This document shows positions 1-64,000 of a stretch of DNA of 64,000 bases, in pieces; the first letter of the stretch is position 1, and every line of letters begins with the position of its first letter. The DNA is taken from NCBI RefSeq assembly GCF_014490665.1, contig NZ_CP061038.1, positions 1,550,001 through 1,614,000 of the forward strand. Reading direction: 5' to 3'. Both the position numbers and the translations under genes were made by a program. Source of the stretch: Sphingomonas alpina (GTDB lineage Bacteria > Pseudomonadota > Alphaproteobacteria > Sphingomonadales > Sphingomonadaceae). The notes below the pieces were generated by a model. The model worked only from the letters and a program-made list of their open reading frames with translations, was not told the origin of the DNA and searched no databases.

Positions 1-293
1 TCTTCGCTCACGGCCAGCCCGGTGCCGGCCAGAAGCCGCTGCAGCGCAGCGGCCACCGTCATCGTGCCGCGGACCGCGTTGGTGCGCTTGTCACGGACAC
101 TGTTGCCGTCGGCGACGATCTCGATTCCCGCCTGTTTGGCGAAAGCGGGAAGGCCGGTGGCGGCAGGCTGCGCGGGCAGGTCGAAGCTGCGCGTCTGCGC
201 ATGAGCCGGTGTGGCCACCGTTATCGCAGCGATCGCTGCGACGCTCGCCATGGCGCCGGCACGGAATCCCGGAACAGCAAATCCCCGCATCAT
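1..293 (-). CDS. TonB-dependent receptor, FecA-like, N-terminal part (runs off the window)
   Basis: The first ~97 codons of an outer-membrane TonB-dependent receptor are visible. A signal peptide of about 32 residues ends in THPAHA-like sequence (TPAHAQ). It is followed by a secretin/TonB short N-terminal (STN) region with the typical pattern of aromatic-plus-LPAQPAATGL, FAKQAG and LQRLLAGTGL. STN domains in FecA-type receptors pass the ligand-bound signal to a FecR anti-sigma factor, and a FecR/ECF sigma pair lies immediately upstream in the same direction. The plug and barrel lie beyond position 1. The start is ATG at 293, with a second in-frame ATG at 290. The substrate cannot be told from this part. 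Confidence 0.85.
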   Translation of the reverse strand, partial: MMRGFAVPGFRAGAMASVAAIAAITVATPAHAQTRSFDLPAQPAATGLPAFAKQAGIEIVADGNSVRDKRTNAVRGTMTVAAALQRLLAGTGLAVSE

Positions 294-384
294 AGTCCCC
301 TCCTGATCGTGAAGACGCTTGTGCGCCTTCGTTATTGATCAGGATGTCCGGGCCATGCGTTTCCGATGCCCGGCGTGAAAAAAA

Positions 385-1350
385 TCAGCTGCCTTTCGGC
401 GCAATATGGATATCGCCGCCCGATGTCGTGATCCGCGCGTCGAGCAGTACCGCCACCGATCGCATGAACTTGTCGGGGTCATCGACCTTGAAATAGCCGA
501 CGATCGGCGTGCGACCCAGCACCGGATCGTCAACGATCAGCTTGCGGCGATTATAGCGATTCAGCTCCGTCACAGCATAATCCAGCGGCTCGCCGTTCAG
601 CGCCAGGTCGCCGCTGCGCCAGGACAGCGCGCGCTCGATTTCCGCGCCCGCCGGAACCGCGACGATCCGCGTGGTCGCATCGGCAACGAACGCACGTTCG
701 CCGCCGCTCAACCGGGTCGGCGCGGTGCTGCGGTCCCCGGTCCAGGTTTCGACCACACCTTCGGTGACCAAAATATCGACACCGTCGGTGTGACGGCGCA
801 CGGAAAAGGCGGTCCCCACAGCGCGGACGTGCACATCGCCCGCCGACACCAGGAACGGCCGTGCCTTGTCGTGTGCGACTTCGAACCAGGCTTCGCCATC
901 GTCGAGCGTGATCCGCCGCGCCGTCTTCGCCATCGTCACGGTTAGCCGGCTGGCGGTGTTGATCGTGGCAACGGATCCGTCGGTGAGGGACAGGCGCCGG
1001 ACTTCGCCGATCGTGGTCGTGAAGCTTTCACCGGCCGGCCAGAGCAGCCCCCCGCCGATCCCGGCAATGGCAGCGGCGATCAGCGCGCCGCCGCCGACCA
1101 GCTTGCGCCGGCTGAGCATGGCGGGGGGGAACGGCTCGTCGCGTGCGACCTCTTCCGGATCGAGCGGCTGGCCCGCCAGCGCGCGCCCGCGATCGAGATA
1201 GACCAACGCCGCCTCGGCACGTAGCAGGGCGCCTTCGTGGCGCTCGTCAGCGGCAAGCCACAGGTCGAGTTCGGCCTGGTCGTTGGCGGTAAGCGGGCCG
1301 GCATCACGACGGATGGCCCAGCGCGCCGCGCCGTCCTCATCCATTGCCAT
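385..1350 (-). CDS. FecR-family anti-sigma factor
   Basis: This is an inner-membrane anti-sigma regulator of about 321 residues. The N-terminal cytoplasmic part (DUF4880-like, DLWLAADERHEGALLRAE) should bind the ECF sigma factor. A single membrane segment follows at roughly residues 88-108 (GGALIAAAIAGIGGGLLW). Then comes the periplasmic FecR domain (GEVRRLSLTDGSVATINTAS, DDGEAWFEVAHD, VRAVGTAFSV) and a C-terminal STN-contacting region. I chose ATG 1350 because GGAGGG lies five bases upstream; a longer reading from 1371 has no better site. The gene overlaps the end of the sigma gene by 14 bases, so the two are translationally coupled. With the receptor downstream it forms a cell-surface signalling set. 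Confidence 0.92.
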   Translation of the reverse strand: MAMDEDGAARWAIRRDAGPLTANDQAELDLWLAADERHEGALLRAEAALVYLDRGRALAGQPLDPEEVARDEPFPPAMLSRRKLVGGGALIAAAIAGIGGGLLWPAGESFTTTIGEVRRLSLTDGSVATINTASRLTVTMAKTARRITLDDGEAWFEVAHDKARPFLVSAGDVHVRAVGTAFSVRRHTDGVDILVTEGVVETWTGDRSTAPTRLSGGERAFVADATTRIVAVPAGAEIERALSWRSGDLALNGEPLDYAVTELNRYNRRKLIVDDPVLGRTPIVGYFKVDDPDKFMRSVAVLLDARITTSGGDIHIAPKGS

Positions 1351-1921
1351 GATTGCCCTCCGTTTTTTCATCCCGCGTCCCCGAATGCGGCGTTTCGGTG
1401 CCGCCGTCCGCGGCCAGTGCCTTCAGGATCAGCTTCAATCCGCGCGTCGCCTGTTGTTCGACGCTATGTTCGGCAATTCCCAGCCGGGCTGCGATCTCGC
1501 GCTGCGGCACGCCCTCGATCCGCCGCAGCTCGAAGATTTCGCGGCAGCGCGCGGGCAGGGCATCGATCAACTGCCGGATTCGTTCCAGTTCGCGCCGCGC
1601 GCCCGCGCGCCGTTCCGGGCCGGGATCCTCGTCTTCGAGCGCCATTGCCTGCATCTCGGTCAAGCTGTCGATGCGCACGATCCGGTCGCGCCGGATCCGC
1701 TGGAGCATCGCCATCCGGGCGGTGGTGAACAGATACGCCCGTCCGTCGCGAATATGCGCGACGCTCTTCAGCCGCGCGATGTTGAGATAGGCATCCTGCA
1801 CGATATCGTCGATCTCCCAGGACGTCGCCGCCATGCGCCGCAGGCGCGCGCGCAGAGCTCCCTCGTGCGGGATGATATTGCCCGCCACCCATGCCACGAT
1901 TTCCGCCCGACTCTGCATCAA
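1337..1921 (-). CDS. ECF-family RNA polymerase sigma factor (FecI-like)
   Basis: The product is 194 residues with the two sigma regions of extracytoplasmic-function factors. Region 2 lies around residues 20-85 (DDIVQDAYLNIARLK, YLFTTARMAMLQRIRRD). Region 4 lies around residues 112-165 (IDALPARCREIFELRRIEG, PQREIAARLGIAEHSVEQ). It is first in an apparent sigma-FecR-receptor operon, so it probably drives the TonB receptor gene when the receptor signals. Another ATG follows directly (Met-Met), so the start is uncertain by one codon. The gene is preceded on the same strand by a repeat element and small ORF at 2032-2213. Confidence 0.93.
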   Translation of the reverse strand: MMQSRAEIVAWVAGNIIPHEGALRARLRRMAATSWEIDDIVQDAYLNIARLKSVAHIRDGRAYLFTTARMAMLQRIRRDRIVRIDSLTEMQAMALEDEDPGPERRAGARRELERIRQLIDALPARCREIFELRRIEGVPQREIAARLGIAEHSVEQQATRGLKLILKALAADGGTETPHSGTRDEKTEGNHGNG

Positions 1922-2031
1922 AGCCGATCAGCCTTCCTCAACCTCACTTGCTCTCCACAAGGATGCACGACGATGGAATTTCCGACGTTGTGCGGATCGC
2001 GTTGTCGCACATAATAAAATGGCAGGCACTC

Positions 2032-2151
2032 TCAGACGATGGCCGATGCTCCGACGATGGCATGCCCGATCCCGCGTCTTGGCTGAATCGCCGCCGGTGA
2101 CGGGGCTGTGGGGAAGGCGGCGGGAGATATGGGACACCCGTCGTGTCCCAT
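2032..2151 (-). CDS. Candidate small protein (39 aa) inside repeat copy 1
   Basis: The ORF starts at an ATG lying inside the first arm of the hairpin and reads MGHDGCPISPAAFPTAP followed by SPAAIQP and IGHAI, ending at TGA 2032-2034. A matching ORF at 20051-20161 keeps M-x-H, C-x-ISPA, SPAxIQP and IGHxI. Several shared residues use different synonymous codons (His, Pro, Ala, Gln), which hints at selection on the peptide. Against this, GGAG/GAG is only two bases from the ATG and would be buried in the hairpin. I do not recognise the peptide; it has no membrane segment. Treat it as a hypothesis. Confidence 0.35.
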   Translation of the reverse strand: MGHDGCPISPAAFPTAPSPAAIQPRRGIGHAIVGASAIV

Positions 2152-2213
2152 ATCTCTTCATCGCTGTCAGGGTGGATTCTAGTATAATTCGTTGTATATC
2201 ATATACTTAACTG
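2055..2213 (-). repeat. 159-nt repeat element, copy 1 (AT-rich box + hairpin + coding-like tail)
   Basis: Read on the minus strand this segment aligns without gaps to 19989-20147 over 159 bases, about 70 % identical by hand count. In order it has an AT-rich box (CAGTTAAGTATATGA then AACGAATTATA), a variable 20-base spacer, GATGA, and a perfect 14-bp hairpin (arms 2124-2137 and 2143-2156, 5-nt loop). A conserved tail follows, ending in GGATCGGGCATG. The hairpin differs from copy 2 at two central positions in both arms (GG/CC here, TT/AA there), so pairing is kept. Its identity is unknown. It could be a mobile palindromic element, a small RNA, or a leader with a small ORF. Confidence 0.75.
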
Positions 2214-2388
2214 GAGCGGCCGGCCTGGGCGCCGCCGGAGGCCGGACCTGCAGAGATTTCCGCGATCGCGAGCGTTGCCGGTCACCGATTGGCCGTCGAC
2301 ATTAGGATTGTCGCAAAAGGTTCACACTTGTGCCGTGTGACTGTAACACTGGCCGCCTAGCACCTGCGCGACCCGGGGGATTCTCTCA

Positions 2389-3234
2389 ATGCGCCTCGCA
2401 CTCGACGCCCGCGCGCGCCGTATCCTTCGGCGGCTACCGCGCACCACTGTCTATTCGGCGCTCGAGCTTCTGCTGCTCGCGGTGCTGGCGGTGCAGTGCG
2501 CGCGGCTCTTGTGGGTGATCGTCACGCCGGTCGGTCCGCTCGGGAACTGGAAGCCGGCCGAACCCGGTACGATCGGCTCACCCGCGGCGATCCTACGCGG
2601 GTTCGATCCCTTTTTCCGGCTGAGTGCGGGCGGCGACGGCAAGCCGGCGGTGGTCACCTCGTTGCAGATCACGCTGTTCGGCACGCGGATCGACGAAGCG
2701 GTCGGCGGCGGCTCGGCGATCGTCGCCGGCCCCGACGGCGTGCAGCAAAGCGTGGCTGTCGGTGGCGAGATCATGCCCGGCGTGAAATTGAAAGCGGTCG
2801 CGTTCGATCATATCACGATCGACCGTGGCGGCGCCGAGGAGGACCTGTTTCTCGATCAATCCGGCGCGGTCGAAACCGTAGCACCGACCGCCTCTGCGGC
2901 TGGCAGCGGCCCGAACCCGGCTGCAGCCCCTGGCGGGATCGGGTCTCGCGTCACGACTTTTGCCCAGGTCCAGTCGGATATCGGCTTTATCCCGCGTGTC
3001 GATGGTGGTCGCGTGACCGGCCTCGTCGTGCGCTCGCAGGGGTCTGGCGCCGCGTTTCGTGCCGCCAATCTGCGCGATGGTGATATCGTCACCGCGATTG
3101 GCGGTCGCGCGGTCACCGGTCAGGGCGACATCGAACGCATTGCCGGGCAGTTCGCAGGTGGGGGCAATCTGCCGCTGACCGTCGAGCGGGGCAACACCAC
3201 CATTCCTCTTGTCATCTCGATAGCGAGCCAATGA
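2389..3234 (+). CDS. gspC: Type II secretion system protein GspC
   Basis: This 281-residue inner-membrane component links the outer-membrane secretin to the inner-membrane platform. There is a membrane anchor at about residues 20-45 (ELLLLAVLAVQCARLLWVI). The homology region that contacts GspD follows at about residues 60-165, then a Pro/Ala-rich linker. A PDZ domain occupies about residues 195-280 (SGAAFRAANLRDGDIVTAIGG). It is first in the gsp operon, and its stop overlaps the start of gspD by four bases. Length and domain order are normal for the family. Confidence 0.9.
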   Translation: MRLALDARARRILRRLPRTTVYSALELLLLAVLAVQCARLLWVIVTPVGPLGNWKPAEPGTIGSPAAILRGFDPFFRLSAGGDGKPAVVTSLQITLFGTRIDEAVGGGSAIVAGPDGVQQSVAVGGEIMPGVKLKAVAFDHITIDRGGAEEDLFLDQSGAVETVAPTASAAGSGPNPAAAPGGIGSRVTTFAQVQSDIGFIPRVDGGRVTGLVVRSQGSGAAFRAANLRDGDIVTAIGGRAVTGQGDIERIAGQFAGGGNLPLTVERGNTTIPLVISIASQ

Positions 3235-5441
3235 AAAAACTGATCCTCGCACCTGTTCTTGCGTGCCTGCTCGCCGGGCCGATTCTCGCGCAAACCACAT
3301 TGAACGTGCGCGATGCGGATATCCGCGCGTTCATCGCCGATGCCGCCAAGGTGACGGGGCGGACCTTCATTATCGATAGCCGGGTGCAGGGCAAGGTGAC
3401 GGTAGTGACCGACCGCCCCCTGAGCCGGTCCGAATATTTCGAGGTCTTCCTGTCGACCCTGCGTGCCAACGGGCTGGTCGCGGTGCCGACATCCAACGGC
3501 GCGCTCCGCGTGCAGCCGATCGACAACGCCGCATCGCAGCCGAGCCGGGTGGGATCGCGCGGTGCATCACGCAACAGCTTCGTGACCGAGGTGATCCGTT
3601 TGCGCTCGATCGATTCCGCCTCCGCTGTGGAAACGGTGCGCGCGCTGGTCAGCCCGCAAGGCTCGGTCACTGCCAATCGCGGTGGCAATTCGATCGTCGT
3701 GGTCGATTTCGCCGACAATGTCCGCCGGGTGCGCGAAGTGCTGCGCCAGATCGATACCGACAATGCCTCGACCCGGGTCGTCGCGCTGAAGAATGCCGGC
3801 GCGCGCGAAATCGCCAGCGCATTGCAGGCGCTGATCGGTACGGGCGGGCAGGGTGGCCAGGGAGCCGCGACCGGGCCCAGCGCGACGGTGGTCGCCATTA
3901 CCAGTTCCAACTCAATCGCGCTGCGCGGCGACGGCGCCACGGTTGCGCGGCTCGCCGCCGTGGCGGAGGATCTCGACAAGCGGGCGAAGAACGGCACCGA
4001 AATTCGCGTCATTTTCCTCGAAAATGCCGATGCCGAACAATTGCTGCCAGTGCTGCAACAGCTTGTCGGCCAGACGCCGACTCAGCCGACGTCGAACAAT
4101 ACCAATACTCTATCCCGCTCGAATTTCGGCGGAACCGCGGCGAACGGGCAGAACAACAGCAACAATGCCGAGCCACCCCGGCAGCAACAATCAGCTCCGG
4201 CCGCGGGCGGGGGACCGGCGAGGCCGCGATCGTTGCCGAGGGGGGCCGCACTGCATCGGTCATCACTCGCTTCGCTGGAGCCAATGCGATCGTCATCGCC
4301 GCGCCGGCGGAGGTGCAGCGCCAGTTGAATGAGGTGGTGCGGCAGCTCGATACGCGGCGCGAGCAGGTGCTGGTCGAAGCGATCGTCGCTGAAGTGTCGG
4401 ATGCGACCGCCAACAAGCTCGGCGTGCAATTCCTGCTCGCCGGATTGCCCGGCAGCGGCGTGCCTACCTTCGCTACCAGCTTCAGCAATTCGGCCCCCAA
4501 TCTGTTGACCATCGCCGGCGCGATCGGCGCGCGGCAGCTGAACACCACGACCACCACGGTCAACGGCACGACCGTCACAACGTCGACCAACAGCGCGGTC
4601 AGCGATTCTGCTTGCCCAGTCGGCGATCAATTCGATCCTCGGCGCGAGTGGCGGTTTTGGCGGCGGCGCGTTCAATATCGGCAAGAATGCGATTTTCGGA
4701 TCGATCATCAATGCGGTGAAATCCGACACCACCTCGAACCTGCTTCAGGCGCCGTCGCTGACTACGCTCGACAATCAGCCGGCGCGGATCCTGGTCGGTC
4801 AGGAAATTCCGATCACTACTGGTCAGCAGCTGTCGACCAATTTCGACAATGCCTTCCGCACGGTGCAGCGTGAAAATGTCGGCATTCAGCTTGAAGTGCG
4901 GCCGCAGGTGAATTCGAGCGGCACGATCAAGCTGTTTCTGCACCAGCAGGTCAGTTCGATCGCCGGGCCGGTGTCGAGCGACAATAGCGACCTGATCCTC
5001 AACAAGCGCGAAGTGGAAACGACGCTGACGGTCGATGACGGCCAGATCGCGATCATTGGCGGGCTGCTCAGCGACGATGAGCGCCGCACGATCGAGAAGA
5101 TCCCGCTGCTGGGCGACTTGCCGGGGATCGGCGCCCTGTTCCGCTCCAAGGCCAAGCAGCGCACCAAGACCAATTTGATGATCTTCATCCGCCCGACCGT
5201 CCTGCGCACGCCCGAGGACACGCGGCGCGTCACCGAGCAGCGCTATGGCTATCTGCGCCTGCAACAGGCGGGCCAGGCACCCAATCAGGAGCCGAGCATC
5301 GATGAGCTGGTGCGCGACTATATGGGCGCCGCGCCGCCGATCCCCTCGGCGCCGACGCCAGGCAATATCGAGGATCCACGCATCACCGTGCCGATCATGC
5401 GCAACTCGACCAAACCCTTGAAGCCGCAGGGAGAACGATGA
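3231..5441 (+). CDS. gspD: Type II secretion secretin GspD, with two apparent frameshifts
   Basis: This is the outer-membrane channel of the type II system. A signal peptide (ends ILAQT) is followed by the N0 and N1-N3 domains and the secretin domain (EIPITTG, VGIQLEVRPQV, TTLTVDDGQIAIIGGLL, PLLGDLPGIGALFR, NLMIFIRPTVLR). The reading frame breaks twice. In the G run 4209-4213 one G seems missing (five seen, six expected), and at about 4607 one T seems extra. The middle part (about 4214-4607) is coded in the -1 frame and the end returns to the first frame. Joined, the protein is about 735 residues and complete. The stop overlaps the gspE start (ATGA). Confidence 0.88.
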
Positions 5442-7033
5442 TGCACATCGCGCGCGGCGACGAGGTCGAGCCTGCAACCGATGCGCCGGTCGAACTGCCA
5501 GAAGCTTTCATACCACCATCGGCGATGGTCGCCATTCCCTATGGCTTTGCGCGGCGTTTCGGTGTGGTGCTCGAACCGGATGGCGGCGATCATCTGGCCA
5601 TCTCGATGCGTGAAGGCGCTGACCCGCGCGTCCTGCTCGAACTCAGGCGACATCTCGCGCGGCCCTTCGATGTCGGGTTCGTCAGCGCCGAGGAATTCGA
5701 TCGCAAACTGTCCGACGCCTATGCGATGGACGGACAGGCGGCGGCGGTCGCAGCAGGGACGCTGGGCCTTGGCGACGAGCTCGACATTCTGGCCGGCGAC
5801 ATGCCGACCGCCGACGATCTGCTCGATACCGCCGACGATGCCCCGGCGATCCGCCTGATCAACGGCATCATTGCCGATGCGGCGCGCAACGGCGTGTCGG
5901 ATATCCATATCGAGCCCTATGAAACCGGCCTCGTCGTGCGGATGCGCATCGATGGCGTGCTGCGCGAGACGCTGCGTATGCCACCGCATGTCGCACCGGT
6001 CATCGTCAGCCGCGTCAAGGTCATGGCGCGACTCGATATCGCCGAGCGCCGCGTGCCGCAGGACGGGCGCATCGGCCTGACGCTGGCCGGCAAGCTGCTC
6101 GACGTGCGCGTATCGACCCTGCCGAGCCGCGCGGGAGAGCGTGTCGTGCTGCGTATCCTGGACAAGGAAAATGCCGGGATCACGCTTGACGTGCTCGGCA
6201 TGACGCCGGCGATCAACACCATGCTGAAAGGCGCGGTTTCCGAGCCCAACGGCATCATCCTCGTCACCGGCCCGACCGGCTCGGGCAAGACCACCACGCT
6301 TTATGCCGCACTGCGCCTGCTCAACGACGGCAGTCGCAATATCCTGACGGTCGAGGACCCGGTCGAATATGCCATGGAAGGGATCGGCCAGACCCAGGTC
6401 AATCCCAAGGTCGGCCTGACCTTCGCCGCGGGGCTGCGCGCGATTCTGCGCCAGGATCCCGATGTGGTGATGGTCGGCGAAATTCGTGACAAGGAAACCG
6501 CCGAGATTGCGGTGCAGGCATCGCTCACCGGCCATCTCGTGCTCTCGACCGTCCATACCAATGATGCGGTCGGCGCAATCACGCGCATGCGCGACATGAA
6601 GATCGAGCCCTTCCTGCTCGCCTCGACTTTGCGCGCGGTGATCGCGCAGCGGCTGGTGCGGCGTTTGTGCCAGACCTGTCGCAGGCCGGTACAAGCACAA
6701 GGGTCGGTATCGGCGTTGCTCGGCTTCGACCCCGGTGCGATCGTCTATGAACCGGTCGGCTGCGAGGATTGCAACGGCACCGGGTTCAAGGGCCGGATCG
6801 GCGTGTTCGAGGCGATCCGCATCGACGAGACGATCCGCCGCCTGATCAACGATGGCGGCGATGAGGCGATCATTGCGCGTCATGCCTTCGTCAACGCGCC
6901 CAATCTCGGATCGGCTGCGCGACAGCTCGTCCGCGACGGACTGACGACGCCGGAGGAGGCGGTACGCGTTTCGCGCCGCGACATGGCCGATGTCGAAGCT
7001 CCTTTGGTGATCGACGCGAACGGCAATGCCTGA
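5438..7033 (+). CDS. gspE: Type II secretion ATPase GspE
   Basis: The cytoplasmic ATPase that powers pseudopilus assembly, 531 residues. The N-terminal domain contacts GspL. The ATPase core shows Walker A GPTGSGKTT, the Asp box (VEDPVEYAMEGIGQTQVN), Walker B (RQDPDVVMVGEIRDKETAE) and the His box (TGHLVLSTVHTNDA). A zinc-binding pair of CxxC motifs (CQTC and CEDC) lies about 30 residues apart near residues 410-445, as in most GspE proteins. All catalytic motifs are intact. It overlaps gspD upstream and gspF downstream. Confidence 0.96.
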   Translation: MMHIARGDEVEPATDAPVELPEAFIPPSAMVAIPYGFARRFGVVLEPDGGDHLAISMREGADPRVLLELRRHLARPFDVGFVSAEEFDRKLSDAYAMDGQAAAVAAGTLGLGDELDILAGDMPTADDLLDTADDAPAIRLINGIIADAARNGVSDIHIEPYETGLVVRMRIDGVLRETLRMPPHVAPVIVSRVKVMARLDIAERRVPQDGRIGLTLAGKLLDVRVSTLPSRAGERVVLRILDKENAGITLDVLGMTPAINTMLKGAVSEPNGIILVTGPTGSGKTTTLYAALRLLNDGSRNILTVEDPVEYAMEGIGQTQVNPKVGLTFAAGLRAILRQDPDVVMVGEIRDKETAEIAVQASLTGHLVLSTVHTNDAVGAITRMRDMKIEPFLLASTLRAVIAQRLVRRLCQTCRRPVQAQGSVSALLGFDPGAIVYEPVGCEDCNGTGFKGRIGVFEAIRIDETIRRLINDGGDEAIIARHAFVNAPNLGSAARQLVRDGLTTPEEAVRVSRRDMADVEAPLVIDANGNA

Positions 7034-8253
7034 TTTCGACTATCTGGTGATCGATACGGCCGGCCGCGAGGTCCGTGGACATATTGCCGCCGATACGATC
7101 GATGATGCACGTGACCGGCTCGACCGCAAGCGCTTCCATGTCGTGAAGATCGAGGCGGGCACTGGCGGCCCCGCACGCGGCAAGCCATTGCTTTCCGACT
7201 TTCGCCTCGGGCGTCGCAAGATGAGCGTGAAGCAGCTTACGCTCTTCACGCGTCAGCTGGCGACGCTCAATCAGGTATCGCCGCTGGAGGAATCGCTCCG
7301 CACCATCACCCGCCAGACCGAGCAGGAATCGGTCCGCACGATCGTCGCCAGCGTCCATGCCGGCGTCATGGAGGGGCGGCGGCTCGCCGAAGCCATGGGG
7401 CGAGAGCCGAAAAGCTTCCCGCCGCTCTACCGCGCGATGGTCGCAGCCGGTGAGCGATCGGGCTCGTTGCCGACCATTCTCGACCGTCTGTCGATCCTGC
7501 TCGAGCGCCAGGCCGAGATCAGCGGCAAGATCGTCACCACTCTGGCCTATCCTACCGTGCTGGCAGTGGTGGCCATGGGTGTGGTGACCGCCTTGATGGC
7601 CTTTGTCGTGCCGCAGGTAGTCGAACAGTTCGACAATGTCGGGCAGCAACTCCCGTTGCTCACGCGCCTCGTCATTGGTCTGTCGGATTTGCTCGTTGGC
7701 TATTGGTGGGCCATGCTGCTCGCCGTCGCGCTGATAAGCCTGATCTGCTGGCAGGCGCTCAAGCAGCCGTCGATCCGGCTCGCGTTCGACGGTTGGCTGC
7801 TGCGCATTCCACTGCTCGGCAGATTGCTGCGTGATCTCCACGCGGCGCGCATGGCGCGTACGCTGGCCACCATGGTCGCGAGCCGCCTGCCCTTGCTGGA
7901 AGGGCTCACTTTGACCGCCGGCACGATCCACAATCGCCGCTTGCGCGCCGCATCGGACGAGATCGTCGAGATCGATCCGCGGCGGCGGCAGTCTGTCCGC
8001 GGCAATGCGCCGCGCCGGCGTCTTTCCGCCGCTGCTGACCTATCTTGCCGCATCGGGCGAATCGGCGGGCAAGCTCGACGAGATGCTCGAACGCGCTGCC
8101 GACTATCTCGAACGCGAGTTCGACCGCTTCACCGCGACCGCTTTGTCGCTGCTCGAGCCCGCGATCATCGTCGTCATGGGCGGTATCGTTGCGACGATCG
8201 TGCTATCCATTCTGCTGCCGATCCTGCAGCTCAACACCCTGGCTGGACAATGA
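7026..8253 (+). CDS. gspF: Type II secretion platform protein GspF, with one apparent frameshift
   Basis: This polytopic inner-membrane protein couples GspE to the pseudopilus. Two repeated T2SSF domains are visible, with membrane segments at about residues 171-196 and 221-240 and near the C-terminus (IIVVMGGIVATIVLSILLP). The frame changes near 7971: the first frame runs on as nonsense to 8267, while the true C-terminal half (MRRAGVFPPLLTYLAASGES onward) is in the +1 frame and ends at TGA 8251-8253. One extra base at about 7971 explains it. Joined, the length is about 408 residues, normal for GspF. Confidence 0.88.
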
Positions 8254-8335
8254 GGGCCGGACAATGAGGAAGATCATGACTACCGACCCGCAAACCGCCG
8301 CCCGCAAACGCCGCCATCGGGAAGGATGTGCGCCG

Positions 8336-8794
8336 GTGAAGCGTTCCGCCGAACACGGCTTCACCCCCGTGAGGCGTTCCGCCGAACACGGCTTCACATT
8401 GGTTGAGCTGATGGTGGTGATCGTCATTCTCGGCCTGCTCGCGACGATCGTCGCGCTTAATGTGATCCCGCAGGGCGAGCGCGCCAAGTCGGAAAAAGCC
8501 AAGGCCGATATCGCGACGATCGAGAATGGCCTGGAACTCTACAAGCTCAACCTGTCGAACTACCCGACCACGTCGCAGGGGCTGGCGGCGCTGCTCAATG
8601 CACCGGCCGATCTTGGCGACCCGTCGCGCTACCAGAAGGGCGGCTATATCAAGAAGCTGCCCGACGACCCCTGGGGACGTCCTTACCTCTATGCCTCGCC
8701 GGGCACGCATGGCGACACCGATATCTGGACTTTTGGTGCGGACGGGAAAGAAGGCGGCGAGGGAGCCGATGCCGATATCGGCAGCTGGCAGTGA
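8336..8794 (+). CDS. gspG: Major pseudopilin GspG with a tandemly duplicated leader
   Basis: This is the main subunit of the type II pseudopilus. The mature part starts at Phe of G^FTLVELMVVIVILG and has the GspG C-terminal pattern (DDPWGRPYLYASPG, FGADGKEGG). The leader is duplicated: 11 codons (8336-8368 and 8369-8401, VKRSAEHGFTP then VRRSAEHGFTL), so a second G-F-T lies upstream of the real cleavage site. I chose GTG 8336 because GAAGGA lies nine bases upstream and it gives the same architecture as gspH and gspJ. ATG 8264 is an in-frame alternative, and GTG 8369 would give an ordinary short leader. From 8336 the product is 152 residues. Confidence 0.9.
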   Translation: MKRSAEHGFTPVRRSAEHGFTLVELMVVIVILGLLATIVALNVIPQGERAKSEKAKADIATIENGLELYKLNLSNYPTTSQGLAALLNAPADLGDPSRYQKGGYIKKLPDDPWGRPYLYASPGTHGDTDIWTFGADGKEGGEGADADIGSWQ

Positions 8795-8818
8795 CTTGGT
8801 CTTAAGAGGAGCTTTCTC

Positions 8819-9298
8819 TTGAGACGTTTCGCCGAACACGGCTTCACACCCGTGAGGCGTTTCGCCGAACACGGCTTCACACTGGTCGAGCTGATGATCG
8901 TCATCACGATCATCGGGCTGGCATCGGCTGTCGTCGTGCTGGCGATCCCCGATCCGCGCGGCCGGCTGATCGACGACGCGACGCGCTTCGCGGCGCGCGC
9001 GCGCGCCGCGCATGATTCGGCGATCGTCGAGGCGCGGCCGGTGAGTATCTGGATTTCCGGTGGCGGTTATGGTTTCGACACGCGGAGCCGCGGTACCTGG
9101 CAGCCGATCAGCGAAAAGCCGTTCAAGGTGGCGCGCTGGGCCGACGGCGTCACGCCGGTACTGAGCGGCGACCGCGATCGGGTCGTGTTCGATTCGACTG
9201 GCCTTGCGGATCGTTCGTTCGATGTCCGCCTGACCCGCGATGGCGAGAGCACGATCGTGCGGATCGGCGCTGATGGTTCGGTCAAAGTCGATGGCTGA
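8819..9298 (+). CDS. gspH: Pseudopilin GspH with a duplicated leader, TTG start
   Basis: A minor pseudopilin of 159 residues. The start is TTG 8819, supported by AGGAG about seven bases upstream. The leader consists of two 11-residue copies (RRFAEHGFTP, RRFAEHGFTL) before the cleavage site and hydrophobic N-terminus (TLVELMIVITIIGLASAVVV). The two copies share a Phe codon (TTC) where gspG and gspJ have Ser (TCC), so they match each other better than they match the sister genes. That is a sign of local duplication or conversion. The C-terminal globular part has the GspH pattern (GEPVSIW-like ARPVSIWISGGGYGF). The stop overlaps the gspI start region. Confidence 0.9.
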   Translation: MRRFAEHGFTPVRRFAEHGFTLVELMIVITIIGLASAVVVLAIPDPRGRLIDDATRFAARARAAHDSAIVEARPVSIWISGGGYGFDTRSRGTWQPISEKPFKVARWADGVTPVLSGDRDRVVFDSTGLADRSFDVRLTRDGESTIVRIGADGSVKVDG

Positions 9299-9710
9299 CA
9301 GGCTTCCAATCACTCGCTCCACCTCTTCGCGGCGTTCCGCCGAACGCGGCTTCACGCTGATCGAGATGATGGTGGCGCTTGCGGTGTTCAGTCTCGCTGC
9401 GCTGGCGCTGATCCGTCTGGAAGGGGCGACGATCCGCGGTGCGGGGATGCTCGATTCTGCGCTGACCGCCCAGATGGTCGCGCGCAATGTCGCGATCGAA
9501 GCATTGAGCGACTCTCGCCCGCCTGCGATCGGCCAGGCCCGGGGCGTCGAGCAGAATGGCGGCCGCAGCTGGGGCTGGACGCGCGTGACTCGTCCGACCG
9601 GCGACACGCGCATCCTGCGCATCGACGTCTCGGTCGCGGATACGGCAGGGCAGGTGCAGGGACGATTGACCGTGGTGCGCCCGGCTTCCTTGCCCGGGGC
9701 GTCGTCATGA
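9291..9710 (+). CDS. gspI: Pseudopilin GspI
   Basis: A minor pseudopilin of 139 residues that, with GspJ and GspK, caps the pseudopilus. It starts at ATG 9291 inside the end of gspH. The leader is MADRLPITRSTSSRRSAERG, then F-T-L-I-E-M-M-V-A-L with the conserved Glu at +5. Only a single copy of the RSAExGFT unit is present, unlike gspG, H and J. The C-terminal part has the GspI features (WGWTRVTRPTGDTRILRIDV). It overlaps gspJ by four bases. Confidence 0.9.
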   Translation: MADRLPITRSTSSRRSAERGFTLIEMMVALAVFSLAALALIRLEGATIRGAGMLDSALTAQMVARNVAIEALSDSRPPAIGQARGVEQNGGRSWGWTRVTRPTGDTRILRIDVSVADTAGQVQGRLTVVRPASLPGASS

Positions 9711-10369
9711 GACGTTCCGCCGAACACGGCTTCACGCCCGTGAGGCGTTCCGCCGAACACGGCTTCACGCTGGTCGAGTTGATGATCTCCTTCCTGATCT
9801 TCGGCATGCTCGCCTCGGCGGGCGTTGCCTTGCTGTCATTCAGCGTGCGGGCGCAGGGCGTGACCGGGGCACGGCTCGACGATGTCGGCGCGTTGAGCCG
9901 CCTGTCATCGGCGCTGTCGGCCGATTTCGCCCAGGCCTCTTTCCGCACGACGCGCAACGAGGCGGGCGACGTCTTGCCCGCCTTCACTGGAGAATCCGGC
10001 TCGGGAACGACGCCGATGCTGCGTCTCGTGCGCGGCGGCTGGAGCAATCTCGATCGGGCCCGCCGCGCGAGCGAGCAGAAGGTCGAATATCGGCTTGCCG
10101 ACGGTAATATCGAACGCATCTCCTTTCCGATGCTCGATGGCGCCGAACCGTTGGCCCCGGCCGTGCTGCTGAGCGACGTGCGTCAAGTGTCCCTGCGTTA
10201 TCGGATCAACGGTGCATGGAGCGATGTCTGGCAGGGCAGCGCCAGGTCGCCGCTCCCGCAAGTGGTCGAAATGCGGCTGGTCCGCGGCAACGGCACTGAG
10301 TTCCGCCAGCTTTTCCTGGTCGGGGCCGGCTATGCGCCCAAGGGGCTGGAGACCGGCAATGGCGGCTGA
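9707..10369 (+). CDS. gspJ: Pseudopilin GspJ with a duplicated leader
   Basis: A minor pseudopilin of 220 residues. The N-terminus again has two leader copies (9707-9739 and 9740-9772, RRSAEHGFTP then RRSAEHGFTL) before the hydrophobic segment (LVELMISFLIFGMLASAGVA). The body fits GspJ (LRLVRGGWSNLDRARRAS, EYRLADGNIERISFPMLDG). The start ATG occupies the same place in the repeat unit as GTG in gspG and TTG in gspH. The stop lies inside the start region of gspK. Confidence 0.92.
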   Translation: MRRSAEHGFTPVRRSAEHGFTLVELMISFLIFGMLASAGVALLSFSVRAQGVTGARLDDVGALSRLSSALSADFAQASFRTTRNEAGDVLPAFTGESGSGTTPMLRLVRGGWSNLDRARRASEQKVEYRLADGNIERISFPMLDGAEPLAPAVLLSDVRQVSLRYRINGAWSDVWQGSARSPLPQVVEMRLVRGNGTEFRQLFLVGAGYAPKGLETGNGG

Positions 10370-11344
10370 TCGAGGCTCCGAGCGGGGGCGGCATTGTTGA
10401 CCGTGCTGCTGCTGGTCGCAGTCATCTCGGTGCTCGCCGCGACCGCATTGGAGAAGCTGCGCCTTGCGACCCGGCTCTCCGGCAATGCCGCCGCAACCGA
10501 GCAGGCGCGCGCCTATGCCTATGCCGCCGAAACGCTGGCGCTGACCAAGGTCACCGACCTGCTCGGGCGCGATGCGGCGCGAGTGACGCTGGCGGGCGGA
10601 TGGAGCGGAAAGCCGTTCCCGCTGCCGGTGCCCGGCGGCATGGCCACTGCGCGCGTCCGCGATGGCGGTAATTGCTTCAATCTCAATGGCCTGGTTGTCG
10701 AAACCGAGCCCCGCATCTATGCCGCCTACACGCCCGCCCGCTTGCAGTTCGCGCGCCTGATGCGGCTGGTCGGCGTATCCGCGCAACTCGCCGTGCCGAT
10801 CGCCGACGCGGCGTCCGACTGGATCGACAGCGATACCTATCCGTTGCCAGCCGGGGCGGAGGATTCCGTCTATCTCGGCGCGGAGACACCATATCGCACG
10901 GCCAACACGTTAATGGCGGATCCGAGCGAATTGCGCGCGGTGTCCGGGGTCACGCCCGAAATCTATGCGAAGATTCGCCCCTGGCTCTGCACGCTGCCGA
11001 TCGCCAAGCCTTCGACGATCAACATCAACACGCTGCTGCCGGAACAGGCGCCGCTGTTTGCCATGTTGCTGCCCGAAACGCTGAGTGTCGAAGGTGCGCG
11101 GCAATTGCTGTTGAAACGGCCGCCCCAAGGCTATGAGAGCACGGTCGCGTTCTGGAAGCTGCCGTCGTTGACCGCGATCACGCCATCCCCGGATGCGCTT
11201 GCTCAAACGGCGGTTACGACGCACTGGTTCGCGCTCGATGTGGACGTGACCTTGGGTGGGGCGGAATTGGAACAGCAATCGACGATCGATGCGACGACCT
11301 TGCCCGCGCGGCTCGTGTCGCGGCAATGGGGTGAGCGGTCATGA
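10359..11344 (+). CDS. gspK: Pseudopilus tip protein GspK, start region frameshifted
   Basis: This is the large minor pseudopilin at the tip. The open frame visible from 10394 begins abruptly at LLTVLLLVAVISVLAAT, without a leader. ATG 10359, overlapping the end of gspJ, gives MAADRGSERG in another frame. Adding one G to the run of five at 10384-10388 joins them into a normal leader ERG-A-ALLTVLLLV. I therefore annotate from 10359 with a one-base deletion in the G run. The body has the GspK pattern (DWIDSDTYPLPAGAEDSVY, ININTLLPEQAPLFAMLLP). Without the correction, TTG 10394 would give a product with no leader. Confidence 0.85.
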
Positions 11345-12435
11345 ACGACACGCTGGTCCTGTTCCTGCCCGCGCCGAGCACGCCGTGGCGCTGGCTGCGC
11401 ATCGCCGACGATATGGTGAAGGCGCGTGGGGAGGGGTTCCCGGAAGGCGTGGATCCGGACGGGCCACCGCCGGTTGCGATCGCGCCGGCCGAGTCGGTCA
11501 CGCTGCACTGGGCGGAATTGCCCGATCGCTCCGCCGCGCAATCGGTCACCGCCGCGCGGATGCTGGCAGCGGATGCCAGCGCCTCGCCGATCGCCGACCT
11601 GCATGTCGCTGTCGGGCGCGAGGACGATCATGCCGAACGGCCGATCGGCGTGGTGTCGATATCGCAAATGCATCATTGGCTCGCCGCGCTGGCCGCGAAT
11701 GGCGTCGATCCGGCGATGCTCCTGCCGGCGCCCATGCTGCTGCCGCGCCCGGAAGAGGGCTATGTCCGCGCCGACCTTGGTGGCGAAGGCGTGGTGCGCG
11801 GCACGACCAGCGGCTTTGCCGATGAAGCGCGGCTGACCGAGCTGGTGACCGGCGGTGCCGCACCGGCAACACTCGGGCGCGATGAGCTGGAGGCGGCGAT
11901 CGTTGCGGCAGTGGCGTCGCCGGCGCTCGACCTGCGTCAGGGAGTTTTCGCGCGGCGGCGCAAGCTCGCGCTCGATTGGGCGCTGATCCGGCGCCTCGGT
12001 TGGCTGTCGGTCGCGATCCTGGTCGTCACGCTGTTCATCGGTATCGTGTCGATCCTCAAATACAGCCTCGCCGCCGATGCGCTGGAGCAGCGCGCCGATA
12101 CGCTTGCGCGCCAGGGATTGCCGCGTGGCGAGACGGTCAACAATGCCGACCGCCAGCTCGACGAACGCCTGTCGCGGTTGCGCGGCGGCGGCCTTGGTTT
12201 CACCCGTACGGCAGCAGCGGTTTCCTCCGCGGTGCGGTCGGTGCCGGGCGCGGAACTGACGGCGCTGGCCTTCGATGCGAATGGCGATGTCCGCGCGACC
12301 ATCTCGGCCGATCGCGAAGCTGCCGCCGCGGATGTCCGGAGTCGGCTTGTGGCACAGGGCTTTGTTGTCCCGGCCGCGACGTTCGAGGCGGCCAATGGAC
12401 GGGTTTCAGGGCAATTGAAGGTGTCGCCACGATGA
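11341..12435 (+). CDS. gspL: Type II secretion protein GspL
   Basis: An inner-membrane protein of 364 residues that holds GspE at the membrane. The first about 215 residues are the cytoplasmic actin-like domain that binds GspE. A membrane segment lies at about residues 218-240 (LGWLSVAILVVTLFIGIVSI), followed by a periplasmic ferredoxin-like domain that pairs with GspM. It overlaps gspK upstream and gspM downstream by four bases each. The sequence is divergent, as usual for GspL, so the call rests partly on position. Confidence 0.85.
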   Translation: MNDTLVLFLPAPSTPWRWLRIADDMVKARGEGFPEGVDPDGPPPVAIAPAESVTLHWAELPDRSAAQSVTAARMLAADASASPIADLHVAVGREDDHAERPIGVVSISQMHHWLAALAANGVDPAMLLPAPMLLPRPEEGYVRADLGGEGVVRGTTSGFADEARLTELVTGGAAPATLGRDELEAAIVAAVASPALDLRQGVFARRRKLALDWALIRRLGWLSVAILVVTLFIGIVSILKYSLAADALEQRADTLARQGLPRGETVNNADRQLDERLSRLRGGGLGFTRTAAAVSSAVRSVPGAELTALAFDANGDVRATISADREAAAADVRSRLVAQGFVVPAATFEAANGRVSGQLKVSPR

Positions 12436-12911
12436 TCGCCGCCTTTAGCAGCTGGTTCACTGGCCGGTCGCTGCGCGAAAAGCGCTTGCTCATCGTGATG
12501 GCCGCGCTGGCGGCGCTGACCCTGGTCTGGGCCGGGATTATCCGGCCGGTCACCGACGGCCTGTCCGCGGCGCGCGAACGCCATGCCGGGGCGGTGATCC
12601 GCGTCGCCGAAACCGAATCACGGCTCGCAGCGCTGAAATCGTTGCAGCAGGATCGGCCGGCACCGCTCGGTGCCCCGCTCGACACGATCATCCGCGACCG
12701 CGCCAACAATGCCGGATTCCCGCTTGCCAATGTCACGATGCAGGGCGGCGACCGGGTGCAGATCGACATCGCCGCCGCAAAGCCGGGGGCGCTGCTTGGC
12801 TGGATTGCCGATCTGGAACTGGCAGGCATATTGGTCGATTCGCTCAACCTGACCAATAATGGCGATCAGACGGTGGCGGCGGCCATCACCCTGAAGGTGC
12901 GAGGACAATGA
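12432..12911 (+). CDS. gspM: Type II secretion protein GspM
   Basis: A 159-residue bitopic membrane protein, partner of GspL. It has a short cytoplasmic head (SWFTGRSLREKRLL), a membrane segment at about residues 18-38 (IVMAALAALTLVWAGIIRPV), a helical periplasmic stalk and a small globular domain. ATG 12432 overlaps the gspL stop. The end overlaps gspN by four bases. Family and position agree. Confidence 0.87.
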   Translation: MIAAFSSWFTGRSLREKRLLIVMAALAALTLVWAGIIRPVTDGLSAARERHAGAVIRVAETESRLAALKSLQQDRPAPLGAPLDTIIRDRANNAGFPLANVTMQGGDRVQIDIAAAKPGALLGWIADLELAGILVDSLNLTNNGDQTVAAAITLKVRGQ

Positions 12912-13628
12912 GGCGCATCTGCCTGACCACTGGCCCGACCGCGATGTTCGGTGCCGCGTTCGTGATCGCGCTGATCGCGTTCATGCCGATGCGGCTGGTG
13001 CTCGGCTGGTTCGGGCTCGGCGAAACCGGGCTGGCGGCGCGCAGTGTCGAGGGCAGCGTCTGGTGGGGATCGCTCAGCGGCGCGCAGTTCGGCGACCTGG
13101 AACTGGGTGATCTGCGCGCGGGGCTGTCGCCGGTGCAATTGCTGGTCGGCCGCGCCCGTGTGGCGCTCGACGGGCGCAGAATCGGACCGCGCGCTGCACG
13201 GCGCGATCGGGGTCAGCCGCCACAGCGTCGGGCTCGACGATATGACTGCGACGCTTGCGGCGGGCACTGTATTTGCGCCGGTACCCGTCTCCGCGATCAA
13301 CCTTGATGATGTCAGCGTGCGCTTCAAAGACGGCACATGCCAGCGGGCCGAGGGCCGGGTGCGCGCGACCCTGAACGGCGATCTGGCAGGCATCGCGCTG
13401 ACCCAGGGCCTTTCCGGCACGGCGAAATGCGAATCGGGCGCATTGTTGCTGCCGCTCGCCAGCCAGTCCGGGACGGAAAGAGTCGCGTTGCGACTCTGGG
13501 CGACCGGTCGTTTCCGCGCCGAACTGGTCGTGCAGCCCGCTGATCCTGCAGCCGTGCCGAAACTGGTGCTCAGTGGGTTCCAGCCGGGCGCGAACGGCTA
13601 TACGCTCGCGATCGAGGGCAGATTCTGA
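12908..13628 (+). CDS. gspN: Type II secretion protein GspN, with one apparent frameshift
   Basis: This is the last gene of the operon. It codes for an inner-membrane-anchored periplasmic protein found in many but not all type II systems. There is a membrane segment at about residues 12-32 (TAMFGAAFVIALIAFMPMRLV), then a GspN beta-rich domain (ARSVEGSVWWGSLSGAQFG). Near 13172-13174 the frame changes. The first frame ends at 13306 as nonsense, while the second (LHGAIGVSRHSVGLDDMTA to the end at 13628) continues the fold. One extra G in the GGG at about 13172 would explain it. Joined length is about 239 residues. tRNA-His follows 75 bases downstream. Confidence 0.8.
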
Positions 13629-13702
13629 ATAACCTTCGAGCGTTTGAGTGCATGCTAATCTTGACGCTGGCCCGTTCGGCCCGCTAGGGGCGCTGGCTCT
13701 GC

Positions 13703-13780
13703 GGCGATCGTAGTTCAATTGGTTAGAGCGTCGGCTTGTGATGCCGGATGTTGCGGGTTCAAGTCCCGTCGGTCGCCCCA
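13703..13780 (+). tRNA. tRNA-His (anticodon GTG)
   Basis: The cloverleaf is complete: acceptor GCGATCG paired with CGGTCGC, D arm with AATTGGTTA, anticodon loop TTGTGAT (GTG, His), T arm GGGTTCAAGTCCC and an encoded CCA. G at 13703 sits at position -1 opposite C73 (13777), the classic histidine identity pair. It lies between gspN and the amino acid dehydrogenase gene. Confidence 0.96.
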
Positions 13781-13841
13781 TTTATTCATTTGCTCGCCTG
13801 ATGGCGTGTCGGGCCGGTATCGCATCGGTCGAAGGATGATC

Positions 13842-14891
13842 ATGAGCACCTGGGGCTTTCCCGATTTCGACGACCATGAGGGCGTCCACCTGTTCACGGA
13901 CTCCAAGTCCGGCCTCCAGGCGGTCATCGCCGTCCATTCGACCAATCTCGGCCCGGCCGCGGGCGGGGTGCGCTTCTGGCATTATGCCGACAGCGACCGT
14001 GCGATCACCGATGCATTGCGCCTCTCGCGCGGCATGAGCTTCAAGAATGCGATGGCCGGCCTGCCGATGGGCGGCGGCAAGGGCGTGGTGCTGGCGGCGA
14101 AGCCCGGCGATACCATCAGCACTGCGCAGCTCGAGGCGTTCGGCCGTGCGGTCGACTCGCTCGGCGGGCGCTATGTGACGGCCGAGGATGTCGGCATGTC
14201 CGAAGCCAGCATGAAGATCATCGCGACCATGACTCGCCATGTCTCCGGCCTGCCGGTTGCGGCGGGGAGTGCGGGCGGCGACCCCGGCCCCTATACCGCG
14301 CATGGCGTCTATCTCGGCGTCAAGGCAGCCGCGAAGCGGGGGCTAGGCGCCGACTCGATGAAGGACGTGCATGTCGCGATCCAGGGCGTCGGCAGTGTCG
14401 GCGGCGGCCTGGCCAGATTGCTCGCCCGTGATGGCGCGCGTCTGACTCTGGCGGACGTGAACAAGGATCGCGCGAAGGCGCTGGCGGTCGAACTGAGCGC
14501 GGAAGTCGCCGCGACCGATGCGATCCTCGGCCTGAAGGCGGATATCGTCAGCCCCAATGCGCTTGGCGCGATCCTGACCGAAGAGTCGATTGCCGCGCTG
14601 CAGACCACAGTGATTGCCGGCGGCGCGAACAACCAGCTTGCGACGCGCGAAGATGGTGCGCGGCTGGCGGCGCGCGGGATTCTTTATGCGCCTGACTATG
14701 TCATCAACGCCGGCGGCATCATCAATGTCGGGCTCGAATATCTCGGCCAGGGTGACGAGGCCGAGGTCAATGCCCGCATCGCCCGGATTCCCGAGCGCCT
14801 GGTCGAGGTGTGGGACGAGAGCGACCGCAGCGGCGCGCCGGCGTCGGACGTGGCCGACATGATCGCCAAGCGGTTGATCGGGCGCAGCTGA
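13842..14891 (+). CDS. Leu/Val/Phe-type amino acid dehydrogenase (Glu/Leu/Phe/Val family)
   Basis: A cytosolic NAD-dependent oxidative deaminase of 349 residues that converts a branched-chain or aromatic amino acid to its 2-oxo acid and ammonia. The dimerisation/substrate domain carries the catalytic Lys in GLPMGGGKGVVLA and the pattern STNLGPAAGGVRFW. The C-terminal Rossmann domain shows IQGVGSVGGGLARLLA. ATG 13842 follows GAAGG at a good distance; longer in-frame starts would run into tRNA-His and were not used. Length matches leucine dehydrogenase, but exact substrate preference is inference. Confidence 0.92.
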   Translation: MSTWGFPDFDDHEGVHLFTDSKSGLQAVIAVHSTNLGPAAGGVRFWHYADSDRAITDALRLSRGMSFKNAMAGLPMGGGKGVVLAAKPGDTISTAQLEAFGRAVDSLGGRYVTAEDVGMSEASMKIIATMTRHVSGLPVAAGSAGGDPGPYTAHGVYLGVKAAAKRGLGADSMKDVHVAIQGVGSVGGGLARLLARDGARLTLADVNKDRAKALAVELSAEVAATDAILGLKADIVSPNALGAILTEESIAALQTTVIAGGANNQLATREDGARLAARGILYAPDYVINAGGIINVGLEYLGQGDEAEVNARIARIPERLVEVWDESDRSGAPASDVADMIAKRLIGRS

Positions 14892-14984
14892 TCGATACGG
14901 GCGATCATGTCTTGCTGATCACTCGGTAATGGCTCTTTCGGCCTGTTGAGTAACGCCTCGATCCCCTTTAGACCGCGAGCCATC

Positions 14985-15710
14985 GTGGCCTCCCTTCATG
15001 CCTTTGCCAATCCCGCCCGCTTCCTGAAGCTCGCGCGCCCGCTGACGCCTTTCCTGTTCTGGGGCGGGCTGGGGCTGATCGTGCTTGGCACCTGGGCCGG
15101 GTTGCTCGTGACCCCGCCCGATTATCTTCAGGGCGAGACGGTGCGGATCCTCTACATCCATGTGCCGAGCGCATGGCTGGGTATGGCCGGGTGGAGTGGG
15201 ATCGCGGCGTCGAGCATCCTGTTCCTGGTCTGGCGCCATCCGCTCGCAGGGGTCGCTGCGCGGGCGATTGCGCTGCCCGGTGCGGTGTTTACTGCGCTGT
15301 GCTTGATTACCGGCTCGATCTGGGGGCGGCCGACCTGGGGTACCTGGTGGCAATGGGACGGGCGGCTGACCTCGATGCTGCTGCTGTTCTTCGTCTATCT
15401 CGGCTATATGGCGCTGGCTCGCGCCGATGCCGATCGCGGCGGCGATGGGCGCATTCCCGCAATCTATGGCGTTGCCGGATCCGTGCTGCTGCCGATCATC
15501 CGCTATTCGGTGGTGTGGTGGAACACGCTGCACCAGGGCCAGAGCATTGGCCTGACCGGCTCGAAGATCGCCGGCAGCATCCTCTGGCCGTTGCCGGTGA
15601 TGCTGCTCGGCTTCACCCTGTTCTTTGCCGCGATCGTGCTGATGCGGATGCGCACCATGCTCGCGACGGCCAAGTCCGAGGCGCGGATGCGCCGGATGGC
15701 AACCTCGTGA
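14985..15710 (+). CDS. ccmC: Heme exporter/ligand protein CcmC
   Basis: This integral membrane protein hands heme to CcmE in system I cytochrome c maturation. Six hydrophobic segments are visible, and the tryptophan-rich WWD motif appears as WGTWWQWDGRLTSMLL. Axial-ligand His residues flank it (ILYIHVPSAWLGMAGW, WWNTLHQGQSI). GTG 14985 (MASLHAFANPARF) matches the usual family N-terminus; TTG 14946 upstream is in frame but adds unrelated residues. It is first in ccmCDEFGHI. The stop overlaps the ccmD start. Confidence 0.94.
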   Translation: MASLHAFANPARFLKLARPLTPFLFWGGLGLIVLGTWAGLLVTPPDYLQGETVRILYIHVPSAWLGMAGWSGIAASSILFLVWRHPLAGVAARAIALPGAVFTALCLITGSIWGRPTWGTWWQWDGRLTSMLLLFFVYLGYMALARADADRGGDGRIPAIYGVAGSVLLPIIRYSVVWWNTLHQGQSIGLTGSKIAGSILWPLPVMLLGFTLFFAAIVLMRMRTMLATAKSEARMRRMATS

Positions 15711-15829
15711 ATCCCTGGCCCTTCGTCATTGCGGCTTACACGCTGACCTTTGCCGCGGCCTTTGCGCTGGCGCTGGGCAGCTGGCGTGCGATGCGCAAGG
15801 CGGAACGCTCCTCGGGCGAGCGACCATGA
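15707..15829 (+). CDS. ccmD: Heme exporter protein CcmD
   Basis: A 40-residue single-span membrane protein that helps release holo-CcmE from CcmC. It starts with GTG overlapping the ccmC stop (GTGA) and ends overlapping the ccmE start (ATGA). The sequence MNPWPFVIAAYTLTFAAAF, then a short basic tail, has the aromatic N-terminus, one membrane helix and charged C-terminus typical of CcmD. Position between ccmC and ccmE makes the call firm despite its small size. Confidence 0.9.
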   Translation: MNPWPFVIAAYTLTFAAAFALALGSWRAMRKAERSSGERP

Positions 15830-16272
15830 AAGCAAAGCATCAGCGGCTGATGCTCGTGCTGCTTGCCGTGGTGGCGATTGCCGGCGCAAGCGGCCTCGCC
15901 TTGTCTGCACTCAAGGATCAGGCCGCCTTCTTCTATGCGCCGTCGGATGTCGCAAAATCGGGGCCGCCGGTCGGTCGCGCGGTGCGGCTCGGCGGCATGG
16001 TCAAGAAAGGGTCGATCGAGCGCCAAGCAGACGGCGTGTCGATCCGGTTCGTGGTCACCGACGGCGCCGCCACCGTCCCGGTCAGCTTCAGCGGCATCAC
16101 CCCCGATCTGTTCAAGGAGGCCTCGGGCGTGGTCGCCGAAGGCAGCTTCAACGCCGATGGCAGTTTCACCGCGACCAATTTGCTGGCCAAGCATGACGAG
16201 CGCTATATGCCCCCACAGGTCGCCCAGACGCGTGAAGGCAACATGCACGAGACGAAGTCGCTCGAGCCATGA
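15826..16272 (+). CDS. ccmE: Heme chaperone CcmE
   Basis: A periplasmic heme chaperone of 148 residues anchored by an N-terminal helix (RLMLVLLAVVAIAGASGLAL). The OB-fold contains VRLGGMVKKGSIER and VPVSFSGITPDLFKEASGVV. The covalent heme-binding His is residue 123 in AKHDERYMPP, with the conserved Tyr at 127. Motifs are intact. It overlaps ccmF by four bases. Confidence 0.96.
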   Translation: MKAKHQRLMLVLLAVVAIAGASGLALSALKDQAAFFYAPSDVAKSGPPVGRAVRLGGMVKKGSIERQADGVSIRFVVTDGAATVPVSFSGITPDLFKEASGVVAEGSFNADGSFTATNLLAKHDERYMPPQVAQTREGNMHETKSLEP

Positions 16273-18194
16273 TCGCCGAAGGGGGGCTGGCAGCATTATG
16301 GATGGCGGCGGCGCTGGCGGCGTTGCAGCTGATCATGGCCGCGGTCGGCATCGCCAAGCAGCGTGATGACGTCATGGCGGCGGTACGCCCCGTGGCGATC
16401 GTGCAGGGACTGCTGACCACGCTGGCGATGGGCGCGTTGATCGCAGTGTTCATGCGCTCCGACATGTCGGTGCTGCTGGTCGCGGAGAACAGCCATTCGG
16501 CCAAGCCCTGGCTGTACAAATTCGCCGGCGCCTGGGGTAATCATGAAGGGTCCATGCTGCTCTGGGTCACCATATTGGGACTGGCGGGCGGCGCGATCGC
16601 GATCTTCGAGGATCGGCTGAACAAGTCGACGCTGATCGCGACGCTGGGTGCGCAGGCAGCAATTGCCCTTGGTTTCTATGCCTTTCTGCTCTTTTCCTCC
16701 AATCCGTTCACAAGATTGAGCCCGGCCGCGCCCGACGGGGCCGGCCTCAATCCGCTGCTGCAGGACCCCGGCTTGGCGTTCCATCCGCCGACATTATACA
16801 TCGGCTATGTCGGCATTTCGGTCGCCTTTTCCTTCGCCGTCGGGGCGCTGATCACGCGCGATGTCGGCCCGGCTTTCGCGCGAGCGATGCGGCCGTGGAT
16901 CCTGGCGGCATGGATTTTCTTGACGCTCGGCATCACCGCCGGCTCCTATTGGGCCTATTATGAACTTGGCTGGGGCGGCTGGTGGTTCTGGGACCCGGTC
17001 GAGAATGCTTCGCTGATGCCGTGGCTCGCCGCGACGGCCTTGCTTCATTCGGTGACGGTGCTGGCGACGCGCGATGGTCTGCGCGCCTGGACGGTGATGC
17101 TGGCGGTGGTCGCCTTTTCGATGTCGATGGTCGGCACCTTCCTGGTCCGCTCGGGCATCCTGACCAGCGTCCATGCCTTTGCGGTCGATCCCGAACGCGG
17201 CAGTTTCATTCTCGCCTTGCTGGTCATCTATATCGGCGGCGCGCTGGCCCTGTTCGGCGCGCGCGTTGGCACGGTACATCAGGGGCGGACGTTCGAACTG
17301 GTCAGCCGCGAGGGCGCACTGGTGGCCAACAACCTGCTGCTCTCGGTCATTCTCGGTATCGTGCTGATTGGCACGCTCTATCCGATCGTCGCGGCGTCGA
17401 TGGGCACGCAATTGTCGGTTGGTCCGCCTTTCTTCGACAAGACCGCCGGGCCGATCGCCCTGATCCTGGTCGCGTTCATGGCGGCCGGACCGCTGATGCG
17501 CTGGCGGCGCGATGAAAGCGGGCTGATTGTGTCGCGCATGCTTGGGCCGATTGCGGCGACCTGCTTCACCTGGGCGGCGGTGTTCATGGTCACCGGCGGG
17601 ATCGCGATCCTGCCGATGCTTGGACTCGGGCTCGCGGCAGGGCTGGCGGTGGCCAGCGTCGCACCCCTGTGGAAACGCAATCTGCGCCGCACGCCCCTGT
17701 TCACCTGGGGTATGGTGATCGCGCATCTCGGTATCGCAGTCAGCTTGGCCGGTATGGCCTGCGACAGCGCCTTTACCAAGGAAACGCTGGTCGCGGCGCG
17801 TGTCGGCCAGCCATACAAGGTCGGGCCTTACCGTGTGACGCTCGACGGTATCAGCCCGGTGATCGGGTCGAACTGGTCGGCATTGCAGGCGCAATTGACG
17901 GTCCGGCGCGGGGAAGACGGCACGCCCTTCGCGCTTCATCCACAATCGCGCTTTTTCTCCTCGCCGCCGACCGTGACAAGTGAATCGGCGATCGCGACGC
18001 GGCTCGACGGACAGCTCTACACCGTGCTCGGCGCGCCGGACGGGCAGGGGCGCTGGCAGCTTCGGCTGTGGTGGAAACCGTTTGTGACCTTTATCTGGCT
18101 TGGCGGTGCATTGATCGCGCTGGGTGGTGCGCTGTCTCTGTTCGGACGCGTCCGCCGCGAACGCCAGGTCGTGCTGCGGGAGGCATATGCATGA
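16269..18194 (+). CDS. ccmF: Cytochrome c heme lyase subunit CcmF
   Basis: A 641-residue polytopic membrane protein that attaches heme to apocytochrome c. It carries the WWD motif as WGGWWFWDPVENASLMPW, the preceding GSYWAYYELGWGG, and many membrane segments. A large periplasmic loop near the C-terminus follows (residues about 510-605). Length and motifs fit the family. It is flanked by ccmE and ccmG with four-base overlaps. Confidence 0.97.
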   Translation: MIAEGGLAALWMAAALAALQLIMAAVGIAKQRDDVMAAVRPVAIVQGLLTTLAMGALIAVFMRSDMSVLLVAENSHSAKPWLYKFAGAWGNHEGSMLLWVTILGLAGGAIAIFEDRLNKSTLIATLGAQAAIALGFYAFLLFSSNPFTRLSPAAPDGAGLNPLLQDPGLAFHPPTLYIGYVGISVAFSFAVGALITRDVGPAFARAMRPWILAAWIFLTLGITAGSYWAYYELGWGGWWFWDPVENASLMPWLAATALLHSVTVLATRDGLRAWTVMLAVVAFSMSMVGTFLVRSGILTSVHAFAVDPERGSFILALLVIYIGGALALFGARVGTVHQGRTFELVSREGALVANNLLLSVILGIVLIGTLYPIVAASMGTQLSVGPPFFDKTAGPIALILVAFMAAGPLMRWRRDESGLIVSRMLGPIAATCFTWAAVFMVTGGIAILPMLGLGLAAGLAVASVAPLWKRNLRRTPLFTWGMVIAHLGIAVSLAGMACDSAFTKETLVAARVGQPYKVGPYRVTLDGISPVIGSNWSALQAQLTVRRGEDGTPFALHPQSRFFSSPPTVTSESAIATRLDGQLYTVLGAPDGQGRWQLRLWWKPFVTFIWLGGALIALGGALSLFGRVRRERQVVLREAYA

Positions 18195-18718
18195 AGCGCG
18201 CGGTAATCTGGCTGCCATTGGTGGGGTTCGCGTTGCTGTTCGCCGTCGTCGCGAGCGGCCTGATCCGGCCCGCTGATCGCACTGTGCGCTCGGCACTGAT
18301 CGGCCAGAAGCTGCCGACCTTCTCCCTGCCCGCAATGGTGCCGGACAAGCCGGGGCTCGGCAGCGCGGTATTCGGTCAGGGCCAGCCGCGATTGCTCAAT
18401 GTCTTCGCCAGCTGGTGCGTGCCATGCATCGCCGAGGCGCCGCAACTGATGAAGCTCAAACAGATGGGTGTGCCGATCGATGCCATTGCGATTCGCGATA
18501 CAACCCCGGCGATTCAAGCGTTTCTGAAGCGCAACGGCGATCCCTATCAACGCATCGGCAACGACGCGGAGAGTTCGGTGCAACTGGCGCTTGGCTCGTC
18601 AGGTGTGCCGGAGACCTTCGTCATCGACGGCCAGGGCCGCGTAGTGAAACAGCATGTCGGCGATATCCGCGCTGACGACATTCCCGAAATTCTTGCCGCG
18701 TTGCAGTCGGCGCGATGA
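18191..18718 (+). CDS. ccmG: Thiol:disulfide interchange protein CcmG/DsbE
   Basis: A membrane-anchored periplasmic thioredoxin-like protein of 175 residues that reduces apocytochrome c cysteines. An N-terminal anchor (LPLVGFALLFAVVASGLI) precedes the thioredoxin fold with active site WCVPC in VFASWCVPCIAEAP. The cis-Pro region reads GSSGVPETFVID. ATG 18191 overlaps the ccmF stop. The stop overlaps ATG 18715 of ccmH. Confidence 0.95.
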   Translation: MKRAVIWLPLVGFALLFAVVASGLIRPADRTVRSALIGQKLPTFSLPAMVPDKPGLGSAVFGQGQPRLLNVFASWCVPCIAEAPQLMKLKQMGVPIDAIAIRDTTPAIQAFLKRNGDPYQRIGNDAESSVQLALGSSGVPETFVIDGQGRVVKQHVGDIRADDIPEILAALQSAR

Positions 18719-19275
18719 TTCGATCCGCGACCATATTTTCTCACGGCTTCCCCGGCGAAGGCCGGGGCCCAGTCGAGATGTCGGATGTAACGACCCGCAG
18801 CGCGCAGCCAAGGCCGTTTCCCAACTGGGCCCCGGCCTTCGCCGGGGAAGCGTTCATAAAGAAGATCTGGGTGACGATCTTTGCTGTACTGGCATTGCTC
18901 GCCGCCCCTCCGGCTCACGCTGACAGCGCCTTGCCGCCGGCATCGCTTGCCAACACCCAGCTCAAGGACCCGGCCAAGGAAGCCCAGGCCAGGGCGTTGA
19001 TGGCGACCTTGCGCTGCCTGGTGTGTCAGGGACAGGCCATCTCCGACAGTGATGCCGACATGGCCGGCGACATGCGCTCGCTGGTGCGTCGTCGTATCGC
19101 CGCCGGCGAAAGCCCCGAGCAAGTCCGCAAATGGCTGATCGCGCGCTATGGCGACTATGTGACCTATGATCCGCCGCTCAGCGCTGTGACCGCGCCCTTG
19201 TGGCTGATGCCGCTGGTGCTGCTGGCGATCGGCGGTTGGCTCGCGCGCGGGTCGTTCAAGCGCCGGCGCGGCTGA
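18715..19275 (+). CDS. ccmH: CcmH (CcmL-type) apocytochrome thiol protein carrying an in-frame repeat insertion
   Basis: A periplasmic, membrane-anchored protein with the redox motif LRCLVCQGQ (CxxC), followed by the family pattern SDADMAGDMRSLVRRRI and a C-terminal membrane helix (LWLMPLVLLAIGGWLA). ATG 18715 overlaps the ccmG stop. The first ~45 residues are abnormal. After MIRSATIFSHG comes FPGEGRGPVE, an unrelated stretch, and WAPAFAGEA, all encoded by a 104-nt palindromic repeat (18747-18850). Only then does the signal-like KKIWVTIFAVLALLAAPPAHA begin. The repeat keeps the frame open. Native initiation near the signal peptide is possible (GTG 18871), but no good ribosome site is seen there. 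Confidence 0.92.
   Translation: MIRSATIFSHGFPGEGRGPVEMSDVTTRSAQPRPFPNWAPAFAGEAFIKKIWVTIFAVLALLAAPPAHADSALPPASLANTQLKDPAKEAQARALMATLRCLVCQGQAISDSDADMAGDMRSLVRRRIAAGESPEQVRKWLIARYGDYVTYDPPLSAVTAPLWLMPLVLLAIGGWLARGSFKRRRG
18747..18850. repeat. 104-nt palindromic repeat inside ccmH, copy A
   Basis: Two perfect 27-base inverted arms (18747-18773 and 18824-18850; core CCCCGGCGAAGGCCGGGG) flank a 50-base loop. A second, partly degraded copy lies at 25550-25648 in an intergenic gap. This is the common sphingomonad type of dispersed palindrome, but here it lies within a coding sequence, at the 5' end of ccmH. Confidence 0.9.
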
Positions 19276-19913
19276 TGGGCTGGGTGATCCTTGCTGCGAT
19301 TGCCGGCGGTGCGGCGCTGCTGCTGTGGCGCATTGGCGTCTCGCGTGAACTCTGGTCGTTCATCGGATCCGCGCTGGTGCTCGGCGCGGCCGGCTATGCG
19401 CTGCAGGGCCGGCCCTTGCTGGCGGGCACGCCGGTCGAGGCGAATGCGCGGCCGATCGCGGTCGACGCTGGTCTGGTCGAGCTGCGTGAATCGATGGTCG
19501 GGCGGTTGCGCGCCGATACGGCTTATCTGACCGCGGCGGACGGCATGACTCGCGTTGGCGATACCGAGAGCGCGGTGCGCGCGATTCTTGGTGGCCTGCG
19601 TCGCTATCCCGATAGCCTGGCGCTCTGGACCGGTCTCGGTACTTCGCTTGCGCTGCACGATGGCGGGCAGGTGTCGCCCACCGCGCTGTTCGCCTTTGCC
19701 CAGGCCGCACGGCTCGCCCCAAAACATCCGGCACCGCCCTTTTTCACTGGTCTGGCCTATATTCGCGCAGGCAATTTCGCCCAGGCTCGACCCTATTGGG
19801 CCCGCGCATTGGCGCTGACGCCGGCAAAAATCTCCTACCGGCCGGAATTGGCCTATCGGCTGGCGCTGCTCGATCGCCTGCTGGCGGACGCGGATCAGGC
19901 TACGCCGCGCTGA
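19275..19913 (+). CDS. ccmI: CcmI/CycH-like TPR protein
   Basis: A 212-residue membrane-anchored protein with two N-terminal helices (VILAAIAGGAALLLWR; LWSFIGSALVLGAAGYAL) and TPR-like repeats after about residue 85 (GDTESAVRAILGGLRRYPDS; AFAQAARLAPKHPAPPFFTG). CcmI proteins hold apocytochrome c for the CcmFH lyase. ATG 19275 overlaps the ccmH stop, and it closes the operon. It is shorter than some CcmI proteins, so only the TPR part is firmly recognised. Confidence 0.82.
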   Translation: MGWVILAAIAGGAALLLWRIGVSRELWSFIGSALVLGAAGYALQGRPLLAGTPVEANARPIAVDAGLVELRESMVGRLRADTAYLTAADGMTRVGDTESAVRAILGGLRRYPDSLALWTGLGTSLALHDGGQVSPTALFAFAQAARLAPKHPAPPFFTGLAYIRAGNFAQARPYWARALALTPAKISYRPELAYRLALLDRLLADADQATPR

Positions 19914-19988
19914 TTTCGGGCATGGATGCCCGGTAGGACCCGCGGCTCCGCACGGTGTATGCTTGGCCGCTCGAAGAGCTGATTTCTT

Positions 19989-20147
19989 CAGCTAAGTATA
20001 TGACAATAAACGAATTATATAAGCGCCGTCTAATGCCGTGATGAGGAGATATGTTACATCTCTGGTGTAACATATCTCCTGCGCGCGTCCCCGCAATCCT
20101 GTCACCTGCAACGATTCAACCATCGTACCGGATCGGGCATGTCATCG
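19989..20147 (+). repeat. 159-nt repeat element, copy 2
   Basis: Gapless homologue of 2055-2213. It has the AT-rich box (CAGCTAAGTATATGA, AACGAATTATA), a 20-base spacer, GATGA, then a 15-bp perfect hairpin (AGGAGATATGTTACA 20044-20058; partner 20066-20080; 7-nt loop). The conserved tail follows (GTCACC, CGATTCA, GGATCGGGCATG). Two central base pairs differ from copy 1 in a compensating way. Confidence 0.75.
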
Positions 20148-20161
20148 CTTGCCGGACATGA
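20051..20161 (+). CDS. Candidate small protein (36 aa) inside repeat copy 2
   Basis: ATG 20051 lies in the hairpin arm. The peptide is MLHLWCNISPARVPAIL followed by SPATIQP and IGHVIACRT. Compared with 2032-2151 the aligned codons keep M, H, C, ISPA, SPA, IQ, P, IGH and I, with synonymous third-base changes at His, Pro, Ala and Gln. No function is recognised, and the start site is poor as DNA (GGAG two bases from ATG). If real, it is a family of very short conserved proteins. Confidence 0.35.
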   Translation: MLHLWCNISPARVPAILSPATIQPSYRIGHVIACRT

Positions 20162-20417
20162 ACCGGCGCGTAGGTTCTGCTCTTTCTCATGGCCGTGAAG
20201 CGTCGGGCGCAAGCCCCTGTTTCGATCGAACCGGCCTCGTCATCCCACCAAAGCGGGGATCCCACTGCCTTGCCCGCGCTCAGAAAAGGAAGCGGGAGTC
20301 GCGCTTTCGCGGAAATGGCAGAGAGGTCTGCTCAAAGTCATCTGACTCAAGTACAGAAACAAGCTCCATGGCCCGGGGGCTCCCACAAAGGCGGAAGCCC
20401 CGAGTCCGGCCGGGATA

Positions 20418-21524
20418 TTACGCGCTCCATGCCTCGAACGGCAGGTCGAGCGCGTCGGCGACGGCCTGGTGACGGATCTTGCCGTTCGACACATTCAAGC
20501 CATTGGCGAGGTGCGGATCGGCCGCCATCGCCTTTTCCGCGCCGAGGCTCGCCAGCTTCAGCACGAAGGGGAGGGTGGCATTGTTGAGCGCGAACGTGCT
20601 GGTACGCGCGACCGCGCCCGGCATGTTGGCGACGCAATAATGGATCACGCCGTCGACTTCGAACACCGGGTTGTCATGTGTCGTCGCATGGCTGGTTTCG
20701 AAGCAGCCGCCCTGGTCGATCGCGATATCGACCAGCACCGACCCGCGCTTCATCGTCTTGAGCATCTCGCGCGTGACGAGCTTGGGAGCGGCGGCACCAG
20801 GCACCAGTACCGCGCCGATCACGAGGTGCGCGTTCTTCACCGCCGAAGCGATCGCCGCCTTGGAGGCATAGGCCGTCTTGATCTGGCTCGAGAAGAACAT
20901 GTCGAGTTCCGCGAGGCGGGCGTTCGAAATGTCGTAGATCGTCACGTCGGCGCGCATGCCGACCGCCATCTGCGCCGCGTTGACGCCGGAGACACCGCCA
21001 CCAAGGATCGCGACCCGGGCAGGGGCCACGCCGGGCACGCCGCCGAGCAGGACGCCACGGCCGCCCTGTTCCTTTTCGAGATAATGCGCGCCGACCTGGA
21101 TCGACATGCGGCCGGCGACTTCCGACATCGGCTTGAGCAGCGGCAGCGAGCGGTCATTGGCGGTGACCGTTTCATAGGCGATGCAGGTCGCGCCCGACTT
21201 GATCAGCCCCTCGGCCTGCGCCTTGTCGGCGGCGAGGTGGAGATAGGTGAAGAGCAGATGGCGTGATTCGAGCAGCGCGATCTCGCTTGGCTGCGGCTCT
21301 TTCACCTTCACGATCATGTCCGACTGCGCAAACACGCTGGCGGCGTCGGGCAGGATCGTCGCACCGGCGTCGATATAGTCCTGGTCCTCGAAATCGATAC
21401 CGAGACCGGCACCGGTCTGCACCACGACGCTATGGCCGAGCGCGGTCAGTTCCGACACCGACGGCGGCGTCAGACCGACGCGATATTCGTGATTCTTGAT
21501 TTCCTTGGGGACACCGACACGCAT
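20418..21524 (-). CDS. ald: Alanine dehydrogenase
   Basis: A cytosolic NAD-dependent enzyme (368 residues) that interconverts L-alanine and pyruvate plus ammonia. The N-terminal catalytic domain starts MRVGVPKEIKNHEYRVGLTP. Key residues sit in IVKVKEPQ and FTYLHLA, and the Rossmann motif reads VAILGGGVSGVNAAQMA. The C-terminal part has NMPGAVARTSTFALNNATLP. Length and motifs are standard. An Lrp/AsnC regulator is divergently transcribed 134 bases away and probably controls it. Confidence 0.97.
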   Translation of the reverse strand: MRVGVPKEIKNHEYRVGLTPPSVSELTALGHSVVVQTGAGLGIDFEDQDYIDAGATILPDAASVFAQSDMIVKVKEPQPSEIALLESRHLLFTYLHLAADKAQAEGLIKSGATCIAYETVTANDRSLPLLKPMSEVAGRMSIQVGAHYLEKEQGGRGVLLGGVPGVAPARVAILGGGVSGVNAAQMAVGMRADVTIYDISNARLAELDMFFSSQIKTAYASKAAIASAVKNAHLVIGAVLVPGAAAPKLVTREMLKTMKRGSVLVDIAIDQGGCFETSHATTHDNPVFEVDGVIHYCVANMPGAVARTSTFALNNATLPFVLKLASLGAEKAMAADPHLANGLNVSNGKIRHQAVADALDLPFEAWSA

Positions 21525-21658
21525 GGCGAAACTCTCCGGATCGAATTGTTATGGCGCATCATACTGCGTTCCGGGCCTCAAATCTCTGCAAATTACCATG
21601 GCTAAACAGGGGCTGATTGCATACATTGCCGGTGTGGTCGGGATATTGAACGGAAAAT

Positions 21659-22135
21659 ATGCAACTTAACCGAATAGACTCGGCGATATTGCAACTGCTC
21701 GCTGCCGACGCGCGGGCATCGGTCAGCAGCATCGCCGCTCAGGTCGGCCTATCGCAATCGGCCTGTACCCGTCGCATCCAGGCGCTCGAGTCGTCGGGGC
21801 ATATCCTCGGCTATGGCGCGCATCTCGGCCATCGGCGGCTTGGCTTTCGGGTGACTGCGCTGGTCGACATCACGCTTGGCACGCAGGTCGAGGAGGATCT
21901 CGCCCAGTTCGAACGCGCGGTGGCGGCGATCGATGGAATTGTCGAATGCGCGCTGGTTTCCGGCGCGCAGGATTATCGGCTGAAAATCATCTGTCGCGAC
22001 CTCGACGATTATGAGCGCATGCATCGCGAACATCTCGGCCGCTTGCCCGGCGTGAACACGATCAGCAGCAGCTTCGTGCTTCGCTCCGTCCCGACACGGG
22101 GCGAGGCGGACGCCTTGTTCGCCGGCGCGGCATGA
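21659..22135 (+). CDS. Lrp/AsnC-family transcriptional regulator
   Basis: A 158-residue regulator. It has an N-terminal winged helix-turn-helix (residues about 6-55, DSAILQLLAADARASVSSIA, QVGLSQSACTRRIQALES) and a C-terminal RAM ligand domain (ALVSGAQDYRLKIICRDLDD). Such proteins sense amino acids. Being divergent from ald, it is likely the alanine- or leucine-responsive activator of alanine dehydrogenase, by analogy with other ald-adjacent Lrp proteins. Confidence 0.93.
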   Translation: MQLNRIDSAILQLLAADARASVSSIAAQVGLSQSACTRRIQALESSGHILGYGAHLGHRRLGFRVTALVDITLGTQVEEDLAQFERAVAAIDGIVECALVSGAQDYRLKIICRDLDDYERMHREHLGRLPGVNTISSSFVLRSVPTRGEADALFAGAA

Positions 22136-22249
22136 CCATATATTGCGGCCTTACCCCGCGCGTGATAGGCGCGCCACGCAACCGGCTAGGCGTCGGTCGC
22201 GTTTGGCCAAGATGCGATTGATGCAAATCCCGATCAGAGTGCTGCCCCG

Positions 22250-24184
22250 GTGACCACCGGTTCCCCTGAAATCGTCGCTGAACCGGGCGCCGACCTTGTC
22301 GGTGCGCCGGCGGCGCATTGCCATGGCCCCGACGGCATCATCAAGCTGTCGCTCGGCGCGATCGGTGTGGTGTTCGGCGATATCGGCACCAGTCCTCTCT
22401 ACGCCTTTCGCGAGACCTTTGCGGGGCATCACCCGCTGGCCGTCGATGCGTTCCATATCATGGGCGTGGTCAGCCTGATGTTCTGGTCGATGATGCTGGT
22501 CGTGACGGTCAAATATGTCAGCATCATCATGCGCGCCGACAATAAGGGGGAGGGCGGCAGTCTCGCTTTGCTCGCCCTGGTGTCAGGCAAGACCAAGACC
22601 AAGCGCTGGACAGCCGGCATCGTCCTGCTCGGCGTGTTCGCCACCGCGCTGTTCTACGGCGACAGCATGATCACTCCGGCAGTGACCGTCCTCGGCGCGG
22701 TCGAGGGGTTGGCGATCGCCGCGCCGGGCCTGGGCGGGCTGGTGTTACCGATCGCGGTGGTCATCCTCGTCGCGCTCTTCTCGATCCAGCGCAGCGGCAC
22801 GTCGAAAATCGGCCTGTTCTTCGGCCCCGTCATGCTGCTCTACTTCGCGGTCATTGCCACGCTCGGCGTGCTCAGTGTCGTCAAGACGCCCGATATCCTC
22901 TGGGCCCTGTCGCCGCATTATGCGGTCGAGTTCTTCCTCTACGATCCGGTCCGCGCCTTCCTGGCGCTTGGCTCGGTGGTGCTGGCGGTGACCGGTGCAG
23001 AGGCGCTTTATGCCGATATGGGGCATTTCGGGCGCAACCCGATCCGCGTTTCCTGGCTGTTCTTCGTGCTGCCGGCGCTGATCCTCAATTATATGGGGCA
23101 GGGCGCGATGTTGATGCGCGACGGCACCCCCGCGCTGGCCAGCCCGTTCTACCTGCTCGCGCCTGAGTATCTGCAGCTGCCGCTGGTGCTGCTCGCCACC
23201 GCCGCGGCGGTGATCGCGAGCCAGGCCGTGATCACCGGCGCCTTCTCGGTCACGCAACAGGCAATCCAGCTTGGCTTCATCCCGCGGCTGCGCATCGAAC
23301 ACACCAGCGCCTCGACTGCGGGGCAAATCTACATCCCGCTGGTCAACTGGCTGTTGATGGCCATGGTCCTGCTGCTGGTGCTGGCGTTCCGCTCCTCCGC
23401 CAACCTCACCTCGGCCTATGGCATCGCGGTGACCGGCGCGATGATGATCGATACCTGCCTGCTCGGCGTCGTGCTGTTCCGGCTGTGGAACTGGCCCGCC
23501 TATTACGCCGTCCCGCTGCTGGCCGTCCTATTCCTGGTCGATGGTGCCTATTTCGCCGCCAACCTGACCAAGGTTCCCGATGGCGGCTGGTTCCCGCTGC
23601 TCATCGGCCTGATCATCTTCACCTTGCTGACCACCTGGGCCAAGGGCCGCAAGCTGATGATCGAGCGGATGCGCGAGGGCGCGATGCCGATCAAGGTGTT
23701 CATCCAGTCCGCCGCGACCTCGGCCACGCGCGTGCCCGGCACCGCGGTGTTCATGACCTCGTCGCCCGAGGGCGTGCCGCATGCCCTGCTGCACAATCTC
23801 AAGCACAACAAGGTGCTGCACGAGCGTATCATCCTGCTCACCATCAAGATCATGGACGAGCCTTATTATCCCGATGGCGGCCGCTGCCATCTCGAGGATC
23901 TGGATCAGGGGTTCCACCGCATGGTGCTGAAATACGGCTTCATGCAGGAGCCCGACGTGCCGGCGGCGCTGGCCCGCATCCACCAGTGCGGCGCTGATTT
24001 CCGCATGATGGACACCAGCTTCTTCCTGTCGCGCCAGACGCTGCTGCTGTCGGCCCGGCCGGGCATGATGGTTTGGCGCGAAAAGCTCTTCGCCTGGATG
24101 TTGCGCAATGCGGAAAGCGCGATGGAGTTCTTCCGCTTGCCGACCAATCGCGTGGTCGAACTGGGCAGTCAGGTCGAGATTTGA
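22250..24184 (+). CDS. kup: Kup-family potassium uptake protein
   Basis: A 644-residue K+/H+ symporter. The N-terminal membrane part (about residues 25-470) shows the family signature [19 protein letters not shown], then [19 protein letters not shown] and [14 protein letters not shown]. The hydrophilic C-terminal domain follows ([20 protein letters not shown]). The GTG start at 22250 has no strong ribosome site but gives the usual N-terminal length. The stop overlaps the next gene. Confidence 0.95.
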
Positions 24185-24690
24185 GCGCTCCGGCGCCGAT
24201 CATAGTGACCGCACTGTTCGGGAAGCAGGATACGGCCTATTTCGACGCCTTGCGTCGCGCCCATTTCCCGGCCGAACGCAATCAGTTACCGGCACATCTG
24301 ACGATGTTCCATCATCTAAGCCCGTCGCTCGAAGCCGAGCTCCGGCAGCGGCTGACAAATGAGACGCGCGGCGTTCGCCCGCCGCCGGCGCGAATCGCCG
24401 GTTTGATGTCGCTGGGCAAGGGCGTGGCGTTCCGTATCGAATCACCGGAACTCGCAGATATCCGCGACAGGCTGGCCGATAGTTTTGCCGCGATGCTGAC
24501 GCCGCAGGATGCGGTCGGGTGGCGGCCGCACGTCACGATTCAGAACAAGGTCACGCCGGCTGAGGCCAAGGCGCTGCAGGCGGCGCTGGCGCTGGATTTC
24601 TGCCCACGCCCGGTCGCGATCGCCGGTCTGGCGAGCTGGTGGTATCGCGGCGGCCCATGGGAACCGCTGTCGCGTCATATGTTCGCTTGA
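24181..24690 (+). CDS. 2'-5' RNA ligase superfamily (2H phosphoesterase) protein
   Basis: A small soluble protein of 169 residues with the two H-x-T motifs of the 2H phosphoesterases, AHLTMF near residue 39 and PHVTIQ near residue 117. TTG 24181 overlaps the kup stop. GTG 24205 is an alternative, and both keep the fold intact. Family members act on cyclic phosphates or 2'-5' RNA linkages; the physiological substrate here is unknown. Confidence 0.82.
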
Positions 24691-24746
24691 CCCTTTCCGC
24701 GCGCGTTCCTATAGCCCGCGCCTCGCGAGTGAAGCGGCCTCTTTGG

Positions 24747-24823
24747 GGCGGAGTAGCTCAGCTGGTTAGAGCACGGGAATCATAATCCTGGGGTCGGGGG
24801 TTCAAGTCCCTCCTCCGCTACCA
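24747..24823 (+). tRNA. tRNA-Met (anticodon CAT, elongator type)
   Basis: Acceptor GGCGGAG with CTCCGCT, D arm GCTCAGCTGGTTAGAGC, anticodon loop AATCATAAT (CAT), T arm GGGGGTTCAAGTCCCTC and encoded ACCA. It lacks the C1-A72 mismatch and the GC-only anticodon stem of the initiator, so it is an elongator Met tRNA (a lysidine-modified Ile2 cannot be fully excluded). Confidence 0.95.
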
Positions 24824-24845
24824 CTCGCGAGCCTTTCAAATCAGG

Positions 24846-25478
24846 TCATGGCAGGCGCCGCGCGGTCCGGATCAGGATCGGCGGGACGAGCATCTGCCCC
24901 TTCATCACGCCTTCGCCGGCAGTCGGCGAGGGCGTTGCGTCGAGCACGCGGATCACCACATCCATGCCCTCCACGACATGGCCAAACGCGGCATAGCCGA
25001 GATTGTCCCCCGGCTGGCTTGGATCGGCATCGAGCGACGGCTGATCGCCGACCATGATGGTGAAGTCGCCGGTCGCCGTGCCTGGGGCATAGCGCGCGGT
25101 CGAGATCGTGCCGCTGAGATGTTTCACGCCGGTCTGGGTGGTCGGCTCATGTTTGATCGGTGGAAGGACGCGCTTGGGAGCATTCTGCACCCCGAACTGG
25201 ACGAAGCCGAACGCCGCCTGCACCTTCACCGTGCGATAAAAGCCGATCCCGTCGAGCCGCTTCTGGTCGACATAGCGCAGGAAATTGGCCGTGGTGACCG
25301 GCGCACGCTCCTTTTCGAGCTCCAGCACGATACGGCCCTGATCCGTTTCAAGCACCACGCGCACCGTGGCGGGTGCTGGGGAAGGGGCTGGAGCAGGCTT
25401 GGGCGGCGGCGTGGTTTGCGCTTGAGCGATGACTGAAGCCGTAAGCGCCAGTGTCAGGAAGGTCGTTCGGAACAGCAT
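24846..25478 (-). CDS. Periplasmic peptidyl-prolyl cis-trans isomerase, cyclophilin type
   Basis: A 210-residue exported protein. It has a signal peptide (MLFRTTFLTLALTASVIAQA), a Pro/Ala-rich linker and a cyclophilin domain (TDQGRIVLELEKERAPVTTA, NFLRYVDQKRLDGIGFYRT, FGHVVEGMDVV). The usual catalytic FHRVI and QGGD motifs are changed to FYRTV and FVQFG, so the enzyme may be a divergent or low-activity form. This divergence is common in one alphaproteobacterial cyclophilin group. It stands alone, downstream of a palindromic repeat. Confidence 0.88.
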   Translation of the reverse strand: MLFRTTFLTLALTASVIAQAQTTPPPKPAPAPSPAPATVRVVLETDQGRIVLELEKERAPVTTANFLRYVDQKRLDGIGFYRTVKVQAAFGFVQFGVQNAPKRVLPPIKHEPTTQTGVKHLSGTISTARYAPGTATGDFTIMVGDQPSLDADPSQPGDNLGYAAFGHVVEGMDVVIRVLDATPSPTAGEGVMKGQMLVPPILIRTARRLP

Positions 25479-25549
25479 CTCAGATCCTCGCCGTCGATTT
25501 CGTGCCGCTTATATCGTGGACCTGCCCGATCGCACCGGCAATTCTTCTT

Positions 25550-25648
25550 GCTTCCCCGGCGAAGGCCCAGTCGTGAAGCGGGTTGTAACTGCTGCTGCCC
25601 TTCGCAACCTCTACCTTCCCAGCTGGGCCCCGGCCTTCGCCGGGGAAC
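25550..25648. repeat. Palindromic repeat, copy B (degraded)
   Basis: Same family as 18747-18850. The left arm has lost CGGGG (CTTCCCCGGCGAAGGCCCAGT), while the right arm is intact (GCTGGGCCCCGGCCTTCGCCGGGGAA). It lies between the cyclophilin start and trxB, so it sits in or near promoter sequence without entering a gene. Confidence 0.85.
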
Positions 25649-25791
25649 GGCTATAGATTGGAATAATGCGCCCAATTGCATCTAGGGCGAGGACAAGAAT
25701 CGATAGGCTTCCCCCTGCGCCATCACCTCCCATGTTGCATTGGAACGCAGGCGCGCCCTAGAAGCGCGGCTTCGCCAGAACGGACGCTTTC

Positions 25792-26757
25792 ATGACCACC
25801 CACACGACCAAGATGCTTATCCTCGGCTCCGGCCCTGCCGGCCTTTCCGCCGCCATCTACGGCGCGCGCGCCGGCATGGCGCCGATCGTCGTGCAGGGTA
25901 TCCAGCCGGGCGGCCAGCTGACCACCACCACCGATGTCGAGAATTATCCGGGCTTTGCCGATGTGATCCAGGGTCCGTGGCTGATGGAGCAGATGCAGGC
26001 CCAGGCCGAGCATGTCGGCACGCGCCTGATGTGGGACACGATCGTCGAGGTCGACCTGACCCGCCGCCCGTTCCGGCTGATCGGCGATGGCGGGGATGTC
26101 TATGAGGGCGATGTACTGGTCATCGCGACCGGTGCGCAGGCCAAATGGCTCGGGCTCGACAGTGAAGACCTGCTCAAGGGCAAGGGTGTCAGCGCCTGCG
26201 CGACCTGTGACGGCTTCTTCTATCGCGGCAAGCGCGTCGCCGTGATCGGCGGCGGCAACACCGCGGTCGAAGAAGCGCTGTACCTGACCAACCATTCGCC
26301 CGACGTGACGCTGATCCACCGCCGCGACAGTTTCCGCGCGGAGAAGATCCTCCAGGACCGGCTGTTCGCGCACAAGGGCATCAAGGTGCTGTGGAACAAG
26401 GAAGTCGACGGCTTCGTCGATGGCGGCGGCACCGCCGGCCTGGTCGGCATCGATCTGCGCGATACGGTGACCGGGGAGATTTCGCGTGTCGATGTCGAGG
26501 GCGGCTTTGTCGCGATCGGGCATCATCCGGCAACCGAATTGTTCCGCGGTCATCTCGCGCTCGATTCGGATGGCTATATCGCGGTCGAGACGGGCACTAC
26601 GCGGACCAGCGTGCCCGGGGTGTTCGCCTGTGGTGACGTGATGGACAAGGTTTATCGCCAGGCCGTCACGGCGGCGGGCACCGGATGCATGGCGGCACTG
26701 GATGCCGAGCGCTTCCTGGCGACGGCTGAGTTCGAGGTCGCCGAAGCGGCCGAGTGA
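25792..26757 (+). CDS. trxB: Thioredoxin-disulfide reductase
   Basis: An NADPH-dependent flavoenzyme (321 residues) that reduces thioredoxin. The FAD motif is LGSGPAGLSAAIYGARAG, the redox cysteines are C136 and C139 in ACATCDGFF, and the NADPH motif is VIGGGNTAVEEALYL. The C-terminal FAD region reads GVFACGDVMDKVYRQAVTAA. All motifs are intact and the length is standard. Confidence 0.98.
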   Translation: MTTHTTKMLILGSGPAGLSAAIYGARAGMAPIVVQGIQPGGQLTTTTDVENYPGFADVIQGPWLMEQMQAQAEHVGTRLMWDTIVEVDLTRRPFRLIGDGGDVYEGDVLVIATGAQAKWLGLDSEDLLKGKGVSACATCDGFFYRGKRVAVIGGGNTAVEEALYLTNHSPDVTLIHRRDSFRAEKILQDRLFAHKGIKVLWNKEVDGFVDGGGTAGLVGIDLRDTVTGEISRVDVEGGFVAIGHHPATELFRGHLALDSDGYIAVETGTTRTSVPGVFACGDVMDKVYRQAVTAAGTGCMAALDAERFLATAEFEVAEAAE

Positions 26758-26759
26758 GG

Positions 26760-27545
26760 TCAGTCGCGCGCCAGCTGCGTGCGGATCACCGATTCAAGTT
26801 CGGCCGCATCATCGGTACGCGCGAAGCTGTGCGATGCGGTGTCGATAATATGCGTCTGCGGCGCCCAACCATGTCGCCTGCAAGCGTCGGCAAAAGCGAT
26901 GGCAGTGGCATCCTGGCGCGCGAGGACAAAGGTCACGGTGTCGGTATGGCCGCTCAGGGCTTTCCGAATCCGTCCAGCGAGAGAGTCCGGTTCCTGAGAA
27001 TTACTCTTTGAAGCCTTAAGCAAGCCTTTGAATAATTTACCGAGATCGATATCTCCCTTGATCAGCCGGAGCCAGGTCGCGGGGTCGCGCAGCCGCTCGA
27101 TATAACGGGCGCGGATCGCGGCAGCGGGGGGCAGGTCGTCATCCTCCTCGATCACCCAGGGGTTGGACAGGATCAACGTTTCGATCCCGGCGGCCTCATG
27201 GAACAGCGCAAGCGATGTCGCTGCGTCGCAATTGCCGAATGCAGCCAGTCGCACGACCTGGGGCGCCTCGACACGAAACGCCGCCGCTGCCGCCATGATG
27301 TCATCGCCGGATCCCTCGAAGCCGCGATTCTCGCCGGTCGAATCACCAATGCCGCGCCGGTCATAGCGGAACACCGGAATGCCGGCGGTCGCGAGCCGTG
27401 CGGCGAGCAGGGCCATGCCGCGATGCGCGCCGATGCGGATTTCATTGCCGCCGGAAACGATCAGCAGGCCGGTGGTACCCGGCGCGTCGTCAAGTGTGCC
27501 GAACAGCGTTTCGCCTGAGCAGGTGAAGGAGGTTATACGCCGCAT
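26760..27545 (-). CDS. XrtA-associated alpha/beta hydrolase 1
   Basis: A 261-residue alpha/beta hydrolase matching the exosortase-A-associated hydrolase 1 group by N-terminus (TLFGTLDDAPGTTGLLIVSG, NEIRIGAHRGMALLAARLA) and RYDRRGIGDSTGENRGF. The usual nucleophile elbow is weak (AFGNCDAATSLAL has Cys where Ser is usual). Its exact role in polysaccharide or lipid precursor processing is not known. It overlaps hydrolase 2, and both run with the ACP, divergent from the ligase and decarboxylase. Confidence 0.85.
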   Translation of the reverse strand: MRRITSFTCSGETLFGTLDDAPGTTGLLIVSGGNEIRIGAHRGMALLAARLATAGIPVFRYDRRGIGDSTGENRGFEGSGDDIMAAAAAFRVEAPQVVRLAAFGNCDAATSLALFHEAAGIETLILSNPWVIEEDDDLPPAAAIRARYIERLRDPATWLRLIKGDIDLGKLFKGLLKASKSNSQEPDSLAGRIRKALSGHTDTVTFVLARQDATAIAFADACRRHGWAPQTHIIDTASHSFARTDDAAELESVIRTQLARD

Positions 27546-28237
27546 GTCGTGATCCAGGCAGCGATGTCGGCCGCGAGGCGATCGGCCAGGGCAGGGTCGT
27601 TACCGGGTTCGGCACGTCGCCAGAGCGGTGCTCCGGCAAGCTTCAAGTCGGCCGCCTGCGCGTCGGTGTCCAGGCGGACGGTGCGCAGTGGGCCGCTGGT
27701 TGACGGCGTCGCGCCGTTCAAATCCGCCAGCAAGGCGCGGCTGAGGCGATTCCCGGCAAGTTCGACCGGCGGGCCGGGCGAGTCGATTACCGAGGCATCG
27801 AATGCCTCGCCATCTTCCTTGGCCGCGGCGAGGCGCGTGCGGAACATGTCGCGGACCAGCGCCGCGCCGGTGGCCGGTGCGAAGTGCCAGCGGCTGGCGA
27901 CCGGTGAGTCATGGTCGAGCAACGCGCCGCCCCTGATCGCGACGGCATGTACCGGGCCGCTGTCACGAAGTGCAGAGGCTGCAGATGAAAATGCTTCTTT
28001 CCAGTTGCTTAAAGAAATTTGTTCAGTCTCGATGAGGCTATCGCCCGAGCCCGGAAGGTCGGGGAGGGCGCTGGCAATGCCCCGCTCGGCCAGGCCGCGC
28101 AGGATCTCGGCCATGAACGCGCGCGTCCGGTTGGCTTCTTCGAACAACGGCATTGCGGCGATGACGACCGGGCCGGTGGCGGGGCCGAAGCGAAGCATCG
28201 CCTCTCGTCCGCCGGACCAGTCATAGGCGTCGATCAC
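27533..28237 (-). CDS. XrtA-associated alpha/beta hydrolase 2
   Basis: A 234-residue protein related to the exosortase-A-associated hydrolase 2 group (VVIAAMPLFEEANRTRAFMA, ALPDLPGSGDSLIETE, VHAVAIRGGALLD). Canonical Ser-Asp-His positions are not obvious, so activity is uncertain. Overlaps with the ACP upstream (28234-28237) and hydrolase 1 downstream imply one transcript. Confidence 0.83.
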   Translation of the reverse strand: MIDAYDWSGGREAMLRFGPATGPVVIAAMPLFEEANRTRAFMAEILRGLAERGIASALPDLPGSGDSLIETEQISLSNWKEAFSSAASALRDSGPVHAVAIRGGALLDHDSPVASRWHFAPATGAALVRDMFRTRLAAAKEDGEAFDASVIDSPGPPVELAGNRLSRALLADLNGATPSTSGPLRTVRLDTDAQAADLKLAGAPLWRRAEPGNDPALADRLAADIAAWITTCGV

Positions 28238-28506
28238 CCCGCGGCCTTGGCGGTGGCGAAGCGCACCAGCGCACCGAAGGTCTCGAGCATCTCGCCATCG
28301 ACCTCGTCATCCTCGATGAGAATGCCGAGTCGCTCCTCGATTTCGGTGAGCAACCCGGCAACGGCCATCGAGTCGAGCTCGGGTAGCGCGCCGAACAGCG
28401 GCGTTTCGCTGCGAAAGGCCGCAACGCGTTCCTCGCTCAGGCCAAGCACGTCGCGAAGGACGGCGCGGATTGTGGCGTCGATCATTTGCGTGTCATCAGG
28501 AAGCAC
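28234..28506 (-). CDS. Acyl carrier protein, XrtA locus
   Basis: An acyl-carrier-like protein with the phosphopantetheine Ser in ELDSMAVAGLLTEIEERL. It is acidic and helical, 83-90 residues depending on the start. GTG 28506 has AAGGG seven bases before it; ATG 28485 gives MIDATIRAVL, which looks like an ordinary ACP start. The neighbour ligase across the divergent promoter may load it. Such an ACP is a regular member of exosortase-A loci. Confidence 0.88.
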   Translation of the reverse strand: MLPDDTQMIDATIRAVLRDVLGLSEERVAAFRSETPLFGALPELDSMAVAGLLTEIEERLGILIEDDEVDGEMLETFGALVRFATAKAAG

Positions 28507-28631
28507 TGCGAACCCTTGGTTTCCCCCGTAATGAAGCCGCCGTTAGAGAATGCAGGGGTTTATGCCAAGGGCAACCGGCATGGACCGCACGCGCGGCTTG
28601 GCAGCGCGGCGGTGGAGGTTATCAAGGACGC

Positions 28632-30140
28632 ATGATCTCACTCGATCCCGTTCCGCATCCGATCGACGCGCTGCCCGCACATGGTGCCGCCGCCGACATC
28701 GCGCTGATCGACCGTGCGGGCACGCTCAGCTTCACCGAACTGGAGGCGCTGACCGGTCAGGCCGCAGCCTGGCTGACCGCGCGAGGCCTTGCACCGGGCG
28801 ATCGGGTGGCGAGCTGGCTGCCCAAGACGCGGATGGCGTGCGTGCTGCCGATGGCGGCGCCCAGGGCGGGGCTGGTGCATGTACCAGTCAACCCGATGCT
28901 CAAGCGCGGGCAAGTCGCGCATATCCTCGCCGATAGTGGTGCGTCGCTATTGATCACGCAATCCGCGCGGGCCGGGACGCTCGAGGCCGGCGATGTGCCG
29001 GCCGATTGCAGAACGGTGCTGGAGGACGAAGTGACGGCAACTGACGTCATGCCTCCATCCGTTGCCAATCCCGCGACGCTGGCGGCCATCCTCTATACCT
29101 CCGGATCGACCGGGCGGCCCAAGGGCGTGATGCTCAGCCATGCCAATCTGTGGCTCGGTGCGATCTCGGTCGCGCATTATCTGAAGCTGACGCCGGCCGA
29201 TCGTGTGCTCGGCGTCCTGCCGCTGAGCTTCGACTATGGCCAGAACCAGCTTTTCTCGACCTGGGCCGCTGGGGGCGGTTACGCACCACTTGATTATCTG
29301 ACTGCGCGCGATGTCGTGAAGGCGATCGAGCGGCTGGAGGCGACCACGCTGGCGGGCGTCCCGCCGCTCTGGGTTCAGCTGCTCGAGGCCGACTGGCCGA
29401 CCGAGACCGCGGCTCGGCTGAAGCGGCTGACCAATTCGGGCGGTGCGCTGACGCCGCGCATGGTCCGCGCGCTGCGCGAGCGATTCCCGGACGCTGATCT
29501 CTATCCGATGTACGGCCTGACCGAAGCATTCCGCTCAACCTATCTCGATCCGTCGCTGGTCGATGCGAATCCCGATGCGATGGGGCGGGCGATTCCCTTT
29601 GCCGAGGTGATGACGGTGCGCGCGGACGGAACACGCGCCGGGTCGGGCGAGCCGGGCGAACTGGTTCATGCCGGCCCATTGGTCGCGCAGGGCTATTGGC
29701 GCGATGCCGAGCGGACCGCGCAGCGTTTCCGCACGGCGCCCGACTGGGCGGAATCGGGCGGAATGGCGGTGTGGTCGGGGGATACGGTGGTCGAAGACGC
29801 CGATGGCCTGTTCCGCTTTGTCGGGCGCGATGATGAGATGATCAAATCCGCCGGCAACCGGATCAGCCCGACCGAGATCGAGGAGGCGGTGCTGTCGGGT
29901 GGCGAAGCGGCGGAGGCGGTGGCACTGGGCGTGGCCGATCCGCGTCTCGGCCAGGCGATCCTGGTCGTGGCGCGGGCGGTCGGCGATGCCGGCGATGCCG
30001 AAAGCGCGTTGCGCGAACGTTTGCGGCGCGATTTGCCGAGCTTCATGCAGCCGGTGCGCTATGAATGGCGTGAGGTATTGCCGCGCAATGCCAATGGCAA
30101 GCTCGACCGGGCGGCGCTGAAGGCGGAGATGACGTCATGA
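28632..30140 (+). CDS. XrtA-associated acyl-CoA/AMP ligase
   Basis: A 502-residue member of the AMP-forming acyl-CoA synthetase family. The adenylation motif is LYTSGSTGRPKGVMLSH, followed by YPMYGLTEAFRSTYLDP and the C-terminal hinge and Lys region (GRDDEMIKSAGNRISPTEIE, NANGKLDRAAL). It probably activates an acyl group and loads it onto the adjacent ACP. ATG 28632 removes an upstream in-frame extension with no ribosome site. The stop overlaps the decarboxylase start. Confidence 0.92.
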   Translation: MISLDPVPHPIDALPAHGAAADIALIDRAGTLSFTELEALTGQAAAWLTARGLAPGDRVASWLPKTRMACVLPMAAPRAGLVHVPVNPMLKRGQVAHILADSGASLLITQSARAGTLEAGDVPADCRTVLEDEVTATDVMPPSVANPATLAAILYTSGSTGRPKGVMLSHANLWLGAISVAHYLKLTPADRVLGVLPLSFDYGQNQLFSTWAAGGGYAPLDYLTARDVVKAIERLEATTLAGVPPLWVQLLEADWPTETAARLKRLTNSGGALTPRMVRALRERFPDADLYPMYGLTEAFRSTYLDPSLVDANPDAMGRAIPFAEVMTVRADGTRAGSGEPGELVHAGPLVAQGYWRDAERTAQRFRTAPDWAESGGMAVWSGDTVVEDADGLFRFVGRDDEMIKSAGNRISPTEIEEAVLSGGEAAEAVALGVADPRLGQAILVVARAVGDAGDAESALRERLRRDLPSFMQPVRYEWREVLPRNANGKLDRAALKAEMTS

Positions 30141-31372
30141 AGCCAATGGGGGCGATACCCGCGGAATTCTTGGCCCCGGGCCCGCTAAGGATTGCTGGCC
30201 GGAGCGCGGCGGAATGGATCGATGCGGCGGGCAGCAGCCCGGTCTTCGTCTATGACGTGGGTATCGCCACGGCTCGCGTGGCGCGGTTCCGTGCCGCGAT
30301 GCCGCCGGGGCTGGACCTGCACTATGCGATCAAGGCCAATCCGGCGCCGCCGATGATCGCTGCGCTGGCGCGGCTGGTCGATGGGCTCGATGTGGCATCG
30401 GGTGGAGAGCTATCGCTGGCGCTGGCCGAGAAACCGGCCGGCCGGATCAGCTTTGCCGGACCGGGCAAGCGCGATGCAGAGCTCGAGGTGGCGATCATCG
30501 CCGGCGCGACGATCAACCTGGAGTCGGAAGGCGAGGCGGCTCGCGCGATCGCGGCGGGACAAAGGCTTTGCGCCACGCCGCGCCTCGCCGTGCGGGTGAA
30601 CCCCGACATGGAGTTGCGCGGCTCGGGCATGAAGATGGGCGGTCGTGCCTCACCCTTCGGTGTCGATGCCGACCGCGTACCCGCTTTGGTCCGGCGTATC
30701 ATCAAGAGCGGTGCGGACTGGCGCGGCTTTCATATCTTTGCCGGATCCCAGGCGCTTAGCGCCGAAGCGATCATCGACACTCAGACCGAGACGCTGGCGC
30801 TGGCCGGCCGTCTGGCGGACGATGTTGGCGTCATGCCGCCGCTGGTCAATCTCGGCGGGGGTTTTGGCATTCCATATTTCCCGGGTGACGTGGCGCTGGA
30901 TGTCGAGGCGGTGGGTGCGGCACTGGCCGAGCGGCTGGCGGAGCGCGCGGGATCACTTGCCGAGACCCGCTTCGCGATTGAGCTGGGCCGCTGGCTGGTC
31001 GGCGAATGCGGCGTGTATCTGACTCAGGTGATCGACCGAAAGGAGAGCCGCGGCGAGACCTTCCTGATCGTTGATGGCGGACTCCATCACCAGCTCGCGG
31101 CCTCGGGCAATTTCGGCACGGTAGTGAAGCGCAACTATCCCGTTGCGGTCGCCGCCGCGCCCTATGACGCGCCGACCGAGACGGTCAGCGTTGTCGGCTG
31201 CCTGTGCACCCCGCTCGATCGGCTGGCTGACCGTGTCACCCTGCCGATAGCGCAACCGGGGGATATTATCGCGATCTTCATGGCCGGCGCTTATGGTTTG
31301 ACGGCAAGTCCGACGGCCTTTCTGGGACACCCGCAAGCGGCGGAGATCACGGCCAACGTCGGACAATCCTAA
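30137..31372 (+). CDS. XrtA-associated PLP-dependent decarboxylase
   Basis: A 411-residue alanine-racemase-fold (group IV type) decarboxylase, of the diaminopimelate/ornithine decarboxylase superfamily. The PLP Lys lies in LHYAIKANPAPPMI. Phosphate binding appears as LGGGFGIPYFPGD and the C-terminal Cys region as VVGCLCTPLDRLAD. It overlaps the ligase gene. The pair with an acyl ligase is a fixed feature of exosortase-A clusters, but the product is not established. Confidence 0.91.
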   Translation: MKPMGAIPAEFLAPGPLRIAGRSAAEWIDAAGSSPVFVYDVGIATARVARFRAAMPPGLDLHYAIKANPAPPMIAALARLVDGLDVASGGELSLALAEKPAGRISFAGPGKRDAELEVAIIAGATINLESEGEAARAIAAGQRLCATPRLAVRVNPDMELRGSGMKMGGRASPFGVDADRVPALVRRIIKSGADWRGFHIFAGSQALSAEAIIDTQTETLALAGRLADDVGVMPPLVNLGGGFGIPYFPGDVALDVEAVGAALAERLAERAGSLAETRFAIELGRWLVGECGVYLTQVIDRKESRGETFLIVDGGLHHQLAASGNFGTVVKRNYPVAVAAAPYDAPTETVSVVGCLCTPLDRLADRVTLPIAQPGDIIAIFMAGAYGLTASPTAFLGHPQAAEITANVGQS

Positions 31373-31471
31373 CGCTATATTTACCTCTTTCATCGCATAG
31401 CTCCGATGTAGCCGTGCGCCTCGCTGGAACGACGTCACCAGCGAAACGTGTTGCGGCAGGAGGCCAGTGCA

Positions 31472-32116
31472 ATGCGTTTTTCTTCCGTTTCCAAGGGGTT
31501 CGCTGTCGCAGGGATCGCGGCAACGATGCTTGCCGGCTGCACCGGCGGTGGTGGCAGATCCCAGTTGCCGCCCGCGACCTTTGTGGCGACGCAGGAACAG
31601 CCGGGCGAGGAATATGTCATCGGCCCGCTCGACCAGCTCAACATCTTCGTGTGGCGCAATCCCGAACTGTCGGCGAAGGTGCAGGTGCGCCCCGATGGCC
31701 GGATCACCACGCCGCTGATTTCCGACATGCCGGCGGTCGGAAAGACCCCGGCAATGCTTGCCGACGACATGAAGATCGCGCTGAGCGAATATATCAAGGA
31801 TCCGATCGTCTCGGTGATCGTGGAGAATTTCTCCGGTACGTTCAGCCAGCAGGTGCGGATCGTCGGCGCGACTGAAAAGCCGGCGTCGATCCCATACCGC
31901 GCCAACATGACCCTGCTGGATGCGATGATCGCGGTCGGTGGCTTGAGCGAGTTCGCCGCCGGCAACAAGGCGCGGCTGGTGCGCTACGACCGCACCACCG
32001 GGCGTCAGGTCGAGTATAACGTCAAACTTTCCAACCTTCTCAAGAACGGCGATGCCAAGGCGAACGTCCGGTTGGAACCGGGCGACGTGATCATCATCCC
32101 CGAATCGATGTTCTGA
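31472..32116 (+). CDS. Polysaccharide export lipoprotein (Wza/EpsE-like)
   Basis: A 214-residue outer-membrane/periplasmic export protein. The lipoprotein signal ends in LAGC, so the mature protein is lipidated. The poly_export domain shows IGPLDQLNIFVWRNPELS, and a SLBB domain shows RIVGATEKPASIPYR and LLDAMIAVGGLSEFAAGN. ATG 31472 follows AGGAGG with a good gap. It heads the plus-strand export group with the chain-length protein and the tyrosine kinase. Confidence 0.93.
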   Translation: MRFSSVSKGFAVAGIAATMLAGCTGGGGRSQLPPATFVATQEQPGEEYVIGPLDQLNIFVWRNPELSAKVQVRPDGRITTPLISDMPAVGKTPAMLADDMKIALSEYIKDPIVSVIVENFSGTFSQQVRIVGATEKPASIPYRANMTLLDAMIAVGGLSEFAAGNKARLVRYDRTTGRQVEYNVKLSNLLKNGDAKANVRLEPGDVIIIPESMF

Positions 32117-32126
32117 GGGGGCCGGG

Positions 32127-33645
32127 GTGAACGGTCTTTATGACGAGTTGAGGATCGCGGTACATGCGGTCTGGACGCGGCGCTGGCTGGCGCTTGCGGT
32201 CGCCTGGGGAATCGCGGTCGTCGGCTGGTTCGTTGTGGCGCAGATTCCCAGCAGCTATGAATCGCGCGCGCGCGTGTTCGTCCAGATGCAGTCGATCCTG
32301 CCATCGAAGATCGGGATCACGCAGGTGGAACAGCAGCAGGATGTCGACCGGGTCCGCCAGACGCTGACCTCGGCGATCAATTTGCAGAAGGTCGTGCGCG
32401 GCACCGATCTCGCCAACACCGTGTCCACCGACCGAGATATCGCGGATCGGGTCGCCGGCTTGCAAAAGGCGATCAAGGTCACCGCCCAGCAGGACAATCT
32501 ATTCGAGATCACTGCCACCGGCAGCAGCCCGAAGGTCGTGCGTCAAATCGTGCAGAAGCTGATCGACATTTTCGTCGAGGAAAACCTTGCTGGCGATCGC
32601 GATGAGACCAGCCAGACTTTGCGCTTTCTCGATGCACAGCTCGAACAGCGCCAGAAGCAATTGCAGGACGCCGAGGCGAAGAAGACCGATTTCCAGAACC
32701 GCTATCTCGGCTCGCTCCCAGGCACCGGGTCGCTGACCGATCGCATGGGCGCTGCCCGCACGCAGATGGCGCAGGTCGACAGCGATCTTGCCGCTGCGCA
32801 ATCGAGCCTCGCCGCGGTCACTGGCCAGATGGCGGGAACGCCGCAGAATGTTGCGGGGGGTGGGTGGCGGGCCGACGGCGGGCCCGGCGCGCGCGCGGCT
32901 TGCCGCGATCCAGGGCCAGATTGCCGAAGCGCGCGGCCGCGGCTTTACCGACAATCATCCCGACATGGTCGCCCTCAGGGGCCAACTGGCGGCGGCGCAG
33001 GCCGCGGCGCGCAACGAGCCGGTTATCGGCGGTGGGGCGGGGAGTGCGTCGAACCCGCTCTATTTGTCGCTGCGCTCGATGCAGGCCGAGAAGCAGTCGC
33101 AGGTCGCCGCGCTGACGATGCGCAAGAAACAGCTGCAGGCCGACCTCGATACGATCAATTCGAAGCTGGCAGGCGATCCGGCGGTTGCCGCCGAACAGGG
33201 CCAGATCGAGCGCAATTATGCGGTCCTGAAGGATCAGTATGACAAGATGCTTGCCGACCGCGAGGACATCAAGCTGCGCGGCCAGGCCCAGACCCAGACC
33301 GACGCGATCAAATTCAGCGTGATCGATCCGCCGACCAGCCCGCGCGTGCCCAATGCACCGAACCGGCCTTTGCTGCTGACCGGTGCGTTGATCGCCGCGA
33401 TTTGCGGCGGGATCGGCGCGGCCTTTGCGATGGGCCAGTTGCAGACCACTTTCGCCACGTCCGGCCGGCTGGAGCGGGCGACCGGCATGCCGGTGATCGG
33501 CTCGATCGGGGAGATGGTGACCGCAGCGCAGATCGCCACGCGTCGCCGTAAGCTAATGTATTTCGGGGGCGGCGCTGCGGCGCTGGCCGTCGCCTATGTG
33601 GCGCTGCTCGGCGTCGAAATGGTTTCGCGGGGGATGGCGGCATGA
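32127..33645 (+). CDS. XrtA-system chain-length determinant (Wzz-like), frameshifted
   Basis: An inner-membrane polysaccharide copolymerase. It has an N-terminal membrane helix (WLALAVAWGIAVVGWFVVA), a periplasmic coiled coil, a GTNF-like C-terminal region (DPPTSPRVPNAPNRPLLLTG) and a second membrane helix. The frame breaks in the G run 32855-32860: six G are seen and five would give VAGVGGGPTAGPAR with the rest in frame. The first frame ends as nonsense at 33242. Joined length is about 505 residues. It overlaps the kinase gene by four bases. Confidence 0.87.
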
Positions 33646-34658
33646 CCGAGGCGCCACGGAAGATACAGGCGTCGCTGCTCGAACGCGCAGCGCAGGTTTA
33701 CGATTTCGACGCGCATCTGCGCGCGCGCAGTGGAGCAGCGCCGGCCCGGCCGGCACCGATTCTCGACCTGGAATTTGGACAGCCTCCTGAAACCACACGC
33801 GTTCCGGAAAGCGCGCCGATTCCGGAGCTGGCGCCGGTTCCAAAACCCGCACCGCAATCGATCCACCCGCGGGTTGCCGCGGCGGAAGCCTCGGTACGCC
33901 CCTTGCGCATGCCCACCGGCGGTAAATCGATCGCGATCGATCGCGCGATGCTCTCCGAAAAGGGCCTTCTCGTTCCCGGGGCCGCGATCGGCGCACTGGC
34001 CGAGGAATTCCGCCTGGTGAAGCGGCATTTGCTTCTCACGGCAAAGACCGTGAAGCTGCACGATGGCGACCGGTCGCGCACCATATTGGTGTGTTCGGCC
34101 AATACCGGCGAGGGCAAGACCTTCTGCGCGGTCAATCTGGCGATCTCGCTCGCTGCGGAGCGCGACACTGAAGTGCTGCTGGTCGATGCCGATTTCGCCA
34201 AGCCCGACGTGATGCGCCGCTTGGGCGGGAGCGATGGTCCCGGCTTGCTCGACATTCTTGCCGACCCGAGGATCGAGGCGGAGCGCTGCGTCGTTGCGAC
34301 CGATATCCCGCAGCTCAGCCTATTGCCGTGCGGCACCAAGTCGAACACCGATACCGAATTGCTGGCCAGCGACCGCACCGCGACACTGATCGCGACACTG
34401 CTTGCTGCCGATCCGCGCCGCATCATCATCTTCGATTCGCCACCCGCGCTCGCGGCCTCGCCCGCCGGTGTACTCGCCACGCAGGCAGGGCAGGTGATGC
34501 TCGTCGTGCGCGCCGACAAGACGAGCGAGGGCGACCTGCGCCAGGCAGTCGCGCTGCTCGATGGATGCGAACATATTCAGCTGGTCCTGAACGCCGTGTC
34601 GTTCGTCCCCGGGGGCCGCCGCTTCGGTAGCTATTATGGCCAGGAGGACGCTTCGTGA
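33642..34658 (+). CDS. XrtA-associated tyrosine autokinase (CpsD/CapB-like)
   Basis: A cytosolic BY-type kinase of 338 residues. The first ~130 residues are a Pro/Ala-rich linker with LRARSGAAPARPAPILDLEF. The ATPase part shows Walker A CSANTGEGKTFCAVNLA, Walker A' VLLVDADFAKPD and Walker B IIIFDSPPALAAS. The C-terminus has only two adjacent Tyr (GSYYGQEDAS), fewer than in classical clusters. It acts with the chain-length protein to control polymer length. Confidence 0.91.
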   Translation: MTEAPRKIQASLLERAAQVYDFDAHLRARSGAAPARPAPILDLEFGQPPETTRVPESAPIPELAPVPKPAPQSIHPRVAAAEASVRPLRMPTGGKSIAIDRAMLSEKGLLVPGAAIGALAEEFRLVKRHLLLTAKTVKLHDGDRSRTILVCSANTGEGKTFCAVNLAISLAAERDTEVLLVDADFAKPDVMRRLGGSDGPGLLDILADPRIEAERCVVATDIPQLSLLPCGTKSNTDTELLASDRTATLIATLLAADPRRIIIFDSPPALAASPAGVLATQAGQVMLVVRADKTSEGDLRQAVALLDGCEHIQLVLNAVSFVPGGRRFGSYYGQEDAS

Positions 34659-36253
34659 CGCGGGCTCAATATCTGATCGCCGCCGGTATGATCGCACTCG
34701 TTGCGAGTCCCGCCGCCGCACGCGAGAAATCGATCGCGCCCTATATCGAGCTTGGCCAGGTGCTGACTGCCGATCTCAATGGCGGCGACGTGCTGACCTA
34801 TTCGACCATTGCCGCCGGCGTCGATGCTTCGATCCAGAATCGGCGCGCCGAAGTGCAGGTCAGCTATCGCTACGAACGCCGGATCAGCTGGGACAAGAAT
34901 GTCGGGGACGACGACATCCATAGCGGTCTGGCCCGTGCAGCCGTGAAGGTCGCTCCAGGCGTGAGCATCGAGGGCGGCGCGCTGGCGACTCGTGCGCGGT
35001 CGGACATTCGCGGATCCGCGCCGGTGGTGCTGGCGGGCAATGTCGACAATATCAGCCAGGTCTATTCGGCCTATGTTGGTCCGACCGTGTCGACCAATGT
35101 CGGCCCGGTCAGCGTCGGCGCAAGCTATCGCTTTGGCTATACCAAGGTAGAGGATCCAGGGTTCACCGGCGTGGCGCCGGGCAGTCCACGGCTCGACAAT
35201 TACGACAGTTCGAAAAGTCACGTCCTGCAGGCAAGCGCCGGCGTCAAGGCGGGCACCGTCCTGCCGGTTGGGGTGACTGTCAGCGGCGCCTATGAGCGCG
35301 AGGATGCTGGTCAGCTCGATCAGCGATACGAAGGAAAATATGGCCGCGCCGACGTGGTCGTGCCGGTTTTGCCAACACTCGCCGTAACCGCAGGTGTGGG
35401 CTATGAGAAGATCGAAATCAGCCAGCGCGACCCCGTGGTGGATGGCGCCGGCGAGCCCGTGGTCGATTCCAATGGCCGGTTTCGCACCGACAAATCATCG
35501 CCGCGTCGAATCGCCTATGAGACGGACGGCCTGATCTATGACGCGGGCGTCATCTGGAAACCGAGCCGGCGCATGACGTTGGAGGCCCGGGTGGGCAAGC
35601 GCTATGGCGGGACGATCTATACCGGCTCCCTCAGCTATGCCGCGACCCGGTCGCTTGGCATCCAGGTCGGTGTATATGACAGCGTCGAAACCTTTGGACG
35701 TCAGTTGCGTGACGGCATCGCCAGCCTGCCCACGAGCTTCATCGATCAGCGCGATTCATTCGGTCAGCAATTTGCCGGCTGTACTTTCGGCAAATCGAGT
35801 GCATCGACCGGCGGGTGTCTGAACGATGTGTTCCAGTCGATCGCCACCGCGAGTTATCGCGCGCGCGGCATCGATGCTGTGATCTCCGCCAATCGCGGGC
35901 CGCTCAGCTTCGGGGTCGGCGCCGGCTACGCCAATCGCCGCTTTTATGCACCGAGGGGTGGCACAGGCTACAGCGTCAATGGGGTGACTGACGAAAGCTA
36001 TTATGCCCAGGCCTTCCTGTCGGCGTCGCTCGACCGCAATTCCGGCATCAGTGCGAATGTCTTCGCCAATTATTTCGAAAGCGGCATCGGCAACACGCCG
36101 GGCATCTTCTCGACGGGGGCGACCGGTCTTTACTATCGCAATTTCGGGCGCATCGGTACGACCGTATCGGCCGGGATCTACTCGTTCAGCCAGGACGGTA
36201 CGGAAGATCAATATTCGGCGCAGGCGCAAGTGGGCGTACGGTATCAATTCTGA
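34655..36253 (+). CDS. Outer-membrane beta-barrel protein of the EPS locus
   Basis: A 532-residue exported protein (signal ends SPAAA). After it come repeated alternating beta-strands with aromatic ends (VGASYRFGYTKVED, VSYRYERRISWDKN) and a terminal strand AQVGVRYQF ending in Phe, the barrel-assembly signal. Its place between the kinase and the ATPase suggests an outer-membrane partner in polysaccharide export. It matches the uncharacterised outer-membrane protein regularly found in exosortase-A loci. Function is inference. Confidence 0.83.
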   Translation: MTRAQYLIAAGMIALVASPAAAREKSIAPYIELGQVLTADLNGGDVLTYSTIAAGVDASIQNRRAEVQVSYRYERRISWDKNVGDDDIHSGLARAAVKVAPGVSIEGGALATRARSDIRGSAPVVLAGNVDNISQVYSAYVGPTVSTNVGPVSVGASYRFGYTKVEDPGFTGVAPGSPRLDNYDSSKSHVLQASAGVKAGTVLPVGVTVSGAYEREDAGQLDQRYEGKYGRADVVVPVLPTLAVTAGVGYEKIEISQRDPVVDGAGEPVVDSNGRFRTDKSSPRRIAYETDGLIYDAGVIWKPSRRMTLEARVGKRYGGTIYTGSLSYAATRSLGIQVGVYDSVETFGRQLRDGIASLPTSFIDQRDSFGQQFAGCTFGKSSASTGGCLNDVFQSIATASYRARGIDAVISANRGPLSFGVGAGYANRRFYAPRGGTGYSVNGVTDESYYAQAFLSASLDRNSGISANVFANYFESGIGNTPGIFSTGATGLYYRNFGRIGTTVSAGIYSFSQDGTEDQYSAQAQVGVRYQF

Positions 36254-36288
36254 AACGTGTCGAGCTTAGCTCGCACAGGGTGGTGACG

Positions 36289-37509
36289 ATGTACGACGAT
36301 CATTATGGATTGAGCGGACGACCGTTCCAGCTGACGCCCGATCCGCGTTTCTGGTTCGACACCGCGACGCACCGCAAGGCGATGGCTTATCTCGGCTATG
36401 GTCTGAGCCAGGGTGAGGGCTTCATCGTCATCACTGGCGATATCGGTGCTGGCAAGACGACCCTGGTCGGCCATCTGATGGCGACGGTGGATCGCGAGCG
36501 GCTGAACGTGATCAAGATCGTCTCGACCCAGATCGAGGCGGAGGATCTGCTGCGCATGGTCGCGGGCGGGCTCGATATCGAGACCGCCGGCCAGACCAAG
36601 TCGCAGTTGCTGACCGCGATCGAACGCGGGCTGCATGCAACGGCGAGGTCGGGACGACGAACACTGTTGATCGTCGACGAGGCTCAGGCGTTGCCGGTAT
36701 CGGCGCTCGAAGAATTGCGCATGCTGTCCAATTTTCAGGCGGGCGGACATGCGCTGTTACAGATCTTCCTGCTCGGCCAGCCTGAGTTCCGCCAGCGGCT
36801 GCACGGCTCCGACCGGCTCGAACAATTGCGCCAGCGCGTCATTGCCATGCACCATCTCGATCCGATGGGGCCGGAAGAAGTCGAACCTTATATGGTTCAC
36901 CGCCTGTCAGTGGTGGGGTGGCAGGGGCGCCCCAGTTTCACGCCGGAAGCCTTGCAGGCGCTGTATCGCGGCTCGGGCGGCGTGCCGCGCGTGCTCAACC
37001 AGCTTGCCGGGCGAGTGCTGCTGTTCGGCGCGATCGACCAGCTCGAAATCATCAATGGCGATGTGGTCGACGCAGTGATTGCGGATATCGCAGGCGATTC
37101 GCCGATGCCGCGCCCGATCAATCGCGCCAGAGCCGAGCCGGTGCCGGCCGTAGACGCAGTTGAAGCTCCGGAGCCTGCGGTGGAGGCTCTGGAACCGGTG
37201 GACGCGGCCAAGCCGATCCCGATCGTCAACGCGCCACGATTGCCGGTCGAGCCACGTCCGATCCGCTTTGCGCTTGAGACGGAAACAGCGCCCGAAGTGC
37301 CGCCAGTTGCTGCACCGCAAGCTGTCTCTGCACCCGAGAGGGCGGCATCGATTCCCGATCAGGCGCTGATCGACCGCATCGCGGCGCTCGAAGAGCGCGT
37401 CGAGGAACAGGAAGCGGCGCTGCGCCGCGTTCTGACCCTGCTGGTCGATTGGGTCGAAGGCGAGGGCAGTCCGGATATCGCGTCCGTGCGTCACGCGGCC
37501 GGGCGGTAG
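36289..37509 (+). CDS. XrtA-associated AAA ATPase (ExeA/GspA-like)
   Basis: A 406-residue protein. The N-terminus is MYDDHYGLSGRPFQLTPDP. Walker A is TGDIGAGKTTLVGHL and Walker B is TLLIVDEAQALPV, followed by sensor motifs near LLGQPEFRQRL. The last ~130 residues are a Pro/Ala/Glu-rich tail with a coiled coil (RIAALEERVEEQEAALRR). Related ExeA/GspA proteins help assemble secretion pores, so a role in assembling the polysaccharide exporter is likely. ATG 36289 follows AGGGTGG; GTG 36280 also reads in frame. Confidence 0.89.
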   Translation: MYDDHYGLSGRPFQLTPDPRFWFDTATHRKAMAYLGYGLSQGEGFIVITGDIGAGKTTLVGHLMATVDRERLNVIKIVSTQIEAEDLLRMVAGGLDIETAGQTKSQLLTAIERGLHATARSGRRTLLIVDEAQALPVSALEELRMLSNFQAGGHALLQIFLLGQPEFRQRLHGSDRLEQLRQRVIAMHHLDPMGPEEVEPYMVHRLSVVGWQGRPSFTPEALQALYRGSGGVPRVLNQLAGRVLLFGAIDQLEIINGDVVDAVIADIAGDSPMPRPINRARAEPVPAVDAVEAPEPAVEALEPVDAAKPIPIVNAPRLPVEPRPIRFALETETAPEVPPVAAPQAVSAPERAASIPDQALIDRIAALEERVEEQEAALRRVLTLLVDWVEGEGSPDIASVRHAAGR

Positions 37510-37517
37510 CCCGGGCG

Positions 37518-38357
37518 ATGCGCCACGCGCTCTCCGTCGATGTCGAGGACTGGTTCCAGGTCGGCGCCTTCGAAAAGGTGATCGACAAGCGGGACTGGGA
37601 TTCGCTCGAAGCGCGGGTCGAGCGCAACACCGATGCGGTGCTCGCGCTGTTTGGTGAAAGCGGGGTCAAGGCGACCTTCTTCACGCTTGGCTGGGTAGCC
37701 GAACGATACCCGGCGCTGATTCGGCGGATCGTCGATGCAGGGCATGAGGTGGCCAGCCATGGCTGGGACCATGATCGTGTCTTCACTATGGATCCGGCGA
37801 CTTTCCGCGCCGATCTGGCCCGGGCGCGCAAGACGCTCGAGGATGCCGGCGGCGTCGCCGTCACCGGCTACCGCGCGCCGAGTTTCTCGATCGACAAACG
37901 CACTCCCTGGGCACATGTGGAACTTGCCGAGGCGGGGTATACCTATTCGTCGAGTGTCGCGCCGCTGAAGCACGACCATTATGGCTGGCCTGAGGCACCG
38001 CGCTATGCGTTTCGCCCCCTGCCGGATTCCGATCTGATCGAGGTTCCCGTTACGGTCGCCGAGCTGGCCGGGCGCAAGATGGCGACCGGGGGTGGTTTCT
38101 TCCGGCTCTTTCCCGGCGCGCTGACCGATTTCGCGGTACGCCAGGTGGCGGGCGAGGGGCAGCCGGCGGTATTCTATTTCCATCCATGGGAGATCGATCC
38201 CGGCCAGCCGCGCGTCACCAACGCGCCGGTCAGGTCGAAGCTCAGGCATTACAGCCGGCTCGGCGCGATGGCCGGCAAGCTGCGCACCCTGATCGGGCGG
38301 CACGATTGGGGCCGGATGGACGCGGTGGTGGCCGAGGCGCGGCGCGGGCTGGCGTGA
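37518..38357 (+). CDS. XrtA-associated polysaccharide deacetylase
   Basis: A 279-residue NodB-type carbohydrate esterase. Metal and catalytic motifs are LSVDVEDWFQ, the SHGWDHD pair and TGYRAPSFSID. The C-terminus fits the exosortase-A deacetylase group (AVFYFHPWEIDPGQP). It probably N- or O-deacetylates the exopolysaccharide. ATG 37518 is used; the upstream in-frame extension overlaps the ATPase gene and has no ribosome site. Confidence 0.93.
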   Translation: MRHALSVDVEDWFQVGAFEKVIDKRDWDSLEARVERNTDAVLALFGESGVKATFFTLGWVAERYPALIRRIVDAGHEVASHGWDHDRVFTMDPATFRADLARARKTLEDAGGVAVTGYRAPSFSIDKRTPWAHVELAEAGYTYSSSVAPLKHDHYGWPEAPRYAFRPLPDSDLIEVPVTVAELAGRKMATGGGFFRLFPGALTDFAVRQVAGEGQPAVFYFHPWEIDPGQPRVTNAPVRSKLRHYSRLGAMAGKLRTLIGRHDWGRMDAVVAEARRGLA

Positions 38358-39331
38358 ACATGCCGCTGATCTCGACGCTGTTGGCGGTGCGTGCCGTCGA
38401 CTTGAGCGACGCGCACGAGTGCGCGCGGATCGCGGCGTTCGTGCGTGCGCATCCCGATGCAACGCCGTTTCATTTGCCGGAATGGAGCACCGCGGTGGCG
38501 CGCGGTTGCGGGCAGATCGCCCATGCGCTGATCGCCGAGCGAGCGGACGGATCGATCGCCGGTTATGTCCCGCTGACCGAGATACGCTCGCCGCTGTTCG
38601 GACGGGCATTGGTCTCGAACGGCTTCGCAGTCGGTGGAGGCATCCTTGCCGAAGACGAAGCGGCGGTGCCGGTGCTGGGCGATGCCGCCTGGGCGCTGGC
38701 GCAGGATTTGAAGTGCCCGACGCTGGAATTGCGCGGGGCCGAGCCGACCGGGCCGGGCTGGAAGGTCGACGGCGACACCTATCTCGGCTTCGTTCGCGAT
38801 CTTGCCGCCGATGACGAGGCCGAATTGCTCGCCATTCCGCGCAAGCAGCGTGCCGAGGTGCGCAAGTCGCTGGAGATCGACCTGCAGGTGACGACCGGCA
38901 GCGAGAAGGCGGAGCAGGCGGCGCATTTCGCGGTGTATGCCGAATCGGTCCGCAACCTGGGCACGCCAGTGTTTCCCGCGCGGCTCTTCCGTGAGGTTCT
39001 GGCGGCGTTCGACGATGAGGCGGATATCTTGACCGTATGCGCGGGCGGCAAGCCGGTCGCGAGCGTGCTGAGCCTGTACTTCAACGGCACCGTCTATCCC
39101 TATTGGGGTGGCGGTACCGCTACGGCGCGTGCGCTTCGCGCCAATGACCGGATGTACTTCGCGCTGATGAGCCACGCTCGCGCCAAGGGCTGCACGCGGT
39201 TCGATTTCGGGCGTTCAAAGGCGGGAACGGGGCCGGCGGCGTTCAAGAAGAACTGGGGTTTTCCGGGCGTTCCTTTGATGTATGTTAAGCGTGCGGCATC
39301 TGAGGGGCGCTTCGCGACATCAATCCGTTGA
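38354..39331 (+). CDS. XrtA-associated FemAB-like acyl/aminoacyl transferase
   Basis: A 325-residue protein with two GNAT-like halves of the FemAB/peptidoglycan bridge family (DATPFHLPEWSTAVARGCGQ, LRANDRMYFALMSHARAKGC, FDFGRSKAGTGPAAFKKNWG). It likely transfers an aminoacyl or acyl group to the polymer or a precursor. GTG 38354 overlaps the deacetylase stop; ATG 38360 is the alternative. Confidence 0.9.
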   Translation: MNMPLISTLLAVRAVDLSDAHECARIAAFVRAHPDATPFHLPEWSTAVARGCGQIAHALIAERADGSIAGYVPLTEIRSPLFGRALVSNGFAVGGGILAEDEAAVPVLGDAAWALAQDLKCPTLELRGAEPTGPGWKVDGDTYLGFVRDLAADDEAELLAIPRKQRAEVRKSLEIDLQVTTGSEKAEQAAHFAVYAESVRNLGTPVFPARLFREVLAAFDDEADILTVCAGGKPVASVLSLYFNGTVYPYWGGGTATARALRANDRMYFALMSHARAKGCTRFDFGRSKAGTGPAAFKKNWGFPGVPLMYVKRAASEGRFATSIR

Positions 39332-39425
39332 ACCCGCGCTATCGGTTGAAGATCGAGGTGTGGAAAAAACTGCCATTGTGGGTCGCAAACCAGGTTGGGC
39401 CGTTTATTTCCAAGGGACTCGGCTG

Positions 39426-40640
39426 ATGGGGGACATCCTGTTTCTGGCGCATCGGGTGCCCTATCCGCCCGATCGGGGCGACAAGATCCGCGGCTTCCAC
39501 ATCCTGAAATTCCTCTCGGCGCGCAAACGCGTCCATCTGATCGCCTTTGCCGACGACACGCGCGACATGAAAGGCAAGAGCGGTCTGGCCAAATATACCG
39601 GCAACCGGTCGATCATCTGGCGTTCCAAATCCCGGGTGATGGCGGCCGCCCAGGCGTTACTGAAGTACAGACCGGTATCGCTCACCGCGTTCGAGAACCG
39701 GCCGCTGCGCGATGCGGTGAACAACATCCTTGCGCGCCATTCGATCGACACGATCTACGTCTTTTCGAGCCAGATGGCGCAGTATCTGCCGGCCAATCCG
39801 CGGCAGCGCGTGATCATGGACTTCGTCGATATGGATTCGGCGAAATTCGCTGCCTATGGCAAATCCTCGCGCGGGCCGATGGCCTGGATGATGAAGCGCG
39901 AGGCACGGTTGCTCCAGTCCTTTGAGCGCAATGTCGCCCGGAACGCGACCGCGAGCCTGTTCGTCAGCGATGCGGAGGCCGCGCTGTTCCGCGAAAAGAC
40001 CGGTGCCGAGCGCGTTTATGCGGTCGAGAACGGCATCGACATCGAATTTTTCGATCCTGTCGCGAGCTTCAGACGGATCGACACCACGGGCGCGCTGATC
40101 GTGTTCACCGGCCAGATGGATTATCGCCCGAACGTCGAGGCGGTGACCTGGTTTGTCGAGGCGATCCTGCCGCATATCCATCTGGAATATCCGAAGGCGC
40201 GCTTTGCGATCGTCGGGCGTGAGCCGACCGAGGCGGTCAAGGCGCTGGCCAAGATGCCGGGTGTGATCGTGACCGGCGAAGTCGCCGACGTGCGTGGCTG
40301 GATCGCCGCGGCCTCCGTCGTGGTCGCGCCGCTCAAGCTCGCGCGCGGCGTGCAGAACAAGATACTCGAGGCAATGGCGATGGCGCGTCCGGTGGTTGCC
40401 TCCGCCGCCGCTGCCGCGGGTATCGACCATCAGGACACGATCCGCGTCGGCGAGACGGTCGGCGAGATCGCCGAGCAGGTCAACGCGTTGCTCGCCAATC
40501 CGTCCGGCGCAGCCGCGCTTGGCCAGAAGGCGCGCAAGCAGGTCGAGGATCGCTATAGCTGGGAGGCGCGGCTTGCACCGCTCGATACCATCATGGGCCT
40601 TCGCGTGAAGGCCGCGCCGCAACGCCGGACCGCCGCATGA
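39426..40640 (+). CDS. XrtA-associated glycosyltransferase (GT4-like)
   Basis: A 404-residue GT-B glycosyltransferase. The N-terminus is FLAHRVPYPPDRGDKIRGFH and the C-terminal donor domain reads VFTGQMDYRPNVEAVTWFVE, VAPLKLARGVQNKILEAMAM. It belongs to the exosortase-A-associated glycosyltransferase group and probably adds a sugar to the lipid-linked repeat. ATG 39426 is preferred; the upstream extension overlaps the FemAB gene. Confidence 0.92.
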   Translation: MGDILFLAHRVPYPPDRGDKIRGFHILKFLSARKRVHLIAFADDTRDMKGKSGLAKYTGNRSIIWRSKSRVMAAAQALLKYRPVSLTAFENRPLRDAVNNILARHSIDTIYVFSSQMAQYLPANPRQRVIMDFVDMDSAKFAAYGKSSRGPMAWMMKREARLLQSFERNVARNATASLFVSDAEAALFREKTGAERVYAVENGIDIEFFDPVASFRRIDTTGALIVFTGQMDYRPNVEAVTWFVEAILPHIHLEYPKARFAIVGREPTEAVKALAKMPGVIVTGEVADVRGWIAAASVVVAPLKLARGVQNKILEAMAMARPVVASAAAAAGIDHQDTIRVGETVGEIAEQVNALLANPSGAAALGQKARKQVEDRYSWEARLAPLDTIMGLRVKAAPQRRTAA

Positions 40641-42172
40641 CGATCGCCTTTCCCAGTGCCGATTTCGAGGGCGGAAAGCCGTTGCTGGCGGCAGGATGGC
40701 GGCGCCAGTCGCTGATCCTCGGCGGCGTCGCACTGATCCTGTTGCTGCTGTTCCGCGGGGATGCCGAAGACCTGGCGAAGATCTGGTGGACCAGCACGAC
40801 CTTCGGGCATTGCCTGTTCATCGCCCCCGTCATCGCCTGGCTGGTGTGGCAGCGGCGCACGCAACTCGCTGAACTTCAGCCGGTCGCGTGGTGGCCGGGG
40901 CTCGTGCTTGTCGCGGCCGGCGGGTTCGGCTGGCTGCTCGGCGATGCGTCGAGCGTCGCGCTGGCGCGGCATCTCGGGTTGGTGATGATGCTGCAGGGCG
41001 CAGTGGTTACGTTGCTTGGCCCCAATGTCGCACGCGGGCTGCTGTTCCCGCTGTGCTACGCCTTTTTTCTGGTGCCGTTCGGCGAGGGGCTGGAGCCGAT
41101 GCTGCAGGACCTCACTGTGGCGATGACCATGCCGTTGCTCCATCTGTTCGGTGTGCCGGCCCAGGTCGATGGCGTGCTGATCACCATCCCCAATGGCTAT
41201 TTCGAAGTCGCCGAGGCCTGTTCGGGCGCGAAGTTCGTCATTGCCATGGTCGCCTATGGCGCTCTGGTCGCCAATGTCTGCTTCGTCAGCTGGACGCGGC
41301 GCGCGATATTCATGGCGGTGGCGGTGATCGTACCGGTGATCGCCAATGGCCTGCGCGCCTTCGGAACGATCTATGCCGCGCATCTGACCTCGGTCGAACA
41401 GGCCACCGGCATGGATCATATCGTCTATGGCTGGGTGTTCTTCGGCGTGGTGATGGCGGCGGTGATCGCGATCGGCTGGCGCTGGTTCGACCGGGCGCCC
41501 GATGACCCCGTGTTCGACCCCGTAGCCGTGCAGGCGCAGCCGAAGAGCCGGATCGATGCATTGTTGGCGGGTGCACTGATACTGACCGTGGCGGGTATCT
41601 TCCCGGCCTGGGCCGGCGCGATCGCCGGGCGTGCTCAATCACTGCCCGACAGGATCTCGCTGCCCAATGTGCCGGGCTGGCAGCGCAGCGAGATGAGCAA
41701 GCGCGCGCCCTGGGCCCCCTATTATCCCGGCGCCGATCATTTCCTGATCGGGCGCTACAGCGACGGTCGCGGTGCGTCGGTGGATCTCGCCATCGCCGTG
41801 TTCGGCAGCCAGCGCGAGGGCAAGGAACTGGTCTCGTTCGGCACCGGCGTGCTGCGGCAGGACGATATCTGGGTGCGGATAGACGATCTGCCCGATCTCG
41901 CCGGCGGGTCGGCGATGCGCATTACCGCGCCCGGCCCGGTCGAGCGCCAGGTGGTGACCTGGTACCGTGTCGGCAATGTCCTGACACAGAGCGACCGGGC
42001 GGTGAAGCTCGCGACCCTGCAGGCGAAGTTGCTCGGTGGTCCGCAGCGTGCGGTTGCCGTGCATGTCTCGGCCGAGGTCCAGCCCGGCGTCGATACGCGC
42101 GCGGTGCTCGAGCGCTTCGTGCGCGATCTCGGGCCGATCGATCTGCTGGCGGATCGTGCAGCGGGGATGTGA
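40637..42172 (+). CDS. xrtA: Exosortase A fused to EpsI-type domain
   Basis: A 511-residue inner-membrane transpeptidase. The first ~285 residues have eight or so membrane helices and the exosortase catalytic triad: Cys195 in EACSGAK, Arg240 in ANGLRAF and His261 in DHIVYGW. The rest (after ~305) is a periplasmic EpsI-like domain (LPNVPGWQRSEMSKRAPWAP, VVTWYRVGNVLTQSDRAVKL). Exosortase A cuts PEP-CTERM tails of exported proteins and couples them to the exopolysaccharide. The start overlaps the glycosyltransferase stop. No PEP-CTERM substrate gene is seen in the window. Confidence 0.95.
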   Translation: MTIAFPSADFEGGKPLLAAGWRRQSLILGGVALILLLLFRGDAEDLAKIWWTSTTFGHCLFIAPVIAWLVWQRRTQLAELQPVAWWPGLVLVAAGGFGWLLGDASSVALARHLGLVMMLQGAVVTLLGPNVARGLLFPLCYAFFLVPFGEGLEPMLQDLTVAMTMPLLHLFGVPAQVDGVLITIPNGYFEVAEACSGAKFVIAMVAYGALVANVCFVSWTRRAIFMAVAVIVPVIANGLRAFGTIYAAHLTSVEQATGMDHIVYGWVFFGVVMAAVIAIGWRWFDRAPDDPVFDPVAVQAQPKSRIDALLAGALILTVAGIFPAWAGAIAGRAQSLPDRISLPNVPGWQRSEMSKRAPWAPYYPGADHFLIGRYSDGRGASVDLAIAVFGSQREGKELVSFGTGVLRQDDIWVRIDDLPDLAGGSAMRITAPGPVERQVVTWYRVGNVLTQSDRAVKLATLQAKLLGGPQRAVAVHVSAEVQPGVDTRAVLERFVRDLGPIDLLADRAAGM

Positions 42173-42192
42173 CGCAAATAACCCGTTACCTC

Positions 42193-42281
42193 GAACTTGT
42201 TTCAGGCTTCGGGCGCGGTCATTAGCCACAGGTGCGGCGCTCCCGGTGCGAGTGGCCACGCCGGGACGCTGAAACAAGTTC
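42193..42281. repeat. Inverted repeat between xrtA and the amidotransferase
   Basis: Arms GAACTTGTTTCAG (42193-42205) and CTGAAACAAGTTC (42269-42281) flank a GC-rich loop with a second partial pairing. The element has the look of a sphingomonad intergenic palindrome. It lies in the 151-base gap and could limit read-through into the next gene; no T run follows. Confidence 0.75.
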
Positions 42282-42323
42282 AGCTGACGGATCTATCGGT
42301 ACGACTGCGGGATAAACCAACAT

Positions 42324-44213
42324 ATGTGCGGCATCGCCGGCCTTTATTACCCCGCAACGCCGAAGCCGGTCGATCCTGCGCGCATCCGGGCGATGACCGA
42401 CGCGCAGCTGCATCGTGGGCCCGACGGGTCAGGCGTATGGACCGCGCCGGGCGTCGGTCTGGGCCACAGGCGGCTGGCCATCATCGACCTGACCGAAGCG
42501 GGGGCGCAGCCCATGGCGAGCGCTGACGGGGCGCTGACGGTCACCTATAACGGCGAAATCTATAATTTCCTCGAGGTTCGTGCCCAACTCGAGGCAAAGG
42601 GCGCGGTGTTCGCATCGAACAGCGACACCGAAGTGCTGCTTCATGGCTGGTCTGCCTGGGGCCCGGCGATGCTCGACCGGCTCAACGGCATGTTCGCTTT
42701 CGCGCTGCACGATTCACGCCGGCAGTGCCTGTTCATGGCGCGCGACCGCCTCGGCGTGAAGCCGCTTCATTATGTCGAGCTGGCCGATGGAGGCGTCGCC
42801 TTCGCGTCGGAACTGAAAGGGCTGCTCGCGCACCCGCTGCTGCGGCGCGAGCCCGATATTCGCGCGGTCGAGGATTATATGGCGTTCGGCTATGTGCCGG
42901 ACGATATCTGCCTCGTCGCCGGGGTGAAGAAACTGCCCGCGGGTCATTCGCTGCTGATCGAGCGCGGCAAGTCGGTGCCCGCCCCGTCGCGCTGGTGGGA
43001 TGTGGATTTCTCGCGCCGCGCCAGCGGTTCGGTCAAGGCGCTGGAGGAAGAATTGGTGTCGCGGATGCGCGACGCGGTCCGGTCGCGCCTGATGGCCGAC
43101 GTGCCGCTCGGCGCGTTCCTCTCGGGCGGGGTCGACAGCTCGGCAGTGGTCGCATTGATGGCTGAAGCATCGTCGAGCGCGGTCAAGACCTGCACGATCG
43201 GTTTCCGGGAAGCGGGCCATGACGAGCGCGGCTATGCCGACCAGGTCGCGCAGCGCTTTGCCACCGACCACCGCGAGCGGGTCGTGGCGGCGGATGATTT
43301 TGCCTTGATCGACACCTTGGTCACGGCGTTCGACGAACCCTTTGCCGATGCCTCGGCGCTGGCGACCTACCGCGTCTGCGAACTGGCGCGCGAGAATGTG
43401 ACCGTCGCGCTGTCGGGCGACGGCGCGGACGAGGCACTGGCCGGATATCGCCGCTACAAGTTCCAGGCGGCGGAGGAGCGGGTGAGGGCGCTGTTCCCAC
43501 CATCGATGCGCGCCGGTGTGTTCGGGGCGCTTGGCGGCCTGTATCCCAAGGCCGACTGGGCGCCACGCTCGTTGCGCGCGAAGACGACCCTGCTCGCACT
43601 CGCCGAGGATGGAGCGGAGGCCTATGCGCGCTCGGTCGGTGTGACGACTCCGACGCTCCGGGCGATGCTCTTCTCCGATGAAGCGAAACGCGCGCTGGTC
43701 GGACACCGGGCCGAGGACCGCTATGTCCGCACGATGCGCGACGCGCCGGCGCGCGATGCGATCGACCGCGCGCAATATGCCGACTTCCAGCATTGGCTGC
43801 CCGGCGACATTCTGACCAAGACCGACCGTACCAGCATGGCGGTCAGCCTTGAGGCACGCGAGCCGCTGCTCGACTATCGCTTCGTCGAGTTCGCCGCGTC
43901 GCTACCCGCATCGATGCGGATCAGGGCCGGCCAGGGCAAATGGCTCATGAAGAAGGCGATGGAGCGCTATCTTCCCAGGGACATCCTCTATCGCCCTAAA
44001 ATGGGCTTTGTGACGCCGATCAGCGCCTGGTTTCGCGGTGCGCTTGCCGATGAGGCGGGCGCGCTGGCCAAGTCGCGCATACTTGGAACCATGTTCGATC
44101 CGCGGGCAATCGAGCGTATCGCCACCGAGCACCGGTCCGGCCGCGCGGAGCACGGCCGGACTTTGTGGCAGCTGGTGATGCTCGAACGGTCGATGCAGCG
44201 TCTTTTCGGCTGA
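42324..44213 (+). CDS. XrtA-associated amidotransferase (asparagine synthase-like)
   Basis: A 629-residue class II glutamine amidotransferase joined to an Asn-synthase domain. Cys2 after the initiator Met (MCGIAGLYYP) is the glutaminase nucleophile. The synthase ATP motif is FLSGGVDSSAVVALM, followed by ALSGDGADEALAGY. It probably amidates a sugar acid in the polysaccharide rather than making free asparagine. This is a standard last member of exosortase-A loci. Confidence 0.94.
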   Translation: MCGIAGLYYPATPKPVDPARIRAMTDAQLHRGPDGSGVWTAPGVGLGHRRLAIIDLTEAGAQPMASADGALTVTYNGEIYNFLEVRAQLEAKGAVFASNSDTEVLLHGWSAWGPAMLDRLNGMFAFALHDSRRQCLFMARDRLGVKPLHYVELADGGVAFASELKGLLAHPLLRREPDIRAVEDYMAFGYVPDDICLVAGVKKLPAGHSLLIERGKSVPAPSRWWDVDFSRRASGSVKALEEELVSRMRDAVRSRLMADVPLGAFLSGGVDSSAVVALMAEASSSAVKTCTIGFREAGHDERGYADQVAQRFATDHRERVVAADDFALIDTLVTAFDEPFADASALATYRVCELARENVTVALSGDGADEALAGYRRYKFQAAEERVRALFPPSMRAGVFGALGGLYPKADWAPRSLRAKTTLLALAEDGAEAYARSVGVTTPTLRAMLFSDEAKRALVGHRAEDRYVRTMRDAPARDAIDRAQYADFQHWLPGDILTKTDRTSMAVSLEAREPLLDYRFVEFAASLPASMRIRAGQGKWLMKKAMERYLPRDILYRPKMGFVTPISAWFRGALADEAGALAKSRILGTMFDPRAIERIATEHRSGRAEHGRTLWQLVMLERSMQRLFG

Positions 44214-44219
44214 CTGGGA

Positions 44220-44657
44220 TCAGCGGCAGAATACTGCGATTGCCGCGTGGACCGTCAGTGCCATCAAGCACAATGTCGATAGCGTGAAGACCGCGAAACG
44301 CACCAGAACGCGGTTGATCGTCACCTGGATCAGGCTGTGGAGGATCCGCAGACCGACATAGGCCCAGGCGATGCAGGCGTTCCAGCCCCCACCGGTCCCG
44401 GACAGTGCGAGGACCAGTGCAATCGCATAGAACAGCGTCGGCTGTTCCATCAGATGATTGTAATTATCGGCGGGCCACTGGTCCTTGGCCGGAAGGCGCG
44501 CTCGCAGGTCGCTACCATTTCCACCGACCAATGTTTTCGAATCGATGCCGGCCTTGCCCATTGCCGGGATGCGGCGGACATACATCCAGAGCCACATCAC
44601 AAGGCTCCACGCGATCAGGACAACGATCGGCGCGAGGATCGGGCTATGCTCGGTCAT
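44220..44657 (-). CDS. MAPEG-family membrane protein
   Basis: A 145-residue protein with four membrane helices (IVVLIAWSLVMWLWMYV; FYAIALVLALSG; IAWAYVGLRILHSLIQV; LMALTVHAAIAVF). It has the MAPEG motifs NYNHLMEQPTLFYA and RILHSLIQVTINRVLVR. Bacterial relatives are glutathione-linked or of unknown role. It is convergent with the amidotransferase. Confidence 0.9.
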   Translation of the reverse strand: MTEHSPILAPIVVLIAWSLVMWLWMYVRRIPAMGKAGIDSKTLVGGNGSDLRARLPAKDQWPADNYNHLMEQPTLFYAIALVLALSGTGGGWNACIAWAYVGLRILHSLIQVTINRVLVRFAVFTLSTLCLMALTVHAAIAVFCR

Positions 44658-44761
44658 CTTTCAGCTCCCCTTATATTTGCCGGGCAAGCTGCCGTAATCG
44701 GAACGGATGCGCAACTTTTCTGCGAGATGTCCGCGGATACGGCATAACCGCCAAAGAAAAA

Positions 44762-44793
44762 GGGGCGCCGGATCGATCCGACGCCCCTTTTTT
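44762..44793 (-). terminator. Rho-independent terminator after the DHS-like gene
   Basis: A 13-bp stem with one mismatch (GGGGCGCCGGATC 44762-44774, GATCCGACGCCCC 44775-44787) has T runs on both strands. It follows the DHS-like stop at 44810 on the minus strand and should end that transcript before the MAPEG gene. Confidence 0.82.
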
Positions 44794-44809
44794 CTGGCTG
44801 AAAAATGCT

Positions 44810-45859
44810 TCAGTCGAAGCTGGCGCCCCAGCGGCGCTTGGTGCGGTTCTTCCACAGCCCGCGATGATAGGCATCGCTGGCGAGCAGCGGCATGACCGAT
44901 CCTGCTTCGGCGAACACCATCTGTTCGATGCCGGTGTTGACCTTGCCCCAGCTCGCCGCTTCCTGCAGCGTCGAAGATGAGCAGGCGCCGTCGCGTACGT
45001 CGGCGACGGTGATCTGCACGGCATATTTGTGCACCTGAACACCGTCATGGCCAAGGATCTCGGCGCACACCACGGTGTCCTGGATGAAGTTCTTCGGCAC
45101 GCCGCCACCGATCATCAGCAGACCGGTGGTGCCGGCCTTGATCTTGATGTCGGTCAGTTCGCGGAAATCGGCGATCGCGTCGAGCACCATGTACGGCTTG
45201 CCCTCCTTGGCGCGGTCGACCTGGTGCTTGACCAGCCCGAAACCGGCCGAGCTGTCGACGAATGCCGGGCAGAAGATCGGCACGTCATGCTCGTATGCCA
45301 GCTTGACCAGGCTGTTGTCCTTCTTGCCGTTCTCGACGAGATACTTGCCCATCGCACGGATGAACTCGCGGCTCGAATAGGGGCGCGGTTCCAGGCTGTT
45401 GGCGATTTCCAGGATCGTGTGATCGCAATCCTGCAGCTGCTCCTCGTCGATATAGGTGTCGTAGATGCGATCGATCAGCAGCGAGCGCAGCGTGTCGTCA
45501 TCGGGCACTTCGAGCGCCTGATAATGTTTGTGGCCAAGGCCTTCGAAGAAATCCATGTCGACGATCGACGCGCCGGTCGCGACCACGCCGTCGATCATGT
45601 TGTTGCGCAGCAGCTCGGCATAGAGGTCCATGCATCCGCCCGCGCTGGTCGACCCGGCAATGACCAGGAAGATCGAGCAATCGGGATCGGCCAGCATCTG
45701 ATTGTAGATGTCGGTCGCACGGCCCAGGTCGCGGCTGGTGAAGCTCATCTTCTTCATCGCATCGACGATCGGGCGCGCGTCGAACTTGGTGATGTCGATA
45801 TGCTCGACGGTGGTCGAAAGAAGCTCGGCCTTGCGGTTCGAGAGGGTGGTATCGGTCAT
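44810..45859 (-). CDS. Deoxyhypusine synthase-like protein (polyamine metabolism)
   Basis: A 349-residue NAD-dependent protein of the deoxyhypusine synthase superfamily (DLYAELLRNNMIDGVVATGA, GLLMIGGGVPKNFIQDTVV, VQITVADVRDGACSSSTLQE). Bacteria lack eIF5A, so this group is thought to transfer a butylamine or guanidinobutyl group between polyamines. It sits just downstream of a type III ornithine/lysine decarboxylase, which fits a polyamine pathway. The exact product is not settled. The terminator follows. Confidence 0.88.
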   Translation of the reverse strand: MTDTTLSNRKAELLSTTVEHIDITKFDARPIVDAMKKMSFTSRDLGRATDIYNQMLADPDCSIFLVIAGSTSAGGCMDLYAELLRNNMIDGVVATGASIVDMDFFEGLGHKHYQALEVPDDDTLRSLLIDRIYDTYIDEEQLQDCDHTILEIANSLEPRPYSSREFIRAMGKYLVENGKKDNSLVKLAYEHDVPIFCPAFVDSSAGFGLVKHQVDRAKEGKPYMVLDAIADFRELTDIKIKAGTTGLLMIGGGVPKNFIQDTVVCAEILGHDGVQVHKYAVQITVADVRDGACSSSTLQEAASWGKVNTGIEQMVFAEAGSVMPLLASDAYHRGLWKNRTKRRWGASFD

Positions 45860-45873
45860 TCAGAATCTCAATT

Positions 45874-45985
45874 CCCCTCCCGCTTGCGGGAGGGGGCAGG
45901 GGTGGGCTCGCGCTTCCCGCGAGCGGTTTCGCCGGTGGTGAGCGCGAGCCCACCCCTCGATCCCCTCCCGCGAGCGGGAGGGGAG
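45874..45985. repeat. Nested palindromic repeat between DHS-like and decarboxylase genes
   Basis: Outer units CCCCTCCCGCTTGCGGGAGGGG (45874-45895, itself a hairpin) and CCCCTCCCGCGAGCGGGAGGGG (45964-45985) enclose an inner inverted pair, GGGGTGGGCTCGCGC and GCGCGAGCCCACCCC. Similar single CTCCCGC(A)AGCGGGAG hairpins occur at about 59755-59773. This is a dispersed sphingomonad repeat type. Confidence 0.85.
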
Positions 45986-46009
45986 GAAGACGGCGGTAAT
46001 ACTGTGCTG

Positions 46010-47221
46010 TTACAGCGTGACGACGTTCGACGCGACCTCACGTTCGTCGCTGACATACAGCGACGCCATCGGCTCATCGTCCATGATCACCGTCTCATCC
46101 GAGCCGAAGCCGTTGAACGCAGTGCGCATCGCGCAGCCATAGGCCCCGAGCATGCCGATCTCGATATAGTCGCCCGCCTGGGTGTCGGCGGGAAGCATGA
46201 ACGGACCGGCCATATGGTCCATGTCGTCGCAGGTCGGGCCGTAGAAGCTGAACTCCATGTCGCGCGCCCGGCTGTCGGGTTCGCGGAGCAGCTGCACCGG
46301 GAACCGCCAGCCGATATGCGCGGCATCGAACAGCGCGCCATAGGCACCGTCGTTGATGTACAGCTCGTCGCCGCGACGCCGCTCGACGCGGACGATCAGC
46401 GAGGAATATTCCGCGCACAATGCCCGGCCCGGCTCGGCCCACAATTCGGACGAATAGCTCACCGGCAGGCTTTCGAACGCGCGGTGGATCGTCTCGAAAT
46501 AATGTTCGAGCGGGGGCGGCTCCATGCCCGGATAGGTCGAGGGGAAACCACCGCCGACATCGATCACGTCGACCGTGACCGCCGCATCGACGATTGCGGC
46601 ACGAACCCGCTCCAGCGCATTGGCATAGGCTTCCGGCGTCATCGCCTGGCTGCCGACATGGAAGCAGATGCCGAGCGCATCAGCCGCCTGGCGTGCTGCG
46701 AACAGCAGCTCCTTTGCCTCATGCGGCGCGCAGCCGAACTTGGACGCGAGGCTGAGCTTCGAATGCTCCGACGACACGCGCAGCCGGACGCACAAAGTCA
46801 GATCGGTGGCGTGCTCGGTCGCGCGCAGGATCTTGTCCAGCTCCTCAAGCGAATCGAGACTGAACGTGCGGCAGCCATATTTGAAATACGCCTCGTGGAT
46901 CGCTTCCTCGGCCTTGACCGGGTGCATGAAGCACAGGGTGGCGTCAGGCAGCGTGCGCGCGACGAGCCGCACCTCGGCGATCGAGGCGACGTCGTAATGC
47001 GTGATTCCGCTGTCCCACAGCACCTTGATCAGGTCGGGAGACGGATTCGCCTTCACCGCATAGAGCGACCGTCCCGGAAACTTCTCGACGAAGAAGCGGG
47101 CGGCACGCGCAGCGGCATGCGGACGAATAAGCGTGACCGGCTGAACCGGACGAGTGTTGGCGATCTCTACAACGGTAGAATGGGTGGTCGCTAACCCCAG
47201 CGCGTTATGATGCTTGTGCAA
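46010..47221 (-). CDS. Type III PLP-dependent ornithine/lysine decarboxylase
   Basis: A 403-residue alanine-racemase-fold decarboxylase that makes putrescine (or cadaverine). The PLP Lys lies in LYAVKANPSPDLI. Other sites are CFHVGSQAMTPEAY, VIDVGGGFPSTYPG, WAEPGRALCAEYSSL, and the substrate Cys/Asp in YGPTCDDMDHMAG. I chose TTG 47221 because GGAGGT lies eight bases upstream (47230-47235) and it gives the usual family N-terminus (HKHHNALGLATTHS); the longer frame to 47347 has no support. Its product would feed the DHS-like enzyme downstream. Confidence 0.93.
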   Translation of the reverse strand: MHKHHNALGLATTHSTVVEIANTRPVQPVTLIRPHAAARAARFFVEKFPGRSLYAVKANPSPDLIKVLWDSGITHYDVASIAEVRLVARTLPDATLCFMHPVKAEEAIHEAYFKYGCRTFSLDSLEELDKILRATEHATDLTLCVRLRVSSEHSKLSLASKFGCAPHEAKELLFAARQAADALGICFHVGSQAMTPEAYANALERVRAAIVDAAVTVDVIDVGGGFPSTYPGMEPPPLEHYFETIHRAFESLPVSYSSELWAEPGRALCAEYSSLIVRVERRRGDELYINDGAYGALFDAAHIGWRFPVQLLREPDSRARDMEFSFYGPTCDDMDHMAGPFMLPADTQAGDYIEIGMLGAYGCAMRTAFNGFGSDETVIMDDEPMASLYVSDEREVASNVVTL

Positions 47222-47370
47222 TTCAAGGGACCTCCAATGTCCGAAGACAAGTTCACGAAACACTGCCTTGCGGTTGGAAGTCCCATGGGGCAGCGGATGG
47301 GCGAAATAGGGTCGGCTTTCACGGATGTAAAGCGCTATTGGACCCATGAAGGTGACCAGCGAGGTAAAAT

Positions 47371-48339
47371 GTGACTCTAGTGCGACAACCGACCCGGGCC
47401 GGCGTCCGCGATGCTGCAGCGAAGATTGCGGCGATCTTGCCGCCTTCGCCTTTGTTCGTGGCGGAAATTCGTGGAATCCCAGTGGCTTTCAAGGCGGAGT
47501 GTCTGCAGCCGATCGGCGCGTTCAAATTGCGCGGGGCGTGGCATCGGCTCACCGCAATCGATGGCGATCTGCGCGAAAAAGGCGTCGTCGCATTCTCCTC
47601 CGGCAACCATGCTCAGGGCATTGCCTGGGCGGCGAAGCGGCTGGGCATGCCCGCGACGATCGTGATGCCCGCCGACGCCCCCAAATCGAAGCGCGACGGC
47701 ACGCTCGCGCTGGGTGCGGAAGTGGTCGATTATGACCGCATGACGGAGAGTCGCGAGAAGATCGCGGCGCACCTCGCCCATGCCCGCGGCGCAGTGCTGG
47801 TACCGAGCTTCGATGATCCCTGGATCATCGAAGGGCAGGGCAGCGCGGGAATCGAGGCAGCGGCGCAAATGGCGGCCTTGGGGCTGGGCGCACCGCGCCG
47901 AGTCGCGGTGCCATGTGGCGGCGGCGGCCTTTCGGCAGGGATCGCGCTCGGACTGCCCGATGCGGCGATAACCGTCGCGGAGCCCGAGGGCTGGGACGAT
48001 ATGCGCCGCTCGCTTGAGGCAGGCTGGATCGAGCCGGTCGGCGACAATCCGCCGCCAACCGCCTGCGATGCGTTGCAGACGATTCGCGTATCGCCGCTGA
48101 CCTTCGACGTGCTGTCGCGACGCGGCGTGAATGGCGTGGCGGTCAGCGAAGCGGCGATTCGCGCGGCGCAGCGCTGGGCAGCGGAGAAATTGCAGCTGGT
48201 GGTCGAACCGGGCGGCGCCGTCGCACTGGCGGCGGTGCTGACCGGGCAGGTCGCGCTTGAAGAGGGGATGCTGGTCATTCTGTCGGGCGGCAATGTCGAT
48301 ATGGAAGCCTATGGCACCGTGCTGGCGCGGGGCGACTGA
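47371..48339 (+). CDS. Threonine/serine dehydratase-like PLP enzyme
   Basis: A 322-residue fold-type II PLP enzyme. The Schiff-base Lys lies in PIGAFKLRGAWHRL, followed by FSSGNHAQGIAWAAKRLGMP and the phosphate loop PCGGGGLSAGIALGL. It lacks the C-terminal ACT regulatory domain, so it is a catabolic-type dehydratase or a serine/hydroxyaspartate variant. GTG 47371 follows GAGGT. It is divergent from the decarboxylase operon. Confidence 0.9.
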   Translation: MTLVRQPTRAGVRDAAAKIAAILPPSPLFVAEIRGIPVAFKAECLQPIGAFKLRGAWHRLTAIDGDLREKGVVAFSSGNHAQGIAWAAKRLGMPATIVMPADAPKSKRDGTLALGAEVVDYDRMTESREKIAAHLAHARGAVLVPSFDDPWIIEGQGSAGIEAAAQMAALGLGAPRRVAVPCGGGGLSAGIALGLPDAAITVAEPEGWDDMRRSLEAGWIEPVGDNPPPTACDALQTIRVSPLTFDVLSRRGVNGVAVSEAAIRAAQRWAAEKLQLVVEPGGAVALAAVLTGQVALEEGMLVILSGGNVDMEAYGTVLARGD

Positions 48340-48652
48340 GGCGCAAAGCATCATCAGAGTTAGATAATCACAGTCTTCTCCGTCATGCCCGCGAAAGCGG
48401 GGATGACGGTAATAGTTCAGTCGGATGCGCCCACTCTTCGTCCGACACGCCGATCCGCTCACCCAACGCTGCCTCCAAAAGGAAGCCTTGAATCAACCCG
48501 AGTGTCTCAGGTCAAGCTTTGTCCACGACGCCTAGCTCACGCTCCACCGATGAACCCACTTCAGCTGCAGCGAGAAGAACGGCGAGACCGCCTGGTCAAT
48601 CGAAGTCACCGCCAAAAAGGTCAGCTTCATCTGGCAGTTGAATCTGTCAAAT
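48340..48652. other. Intergenic stretch with one REP-like hairpin
   Basis: These 313 bases lie between convergent genes. They contain a palindromic hairpin, CGTCATGCCCGC and GCGGGGATGACG (48381-48408), another common sphingomonad repeat. No coding sequence in the rest is convincing. Composition becomes more AT-rich toward the following gene. Confidence 0.65.
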
Positions 48653-49141
48653 CTACGGGCTTTTGACCCCATCTAAGATGGACGATATGATTGAACACTT
48701 CGGTCCAATAAGGTGATAGCTAGACAGGAATGAAAATTGTTCTGTTCCCGTTTCTGTATCCGTTTGCATCACGTAACCAAAAGAATTTAACCCGCGTTCA
48801 CCTCCATCTACGAAGATAAGCCAGATTCCATTCAGCAAGATCGCATCGTTAAATCGCCAACGTGGCAAGGCGGGAGTGCCAACAACATCATTCTTCTGAT
48901 AATCCTCGTCGGGATTGGCAATGCTGCCCAATCGGGATTCCAGGTCAGTTTGTATCTCTGGCGGTAAGAAGATCAAATCGCGAGCGCTTGAAACCGACTT
49001 GCCATGCTCAGAAATTGCCTTGCAAGCAGCCGCCGGTTCCGCCGAAGCACTAGGCGATATGACGCCAATCATCAGGACAAGGCCAGCCGCAATCGAATGG
49101 CCAATATTAGCGCGCGGCATAAAACGCTCTATCATGGGCAA
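48653..49141 (-). CDS. Small secreted protein of unknown function
   Basis: I do not recognise this 162-residue product. It has a signal peptide (RANIGHSIAAGLVLMIGVI, ending ASA). The mature domain contains two Cys (residue about 40 and near the C-terminus) and RWRFNDAILLNGIWLIFVDG, which may be a small beta-domain. Base composition is visibly lower in GC than in neighbours, suggesting recent acquisition. Start could be any of three nearby Met codons (49141, 49135 or 49120). It stands alone. Confidence 0.6.
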   Translation of the reverse strand: MPMIERFMPRANIGHSIAAGLVLMIGVISPSASAEPAAACKAISEHGKSVSSARDLIFLPPEIQTDLESRLGSIANPDEDYQKNDVVGTPALPRWRFNDAILLNGIWLIFVDGGERGLNSFGYVMQTDTETGTEQFSFLSSYHLIGPKCSIISSILDGVKSP

Positions 49142-49726
49142 TCGGGCCTAGAGATAGACGCAGTTTGAGAGTGAACATTGTCAGTCATGAATAACTTGCC
49201 ATCATGATTGGTTCTATCGTTTCATAGTGACTTCTAGTTGACGCGTTCATCTCGGCTGCAATCGTGTTGAAGATCGACATAACGGCGCTTTCCGAGGCTG
49301 CTCCACGTAGTGATGGGTCCCCGGCATGTACAACTCATGTGCCAAGAGCATTATCGGGCTTTTGGAATAGTGGGGATCTGCGGTGCCTGATCACCGCCTT
49401 GCGGTATATACATACCCCCGCCGCCCGGCCGGGAATAGTTCCGGCGCCGCAAGTGCCGTTGGCCGAGGACGGCGCTGACTGTACGAGCAACGGGGCAGGG
49501 CTGGACAGAAGGGCGCCGGCAAGGATCAGGCCGCAGCATATGTCGAAGATGCCATTCTCGTAACGCCTACAGTTCAATGATCATCGAAAGGCGTAGAAAT
49601 ATAGCCGCTCCCTGACAAGTTGTGGAAGCGGTGATCAGCGTGACTGGTGAACCATATCGACCGAAGAATCAGATCTTTAAGTGCTCAGCAGAACGGGCCT
49701 GAAGATCATCTTCAACGCCCTTTATA
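49142..49726. other. AT-richer intergenic region with one broken small ORF
   Basis: These 585 bases hold a probable small frameshifted secreted protein on the minus strand (49351-49577), described separately. The rest shows no supported gene, RNA or repeat. Together with the preceding gene it forms a stretch of unusual composition in an otherwise GC-rich window. Confidence 0.55.
49351..49577 (-). pseudogene. Candidate small secreted protein, frameshifted in a G run
   Basis: The minus frame from ATG 49577 has a signal-peptide-like start (NGIFDICCGLILAGALLSSP) followed by ANGTCGAGTIPGRAA, then turns into unlikely sequence. One frame over, the same place continues as GGMYIPQGGDQAPQIPTIP and stops. 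Adding one G to the run of five at about 49420-49424 joins them into a ~75-residue secreted peptide. The same kind of missing G is seen in gspD and gspK. No family is recognised. Confidence 0.4.
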
Positions 49727-51082
49727 TCATACCGGCTCGGTCATCAGCGGCATCCCGCCTCTTGGCCGCAACGTCACGCTGCCCACCGGGTCCGGTACGA
49801 ATCCCTGCGGCAGCGTGAAGCGCCGTTCGCAGAGCCACTGTGCCAGGATCAACAGCGCTTCCATCGTGGCGAAGCGCGCACCGACGCATACCCGCGGCCC
49901 GCCGCCAAACGGGATATACTGAAAGCGATGCAGCTTGGCGCGGTTTTCGGGCGCGAACCGGGTGTGATCGAAGTGATCGGGATCGTTCCACAAGGCGCGA
50001 TGGCGATGGATGACCCATGGCCAGATCGCCACCAGCTCTCCCTTGGCGATCGGCCGGCCGGCGAGTTCGTCCGGTGCCAGTGCTTCGCGGGCGAATCGAG
50101 GTGCGGGCGGGTAGAGCCGCATGGTTTCTTCGAAGATCTGCTTCAGCAACTCGAGATGATCGATCCGTTCGGAGGCCGGATAGGACTTGGCCGCGATGGC
50201 TTCGGCCCGCGCCTCTTCCTGAAGGCCGGGCTGGGCCGCCAGGCAGTAGATGCTCCATGCCAGCGCGTTCGCTGTGGTTTCATGTCCGGCGAGATAGAAG
50301 GTGATCGCATTGTCGACCGCCAGTGTTATCGCCTGCTCGGGCGGAAAATGCTCGCCAAGCGAGCGAATCATTCCGCCGAAAAAATCATCGCCCCCGCCGT
50401 CCGGGCCACGATCGCGGACCATCTCGGTCAATGTCTGCCGCAGCCAGTTGCGCGCCCGTCGTGCCCGCCGCATGCCAGGACTCGGATCCCAGTCCTGCAG
50501 GCCGAGCACCGCCATCAGGCGCGCCTGGCCGGCGACGACGAGCAACTGGCTGATATAATCGCTCGCCTGCGGGTTGGTCAGCCGCGAGTCACCGGCGAAC
50601 AGGCTGTTGGCGATGATCGCCATGGTGGTGTGAGTCGCTTCCTCCGCCATGTCGATTTGCGCCGGACCGGCCGGCCACCGCGCGATATTGTCGACCGCGC
50701 ATTGCGTCATGGTTTGCGCCATGCCGGCGACCGCGCCGGGTGCGAAGGTCGGCGCGACGATCCGCCGCTGCGTGCGCCAATCATCCCCTTCCGCGCTGAG
50801 CAGCCCATTGCCGACCAGTGAGGACAGCAGGCGCTGCGCCAGCCGCGGCCGCAGATAATTGGCCTTGTTGCTGAGCAGCACACGTTCGACCGCTTCCGGG
50901 TCCATCAGGCTGTGTATCGTGATCCCCAGCGCCTTGCGCGTGCGGATGGGCAGGTCGAAGGCGGGCTGTGGGATGCCGTAGACGGTGTTGCGAAGCCGCT
51001 CCCCGCTCAGCTCGCGCCAGATCGGTTGCCAGTCGGTCGAGCGCGGCGGCTGAACCGGAATGAAGAGTGATATGCTAGTCAT
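49727..51082 (-). CDS. Cytochrome P450
   Basis: A 451-residue heme monooxygenase. The I-helix motif is LAGHETTANALAWSI, the K-helix ExxR is FEETMRLYPPAP, and the heme loop is FGGGPRVCVGARFATME with the Cys ligand. The C-terminal pattern and lack of a membrane anchor fit a bacterial class I enzyme related to CYP4/102-like groups. The redox partner is not obvious nearby; the ferredoxin at 55586 is of the Isc/adrenodoxin type but distant. ATG 51082 is chosen because the upstream extension is unlike any P450. Confidence 0.94.
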   Translation of the reverse strand: MTSISLFIPVQPPRSTDWQPIWRELSGERLRNTVYGIPQPAFDLPIRTRKALGITIHSLMDPEAVERVLLSNKANYLRPRLAQRLLSSLVGNGLLSAEGDDWRTQRRIVAPTFAPGAVAGMAQTMTQCAVDNIARWPAGPAQIDMAEEATHTTMAIIANSLFAGDSRLTNPQASDYISQLLVVAGQARLMAVLGLQDWDPSPGMRRARRARNWLRQTLTEMVRDRGPDGGGDDFFGGMIRSLGEHFPPEQAITLAVDNAITFYLAGHETTANALAWSIYCLAAQPGLQEEARAEAIAAKSYPASERIDHLELLKQIFEETMRLYPPAPRFAREALAPDELAGRPIAKGELVAIWPWVIHRHRALWNDPDHFDHTRFAPENRAKLHRFQYIPFGGGPRVCVGARFATMEALLILAQWLCERRFTLPQGFVPDPVGSVTLRPRGGMPLMTEPV

Positions 51083-51207
51083 AGGTATCTTATAGCATTG
51101 TTCGGGCGTGGATGCGTAGTCTTTTGAGCATTGGCGGCGCACTCGGCCGGATGATTTCAGGTGCCGGCCGCTCGACTTCGTCCGGCGCGAGCAGGTAGGA
51201 CAGGCGG

Positions 51208-51387
51208 ATGAACCAGGCCCTCACCGGAATCGCTGCGGTCGCTCCCGCTATTGCCATGATCGGCTTCTTCGCCTGCCTGATCGGCGGCGGTTATCTGCTG
51301 ATCAAGGGACTGCAGCGCAAACGCGCCATCCTGCTGTTGATCATGGCGGTTGTGCTGTTGGGTAATGTGCTGGTCTGGACGATGTAG
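51208..51387 (+). CDS. Small membrane protein (59 aa)
   Basis: A short ORF with two hydrophobic helices (GIAAVAPAIAMIGFFACLIGG and ILLLIMAVVLLGNVLVW) joined by a basic turn KGLQRKRA. It is preceded by AGG-rich sequence and stands in the gap between the divergent-looking P450 start and the ADP-ribosylglycohydrolase end. The helix-turn-helix membrane pattern and good codon use support it. Function is unknown. Confidence 0.6.
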   Translation: MNQALTGIAAVAPAIAMIGFFACLIGGGYLLIKGLQRKRAILLLIMAVVLLGNVLVWTM

Positions 51388-51428
51388 GCCTGTTTATCTG
51401 AGGCAAATTTATCGCTGTGCCTTCAGAT

Positions 51429-52385
51429 TTAAGCCGGAATTGCAGAATCGCCATTATAAAGCTTGAGGGCGAGGTCTTTGATTTCCTCGCGCCAGGCCAG
51501 TCTTTCGCGCCAATGTGGCGGTATCGCGCTTGCGCCGTGGATCGCCCCGGCAAGCTGACCGGTGATTGCCGCAACCGTATCGGCATCATCACCGAGATTC
51601 GCTGCGAGCAGAACTGCCTCTTCGAACGAGGTGGTTTCGTGCACGCACCAGAGCGCCGCTTCCAGGCTGTCGACGACATAGCCGCTCGACCGGATCGCGT
51701 GACGCGGCTTGCCGCGCCAACTGCCGGCAAGGATGTCTTCGATGCTTTGGCTCGGAGGTGTTGTCACAAGCGGCGCCGCAAAGAGTTCCTCTGGCGCCAC
51801 GCCGCGGATCGCACGTGCGGTGAGCACAGCAAAGCTTTCGCATGCGACGAGGCATTCGGCAGCACCATGAGTCAGCCGACTTTGGGCGCGGGCAACCTCC
51901 AGGATCGCGGCTTCATCGCGTCGCGCACCCCAGATGGCGACGGGCGACAACCGCATGAGCGATCCGTTGCCGGCGCTTTTGGGATCGCTTGATCCGGCGA
52001 AGGGATCACCATTCTCTTCGAAGCTTTGAAGCGCAATCCGCGTGGTCACGCCGATATCGAAACACGTGCCGGTGCAGCTATACATGCCCCAGCGATACCA
52101 GTTGACGAACCGCGCCATGCAGTTCCGCGGATCGAATTCGTCCCGTCCGATCAGGCTATGACCGAGCGCGAGCGCCATTGCGGTGTCATCGGTCCATTGG
52201 CCCGGCACGAGCTGGAACGGGCCGCCACCGACCATATCGACCAGAAGTGGCAGCGAATCGCGCGCGCTGAACTCCAGCGTTGTGCCCAGCGCGTCGCCGA
52301 CGGCAAGTCCGAGCAGCGCGCCGATCGCGCGATCCGCAGCGGCGTCGGATGGTTTCGGTGGCAAGGACAACCTCTCAATCGCCAA
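51429..52385 (-). CDS. ADP-ribosylglycohydrolase-family protein (DraG-like)
   Basis: A 318-residue cytosolic hydrolase that removes ADP-ribose from proteins or small molecules. Metal-binding motifs are GLAVGDALGTTLEF, GQWTDDTAMALALGHS, SAGNGSLMRLSPVAI and NLGDDADTVAAITGQLAGA. These cover the binuclear Mg/Mn site, and all are intact. No ADP-ribosyltransferase partner lies nearby. It is preceded by the third hairpin relative at 52430-52512. Confidence 0.93.
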   Translation of the reverse strand: MAIERLSLPPKPSDAAADRAIGALLGLAVGDALGTTLEFSARDSLPLLVDMVGGGPFQLVPGQWTDDTAMALALGHSLIGRDEFDPRNCMARFVNWYRWGMYSCTGTCFDIGVTTRIALQSFEENGDPFAGSSDPKSAGNGSLMRLSPVAIWGARRDEAAILEVARAQSRLTHGAAECLVACESFAVLTARAIRGVAPEELFAAPLVTTPPSQSIEDILAGSWRGKPRHAIRSSGYVVDSLEAALWCVHETTSFEEAVLLAANLGDDADTVAAITGQLAGAIHGASAIPPHWRERLAWREEIKDLALKLYNGDSAIPA

Positions 52386-52429
52386 GACGCGCGGTCGCCC
52401 GTAGCATGTGTTAAATATACGCTATATGC

Positions 52430-52512
52430 TATTGAATATTATCCGAATATTCTAACGGATGTCCATGGATCCGCATAGGAGATATGTTACACTACCGGTG
52501 TAACATATCTCC
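52430..52512 (+). repeat. Diverged third relative of the 159-nt element
   Basis: The hairpin is a perfect 15-bp stem (GGAGATATGTTACAC 52478-52492, partner 52498-52512, loop TACCG), identical to copy 2 over most of the arms. An AT-rich box with CCGAATATTC lies exactly 25 bases before GGAGATATG, the same spacing as CGAATTATA in copy 2. The ORF from ATG 52484 again starts MLHYRCNISP but then diverges. The tail similarity (GCGATTCAAGC) appears only after a one-base shift, so this copy looks degraded. Confidence 0.6.
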
Positions 52513-52651
52513 CCCGGACCGCCCACAACCGTTCAAGCGGGCGCGATTCAAGCGCCATCCAGTCCCCGCTATTGCGGCGAATGTGAAATGCGATTCTCGA
52601 GCTCCAGCCCCGTTCAGGCTATCGAACTGGTATTGGCGAAGCCGACCCCGC

Positions 52652-53308
52652 TCACCGGATCGGCGAGTTGGGATCGAGCCGCATATCCAGATACTTGTCC
52701 ACGCTGCCCATCAGCTCGGGCATTTCATGCTCGAAGAAATGGTTCGCCTTCGGGATCGTGTCATGGTGGATCGTGATGTGCTTCTGCGTGCGCAGCTTGT
52801 CGACCAGCTTCTGGGTCGCAAGCGGCGGGGACACTTCGTCATTCTCGCCCTGAATGATGATTCCGCTGGCTGGGCAGGGGGCGAGGAAGGTGAAGTCGTA
52901 CATGTTCGCCGGGGGCGCGACCGAGATGAAGCCGCGAATCTCCGGGCGGCGCATCAGCAACTGCATGCCGATCCATGCGCCGAAGCTGAACCCGGCGATC
53001 CAGGTTGTCGAGGCCTCGGGATGGAAGCTCTGCACCCAGTCGAGGGCCGACGCCGCATCGGACAATTCGCCGATGCCGTTGTCGAACGTGCCCTGGCTCT
53101 TGCCGACGCCGCGGAAATTGAAGCGCAGCGTGGCAAAACCGCGCCGCTGGAAGGTCTTGTAGAGCTCCTGCACGATGCGGTTGTTCATGGTGCCGCCCGA
53201 CGAGGGGTGCGGGTGGAGAATCATCGCCACAGGGGCGCGCGGGCGCGGCCCGGGAGCGAAACGGCCTTCGAGACGGCCATCGGGACCGGGGAAAATGACT
53301 TCTGGCAT
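52652..53308 (-). CDS. Alpha/beta hydrolase
   Basis: A 218-residue alpha/beta hydrolase with the oxyanion region ILHPHPSSGGTMNNRIV, RGVGKSQGTFDNGIGE, the nucleophile elbow IAGFSFGAWIGMQ (Ser) and the catalytic His in KANHFFEHEMPEL. It resembles the small dienelactone-hydrolase-like group widespread in alphaproteobacteria. Its substrate is not known. ATG 53308 is used; the longer frame overlaps the promoter region of the desulfurase. Confidence 0.87.
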   Translation of the reverse strand: MPEVIFPGPDGRLEGRFAPGPRPRAPVAMILHPHPSSGGTMNNRIVQELYKTFQRRGFATLRFNFRGVGKSQGTFDNGIGELSDAASALDWVQSFHPEASTTWIAGFSFGAWIGMQLLMRRPEIRGFISVAPPANMYDFTFLAPCPASGIIIQGENDEVSPPLATQKLVDKLRTQKHITIHHDTIPKANHFFEHEMPELMGSVDKYLDMRLDPNSPIR

Positions 53309-53391
53309 GGAGACCTGCTGACAATGACTGCGCGCCCCACCTGAAAAGAATGGCGAGTGGAGCGCTGGAATGTGCGCGCTATATAGGCAAG

Positions 53392-54498
53392 ATGCGCCTT
53401 TTCGCAATTGGAACAAACCGCTTGGCCGACCGCCTCTATCTTGACCATGCCGCGACCACGCCGATGCTGCCGGTGGCGATCGCCGCGATGACCGATGGCA
53501 TGGCGCATTGGGCCAATCCATCATCGCCGCATGCCGAGGGACGCGCGGCGCGCGCGGCGCTGGAGGGGGCGCGCGGCTGCATTGCCGCTGTCTATGGCTG
53601 GTCCGGTGAGGTGATCCTGACCAGCGGCGCGAGCGAGGCGCTGGCGATCGGCCTGGGGCGATCGGTGGCCGAGCGGCGGGTCATCTCGGCGGTCGAACAT
53701 GATGCGGCGATCCGAGTCGCCGCGGAAGCAGCGGTGATCGCCGTCGACGCCAGCGGGCTGATCGATCCGACCTCGCTTGACGCGGCGTTGGGAATTTCGG
53801 GTCGTCCGGTGGTGGCGATCCAATGGGCGAACAGCGAAACCGGCGTGCGCCAGCCAATCGCTGCCCTGGCGGTAACGATCCACGCCGCCGGCGGCTTGCT
53901 GCTGGTCGATGCGGCACAGATGCCCGCCGGCGCTGACCCGGCGGTAGCCGAGCACGCCGATTTCGTCGCGATTTCCGCGCATAAGCGCGGCGGACCGCCC
54001 GGGATCGGCGCGCTGCTGGTGCGCGATCTGGCGACCTTGCTGCCGACCGGCGGACAGGAGCGGGGCTATCGGCCGGGCACGGAGAATTTGCCCGCAGCAT
54101 TGGGTTTCGCAGCGGCACTCGAGGCGCCGGAAGATCTGGAGAAGATGGCGGTGCTTCGGGCGAAGCTCGACGATGCCATTGCGCGGTCGGGTGGCGTGGT
54201 GGTTGCGGAAGGGGCATCGCGGCATCCCGCGATCGGGTCCTATCGTCTCCCTGGGCTGGCGGCGGCGACGCAGCTGATCCGGTTCGATATGGCGGGGATC
54301 GCGGTGTCGGCGGGCAGCGCCTGTTCTTCGGGCAGCATGAAGCCCAGCCATGTGCTCGGGGCGATGGGATGGAGCGTTGAGGCGTCGCGCGAAGTGGTGC
54401 GGGTCAGCTTCGGCCGTGGCACGAATGAGGCCGACATCGACCGCTTCATCGCGGAATGGCGCGGCGTGTCACGCTCCGCTCGAGCATTCGCGGCATGA
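53392..54498 (+). CDS. Cysteine desulfurase 1 (NifS/IscS-like)
   Basis: A 368-residue class V aminotransferase. The N-terminus shows LYLDHAATTPMLPVA and the PLP Lys lies in FVAISAHKRGGPPGIGAL. The cysteine loop is SAGSACSSGSMKPSHVL, with the catalytic Cys. It overlaps the second desulfurase by four bases. ATG 53392 or TTG 53422 could start it. Sulfur release for Fe-S clusters is likely; two tandem copies hint at divided roles. Confidence 0.9.
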   Translation: MRLFAIGTNRLADRLYLDHAATTPMLPVAIAAMTDGMAHWANPSSPHAEGRAARAALEGARGCIAAVYGWSGEVILTSGASEALAIGLGRSVAERRVISAVEHDAAIRVAAEAAVIAVDASGLIDPTSLDAALGISGRPVVAIQWANSETGVRQPIAALAVTIHAAGGLLLVDAAQMPAGADPAVAEHADFVAISAHKRGGPPGIGALLVRDLATLLPTGGQERGYRPGTENLPAALGFAAALEAPEDLEKMAVLRAKLDDAIARSGGVVVAEGASRHPAIGSYRLPGLAAATQLIRFDMAGIAVSAGSACSSGSMKPSHVLGAMGWSVEASREVVRVSFGRGTNEADIDRFIAEWRGVSRSARAFAA

Positions 54499-55589
54499 TC
54501 TATCTCGATTATCAGGCGACCACGCCGCTCGCGCCGGAAGCGCTGGCGGCGATGTTGCCCTGGCTGGAGAACCAGCACGCCAATCCGCATTCCGCACATG
54601 TGCCGGGCAGGGCGGCAAAGGCGGCGGTCGAGGTGGCGCGGGACAATCTCGCCGCGCTCCTGCCCGTCGCGGGGAAGAGCGCCTTCACCAGTGGTGCGAC
54701 CGAAGCGATCAACTGGGCGATCAAGGGGGCTGGTCCAGGGCGAATCGTCACGCTTGCGACCGAACATGCTGCGACGCTCGACACGGTCGACGCGCTGGCC
54801 CGAACCGGGCGCGAAGTGGTCGTCCTGCCGGTCGATGCCGATGGGCTGGTCGATCGCGCGGCGGCACAAGCGGCGATCGTGCCGGGCACGGCGCTGGTCG
54901 CTGCCATGCTGGTCAATAACGAGATCGGTGTGGTGCAGCCGATCGCGGAGCTGGCCGAAATGGCCCATGCCGCCGGCGCGCTGGTGCTGTGCGACGCGGT
55001 GCAAGGGTTCGGACGACTGCCGATTCCGGCCGGCTGCGATATGATTGCGGTGTCGGCGCACAAGATTCACGGACCAAAGGGCATTGGCGCGTTGTGGGTA
55101 CGCGATGGCGTTACGCTCGCGCCGCTGCTGCACGGCGGCGGGCAGGAGGCGCTCGGGCGATCGGGCACCTTGTCGCCCGCGCTTTGTGCCGGCTTTGGCG
55201 CGGCGGCGCGGCTGGCGGTCGAACGCCAGGCTGGGGACGCTGCACAGATCGAGCGCTTGTGGGTCGGTGCGGTGGCAGCACTCGGGCCACGCTGGACGAT
55301 CAACGGTTCGGTCCATCAGCGCTATCATGGCAACCTCAATGTCCGCCGTGACGGTCTCGACGTTGCGCGCCTGATGTCTGATTTGCGCGACCTGGCATTT
55401 TCCGCCGGATCCGCCTGCGCCAGCGGATCGGGCCGCTCCAGCCATGTGCTGCGCGCGATCGGCCTGAGTGAGGCACTGGCCCGATCGAGCATCCGGATCG
55501 GCTTTGGGCGCTACACGACCGAAGCCGAACTGACCGACGCGATCGATCGCATCAACGCCGCCGCCGACGCACAACGAGCTGCGGCGTGA
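54495..55589 (+). CDS. Cysteine desulfurase 2 (NifS/IscS-like)
   Basis: A 364-residue paralogue of the upstream gene. It starts MIYLDYQATTPLAPEALAAM. The PLP Lys is in IAVSAHKIHGPKGIGALWV, and the catalytic Cys loop is SAGSACASGSGRSSHVLRA. It is closer to standard IscS than copy 1. The stop overlaps the ferredoxin start, so desulfurase 1, desulfurase 2 and ferredoxin form one Fe-S operon. Confidence 0.93.
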   Translation: MIYLDYQATTPLAPEALAAMLPWLENQHANPHSAHVPGRAAKAAVEVARDNLAALLPVAGKSAFTSGATEAINWAIKGAGPGRIVTLATEHAATLDTVDALARTGREVVVLPVDADGLVDRAAAQAAIVPGTALVAAMLVNNEIGVVQPIAELAEMAHAAGALVLCDAVQGFGRLPIPAGCDMIAVSAHKIHGPKGIGALWVRDGVTLAPLLHGGGQEALGRSGTLSPALCAGFGAAARLAVERQAGDAAQIERLWVGAVAALGPRWTINGSVHQRYHGNLNVRRDGLDVARLMSDLRDLAFSAGSACASGSGRSSHVLRAIGLSEALARSSIRIGFGRYTTEAELTDAIDRINAAADAQRAAA

Positions 55590-55918
55590 CGCTCGTCCGG
55601 TTCATCGCCACCGACGGGACGGTCATGGAAACGCGCGGATCGCCCGGCGACCGGCTCCTCGACCTCGCCCAGGCTTATGGTCAGCCGCTCGAAGGCACAT
55701 GCGAAGGCCAGATGGCCTGTTCGACCTGCCACGTCATCGTCGCCGCGGAGGATTTTGCACGGCTGCCCAGGGCGAGCGAAGACGAGGAAGACATGCTCGA
55801 CCTTGCTGCCGGCGCGACGCGCACCAGCCGGCTCGCTTGCCAGGTCTGGCTCGACGATGCTCTCGATGGCTTGACCGTCCGCATTCCCGGTGAAGCGCGG
55901 AACATGCAGGGACGATGA
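55586..55918 (+). CDS. [2Fe-2S] ferredoxin (Isc/adrenodoxin type)
   Basis: A 110-residue electron carrier with cluster ligands in the C-x5-C-x2-C pattern (TCEGQMACSTCHV) and the fourth Cys in RLACQVWLDDALDG. Its acidic helix and C-terminal IPGEARN fit the Isc-type/adrenodoxin-like group. It is co-transcribed with two desulfurases and probably supplies electrons for cluster assembly; it could also serve a P450. Confidence 0.94.
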   Translation: MTLVRFIATDGTVMETRGSPGDRLLDLAQAYGQPLEGTCEGQMACSTCHVIVAAEDFARLPRASEDEEDMLDLAAGATRTSRLACQVWLDDALDGLTVRIPGEARNMQGR

Positions 55919-55961
55919 CCGTTTCGATCCCGTGCCGACATCGGTACAAGGAGAGAAGCCC

Positions 55962-56213
55962 ATGAAATTCTTCGTCATGATCGCCGCCGGATTGCTCAGC
56001 GTCGCAGCGACTGCCCCGGCCGCTGCCGTCGCAGCCCCCGTGGCCGGGGTGCAGTCGCATGAGCGCGTCGTCGTCCGTGAGCGTACCGAAACCCGTCGTC
56101 ACTGGGGCAATGATCGCCGCCGTCATGGCTGGGGCACTCGCAAGGTCTGCAAGCGCACCTGGTATCATGGCCGCAAGGTGACGCGTTGCCGCACGGTCCG
56201 CTACCGCCGCTGA
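55962..56213 (+). CDS. Small secreted basic protein
   Basis: An 83-residue exported protein. AAGGAG lies about eight bases before ATG 55962. The signal peptide (KFFVMIAAGLLSVAATAPA) is followed by a very basic mature part rich in Arg, His and Trp (RRHWGNDRRRHGWGTRKVCK) with two Cys. It resembles small Arg-rich periplasmic proteins common in sphingomonads. Function is unknown; a role at the cell envelope is only a guess. Confidence 0.8.
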   Translation: MKFFVMIAAGLLSVAATAPAAAVAAPVAGVQSHERVVVRERTETRRHWGNDRRRHGWGTRKVCKRTWYHGRKVTRCRTVRYRR

Positions 56214-56253
56214 TCCCGGCTATTGATCACGCCGCCCGACTCTCCTATCTGCA

Positions 56254-56354
56254 GCGCGGGAGTCGGGCGGACGTGGTCGTCGCCAACCCGGTCAGGTCCG
56301 GAAGGAAGCAGCCGCAACGATTTCGCCGCGGGTCGTTCCGGCTCCCACCGCGCG
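56254..56354 (+). ncRNA. ffs: SRP RNA (4.5S type)
   Basis: The diagnostic apical sequence GGTCAGGTCCGGAAGGAAGCAGCC lies at about 56290-56313. It is closed by long complementary flanks: GGGAGTCGG (56258-56266) pairs with CCGGCTCCC (56338-56346). The ~100-nt length matches the small bacterial signal recognition particle RNA. It lies upstream of dnaX, a common neighbour. Ends are approximate. Confidence 0.88.
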
Positions 56355-56537
56355 CTGCCGAGAAGCAGCGAAACTGCAGCGAGAATCCGCAGTGCGCGCG
56401 GCTGGCGGCGCTAGGGCGCCGTCCGACGACGCGGCCTTGCCGCGGCGCTCCTCGAACCGCTCATTTGATCCCCATGATGCGCCAGCACTGCATCATCGCC
56501 TTCGACATTCGCTGCGCGGCTCCCTAGATAGGGCGCA

Positions 56538-58181
56538 ATGTCCGACTCCTTCGATCTCGGCGAACCGCCCCAGCCTGCCAAGGCTGAGGTCTATCGCGTT
56601 CTCGCCCGCAAATACCGGCCGCAGACCTTTGCCGAGCTGATCGGCCAGGATGCGATGGTCACCACGCTGGGCAACGCGATCAAGCGCGGGCGGCTGGCGC
56701 ATGCCTTTCTGCTCACCGGCGTCCGCGGAGTCGGCAAGACCTCGACCGCGCGGCTGATCGCCAAGGCGCTCAACTGTATCGGCCCGGACGGGGAGGGTGG
56801 TCCGACAATCGATCCGTGCGGCGTGTGCGAGCCGTGCCGGGCGATCGCCGAGGGGCGGCATATCGACGTGATCGAGATGGACGCCGCGAGCCATACCGGC
56901 GTCGACGATGTGCGCGAGATCATCGATGCGTCGCGCTATGCGGCGGTGTCGGCGCGTTACAAGATCTACATCATCGACGAAGTGCACATGCTGTCGAAGA
57001 ACGCGTTCAACGCGCTCCTGAAGACGCTCGAAGAGCCGCCAGCGCATGTGAAGTTCCTGTTCGCCACGACCGAGGTCAACAAGGTTCCGGTGACCGTTCT
57101 CTCGCGCTGCCAGCGTTTCGACCTGCGGCGGATCTCGGCAGAAATGCTCGGTGCGCATTTCGCCGCTGTCGCCGAGGCCGAAGGTGTCGAGGCCGAACCC
57201 GAGGCGCTGGCGCTGATCGCGCGCGCGGCGGAAGGCTCGGCGCGCGACGGCCTGTCGATTCTCGATCAGGCGATTGCGCATGCCGGGATTGAAGGCGGTG
57301 GCGTGAAGGCCGCGGCGGTGCGCGACATGCTCGGACTGTCCGATCGTGGCGCCGTGCGTGCACTACTCGGCGTGCTGCTGACCGGCGACGGCCTCGGCGC
57401 GCTTGCGGCGCTCAGACGCCAATATGATCTCGGCGTCGATCCCCAGGCAGTGATGCGCGCGCTGCTCGAAGCGGTTCATGCGACGACTCTGGTCAAGCTC
57501 GGCACCGTGCCCGAGGCGGGGCAGGCGGTTGAGGAACGCCAGGTGCAGGAGGAATGGGCCGGCAACCTGTCCTTCGCCGCGCTGCACCGGCTGTGGCAAT
57601 TGCTGCTCAAGGGTCATGACGAGGTCGCGCGCGCTGCCTTGCCGATCGAGGCGTGCGAGATGGCGCTGTTGCGCGTCGTCCATGCATCGACCCTGCCCGA
57701 TCCGGGCGAGCTGGCCCGACAATTGGCGGCCGGCGGCCCCGGGCCGGCTGTAGCCACGGCGCCAACAGCACCCGCACCGGGTTCAAGCGTGACGGCCGGT
57801 TCGTCTCTGCCGGAGACTTTTGTCGGCCTTATCGGCATGCTCGACGATCAGGGCGAGGCGGCGCTGGCGGCCCGGCTGAGCCATAGCGCGAGTCTGGTGC
57901 GTTACGCTCCGGGCGAACTGGTGCTGAGTTCGGCGCGGCCGATGCCGGCGGATTTCGTGCGCGAGCTGACGCTCGAGCTCAAGCGGATTACCGGCAAGCA
58001 GTGGCGCGTCTCGGCCGAAGAGGTGCCAGGTGAGCCGACGCTCAACGAAGTGAAGCTGGCGGCGGCGGCGGCCGAACGCGCGGCGATATTGGAAACCCCG
58101 GTGGTCAGGGCGGCGTTCGAGGCATTTCCCGAGGCTGCCCTGGAGAGCTGGACAAGTGAAATACGGAGTAACGAAGCATGA
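56538..58181 (+). CDS. dnaX: DNA polymerase III gamma/tau subunit
   Basis: The clamp-loader ATPase, 547 residues. Walker A is LTGVRGVGKTSTARLIAKA, the zinc knuckle is CGVCEPC, Walker B/DExx appears as YIIDEVHMLSKNAFNALLK, and the SRC motif is VLSRCQRFDLRRI. The C-terminal tau region (after residue ~390) is Pro/Ala-rich then globular. It overlaps ybaB by four bases, the usual dnaX-ybaB arrangement. Confidence 0.97.
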   Translation: MSDSFDLGEPPQPAKAEVYRVLARKYRPQTFAELIGQDAMVTTLGNAIKRGRLAHAFLLTGVRGVGKTSTARLIAKALNCIGPDGEGGPTIDPCGVCEPCRAIAEGRHIDVIEMDAASHTGVDDVREIIDASRYAAVSARYKIYIIDEVHMLSKNAFNALLKTLEEPPAHVKFLFATTEVNKVPVTVLSRCQRFDLRRISAEMLGAHFAAVAEAEGVEAEPEALALIARAAEGSARDGLSILDQAIAHAGIEGGGVKAAAVRDMLGLSDRGAVRALLGVLLTGDGLGALAALRRQYDLGVDPQAVMRALLEAVHATTLVKLGTVPEAGQAVEERQVQEEWAGNLSFAALHRLWQLLLKGHDEVARAALPIEACEMALLRVVHASTLPDPGELARQLAAGGPGPAVATAPTAPAPGSSVTAGSSLPETFVGLIGMLDDQGEAALAARLSHSASLVRYAPGELVLSSARPMPADFVRELTLELKRITGKQWRVSAEEVPGEPTLNEVKLAAAAAERAAILETPVVRAAFEAFPEAALESWTSEIRSNEA

Positions 58182-58501
58182 AGAGCATCGAAGACATCAT
58201 GGCCATGGCGCAGAACGTCCAGGCCGAGCTGGAAAAGGCGCAGGCCAACCTCGACACGATCGAGGTCGAGGGCGCGTCGGGCGGCGGGTTGGTCAAGGTC
58301 CGCGCATCGGCCAAGGGCCGGATCATCGGCATCGCAATCGACGATTCGCTGCTCGTGCCGAGTGAGAAGCAGATGCTCGAGGACCTGATCGTCGCGGCAT
58401 TCAACGATGCACGCGGCAAGGCTGACACCGCATCGAGTGGCGAAATGTCCAAGCTGACCAGCGGGATGGCGTTGCCGCCGGGGTTCAAGCTGCCCTTCTG
58501 A
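58178..58501 (+). CDS. ybaB: YbaB/EbfC nucleoid-associated protein
   Basis: A 107-residue DNA-binding dimer protein (MKSIEDIMAMAQNVQAELEK, IEVEGASGGGLVKVRASAKG, PSEKQMLEDLIVAAFNDAR). It is coupled to dnaX by a four-base overlap. Length and pattern are standard for the family. Confidence 0.96.
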   Translation: MKSIEDIMAMAQNVQAELEKAQANLDTIEVEGASGGGLVKVRASAKGRIIGIAIDDSLLVPSEKQMLEDLIVAAFNDARGKADTASSGEMSKLTSGMALPPGFKLPF

Positions 58502-58558
58502 TCCTGGAACAATCACACCCGGCGCGCCGTTCTCCTCTCTGGTACAGGGAGAGATGTG

Positions 58559-58804
58559 ATGACTGAAGACCGTGTGACCGAAACCCCGCATACCACGATC
58601 ATCGAGCGCCGCGGCGGCGGCGGCATTCTGATCGCCGTTATATTGCTGATCGCGGTCGCGATCGGTGCCTTCTACCTGTTCAACCAGAGCAAGAATGACG
58701 GCATCAAGACCGAGGCGATCCAGTCGGCTGCCAAGGATGTCGGCGATGGCGCACAGAAGGTCGGAGATGCGGCCCAGAAGGCGGTCGACAAGCCGGCAGA
58801 GTAG
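58559..58804 (+). CDS. Small membrane protein with helical tail
   Basis: An 81-residue protein. A short charged N-terminus (ETPHTTIIERRGGGG) is followed by one membrane helix (ILIAVILLIAVAIGAFYLF) and an amphipathic Ala/Lys-rich tail with repeated GDxxQKxGDAAQKA. ATG 58559 lies after GGGAGAG. The family is common in sphingomonads, but its function is unknown. Confidence 0.8.
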   Translation: MTEDRVTETPHTTIIERRGGGGILIAVILLIAVAIGAFYLFNQSKNDGIKTEAIQSAAKDVGDGAQKVGDAAQKAVDKPAE

Positions 58805-58854
58805 GATGCTCTTGCCCCCATTGTTCGAAAAGGGCGGACGGTAAGTTCATCCGG

Positions 58855-59679
58855 CTAGCGCAGGCAGGCATCCAGCCCGTCATTGCGCACCACGCCGACC
58901 CGGCGGGAGATCGAATTGCCGTGGCGCTTGGTGAAGCCGCGCGGTGCGATCGCGGCTCGTTTTTTGGGCAGGGGCAGAACAGCTGCGAGCCGGCCGGCCT
59001 CGGCCGGGCTCATGGTCGATGCGTCATGGCCGAAATAGCGCAATGAGCCAGCATTGACGCCATAGGTGCCGATCCCGGTCTCCGCGACGTTGAGATAGAC
59101 CTCCATGATACGCCTCTTGCCCCAGAGATTTTCGATCAGCACGGTGAAATAGGCCTCCAGCGCCTTGCGCGGATAGCCGCCGCCCTGGATCAGGAAGACG
59201 TTCTTCGCGGTCTGCTGGCTGATCGTCGATCCGCCGCGGATGCGGCCACCTTTGGCATTGCGCTTATAGGCCTGCTCGATCGCCGCGATGTCAAAGCCGT
59301 GATGCGTGCAGAAGCGGGCATCCTCGCCGGCGATCGCGGCGCGCGCCATGTTCGGGTCGATCTTCGCCAGCGGCATCCAGCCCTTGGTCACGCTGTGCCC
59401 GCCGATCATGTCGCCGATCATGGTAAAGGTGATCGGCGGCGCGACGAAGCGATAGGCGAGCACCCACAGGACCGAGATCAGCAGGAACCACAGCACCGAC
59501 TTGACGGCGATCGTAACGATGCGCCGGAACAGCGAGTAACGTTTGGCGGGCCGGCGAGCAGGGATGGGGGCACTCTCTTCAGCTGGCAGCGTCGTTGCGG
59601 CACGCGTCGAACGGATCGGCAGGCCGGATGACGGTGCGGGATCGGTATGCGGAAAGTCGGGGCGCGTGGGATCGGTCAT
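58855..59679 (-). CDS. mtgA: Monofunctional peptidoglycan transglycosylase
   Basis: A 274-residue inner-membrane glycosyltransferase (GT51) that polymerises peptidoglycan. It has a Pro-rich cytoplasmic head, a membrane helix (VKSVLWFLLISVLWVLAYRF) and the GT51 motifs EDARFCTHHGFD, RGGSTISQQTAKNVFL and RRIMEVYLNVAETG. ATG 59679 is chosen; the upstream frame crosses a palindromic repeat (59755-59773). Confidence 0.95.
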   Translation of the reverse strand: MTDPTRPDFPHTDPAPSSGLPIRSTRAATTLPAEESAPIPARRPAKRYSLFRRIVTIAVKSVLWFLLISVLWVLAYRFVAPPITFTMIGDMIGGHSVTKGWMPLAKIDPNMARAAIAGEDARFCTHHGFDIAAIEQAYKRNAKGGRIRGGSTISQQTAKNVFLIQGGGYPRKALEAYFTVLIENLWGKRRIMEVYLNVAETGIGTYGVNAGSLRYFGHDASTMSPAEAGRLAAVLPLPKKRAAIAPRGFTKRHGNSISRRVGVVRNDGLDACLR

Positions 59680-59782
59680 TACGCTGCCGGAATGCCGGAT
59701 CGCGCGCGCCGGGGAAAGGGGCTTCGTGCCGTGCCCGATCCCGAACCAATCTCCCTCCCGCAAGCGGGAGGGAGATGATCGA

Positions 59783-60688
59783 TCAGGCTGCCGCCAGCAT
59801 CCGCTTGTCGCCGGCAAGGCGCATCATCGCCTTTTGCAGCTTTTCGAATGCGCGAACCTCAATCTGGCGGACGCGTTCTCGGCTCACATTATAGACCTGA
59901 CTGAGCTCTTCGAGCGTCTTGGGGTCGTCGGTCAGTCGGCGCTCGGTCAGGATGTGCTTTTCGCGTTCGTTGAGGTCGCCCATCGCCGAGGTGAGCATTT
60001 CATGCCGCACATCGGCTTCCTGCGCTTCCGCCACGACCGTGTCCTGCAATGGCGCATCGTCCTGCAGCCAATCCTGCCACTGGCCCTCGCCATCCTCGCG
60101 CATCGGCACGTTGAGCGACGTATCGCCGCCCATCGACATGCGACGGTTCATGCTGGTGACCTCTTCCTCGGTCACGCCCAGGTCGGTCGCGATCTTGGAG
60201 AGATGTTCCGGCGTCAGATCGCCATCCTCGAACGCGTCGAGCTTCGATTTCATGCGGCGCAGGTTGAAGAACAATTTCTTCTGCGCGGCAGTGGTGCCCA
60301 TCTTCACCAGGCTCCACGAACGCAGGATATATTCCTGGATCGAGGCGCGAATCCACCACATCGCATAAGTGGCGAGACGGAAGCCCCGGTCGGGCTCGAA
60401 TTTCTTCACGCCCTGCATCAGGCCGATATTGCCCTCCGAGATCAGCTCGGACACGGGCAGGCCATAGCCGCGATAGCCCATCGCGATCTTCGCGACGAGA
60501 CGGAGATGCGAGGTGACGAGCTGTGCCGCTGCGTCCGTATCGCCATGCTCCTCGAAGCGCTTGGCAAGCATATATTCCTGCTCGGGCGCGAGGATGGGGA
60601 ATTTCTTGATTTCCGACAGATAGCGGTTGAGGCTCGCCTCGCCGCCAAGAGCGGGGACCGTTGCTGGCACGTTGCTGCGGTTTGCCAT
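59783..60688 (-). CDS. rpoH: RNA polymerase sigma-32 factor RpoH
   Basis: The heat-shock sigma factor, 301 residues. Regions 2.1-2.4 include SEGNIGLMQGVKKFEPDRGF and LATYAMWWIRASIQEYILRS. The RpoH box QKKLFFNLRRMK is present, and region 4 reads TLEELSQVYNVSRERVRQIE. All are intact. ATG 60688 gives MANRSNVPATVPALGG, the normal N-terminus. The gene is preceded by rluD on the same strand. Confidence 0.97.
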   Translation of the reverse strand: MANRSNVPATVPALGGEASLNRYLSEIKKFPILAPEQEYMLAKRFEEHGDTDAAAQLVTSHLRLVAKIAMGYRGYGLPVSELISEGNIGLMQGVKKFEPDRGFRLATYAMWWIRASIQEYILRSWSLVKMGTTAAQKKLFFNLRRMKSKLDAFEDGDLTPEHLSKIATDLGVTEEEVTSMNRRMSMGGDTSLNVPMREDGEGQWQDWLQDDAPLQDTVVAEAQEADVRHEMLTSAMGDLNEREKHILTERRLTDDPKTLEELSQVYNVSRERVRQIEVRAFEKLQKAMMRLAGDKRMLAAA

Positions 60689-60749
60689 GATCTGATCTCC
60701 CTTAATTATTGGCCCATGCCCCAAAAAGGCTGCATGGACGCTGAACCGA

Positions 60750-61700
60750 TTAGACGCAGAGTGTATCGTACAGTTCCTGCATATCCGCAGGCATTTCGCT
60801 ATCGAACGCCAAAGCGTTACTTTTCACTGGGTGAATGAACCCCAATCGGGCGGCATGCAACGCCTGCCGATGGAAATTCAGGGTTTCCAGAATTGCTCGA
60901 TGAGCTTGTTTTGTTCTACCATAAACCGGGTCTCCAATCAAGGGGTGACCGAGCGACGCCATGTGCACGCGCACCTGGTGGGTCCGCCCGGTCTCAAGCC
61001 GGCATTCGACGAGCGCGGCATCCTTGAGCATCTTCAACGTGGTGTAATGCGTCACCGCGCGCTTGCCGCCGGGCACGATCGCGACCTTCTTGCGGTTGCT
61101 CGGAGAGCGCGCAAGCGGCGCATCGATCGTGCCCTCGAGCCGGGTCGGACGTCCCGAGACGATCGCCTTGTAGCGCCGGTCGATCGAGTGATCGTGAAAT
61201 TGCCGCGCCAGCCCTTCATGCGCCCGGTCGGTCTTGGCCGCGACCATCAGCCCCGACGTATCCTTGTCGATGCGGTGAACGATTCCGGGCCGCGCGACCC
61301 CGCCAATGCCCGACAGATTGCCCGCGCAGTGATGCAGCAGCGCGTTGACCAGCGTCCCGTCCGGATTGCCCGCCGCAGGATGGACGACCAGCCCGGCCTG
61401 CTTGTCGATCACGATCAGATATTCGTCCTCATAGACGATGTTGAGCGCGATCGGCTGCGCTTCGTTATGTGACGGCGTCGCGTCCGGAACGGTAACGGTG
61501 AACACCGTGCCGCCGACCGCCTTGCGCGCCGGATCGCGAACCAGCGCGCCGCTCGGGTCACTCACCGCGCCCGAGGACAGCAGCGCCTTCAGCCGTTCGC
61601 GCGACAGAGTCGGCACCGCTTCTGCCAGCGCGCGATCGATCCGCCAGCCATCGGCTTCGGTCGAGATGCGCGCTTCGATGATGGAAACCCCCGAATTCAT
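60750..61700 (-). CDS. rluD: Ribosomal large-subunit pseudouridine synthase, RluD type
   Basis: A 316-residue pseudouridine synthase. An N-terminal S4 RNA-binding domain (LSRERLKALLSSGAVSDPSG) precedes the catalytic domain. The catalytic Asp lies in VHRIDKDTSGLMVAAKT, with later motifs RLETGRTHQVRVHMASLGHP. It modifies 23S rRNA. Order rluD-rpoH on the same strand is typical of alphaproteobacteria. The JAMM protease gene diverges from it. Confidence 0.95.
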   Translation of the reverse strand: MNSGVSIIEARISTEADGWRIDRALAEAVPTLSRERLKALLSSGAVSDPSGALVRDPARKAVGGTVFTVTVPDATPSHNEAQPIALNIVYEDEYLIVIDKQAGLVVHPAAGNPDGTLVNALLHHCAGNLSGIGGVARPGIVHRIDKDTSGLMVAAKTDRAHEGLARQFHDHSIDRRYKAIVSGRPTRLEGTIDAPLARSPSNRKKVAIVPGGKRAVTHYTTLKMLKDAALVECRLETGRTHQVRVHMASLGHPLIGDPVYGRTKQAHRAILETLNFHRQALHAARLGFIHPVKSNALAFDSEMPADMQELYDTLCV

Positions 61701-61717
61701 GTTCTAGCGATGTGGGC

Positions 61718-62119
61718 ATGGGAATCGCGATTTCAAGCACTCTCCTGCATAGACTGCTAAACGAGGCGCGCGCATCGCCAGGTGCGGAGATTTGTGGGCT
61801 ATTGTTCGGCACATCCGAGCGGATCGAGGCTGCCGAGCCGACCGCCAATGTCGCACTCGACCCGGCGCGCCGGTTCGAAATCGATCCCGCCGCCCTGTTC
61901 GCCGCGCACCGCGCCGCACGCATTTGCGGGCCGCAGATGATCGGGCATTATCACTCGCACCCGTCGGGCTTGCCGATCCCCTCGGCGCGCGATGCCGAAG
62001 CGGCGATGGGCGACGGCGCCTATTGGCTGATCCTGACCGGGGACGAGGCGGGGTTGTGGCGGAGCGTCGCGTTCGGCACATTCGAGCCGGTCGCGCTCGA
62101 ACAATTTTGCATGGGGTGA
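61718..62119 (+). CDS. JAMM/MPN-family metalloprotease (M67)
   Basis: A 133-residue single-domain JAMM protein. The zinc motif HYHSHPSGLPIPSARD (H-x-H-x7-S-x2-D) and an upstream catalytic Glu (AEICGLLFG) are both present. Bacterial relatives remove sulfur-carrier tails or act in cofactor synthesis. ATG 61718 is preferred; GTG 61712 is in frame. Function here is unknown. Confidence 0.9.
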   Translation: MGIAISSTLLHRLLNEARASPGAEICGLLFGTSERIEAAEPTANVALDPARRFEIDPAALFAAHRAARICGPQMIGHYHSHPSGLPIPSARDAEAAMGDGAYWLILTGDEAGLWRSVAFGTFEPVALEQFCMG

Positions 62120-62619
62120 TCAATTCGGGGGGTTAGTATGGCGGGGCTGAATTGGCCTCACCTTCACGCCAAATTCCGCGCAGTTGCAGAAATTTCTGTG
62201 AGAAAGAGCTTTTTGAGTGTGCTGCGGGAATCTACGGGAATTTTGTCGGAGCGATACGGAATTTTCGGGTGTACTGCGGGACAATCGGGAAAGGGCGTGA
62301 GCGCGGCCTCCGCCCAAGCAGCAGGCGGATCGCGCTGACATCGCCGTAATAGGCGCACCAGGTCAGCCGCGAGGTGTCGCGACGGTTGGTAGCGGTCGCC
62401 GTTTTCCCGCCGCGAACAGATCGGTGCTCCCGGCAACGATCGGCTCAAGCACCGCCTCCCCCATGCGCTCCTCCTTTCCCCGCAATTATCACGCGCATCT
62501 CCGGCTGTCCGGCCTGAAACAGCGATGGCCCGACCCTGCGAAAAATGGCGATGGGTTGCGCAGAGGCTATAGCATCGCCAGAAGAGCCTCAACAATTTGC
62601 CCGGAGCCCAAACCTTATC
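62120..62619. other. Gap before chpT containing an ankyrin-repeat remnant
   Basis: These 500 bases have no intact gene. The only coding trace is a frameshifted ankyrin-like fragment on the minus strand (62232-62464). The rest includes an AT-richer stretch (62160-62280) with no clear signal. The chpT promoter must lie in the last ~150 bases. Confidence 0.6.
62232..62464 (-). pseudogene. Ankyrin-repeat protein remnant, frameshifted
   Basis: ATG 62464 follows a GGAGGAG ribosome site and reads MGEAVLEPIVAGSTDLFAAG. After that the sensible reading lies in another frame: TNRRDTSRLTWCAYYGDVSA then IRLLLGRR, which fits one ankyrin repeat. It then runs into a short unrelated tail ending near 62232. 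At least one base is missing around 62404-62410. Either a frameshift in a real small ankyrin gene cut short, or a decaying remnant. Confidence 0.45.
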
Positions 62620-63279
62620 ATGACCATCAGTCCGGTCGATTTCGCCAGCCTGCTCTGCTCGCGACTATGCCACGATCTGCTCAGCCCGGTCGGCGCGCTC
62701 AACAACGGGCTCGAACTGCTCGCCGACGAGCATGACCCGGAAATGCGCCAGCGCTGCCTGGAATTGCTCAACGAAAGCGCGCGTGCCTCTGCCAACAAGC
62801 TGAAATTCTTCCGGCTCGCCTTTGGCGCGGCCGGCGGGTTTGGCGAAACGGTGGATTCGCGTGAGGCGCGGGCGGCGATCGAGGGGCTGTTCAGCGACAA
62901 TCACCGCGTCAAGCTCGGTTGGCTGGTTGAGGACGCGACCTTGCCGAAGCCGGCGATCAAGGCGCTGCTCAACCTCGCGCTGATCGCGGGCGACGCGCTG
63001 ATCCGTGGCGGGCAGCTCGATGTCGGAGCGGAAAGCGTCGCCGGCCAGGTCGAGATCGTGGTGCGTGCCGATGGGCCGCGCATCGTGCTCGACCAGGAAT
63101 TGCGCAATGCGCTGACCGGCGCGACCGGCGATGCGATCATCACCCCGCGTGCGGCCGCCGCCTATCTCGTCCATGCGCTCGTCGCCGAGGGCGGCGGCAA
63201 GGTACAGGTGTCGGATCCGGCGGATCCGGTGCTGCTGTTCGGGGCGTCGTTCAAGGTCGCCAAGGCGCTGTCGCGCTGA
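62620..63279 (+). CDS. chpT: Histidine phosphotransferase ChpT
   Basis: A 219-residue dimeric phosphotransferase that passes phosphate from CckA to CtrA and CpdR in alphaproteobacterial cell-cycle control. The phosphorylated His18 lies in LCSRLCHDLLSPVGALNNGL; the rest is a degenerate ATPase-like domain (PKPAIKALLNLALIAGDALI). ATG 62620 gives the usual length. This gene is a strong marker for Alphaproteobacteria. Confidence 0.95.
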   Translation: MTISPVDFASLLCSRLCHDLLSPVGALNNGLELLADEHDPEMRQRCLELLNESARASANKLKFFRLAFGAAGGFGETVDSREARAAIEGLFSDNHRVKLGWLVEDATLPKPAIKALLNLALIAGDALIRGGQLDVGAESVAGQVEIVVRADGPRIVLDQELRNALTGATGDAIITPRAAAAYLVHALVAEGGGKVQVSDPADPVLLFGASFKVAKALSR

Positions 63280-63295
63280 TTTGATACTCCCAGCC

Positions 63296-63360
63296 GTTCG
63301 CCCCGAGCTTGTCGAAGGGCCGTTCTTCAAGACAGGACTTTGACAAGCTCAGCCCAAAAC
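63296..63360. repeat. Dispersed palindromic repeat after chpT
   Basis: GAGCTTGTCGAAGGGCCGTTCTTC and its partial complement TTTGACAAGCTCAG (about 63306-63355) form an imperfect inverted repeat. This sequence type is scattered through many sphingomonad genomes. It separates the convergent chpT and hydrolase genes and may work as a terminator. Confidence 0.7.
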
Positions 63361-63392
63361 GGGGAGGGGAATTACCTCCAGCCAACGCCGTT

Positions 63393-64000
63393 CTACAGCT
63401 GACCACACGCTGCCTCGACTCTCGACTGCCAGGCCTTGGCTCCAGCGAGTGAAGGATGCACGCCGTCGTAAGTCTCTTGCGGTGTCAATCCGGTGACGAA
63501 TACCCCGCCGCGTGTCTTTGCGAGGTGGCGCAGCATGTCGTTCATCCGATCCGCCGTTGCGTGGTCCCTGGCCTTGAGTGATGTGATACCGATAATGATC
63601 GGCTTGCCCGGCCATAGCCCTGCCAACTCGGTCGTCCGGGCGGCCCAGGCATCCAGATCGGTCCCCTGATACAGATCGTTGACGCCGACCGCGAACACGA
63701 CCCTGGACGGCCGGGCCATCGTGATCGCAGACGTGGCGAAAGCGACGAGATCGGTCGAGCGCGCGCCGCCGATGCCGCCGTTGATCGCGGTGAGGCCGCA
63801 CAAAGGCGGCAGCGCCTGCATCTCGACGATGCTGTCGCCGATCAACAGCATCTGACCCGGCCCCGCCTGGTGGACGATCGCGCGCATCACGCCCAGCCGG
63901 CGTTGTTCATAGACATCGCCGCGGCCGTGGCGCCCAAGCAGGAAGCCGGCGGAGGCCGCGATCGAAACCGCCAGCGCCACGATCAGGATTTTTGCCGCAC
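63393..64000 (-). CDS. SGNH/GDSL-family hydrolase, start beyond window
   Basis: At least 202 residues are visible. A hydrophobic N-terminal segment (KILIVALAVSIAASAGFLLG) runs to the window edge, so the true start may lie outside; GTG 63980 is an internal option. The SGNH blocks are GDSIVEMQ (Ser), GGIGGAR (Gly), VGVNDLYQG (Asn) and DGVHPS (Asp/His). It is probably a membrane-anchored or exported esterase/acyl hydrolase of unknown substrate. Confidence 0.88.
   Translation of the reverse strand, partial: AAKILIVALAVSIAASAGFLLGRHGRGDVYEQRRLGVMRAIVHQAGPGQMLLIGDSIVEMQALPPLCGLTAINGGIGGARSTDLVAFATSAITMARPSRVVFAVGVNDLYQGTDLDAWAARTTELAGLWPGKPIIIGITSLKARDHATADRMNDMLRHLAKTRGGVFVTGLTPQETYDGVHPSLAGAKAWQSRVEAACGQL

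Follow-up and report, generated by a model that had tools for sequence, protein, structure and literature searches.

Why do several pseudopilin genes of a single type II secretion system (T2SS) operon open with repeated DNA, and what becomes of that DNA when their proteins are processed? We examined this in a 64,000-nt stretch of Sphingomonas alpina DNA (hereafter the window, to which positions refer), for which an earlier note had described pairs of a 33-nt unit in gspG, gspH and gspJ and a single related unit in gspI. These copies were all recovered. Each unit consists of a variable spacer of ~10 nt followed by a 23-nt core, CGTTYCGCCGAACACGGCTTCAC, whose last bases, GGCTTCAC, encode the site Gly|Phe-Thr recognised by prepilin peptidase. 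The core lies at 8342 and 8375, 8825 and 8858, and 9713 and 9746, with a period of 33 nt inside each pair, and the gspI copy at 9333 has one mismatch. All of these cores are on the + strand, and the window holds seven core matches compared with zero in each of 100 shuffles. As described, TTC is common to the gspH copies and TCC to those of gspG and gspJ. The 5.2-Mb, one-contig genome contains seven exact matches to a degenerate core pattern, all in gsp genes; the search outside those genes that the note had proposed yielded no further copy within two mismatches. One extra place appeared at three mismatches, and a reversed-pattern control likewise gave one within three. For the core in this genome, a dispersed repeat was therefore rejected.

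A Pfam scan covered the operon, which runs from gspC (2389) onwards and has matches for gspC, gspD (two of its three pieces), gspE, gspF, gspG, gspH, gspI and gspJ. Because gspD and gspF are frameshifted in this assembly, the T2SS of this strain may be non-functional, or the assembly may contain indels. The major pseudopilin gene gspG (8276..8794, + strand; Pfam T2SSG, 5.6e-39, and N_methyl) carries its two units (PVKRSAEHGFT, PVRRSAEHGFT) at 8333..8398 (+), making it 66 bp longer than its counterpart in ERG5, the nearest relative (93% identity over concatenated mature proteins). Upstream, the open reading frame includes a native leader (8264..8332, +) with ATG starts at 8264 and 8276. A start at GTG 8336, as previously assumed for GspG, is not required since the frame opens upstream, and we regard ATG 8264 or 8276 as the likely start because ERG5 gspG shares that stretch. 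Next, gspH (8819..9298, +; Pfam GspH, 2.6e-06, and N_methyl) opens from TTG 8819 with a two-unit leader (8819..8884, +; MRRFAEHGFT, PVRRFAEHGFT plus L). For gspI (9291..9710, +; Pfam T2SSI, 9.4e-17 on 9240-9707), where the start at ATG 9291 is our own call, the leader (9291..9350, +) comprises ~20 residues with RRSAERG at its end and holds one related unit (core 9333-9355, RRSAERGFT). The start codon of gspJ (9707..10369, +; Pfam T2SSJ, 3.2e-32), ATG 9707, overlaps the gspI stop and begins another two-unit leader (9707..9772, +; MRRSAEHGFT, PVRRSAEHGFT plus L). An NTG start codon in each unit, which would let an inner copy serve as a short leader, is not a general feature, as GTG, TTG or ATG occupies that codon in just 104 of 304 units. 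The prepilin N-terminal motif PF07963 was found in the window's G, H, I and J genes, in line with a class III leader, where a hydrophilic segment with a terminal Gly precedes a hydrophobic stretch containing Glu5, and at E ≤0.001 these are its only matches across the genome; every gene so recognised therefore carries the unit. GspK is also a prepilin-peptidase substrate, and no unit was found for it in the window. Elsewhere in the genome there are two prepilin peptidase (A24) matches and, separately, a reverse-transcriptase match at 3875743.

Comparison with ERG5 locates the insertion. There, gspG reads ...RRREE-GFT-LVEL; in the window it reads ...RRHRE-GCA-PVKRSAEHGFT-PVRRSAEHGFT-LVEL. Codon by codon, the added 66 bp sit exactly between GFT and LVE, and the native GFT has become GCA (GGA TGT GCG, Gly-Cys-Ala, at 8324-8332, against GGC TTT ACT, Gly-Phe-Thr, at the same place in ERG5), a placement that is our own reading of an alignment in which the aligner split the gap. 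The gspI genes of L053 and L059 differ by one clean 33-bp unit, with mature DNA 94.6% identical over 390 nt, and the GspG leaders of L041 and L058 hold five units and one weak unit-like end, respectively, with mature parts identical over the part compared. Leader alignments of L041/L058, L043/L051 and L056/L081 are gappier, yet whole extra units are visible in them. In the two cleanest empty/filled pairs, whole units stand in frame between the native Gly-Phe-Thr and Leu-(Val/Ile)-Glu, so that the last unit replaces the processing site. The same position and frame recur throughout 81 loci, where 306 of 308 cores (≥18/23) lie in frame within a prepilin leader and, among 156 pairs of neighbouring cores, 150 are 33 nt apart (four are spaced by 36 nt, one by 30 and one by 89). 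The outermost member scores ≤17/23 in 35 arrays; it lies in register with the units and represents a native leader end or else a worn unit, and GFT persists in 15 of them (for example, RKRQREEGFT). Leaders without a unit contain GGCTTCAC in 95 of 155 cases versus 121 of 143 with a unit, a comparison that is not decisive on entry because the filled site arrives with the unit.

Passages of two sources (PMC10191384, PMC4471445) describe prepilin leaders as hydrophilic segments that stay in the cytoplasm and are cut beside a hydrophobic stretch, by a peptidase whose active site is close to the membrane. The outer copies read GFTPVRR or similar, with no hydrophobic stretch behind. Gly-Phe is kept in 74 of 88 outermost and 75 of 79 middle copies and the full GFT in 43 of 88 and 57 of 79, respectively; the innermost count of 89 of 89 is largely by construction. 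We infer that cleavage occurs at the innermost Gly only, in which case the inserted units should be removed by prepilin peptidase. Cutting at the extra G-FT site, one of the outcomes suggested earlier, may occur but finds no support in these sequences, given the missing hydrophobic stretch and the absence of GFT from 45 of 88 outermost copies. In the window, cleavage is predicted after the Gly codons at 8390-8392 (GspG), 8873-8875 (GspH) and 9761-9763 (GspJ). With the innermost site cut, leaders would be 39-43 residues for GspG (from ATG 8264 or 8276, with the two units at its end), 19 for GspH, 20 for GspI and 19 for GspJ.

We then asked how units are distributed in other genomes. From 145 relatives, mostly under the names Sphingomonas and Sphingobium, a GspG scan retained 80 loci; these were located by six peptide patterns, EHGFTLVE among them, so prevalence in the 80 loci is biased upwards. 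Depending on species, the 11-codon unit (xxRRSAEHGFT) occurs in zero to seven copies in G, H, I or J, the seven in gspG of L048 being a lower bound because a contig end cuts the array. Across the 80 loci and the window, at least two units are counted in 27 of 80 genes for G, 25 of 76 for H, 14 of 74 for I and 26 of 71 for J, under a lenient occupancy cut of 14/23 at which a native leader end keeping GFT can count as one unit, and with 13 prepilin genes outside the class rules left out. L050, the same strain as L048, was included in the copy-number, start-codon, codon-usage and identical-mature-protein sets and in part of the core-frame/GFT set, and was excluded from the RSAEHGF codon, wobble, spacer, covariation, tree and leader-match sets. 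ERG5 has no inserted unit in G (native leader end only), five in H, one in I and four in J; its gspJ compares with three units in P0052, and the mature proteins are 100% identical. S. laterariae has arrays in all four genes, with one contig beginning inside an array and overlapping contigs that give four versus at least seven gspG units, a difference that an assembly loop may explain. In QA11, a complete chromosome, units are present in G, H and J, and all eight stretches from seven many-match genomes have them in pseudopilin leaders. Copy number thus differs among close relatives, including operons with identical mature proteins, and the answer to the earlier question of whether the duplication is fixed in related Sphingomonas is no.

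On a tree of 74 operons, tandem state changed at least 17 (G), 17 (H), 9 (I) and 18 (J) times, values matched or undercut in 3, 20, 0 and 19 of 200 shuffles, respectively. A near-perfect innermost core required 13, 22, 12 and 21 changes in the same order, with 0, 45, 0 and 49 of 200 shuffles as low. Tandem state therefore clusters on the tree for G and I, where it is partly inherited, and hardly does so for H and J. Spacers carry a different signal. Across 168 units from 89 arrays in 52 genomes, spacer identity was 0.774 within an array and 0.629 between different genes of one genome, compared with 0.507 from composition alone and 0.50 between genomes, same gene or not. The higher identity within arrays supports the proposal that duplication or conversion acted within each gene and shows that arrays are partly homogenised; the likeness across genes of one genome shows that these share unit types to a greater degree than orthologues do. 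Spacers from different genomes are no more alike than composition predicts and so give no direct sign of whole-unit transfer between species. No donor was identified for any insertion event among the loci compared.

In contrast to the spacers, the core is conserved as DNA and against codon usage. Selecting RSAEHGF by protein alone returned 157 stretches in 59 of 80 loci (79 fetched plus the window), all in prepilin leaders, and 101 of them are one identical 21-mer. Ala was never encoded by GCG, nor Ser by TCG or AGC, among these 157 stretches, whereas the mature regions of the same genes use chiefly GCG (61%), TCG (42%) and AGC (40%). Codon optimality was rejected as the reason, since CGT, TCC and GAA oppose the codon usage of these genes. 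Wobble identity is 0.83-0.87 in innermost RSAEHGF units, compared with 0.63-0.66 at identical residues of the nine codons that follow, and is alike within a genus, between Sphingomonas and Sphingobium, and for same or different genes. Over 2887 pairs core wobble identity does not track divergence (r = -0.02), and the closest 24 pairs alone stand out (0.89). RSAEHGF is read by 81 of 298 innermost leaders. Innermost leaders as a whole are either background-like or near-perfect and seldom intermediate, as expected from replacement and not from drift. Within the R-S-A-E-H codons, 8.8% of cells are off consensus at first and second positions and 14.8% at wobble positions (our own arithmetic, on units preselected at 17/23), so the peptide may also be under some selection. 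The constancy of the core may reflect a need for homology between units or a sequence-level function. An RNA hairpin was rejected as the reason: the 33-nt unit folds no better than synonymous shuffles (z -0.79; folds with DNA parameters were run without a control), and the imperfect palindrome noted earlier likewise folds no more strongly than synonymous versions of the peptide, which leaves a role for it in translation unsupported.

With ≤2 mismatches, 38 of 151 genomes sampled from the genus contain the core (one of them, G142, also has one control match), and wherever a genome has several matches they all lie on one contig within ~2 kb. A stricter pattern matched 24 of 298 genomes of the family, in 14 of 96 genera, and 0 of 380 genomes in other families of the class (385 examined, of which five belong to the unit's own family). 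Phages gave no match and one partial 30-nt match (93%) fell on a Caballeronia plasmid, on which grounds a phage or plasmid origin was rejected. A REP/RAYT origin was also set aside: the Y1 transposase PF01797 was found in 0 of 1 own genome and in 5 of 14 control genomes. A protein search with the ERG5 leader region, limited to proteins of similar length sharing 5-residue words, scored 6008 candidates and gave 467 matches at E ≤0.1; among the 120 listed, all but five have a precomputed prepilin N-terminal domain. Ten listed proteins, chosen because they lacked a Pfam domain or looked different from plain G/H/I/J, were scanned; four gave weak, below-cutoff matches to XpsH or XpsI, and another, P0002, matched nothing. 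P0024 and P0028 carry units and are candidates for a second T2SS type. Relatives of P0028 in G294, G396, G197 and G189, from 249 family genomes, match from residue 40-48 on and look like true orthologues; as these four have no units, the proposal of units in a second T2SS type was rejected.

We consider it probable that the unit is a leader-resident coding minisatellite of Sphingomonadaceae T2SS pseudopilins, spread among the pseudopilin genes by recombination and tolerated because processing removes it. The leader thus looks like a harmless parking place, in which the unit arises, multiplies and vanishes in Sphingomonas and relatives while its core bases are nearly constant between genera. 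Copying, as we infer it, would let new copies enter where GGCTTCAC is shared and the start of the mature part is similar, through recombination or template switching, with another pseudopilin gene or incoming DNA as the source, and slippage would then alter copy number within arrays. Because GGCTTCAC bounds the unit on both sides, such copying would explain its precise place, its frame and its restriction to prepilin genes, and cleavage at the innermost Gly only would make an array cheap and hence tolerated. Two observations sit less easily with a minisatellite: the core changes more slowly than the spacer, beyond what simple recombination would give, and some peptide selection may act on the R-S-A-E-H codons. 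A related but doubtful possibility is that the unit represents a separate kind of selfish, site-specific DNA element that uses the prepilin processing codons as landing site and boundary, spreads between pseudopilin genes and between species, and escapes selection since the peptidase discards what it encodes. We think it unlikely that the core has a sequence-level function, as a protein- or RNA-binding site or an mRNA hairpin whose copies would act as a regulatory dial on pseudopilin synthesis. Wobble bases conserved far past codon usage, irrespective of relatedness, speak for it, as do core positions 9 and 14, which have the highest mutual information and fit a GCCG/CGGC stem (GC in 93, CG in 13 and GT in 12 of 133 distinct cores). 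That pair, however, also corresponds to an E-H to Q-Q dipeptide variant and may descend from one ancestor, many genes have no unit (agreement with the core is ≤9/15 positions in 155 of 298 innermost leaders), and folding against synonymous variants gave z of only -0.5 to -1.0 in five of seven constructs and +0.34 and +0.66 for window H and J.

A useful peptide, with arrays selected because longer, positively charged leaders alter targeting, topology or the timing of processing, strikes us as rather unlikely. Many units bring in two Arg, a shared peptide is seen across G, H, I, J and some divergent pseudopilins, and first and second codon positions of the core vary less than wobble positions; but peptide selection would not fix wobble bases, outer GFT decays, and close relatives with identical mature proteins differ by whole units. 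Plain tandem doubling of the resident leader, independently in each gene, would suit the window's H and J, whose outer unit begins at the start codon, and the frequent homogeneity of arrays. In G it is contradicted by an upstream native leader whose sequence differs; of the 35 arrays that have a weak outermost member, 15 keep GFT there but otherwise depart from the units, and the spacer of the unit added in L053 gspI relative to L059 is absent from the resident leader. The doubling proposed in the earlier note thus fails for gspG and lacks support in this gspI pair; it may still apply to H and J, and as a general account we judge it very unlikely. An assembly artefact is barely credible: gspD and gspF are frameshifted and the S. 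laterariae assembly breaks inside an array, but RSAEHGF leaders occur in 59 of 80 loci and the complete QA11 chromosome has units.

The unit invites comparison with known repeats, although we found no description of it in full-text literature, including under the letters RSAEHGF, with hits judged mostly by title. As presented in part of PMC10969869, Rickettsia palindromic elements (RPE) are also short in-frame coding elements that encode a conserved peptide, but they are ~150 bp long and scattered in unrelated genes, whereas the unit is 33 bp, tandem and bound to one site in one protein class. Like an RPE it is inserted in frame; it is not scattered in unrelated genes in its own genome or among the gsp-centred loci (306/308 cores in leaders), and it lacks a marked palindrome (z -0.79 for the 33-nt unit against synonymous shuffles). 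PARCELs, in the portion of PMC2996958 that describes them, are likewise tandem repeats inside genes, variable in number, patchily distributed and suspected of shuffling within genomes and of transfer; their motif has 25 residues and occurs in a variety of ORFs from distant clades, with a reported dyad symmetry absent from randomised sequence. Our unit encodes 11 residues in cleaved prepilin leaders of one family, folds like its synonymous variants and does not contain the 25-residue amphipathic motif. Variable-number tandem repeats in coding genes consist of head-to-tail copies and change copy number in frame between close relatives. The unit resembles them in its head-to-tail 33-nt period and in copy number that differs among close relatives, and differs in being the same in four paralogous genes and many genera, in regenerating the processing site beside which it lies and in leaving the mature protein unchanged. 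REP elements with RAYT (Y1) transposases have a short, partly palindromic unit with a conserved core, but our unit is not dispersed in its own genome, which has no Y1 transposase. What would be new relative to the nearest kinds (coding minisatellites, RPE and PARCELs) is the single type of site, at a processing point that the unit rebuilds.

These leaders show that one part of a gene can freely gain and lose coding DNA while the mature protein stays as it is, and that a repeat makes use of this throughout a bacterial family. They also form a natural series, from ~19 residues to several tens (with starts unmapped), on near-identical pseudopilins, through which the tolerance of Sec/SRP and prepilin peptidase for leader length becomes testable; a part of a 2014 review gives leader lengths of 6-26 residues, and ~15-30 for type IVb prepilins (PMC4471445). 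The repeat bears on annotation because start-site calls can misplace these N-termini, and on assembly because such an array stands at a contig break. The prepilin leader accepts other DNA too: the gspG leader of L099 contains an in-frame palindromic repeat with 58 matches in its genome, some places being counted on both strands.

Repeats other than the 33-nt unit also stand in pseudopilin leaders. At about positions 5932-6082 of L099, a gsp stretch from a related genome, a different palindromic repeat is translated in frame as a pseudopilin leader, and this repeat has 58 matches in the genome from which L099 derives. The leaders of H and I in L148, another such locus, likewise contain other palindromic repeats in frame. 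The pseudopilin leader seems to be a general landing place.

Among the proteins retrieved with the leader region of ERG5, the nearest relative of the window strain, P0024, P0028, P0029 and P0090 are divergent pseudopilins with weak matches to XpsH/XpsI that are also preceded by units; across the 249 family genomes searched, the matched part of the likely P0028 orthologues carried no units. P0081 and P0083, from the same search, share one leader of tandem units, followed by the body of GspG in one and that of GspJ in the other; this common leader may reflect gene-to-gene exchange, a metagenome chimera, or a fusion that arose when two arrays recombined. The two S. laterariae contigs, L145 and L146, overlap over 1740 identical bases and both break within arrays, and a stretch of 140 bases is identical between the gspJ and gspG arrays of this species. 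Outside any leader frame, a perfect core encoding Q-Q in place of E-H lies at position 7233 (0-based) of L094, a further related stretch, and an apparent dispersed repeat adjoins it; this is perhaps an array split by an insertion.

The window genes gspF and gspD have interrupted frames. gspF has one surplus base at 7960-7975 relative to both ERG5 and QA11, a relative with a complete chromosome, and the resulting frame shift marks either a pseudogene or an assembly indel. The secretin gene gspD (3231-5441) is spread over three frames, with open reading frames at 3231-4328 (N0/secretin_N domains), 4313-4873 and 4716-5441 (secretin domain). A further frame break seems to lie at 10380-10395, directly 5' of the listed gspK open reading frame (10394), where alignment with QA11 shows a one-base gap. 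The gspF-gspG junction (8241-8268) contains an imperfect 14-bp direct repeat (GGCTGGACAATGAG / GGCCGGACAATGAG) that is single copy in ERG5. Elsewhere in the genome of the window strain, a reverse-transcriptase domain (PF00078) occupies 3875743-3876174 within an open frame of 649 residues.
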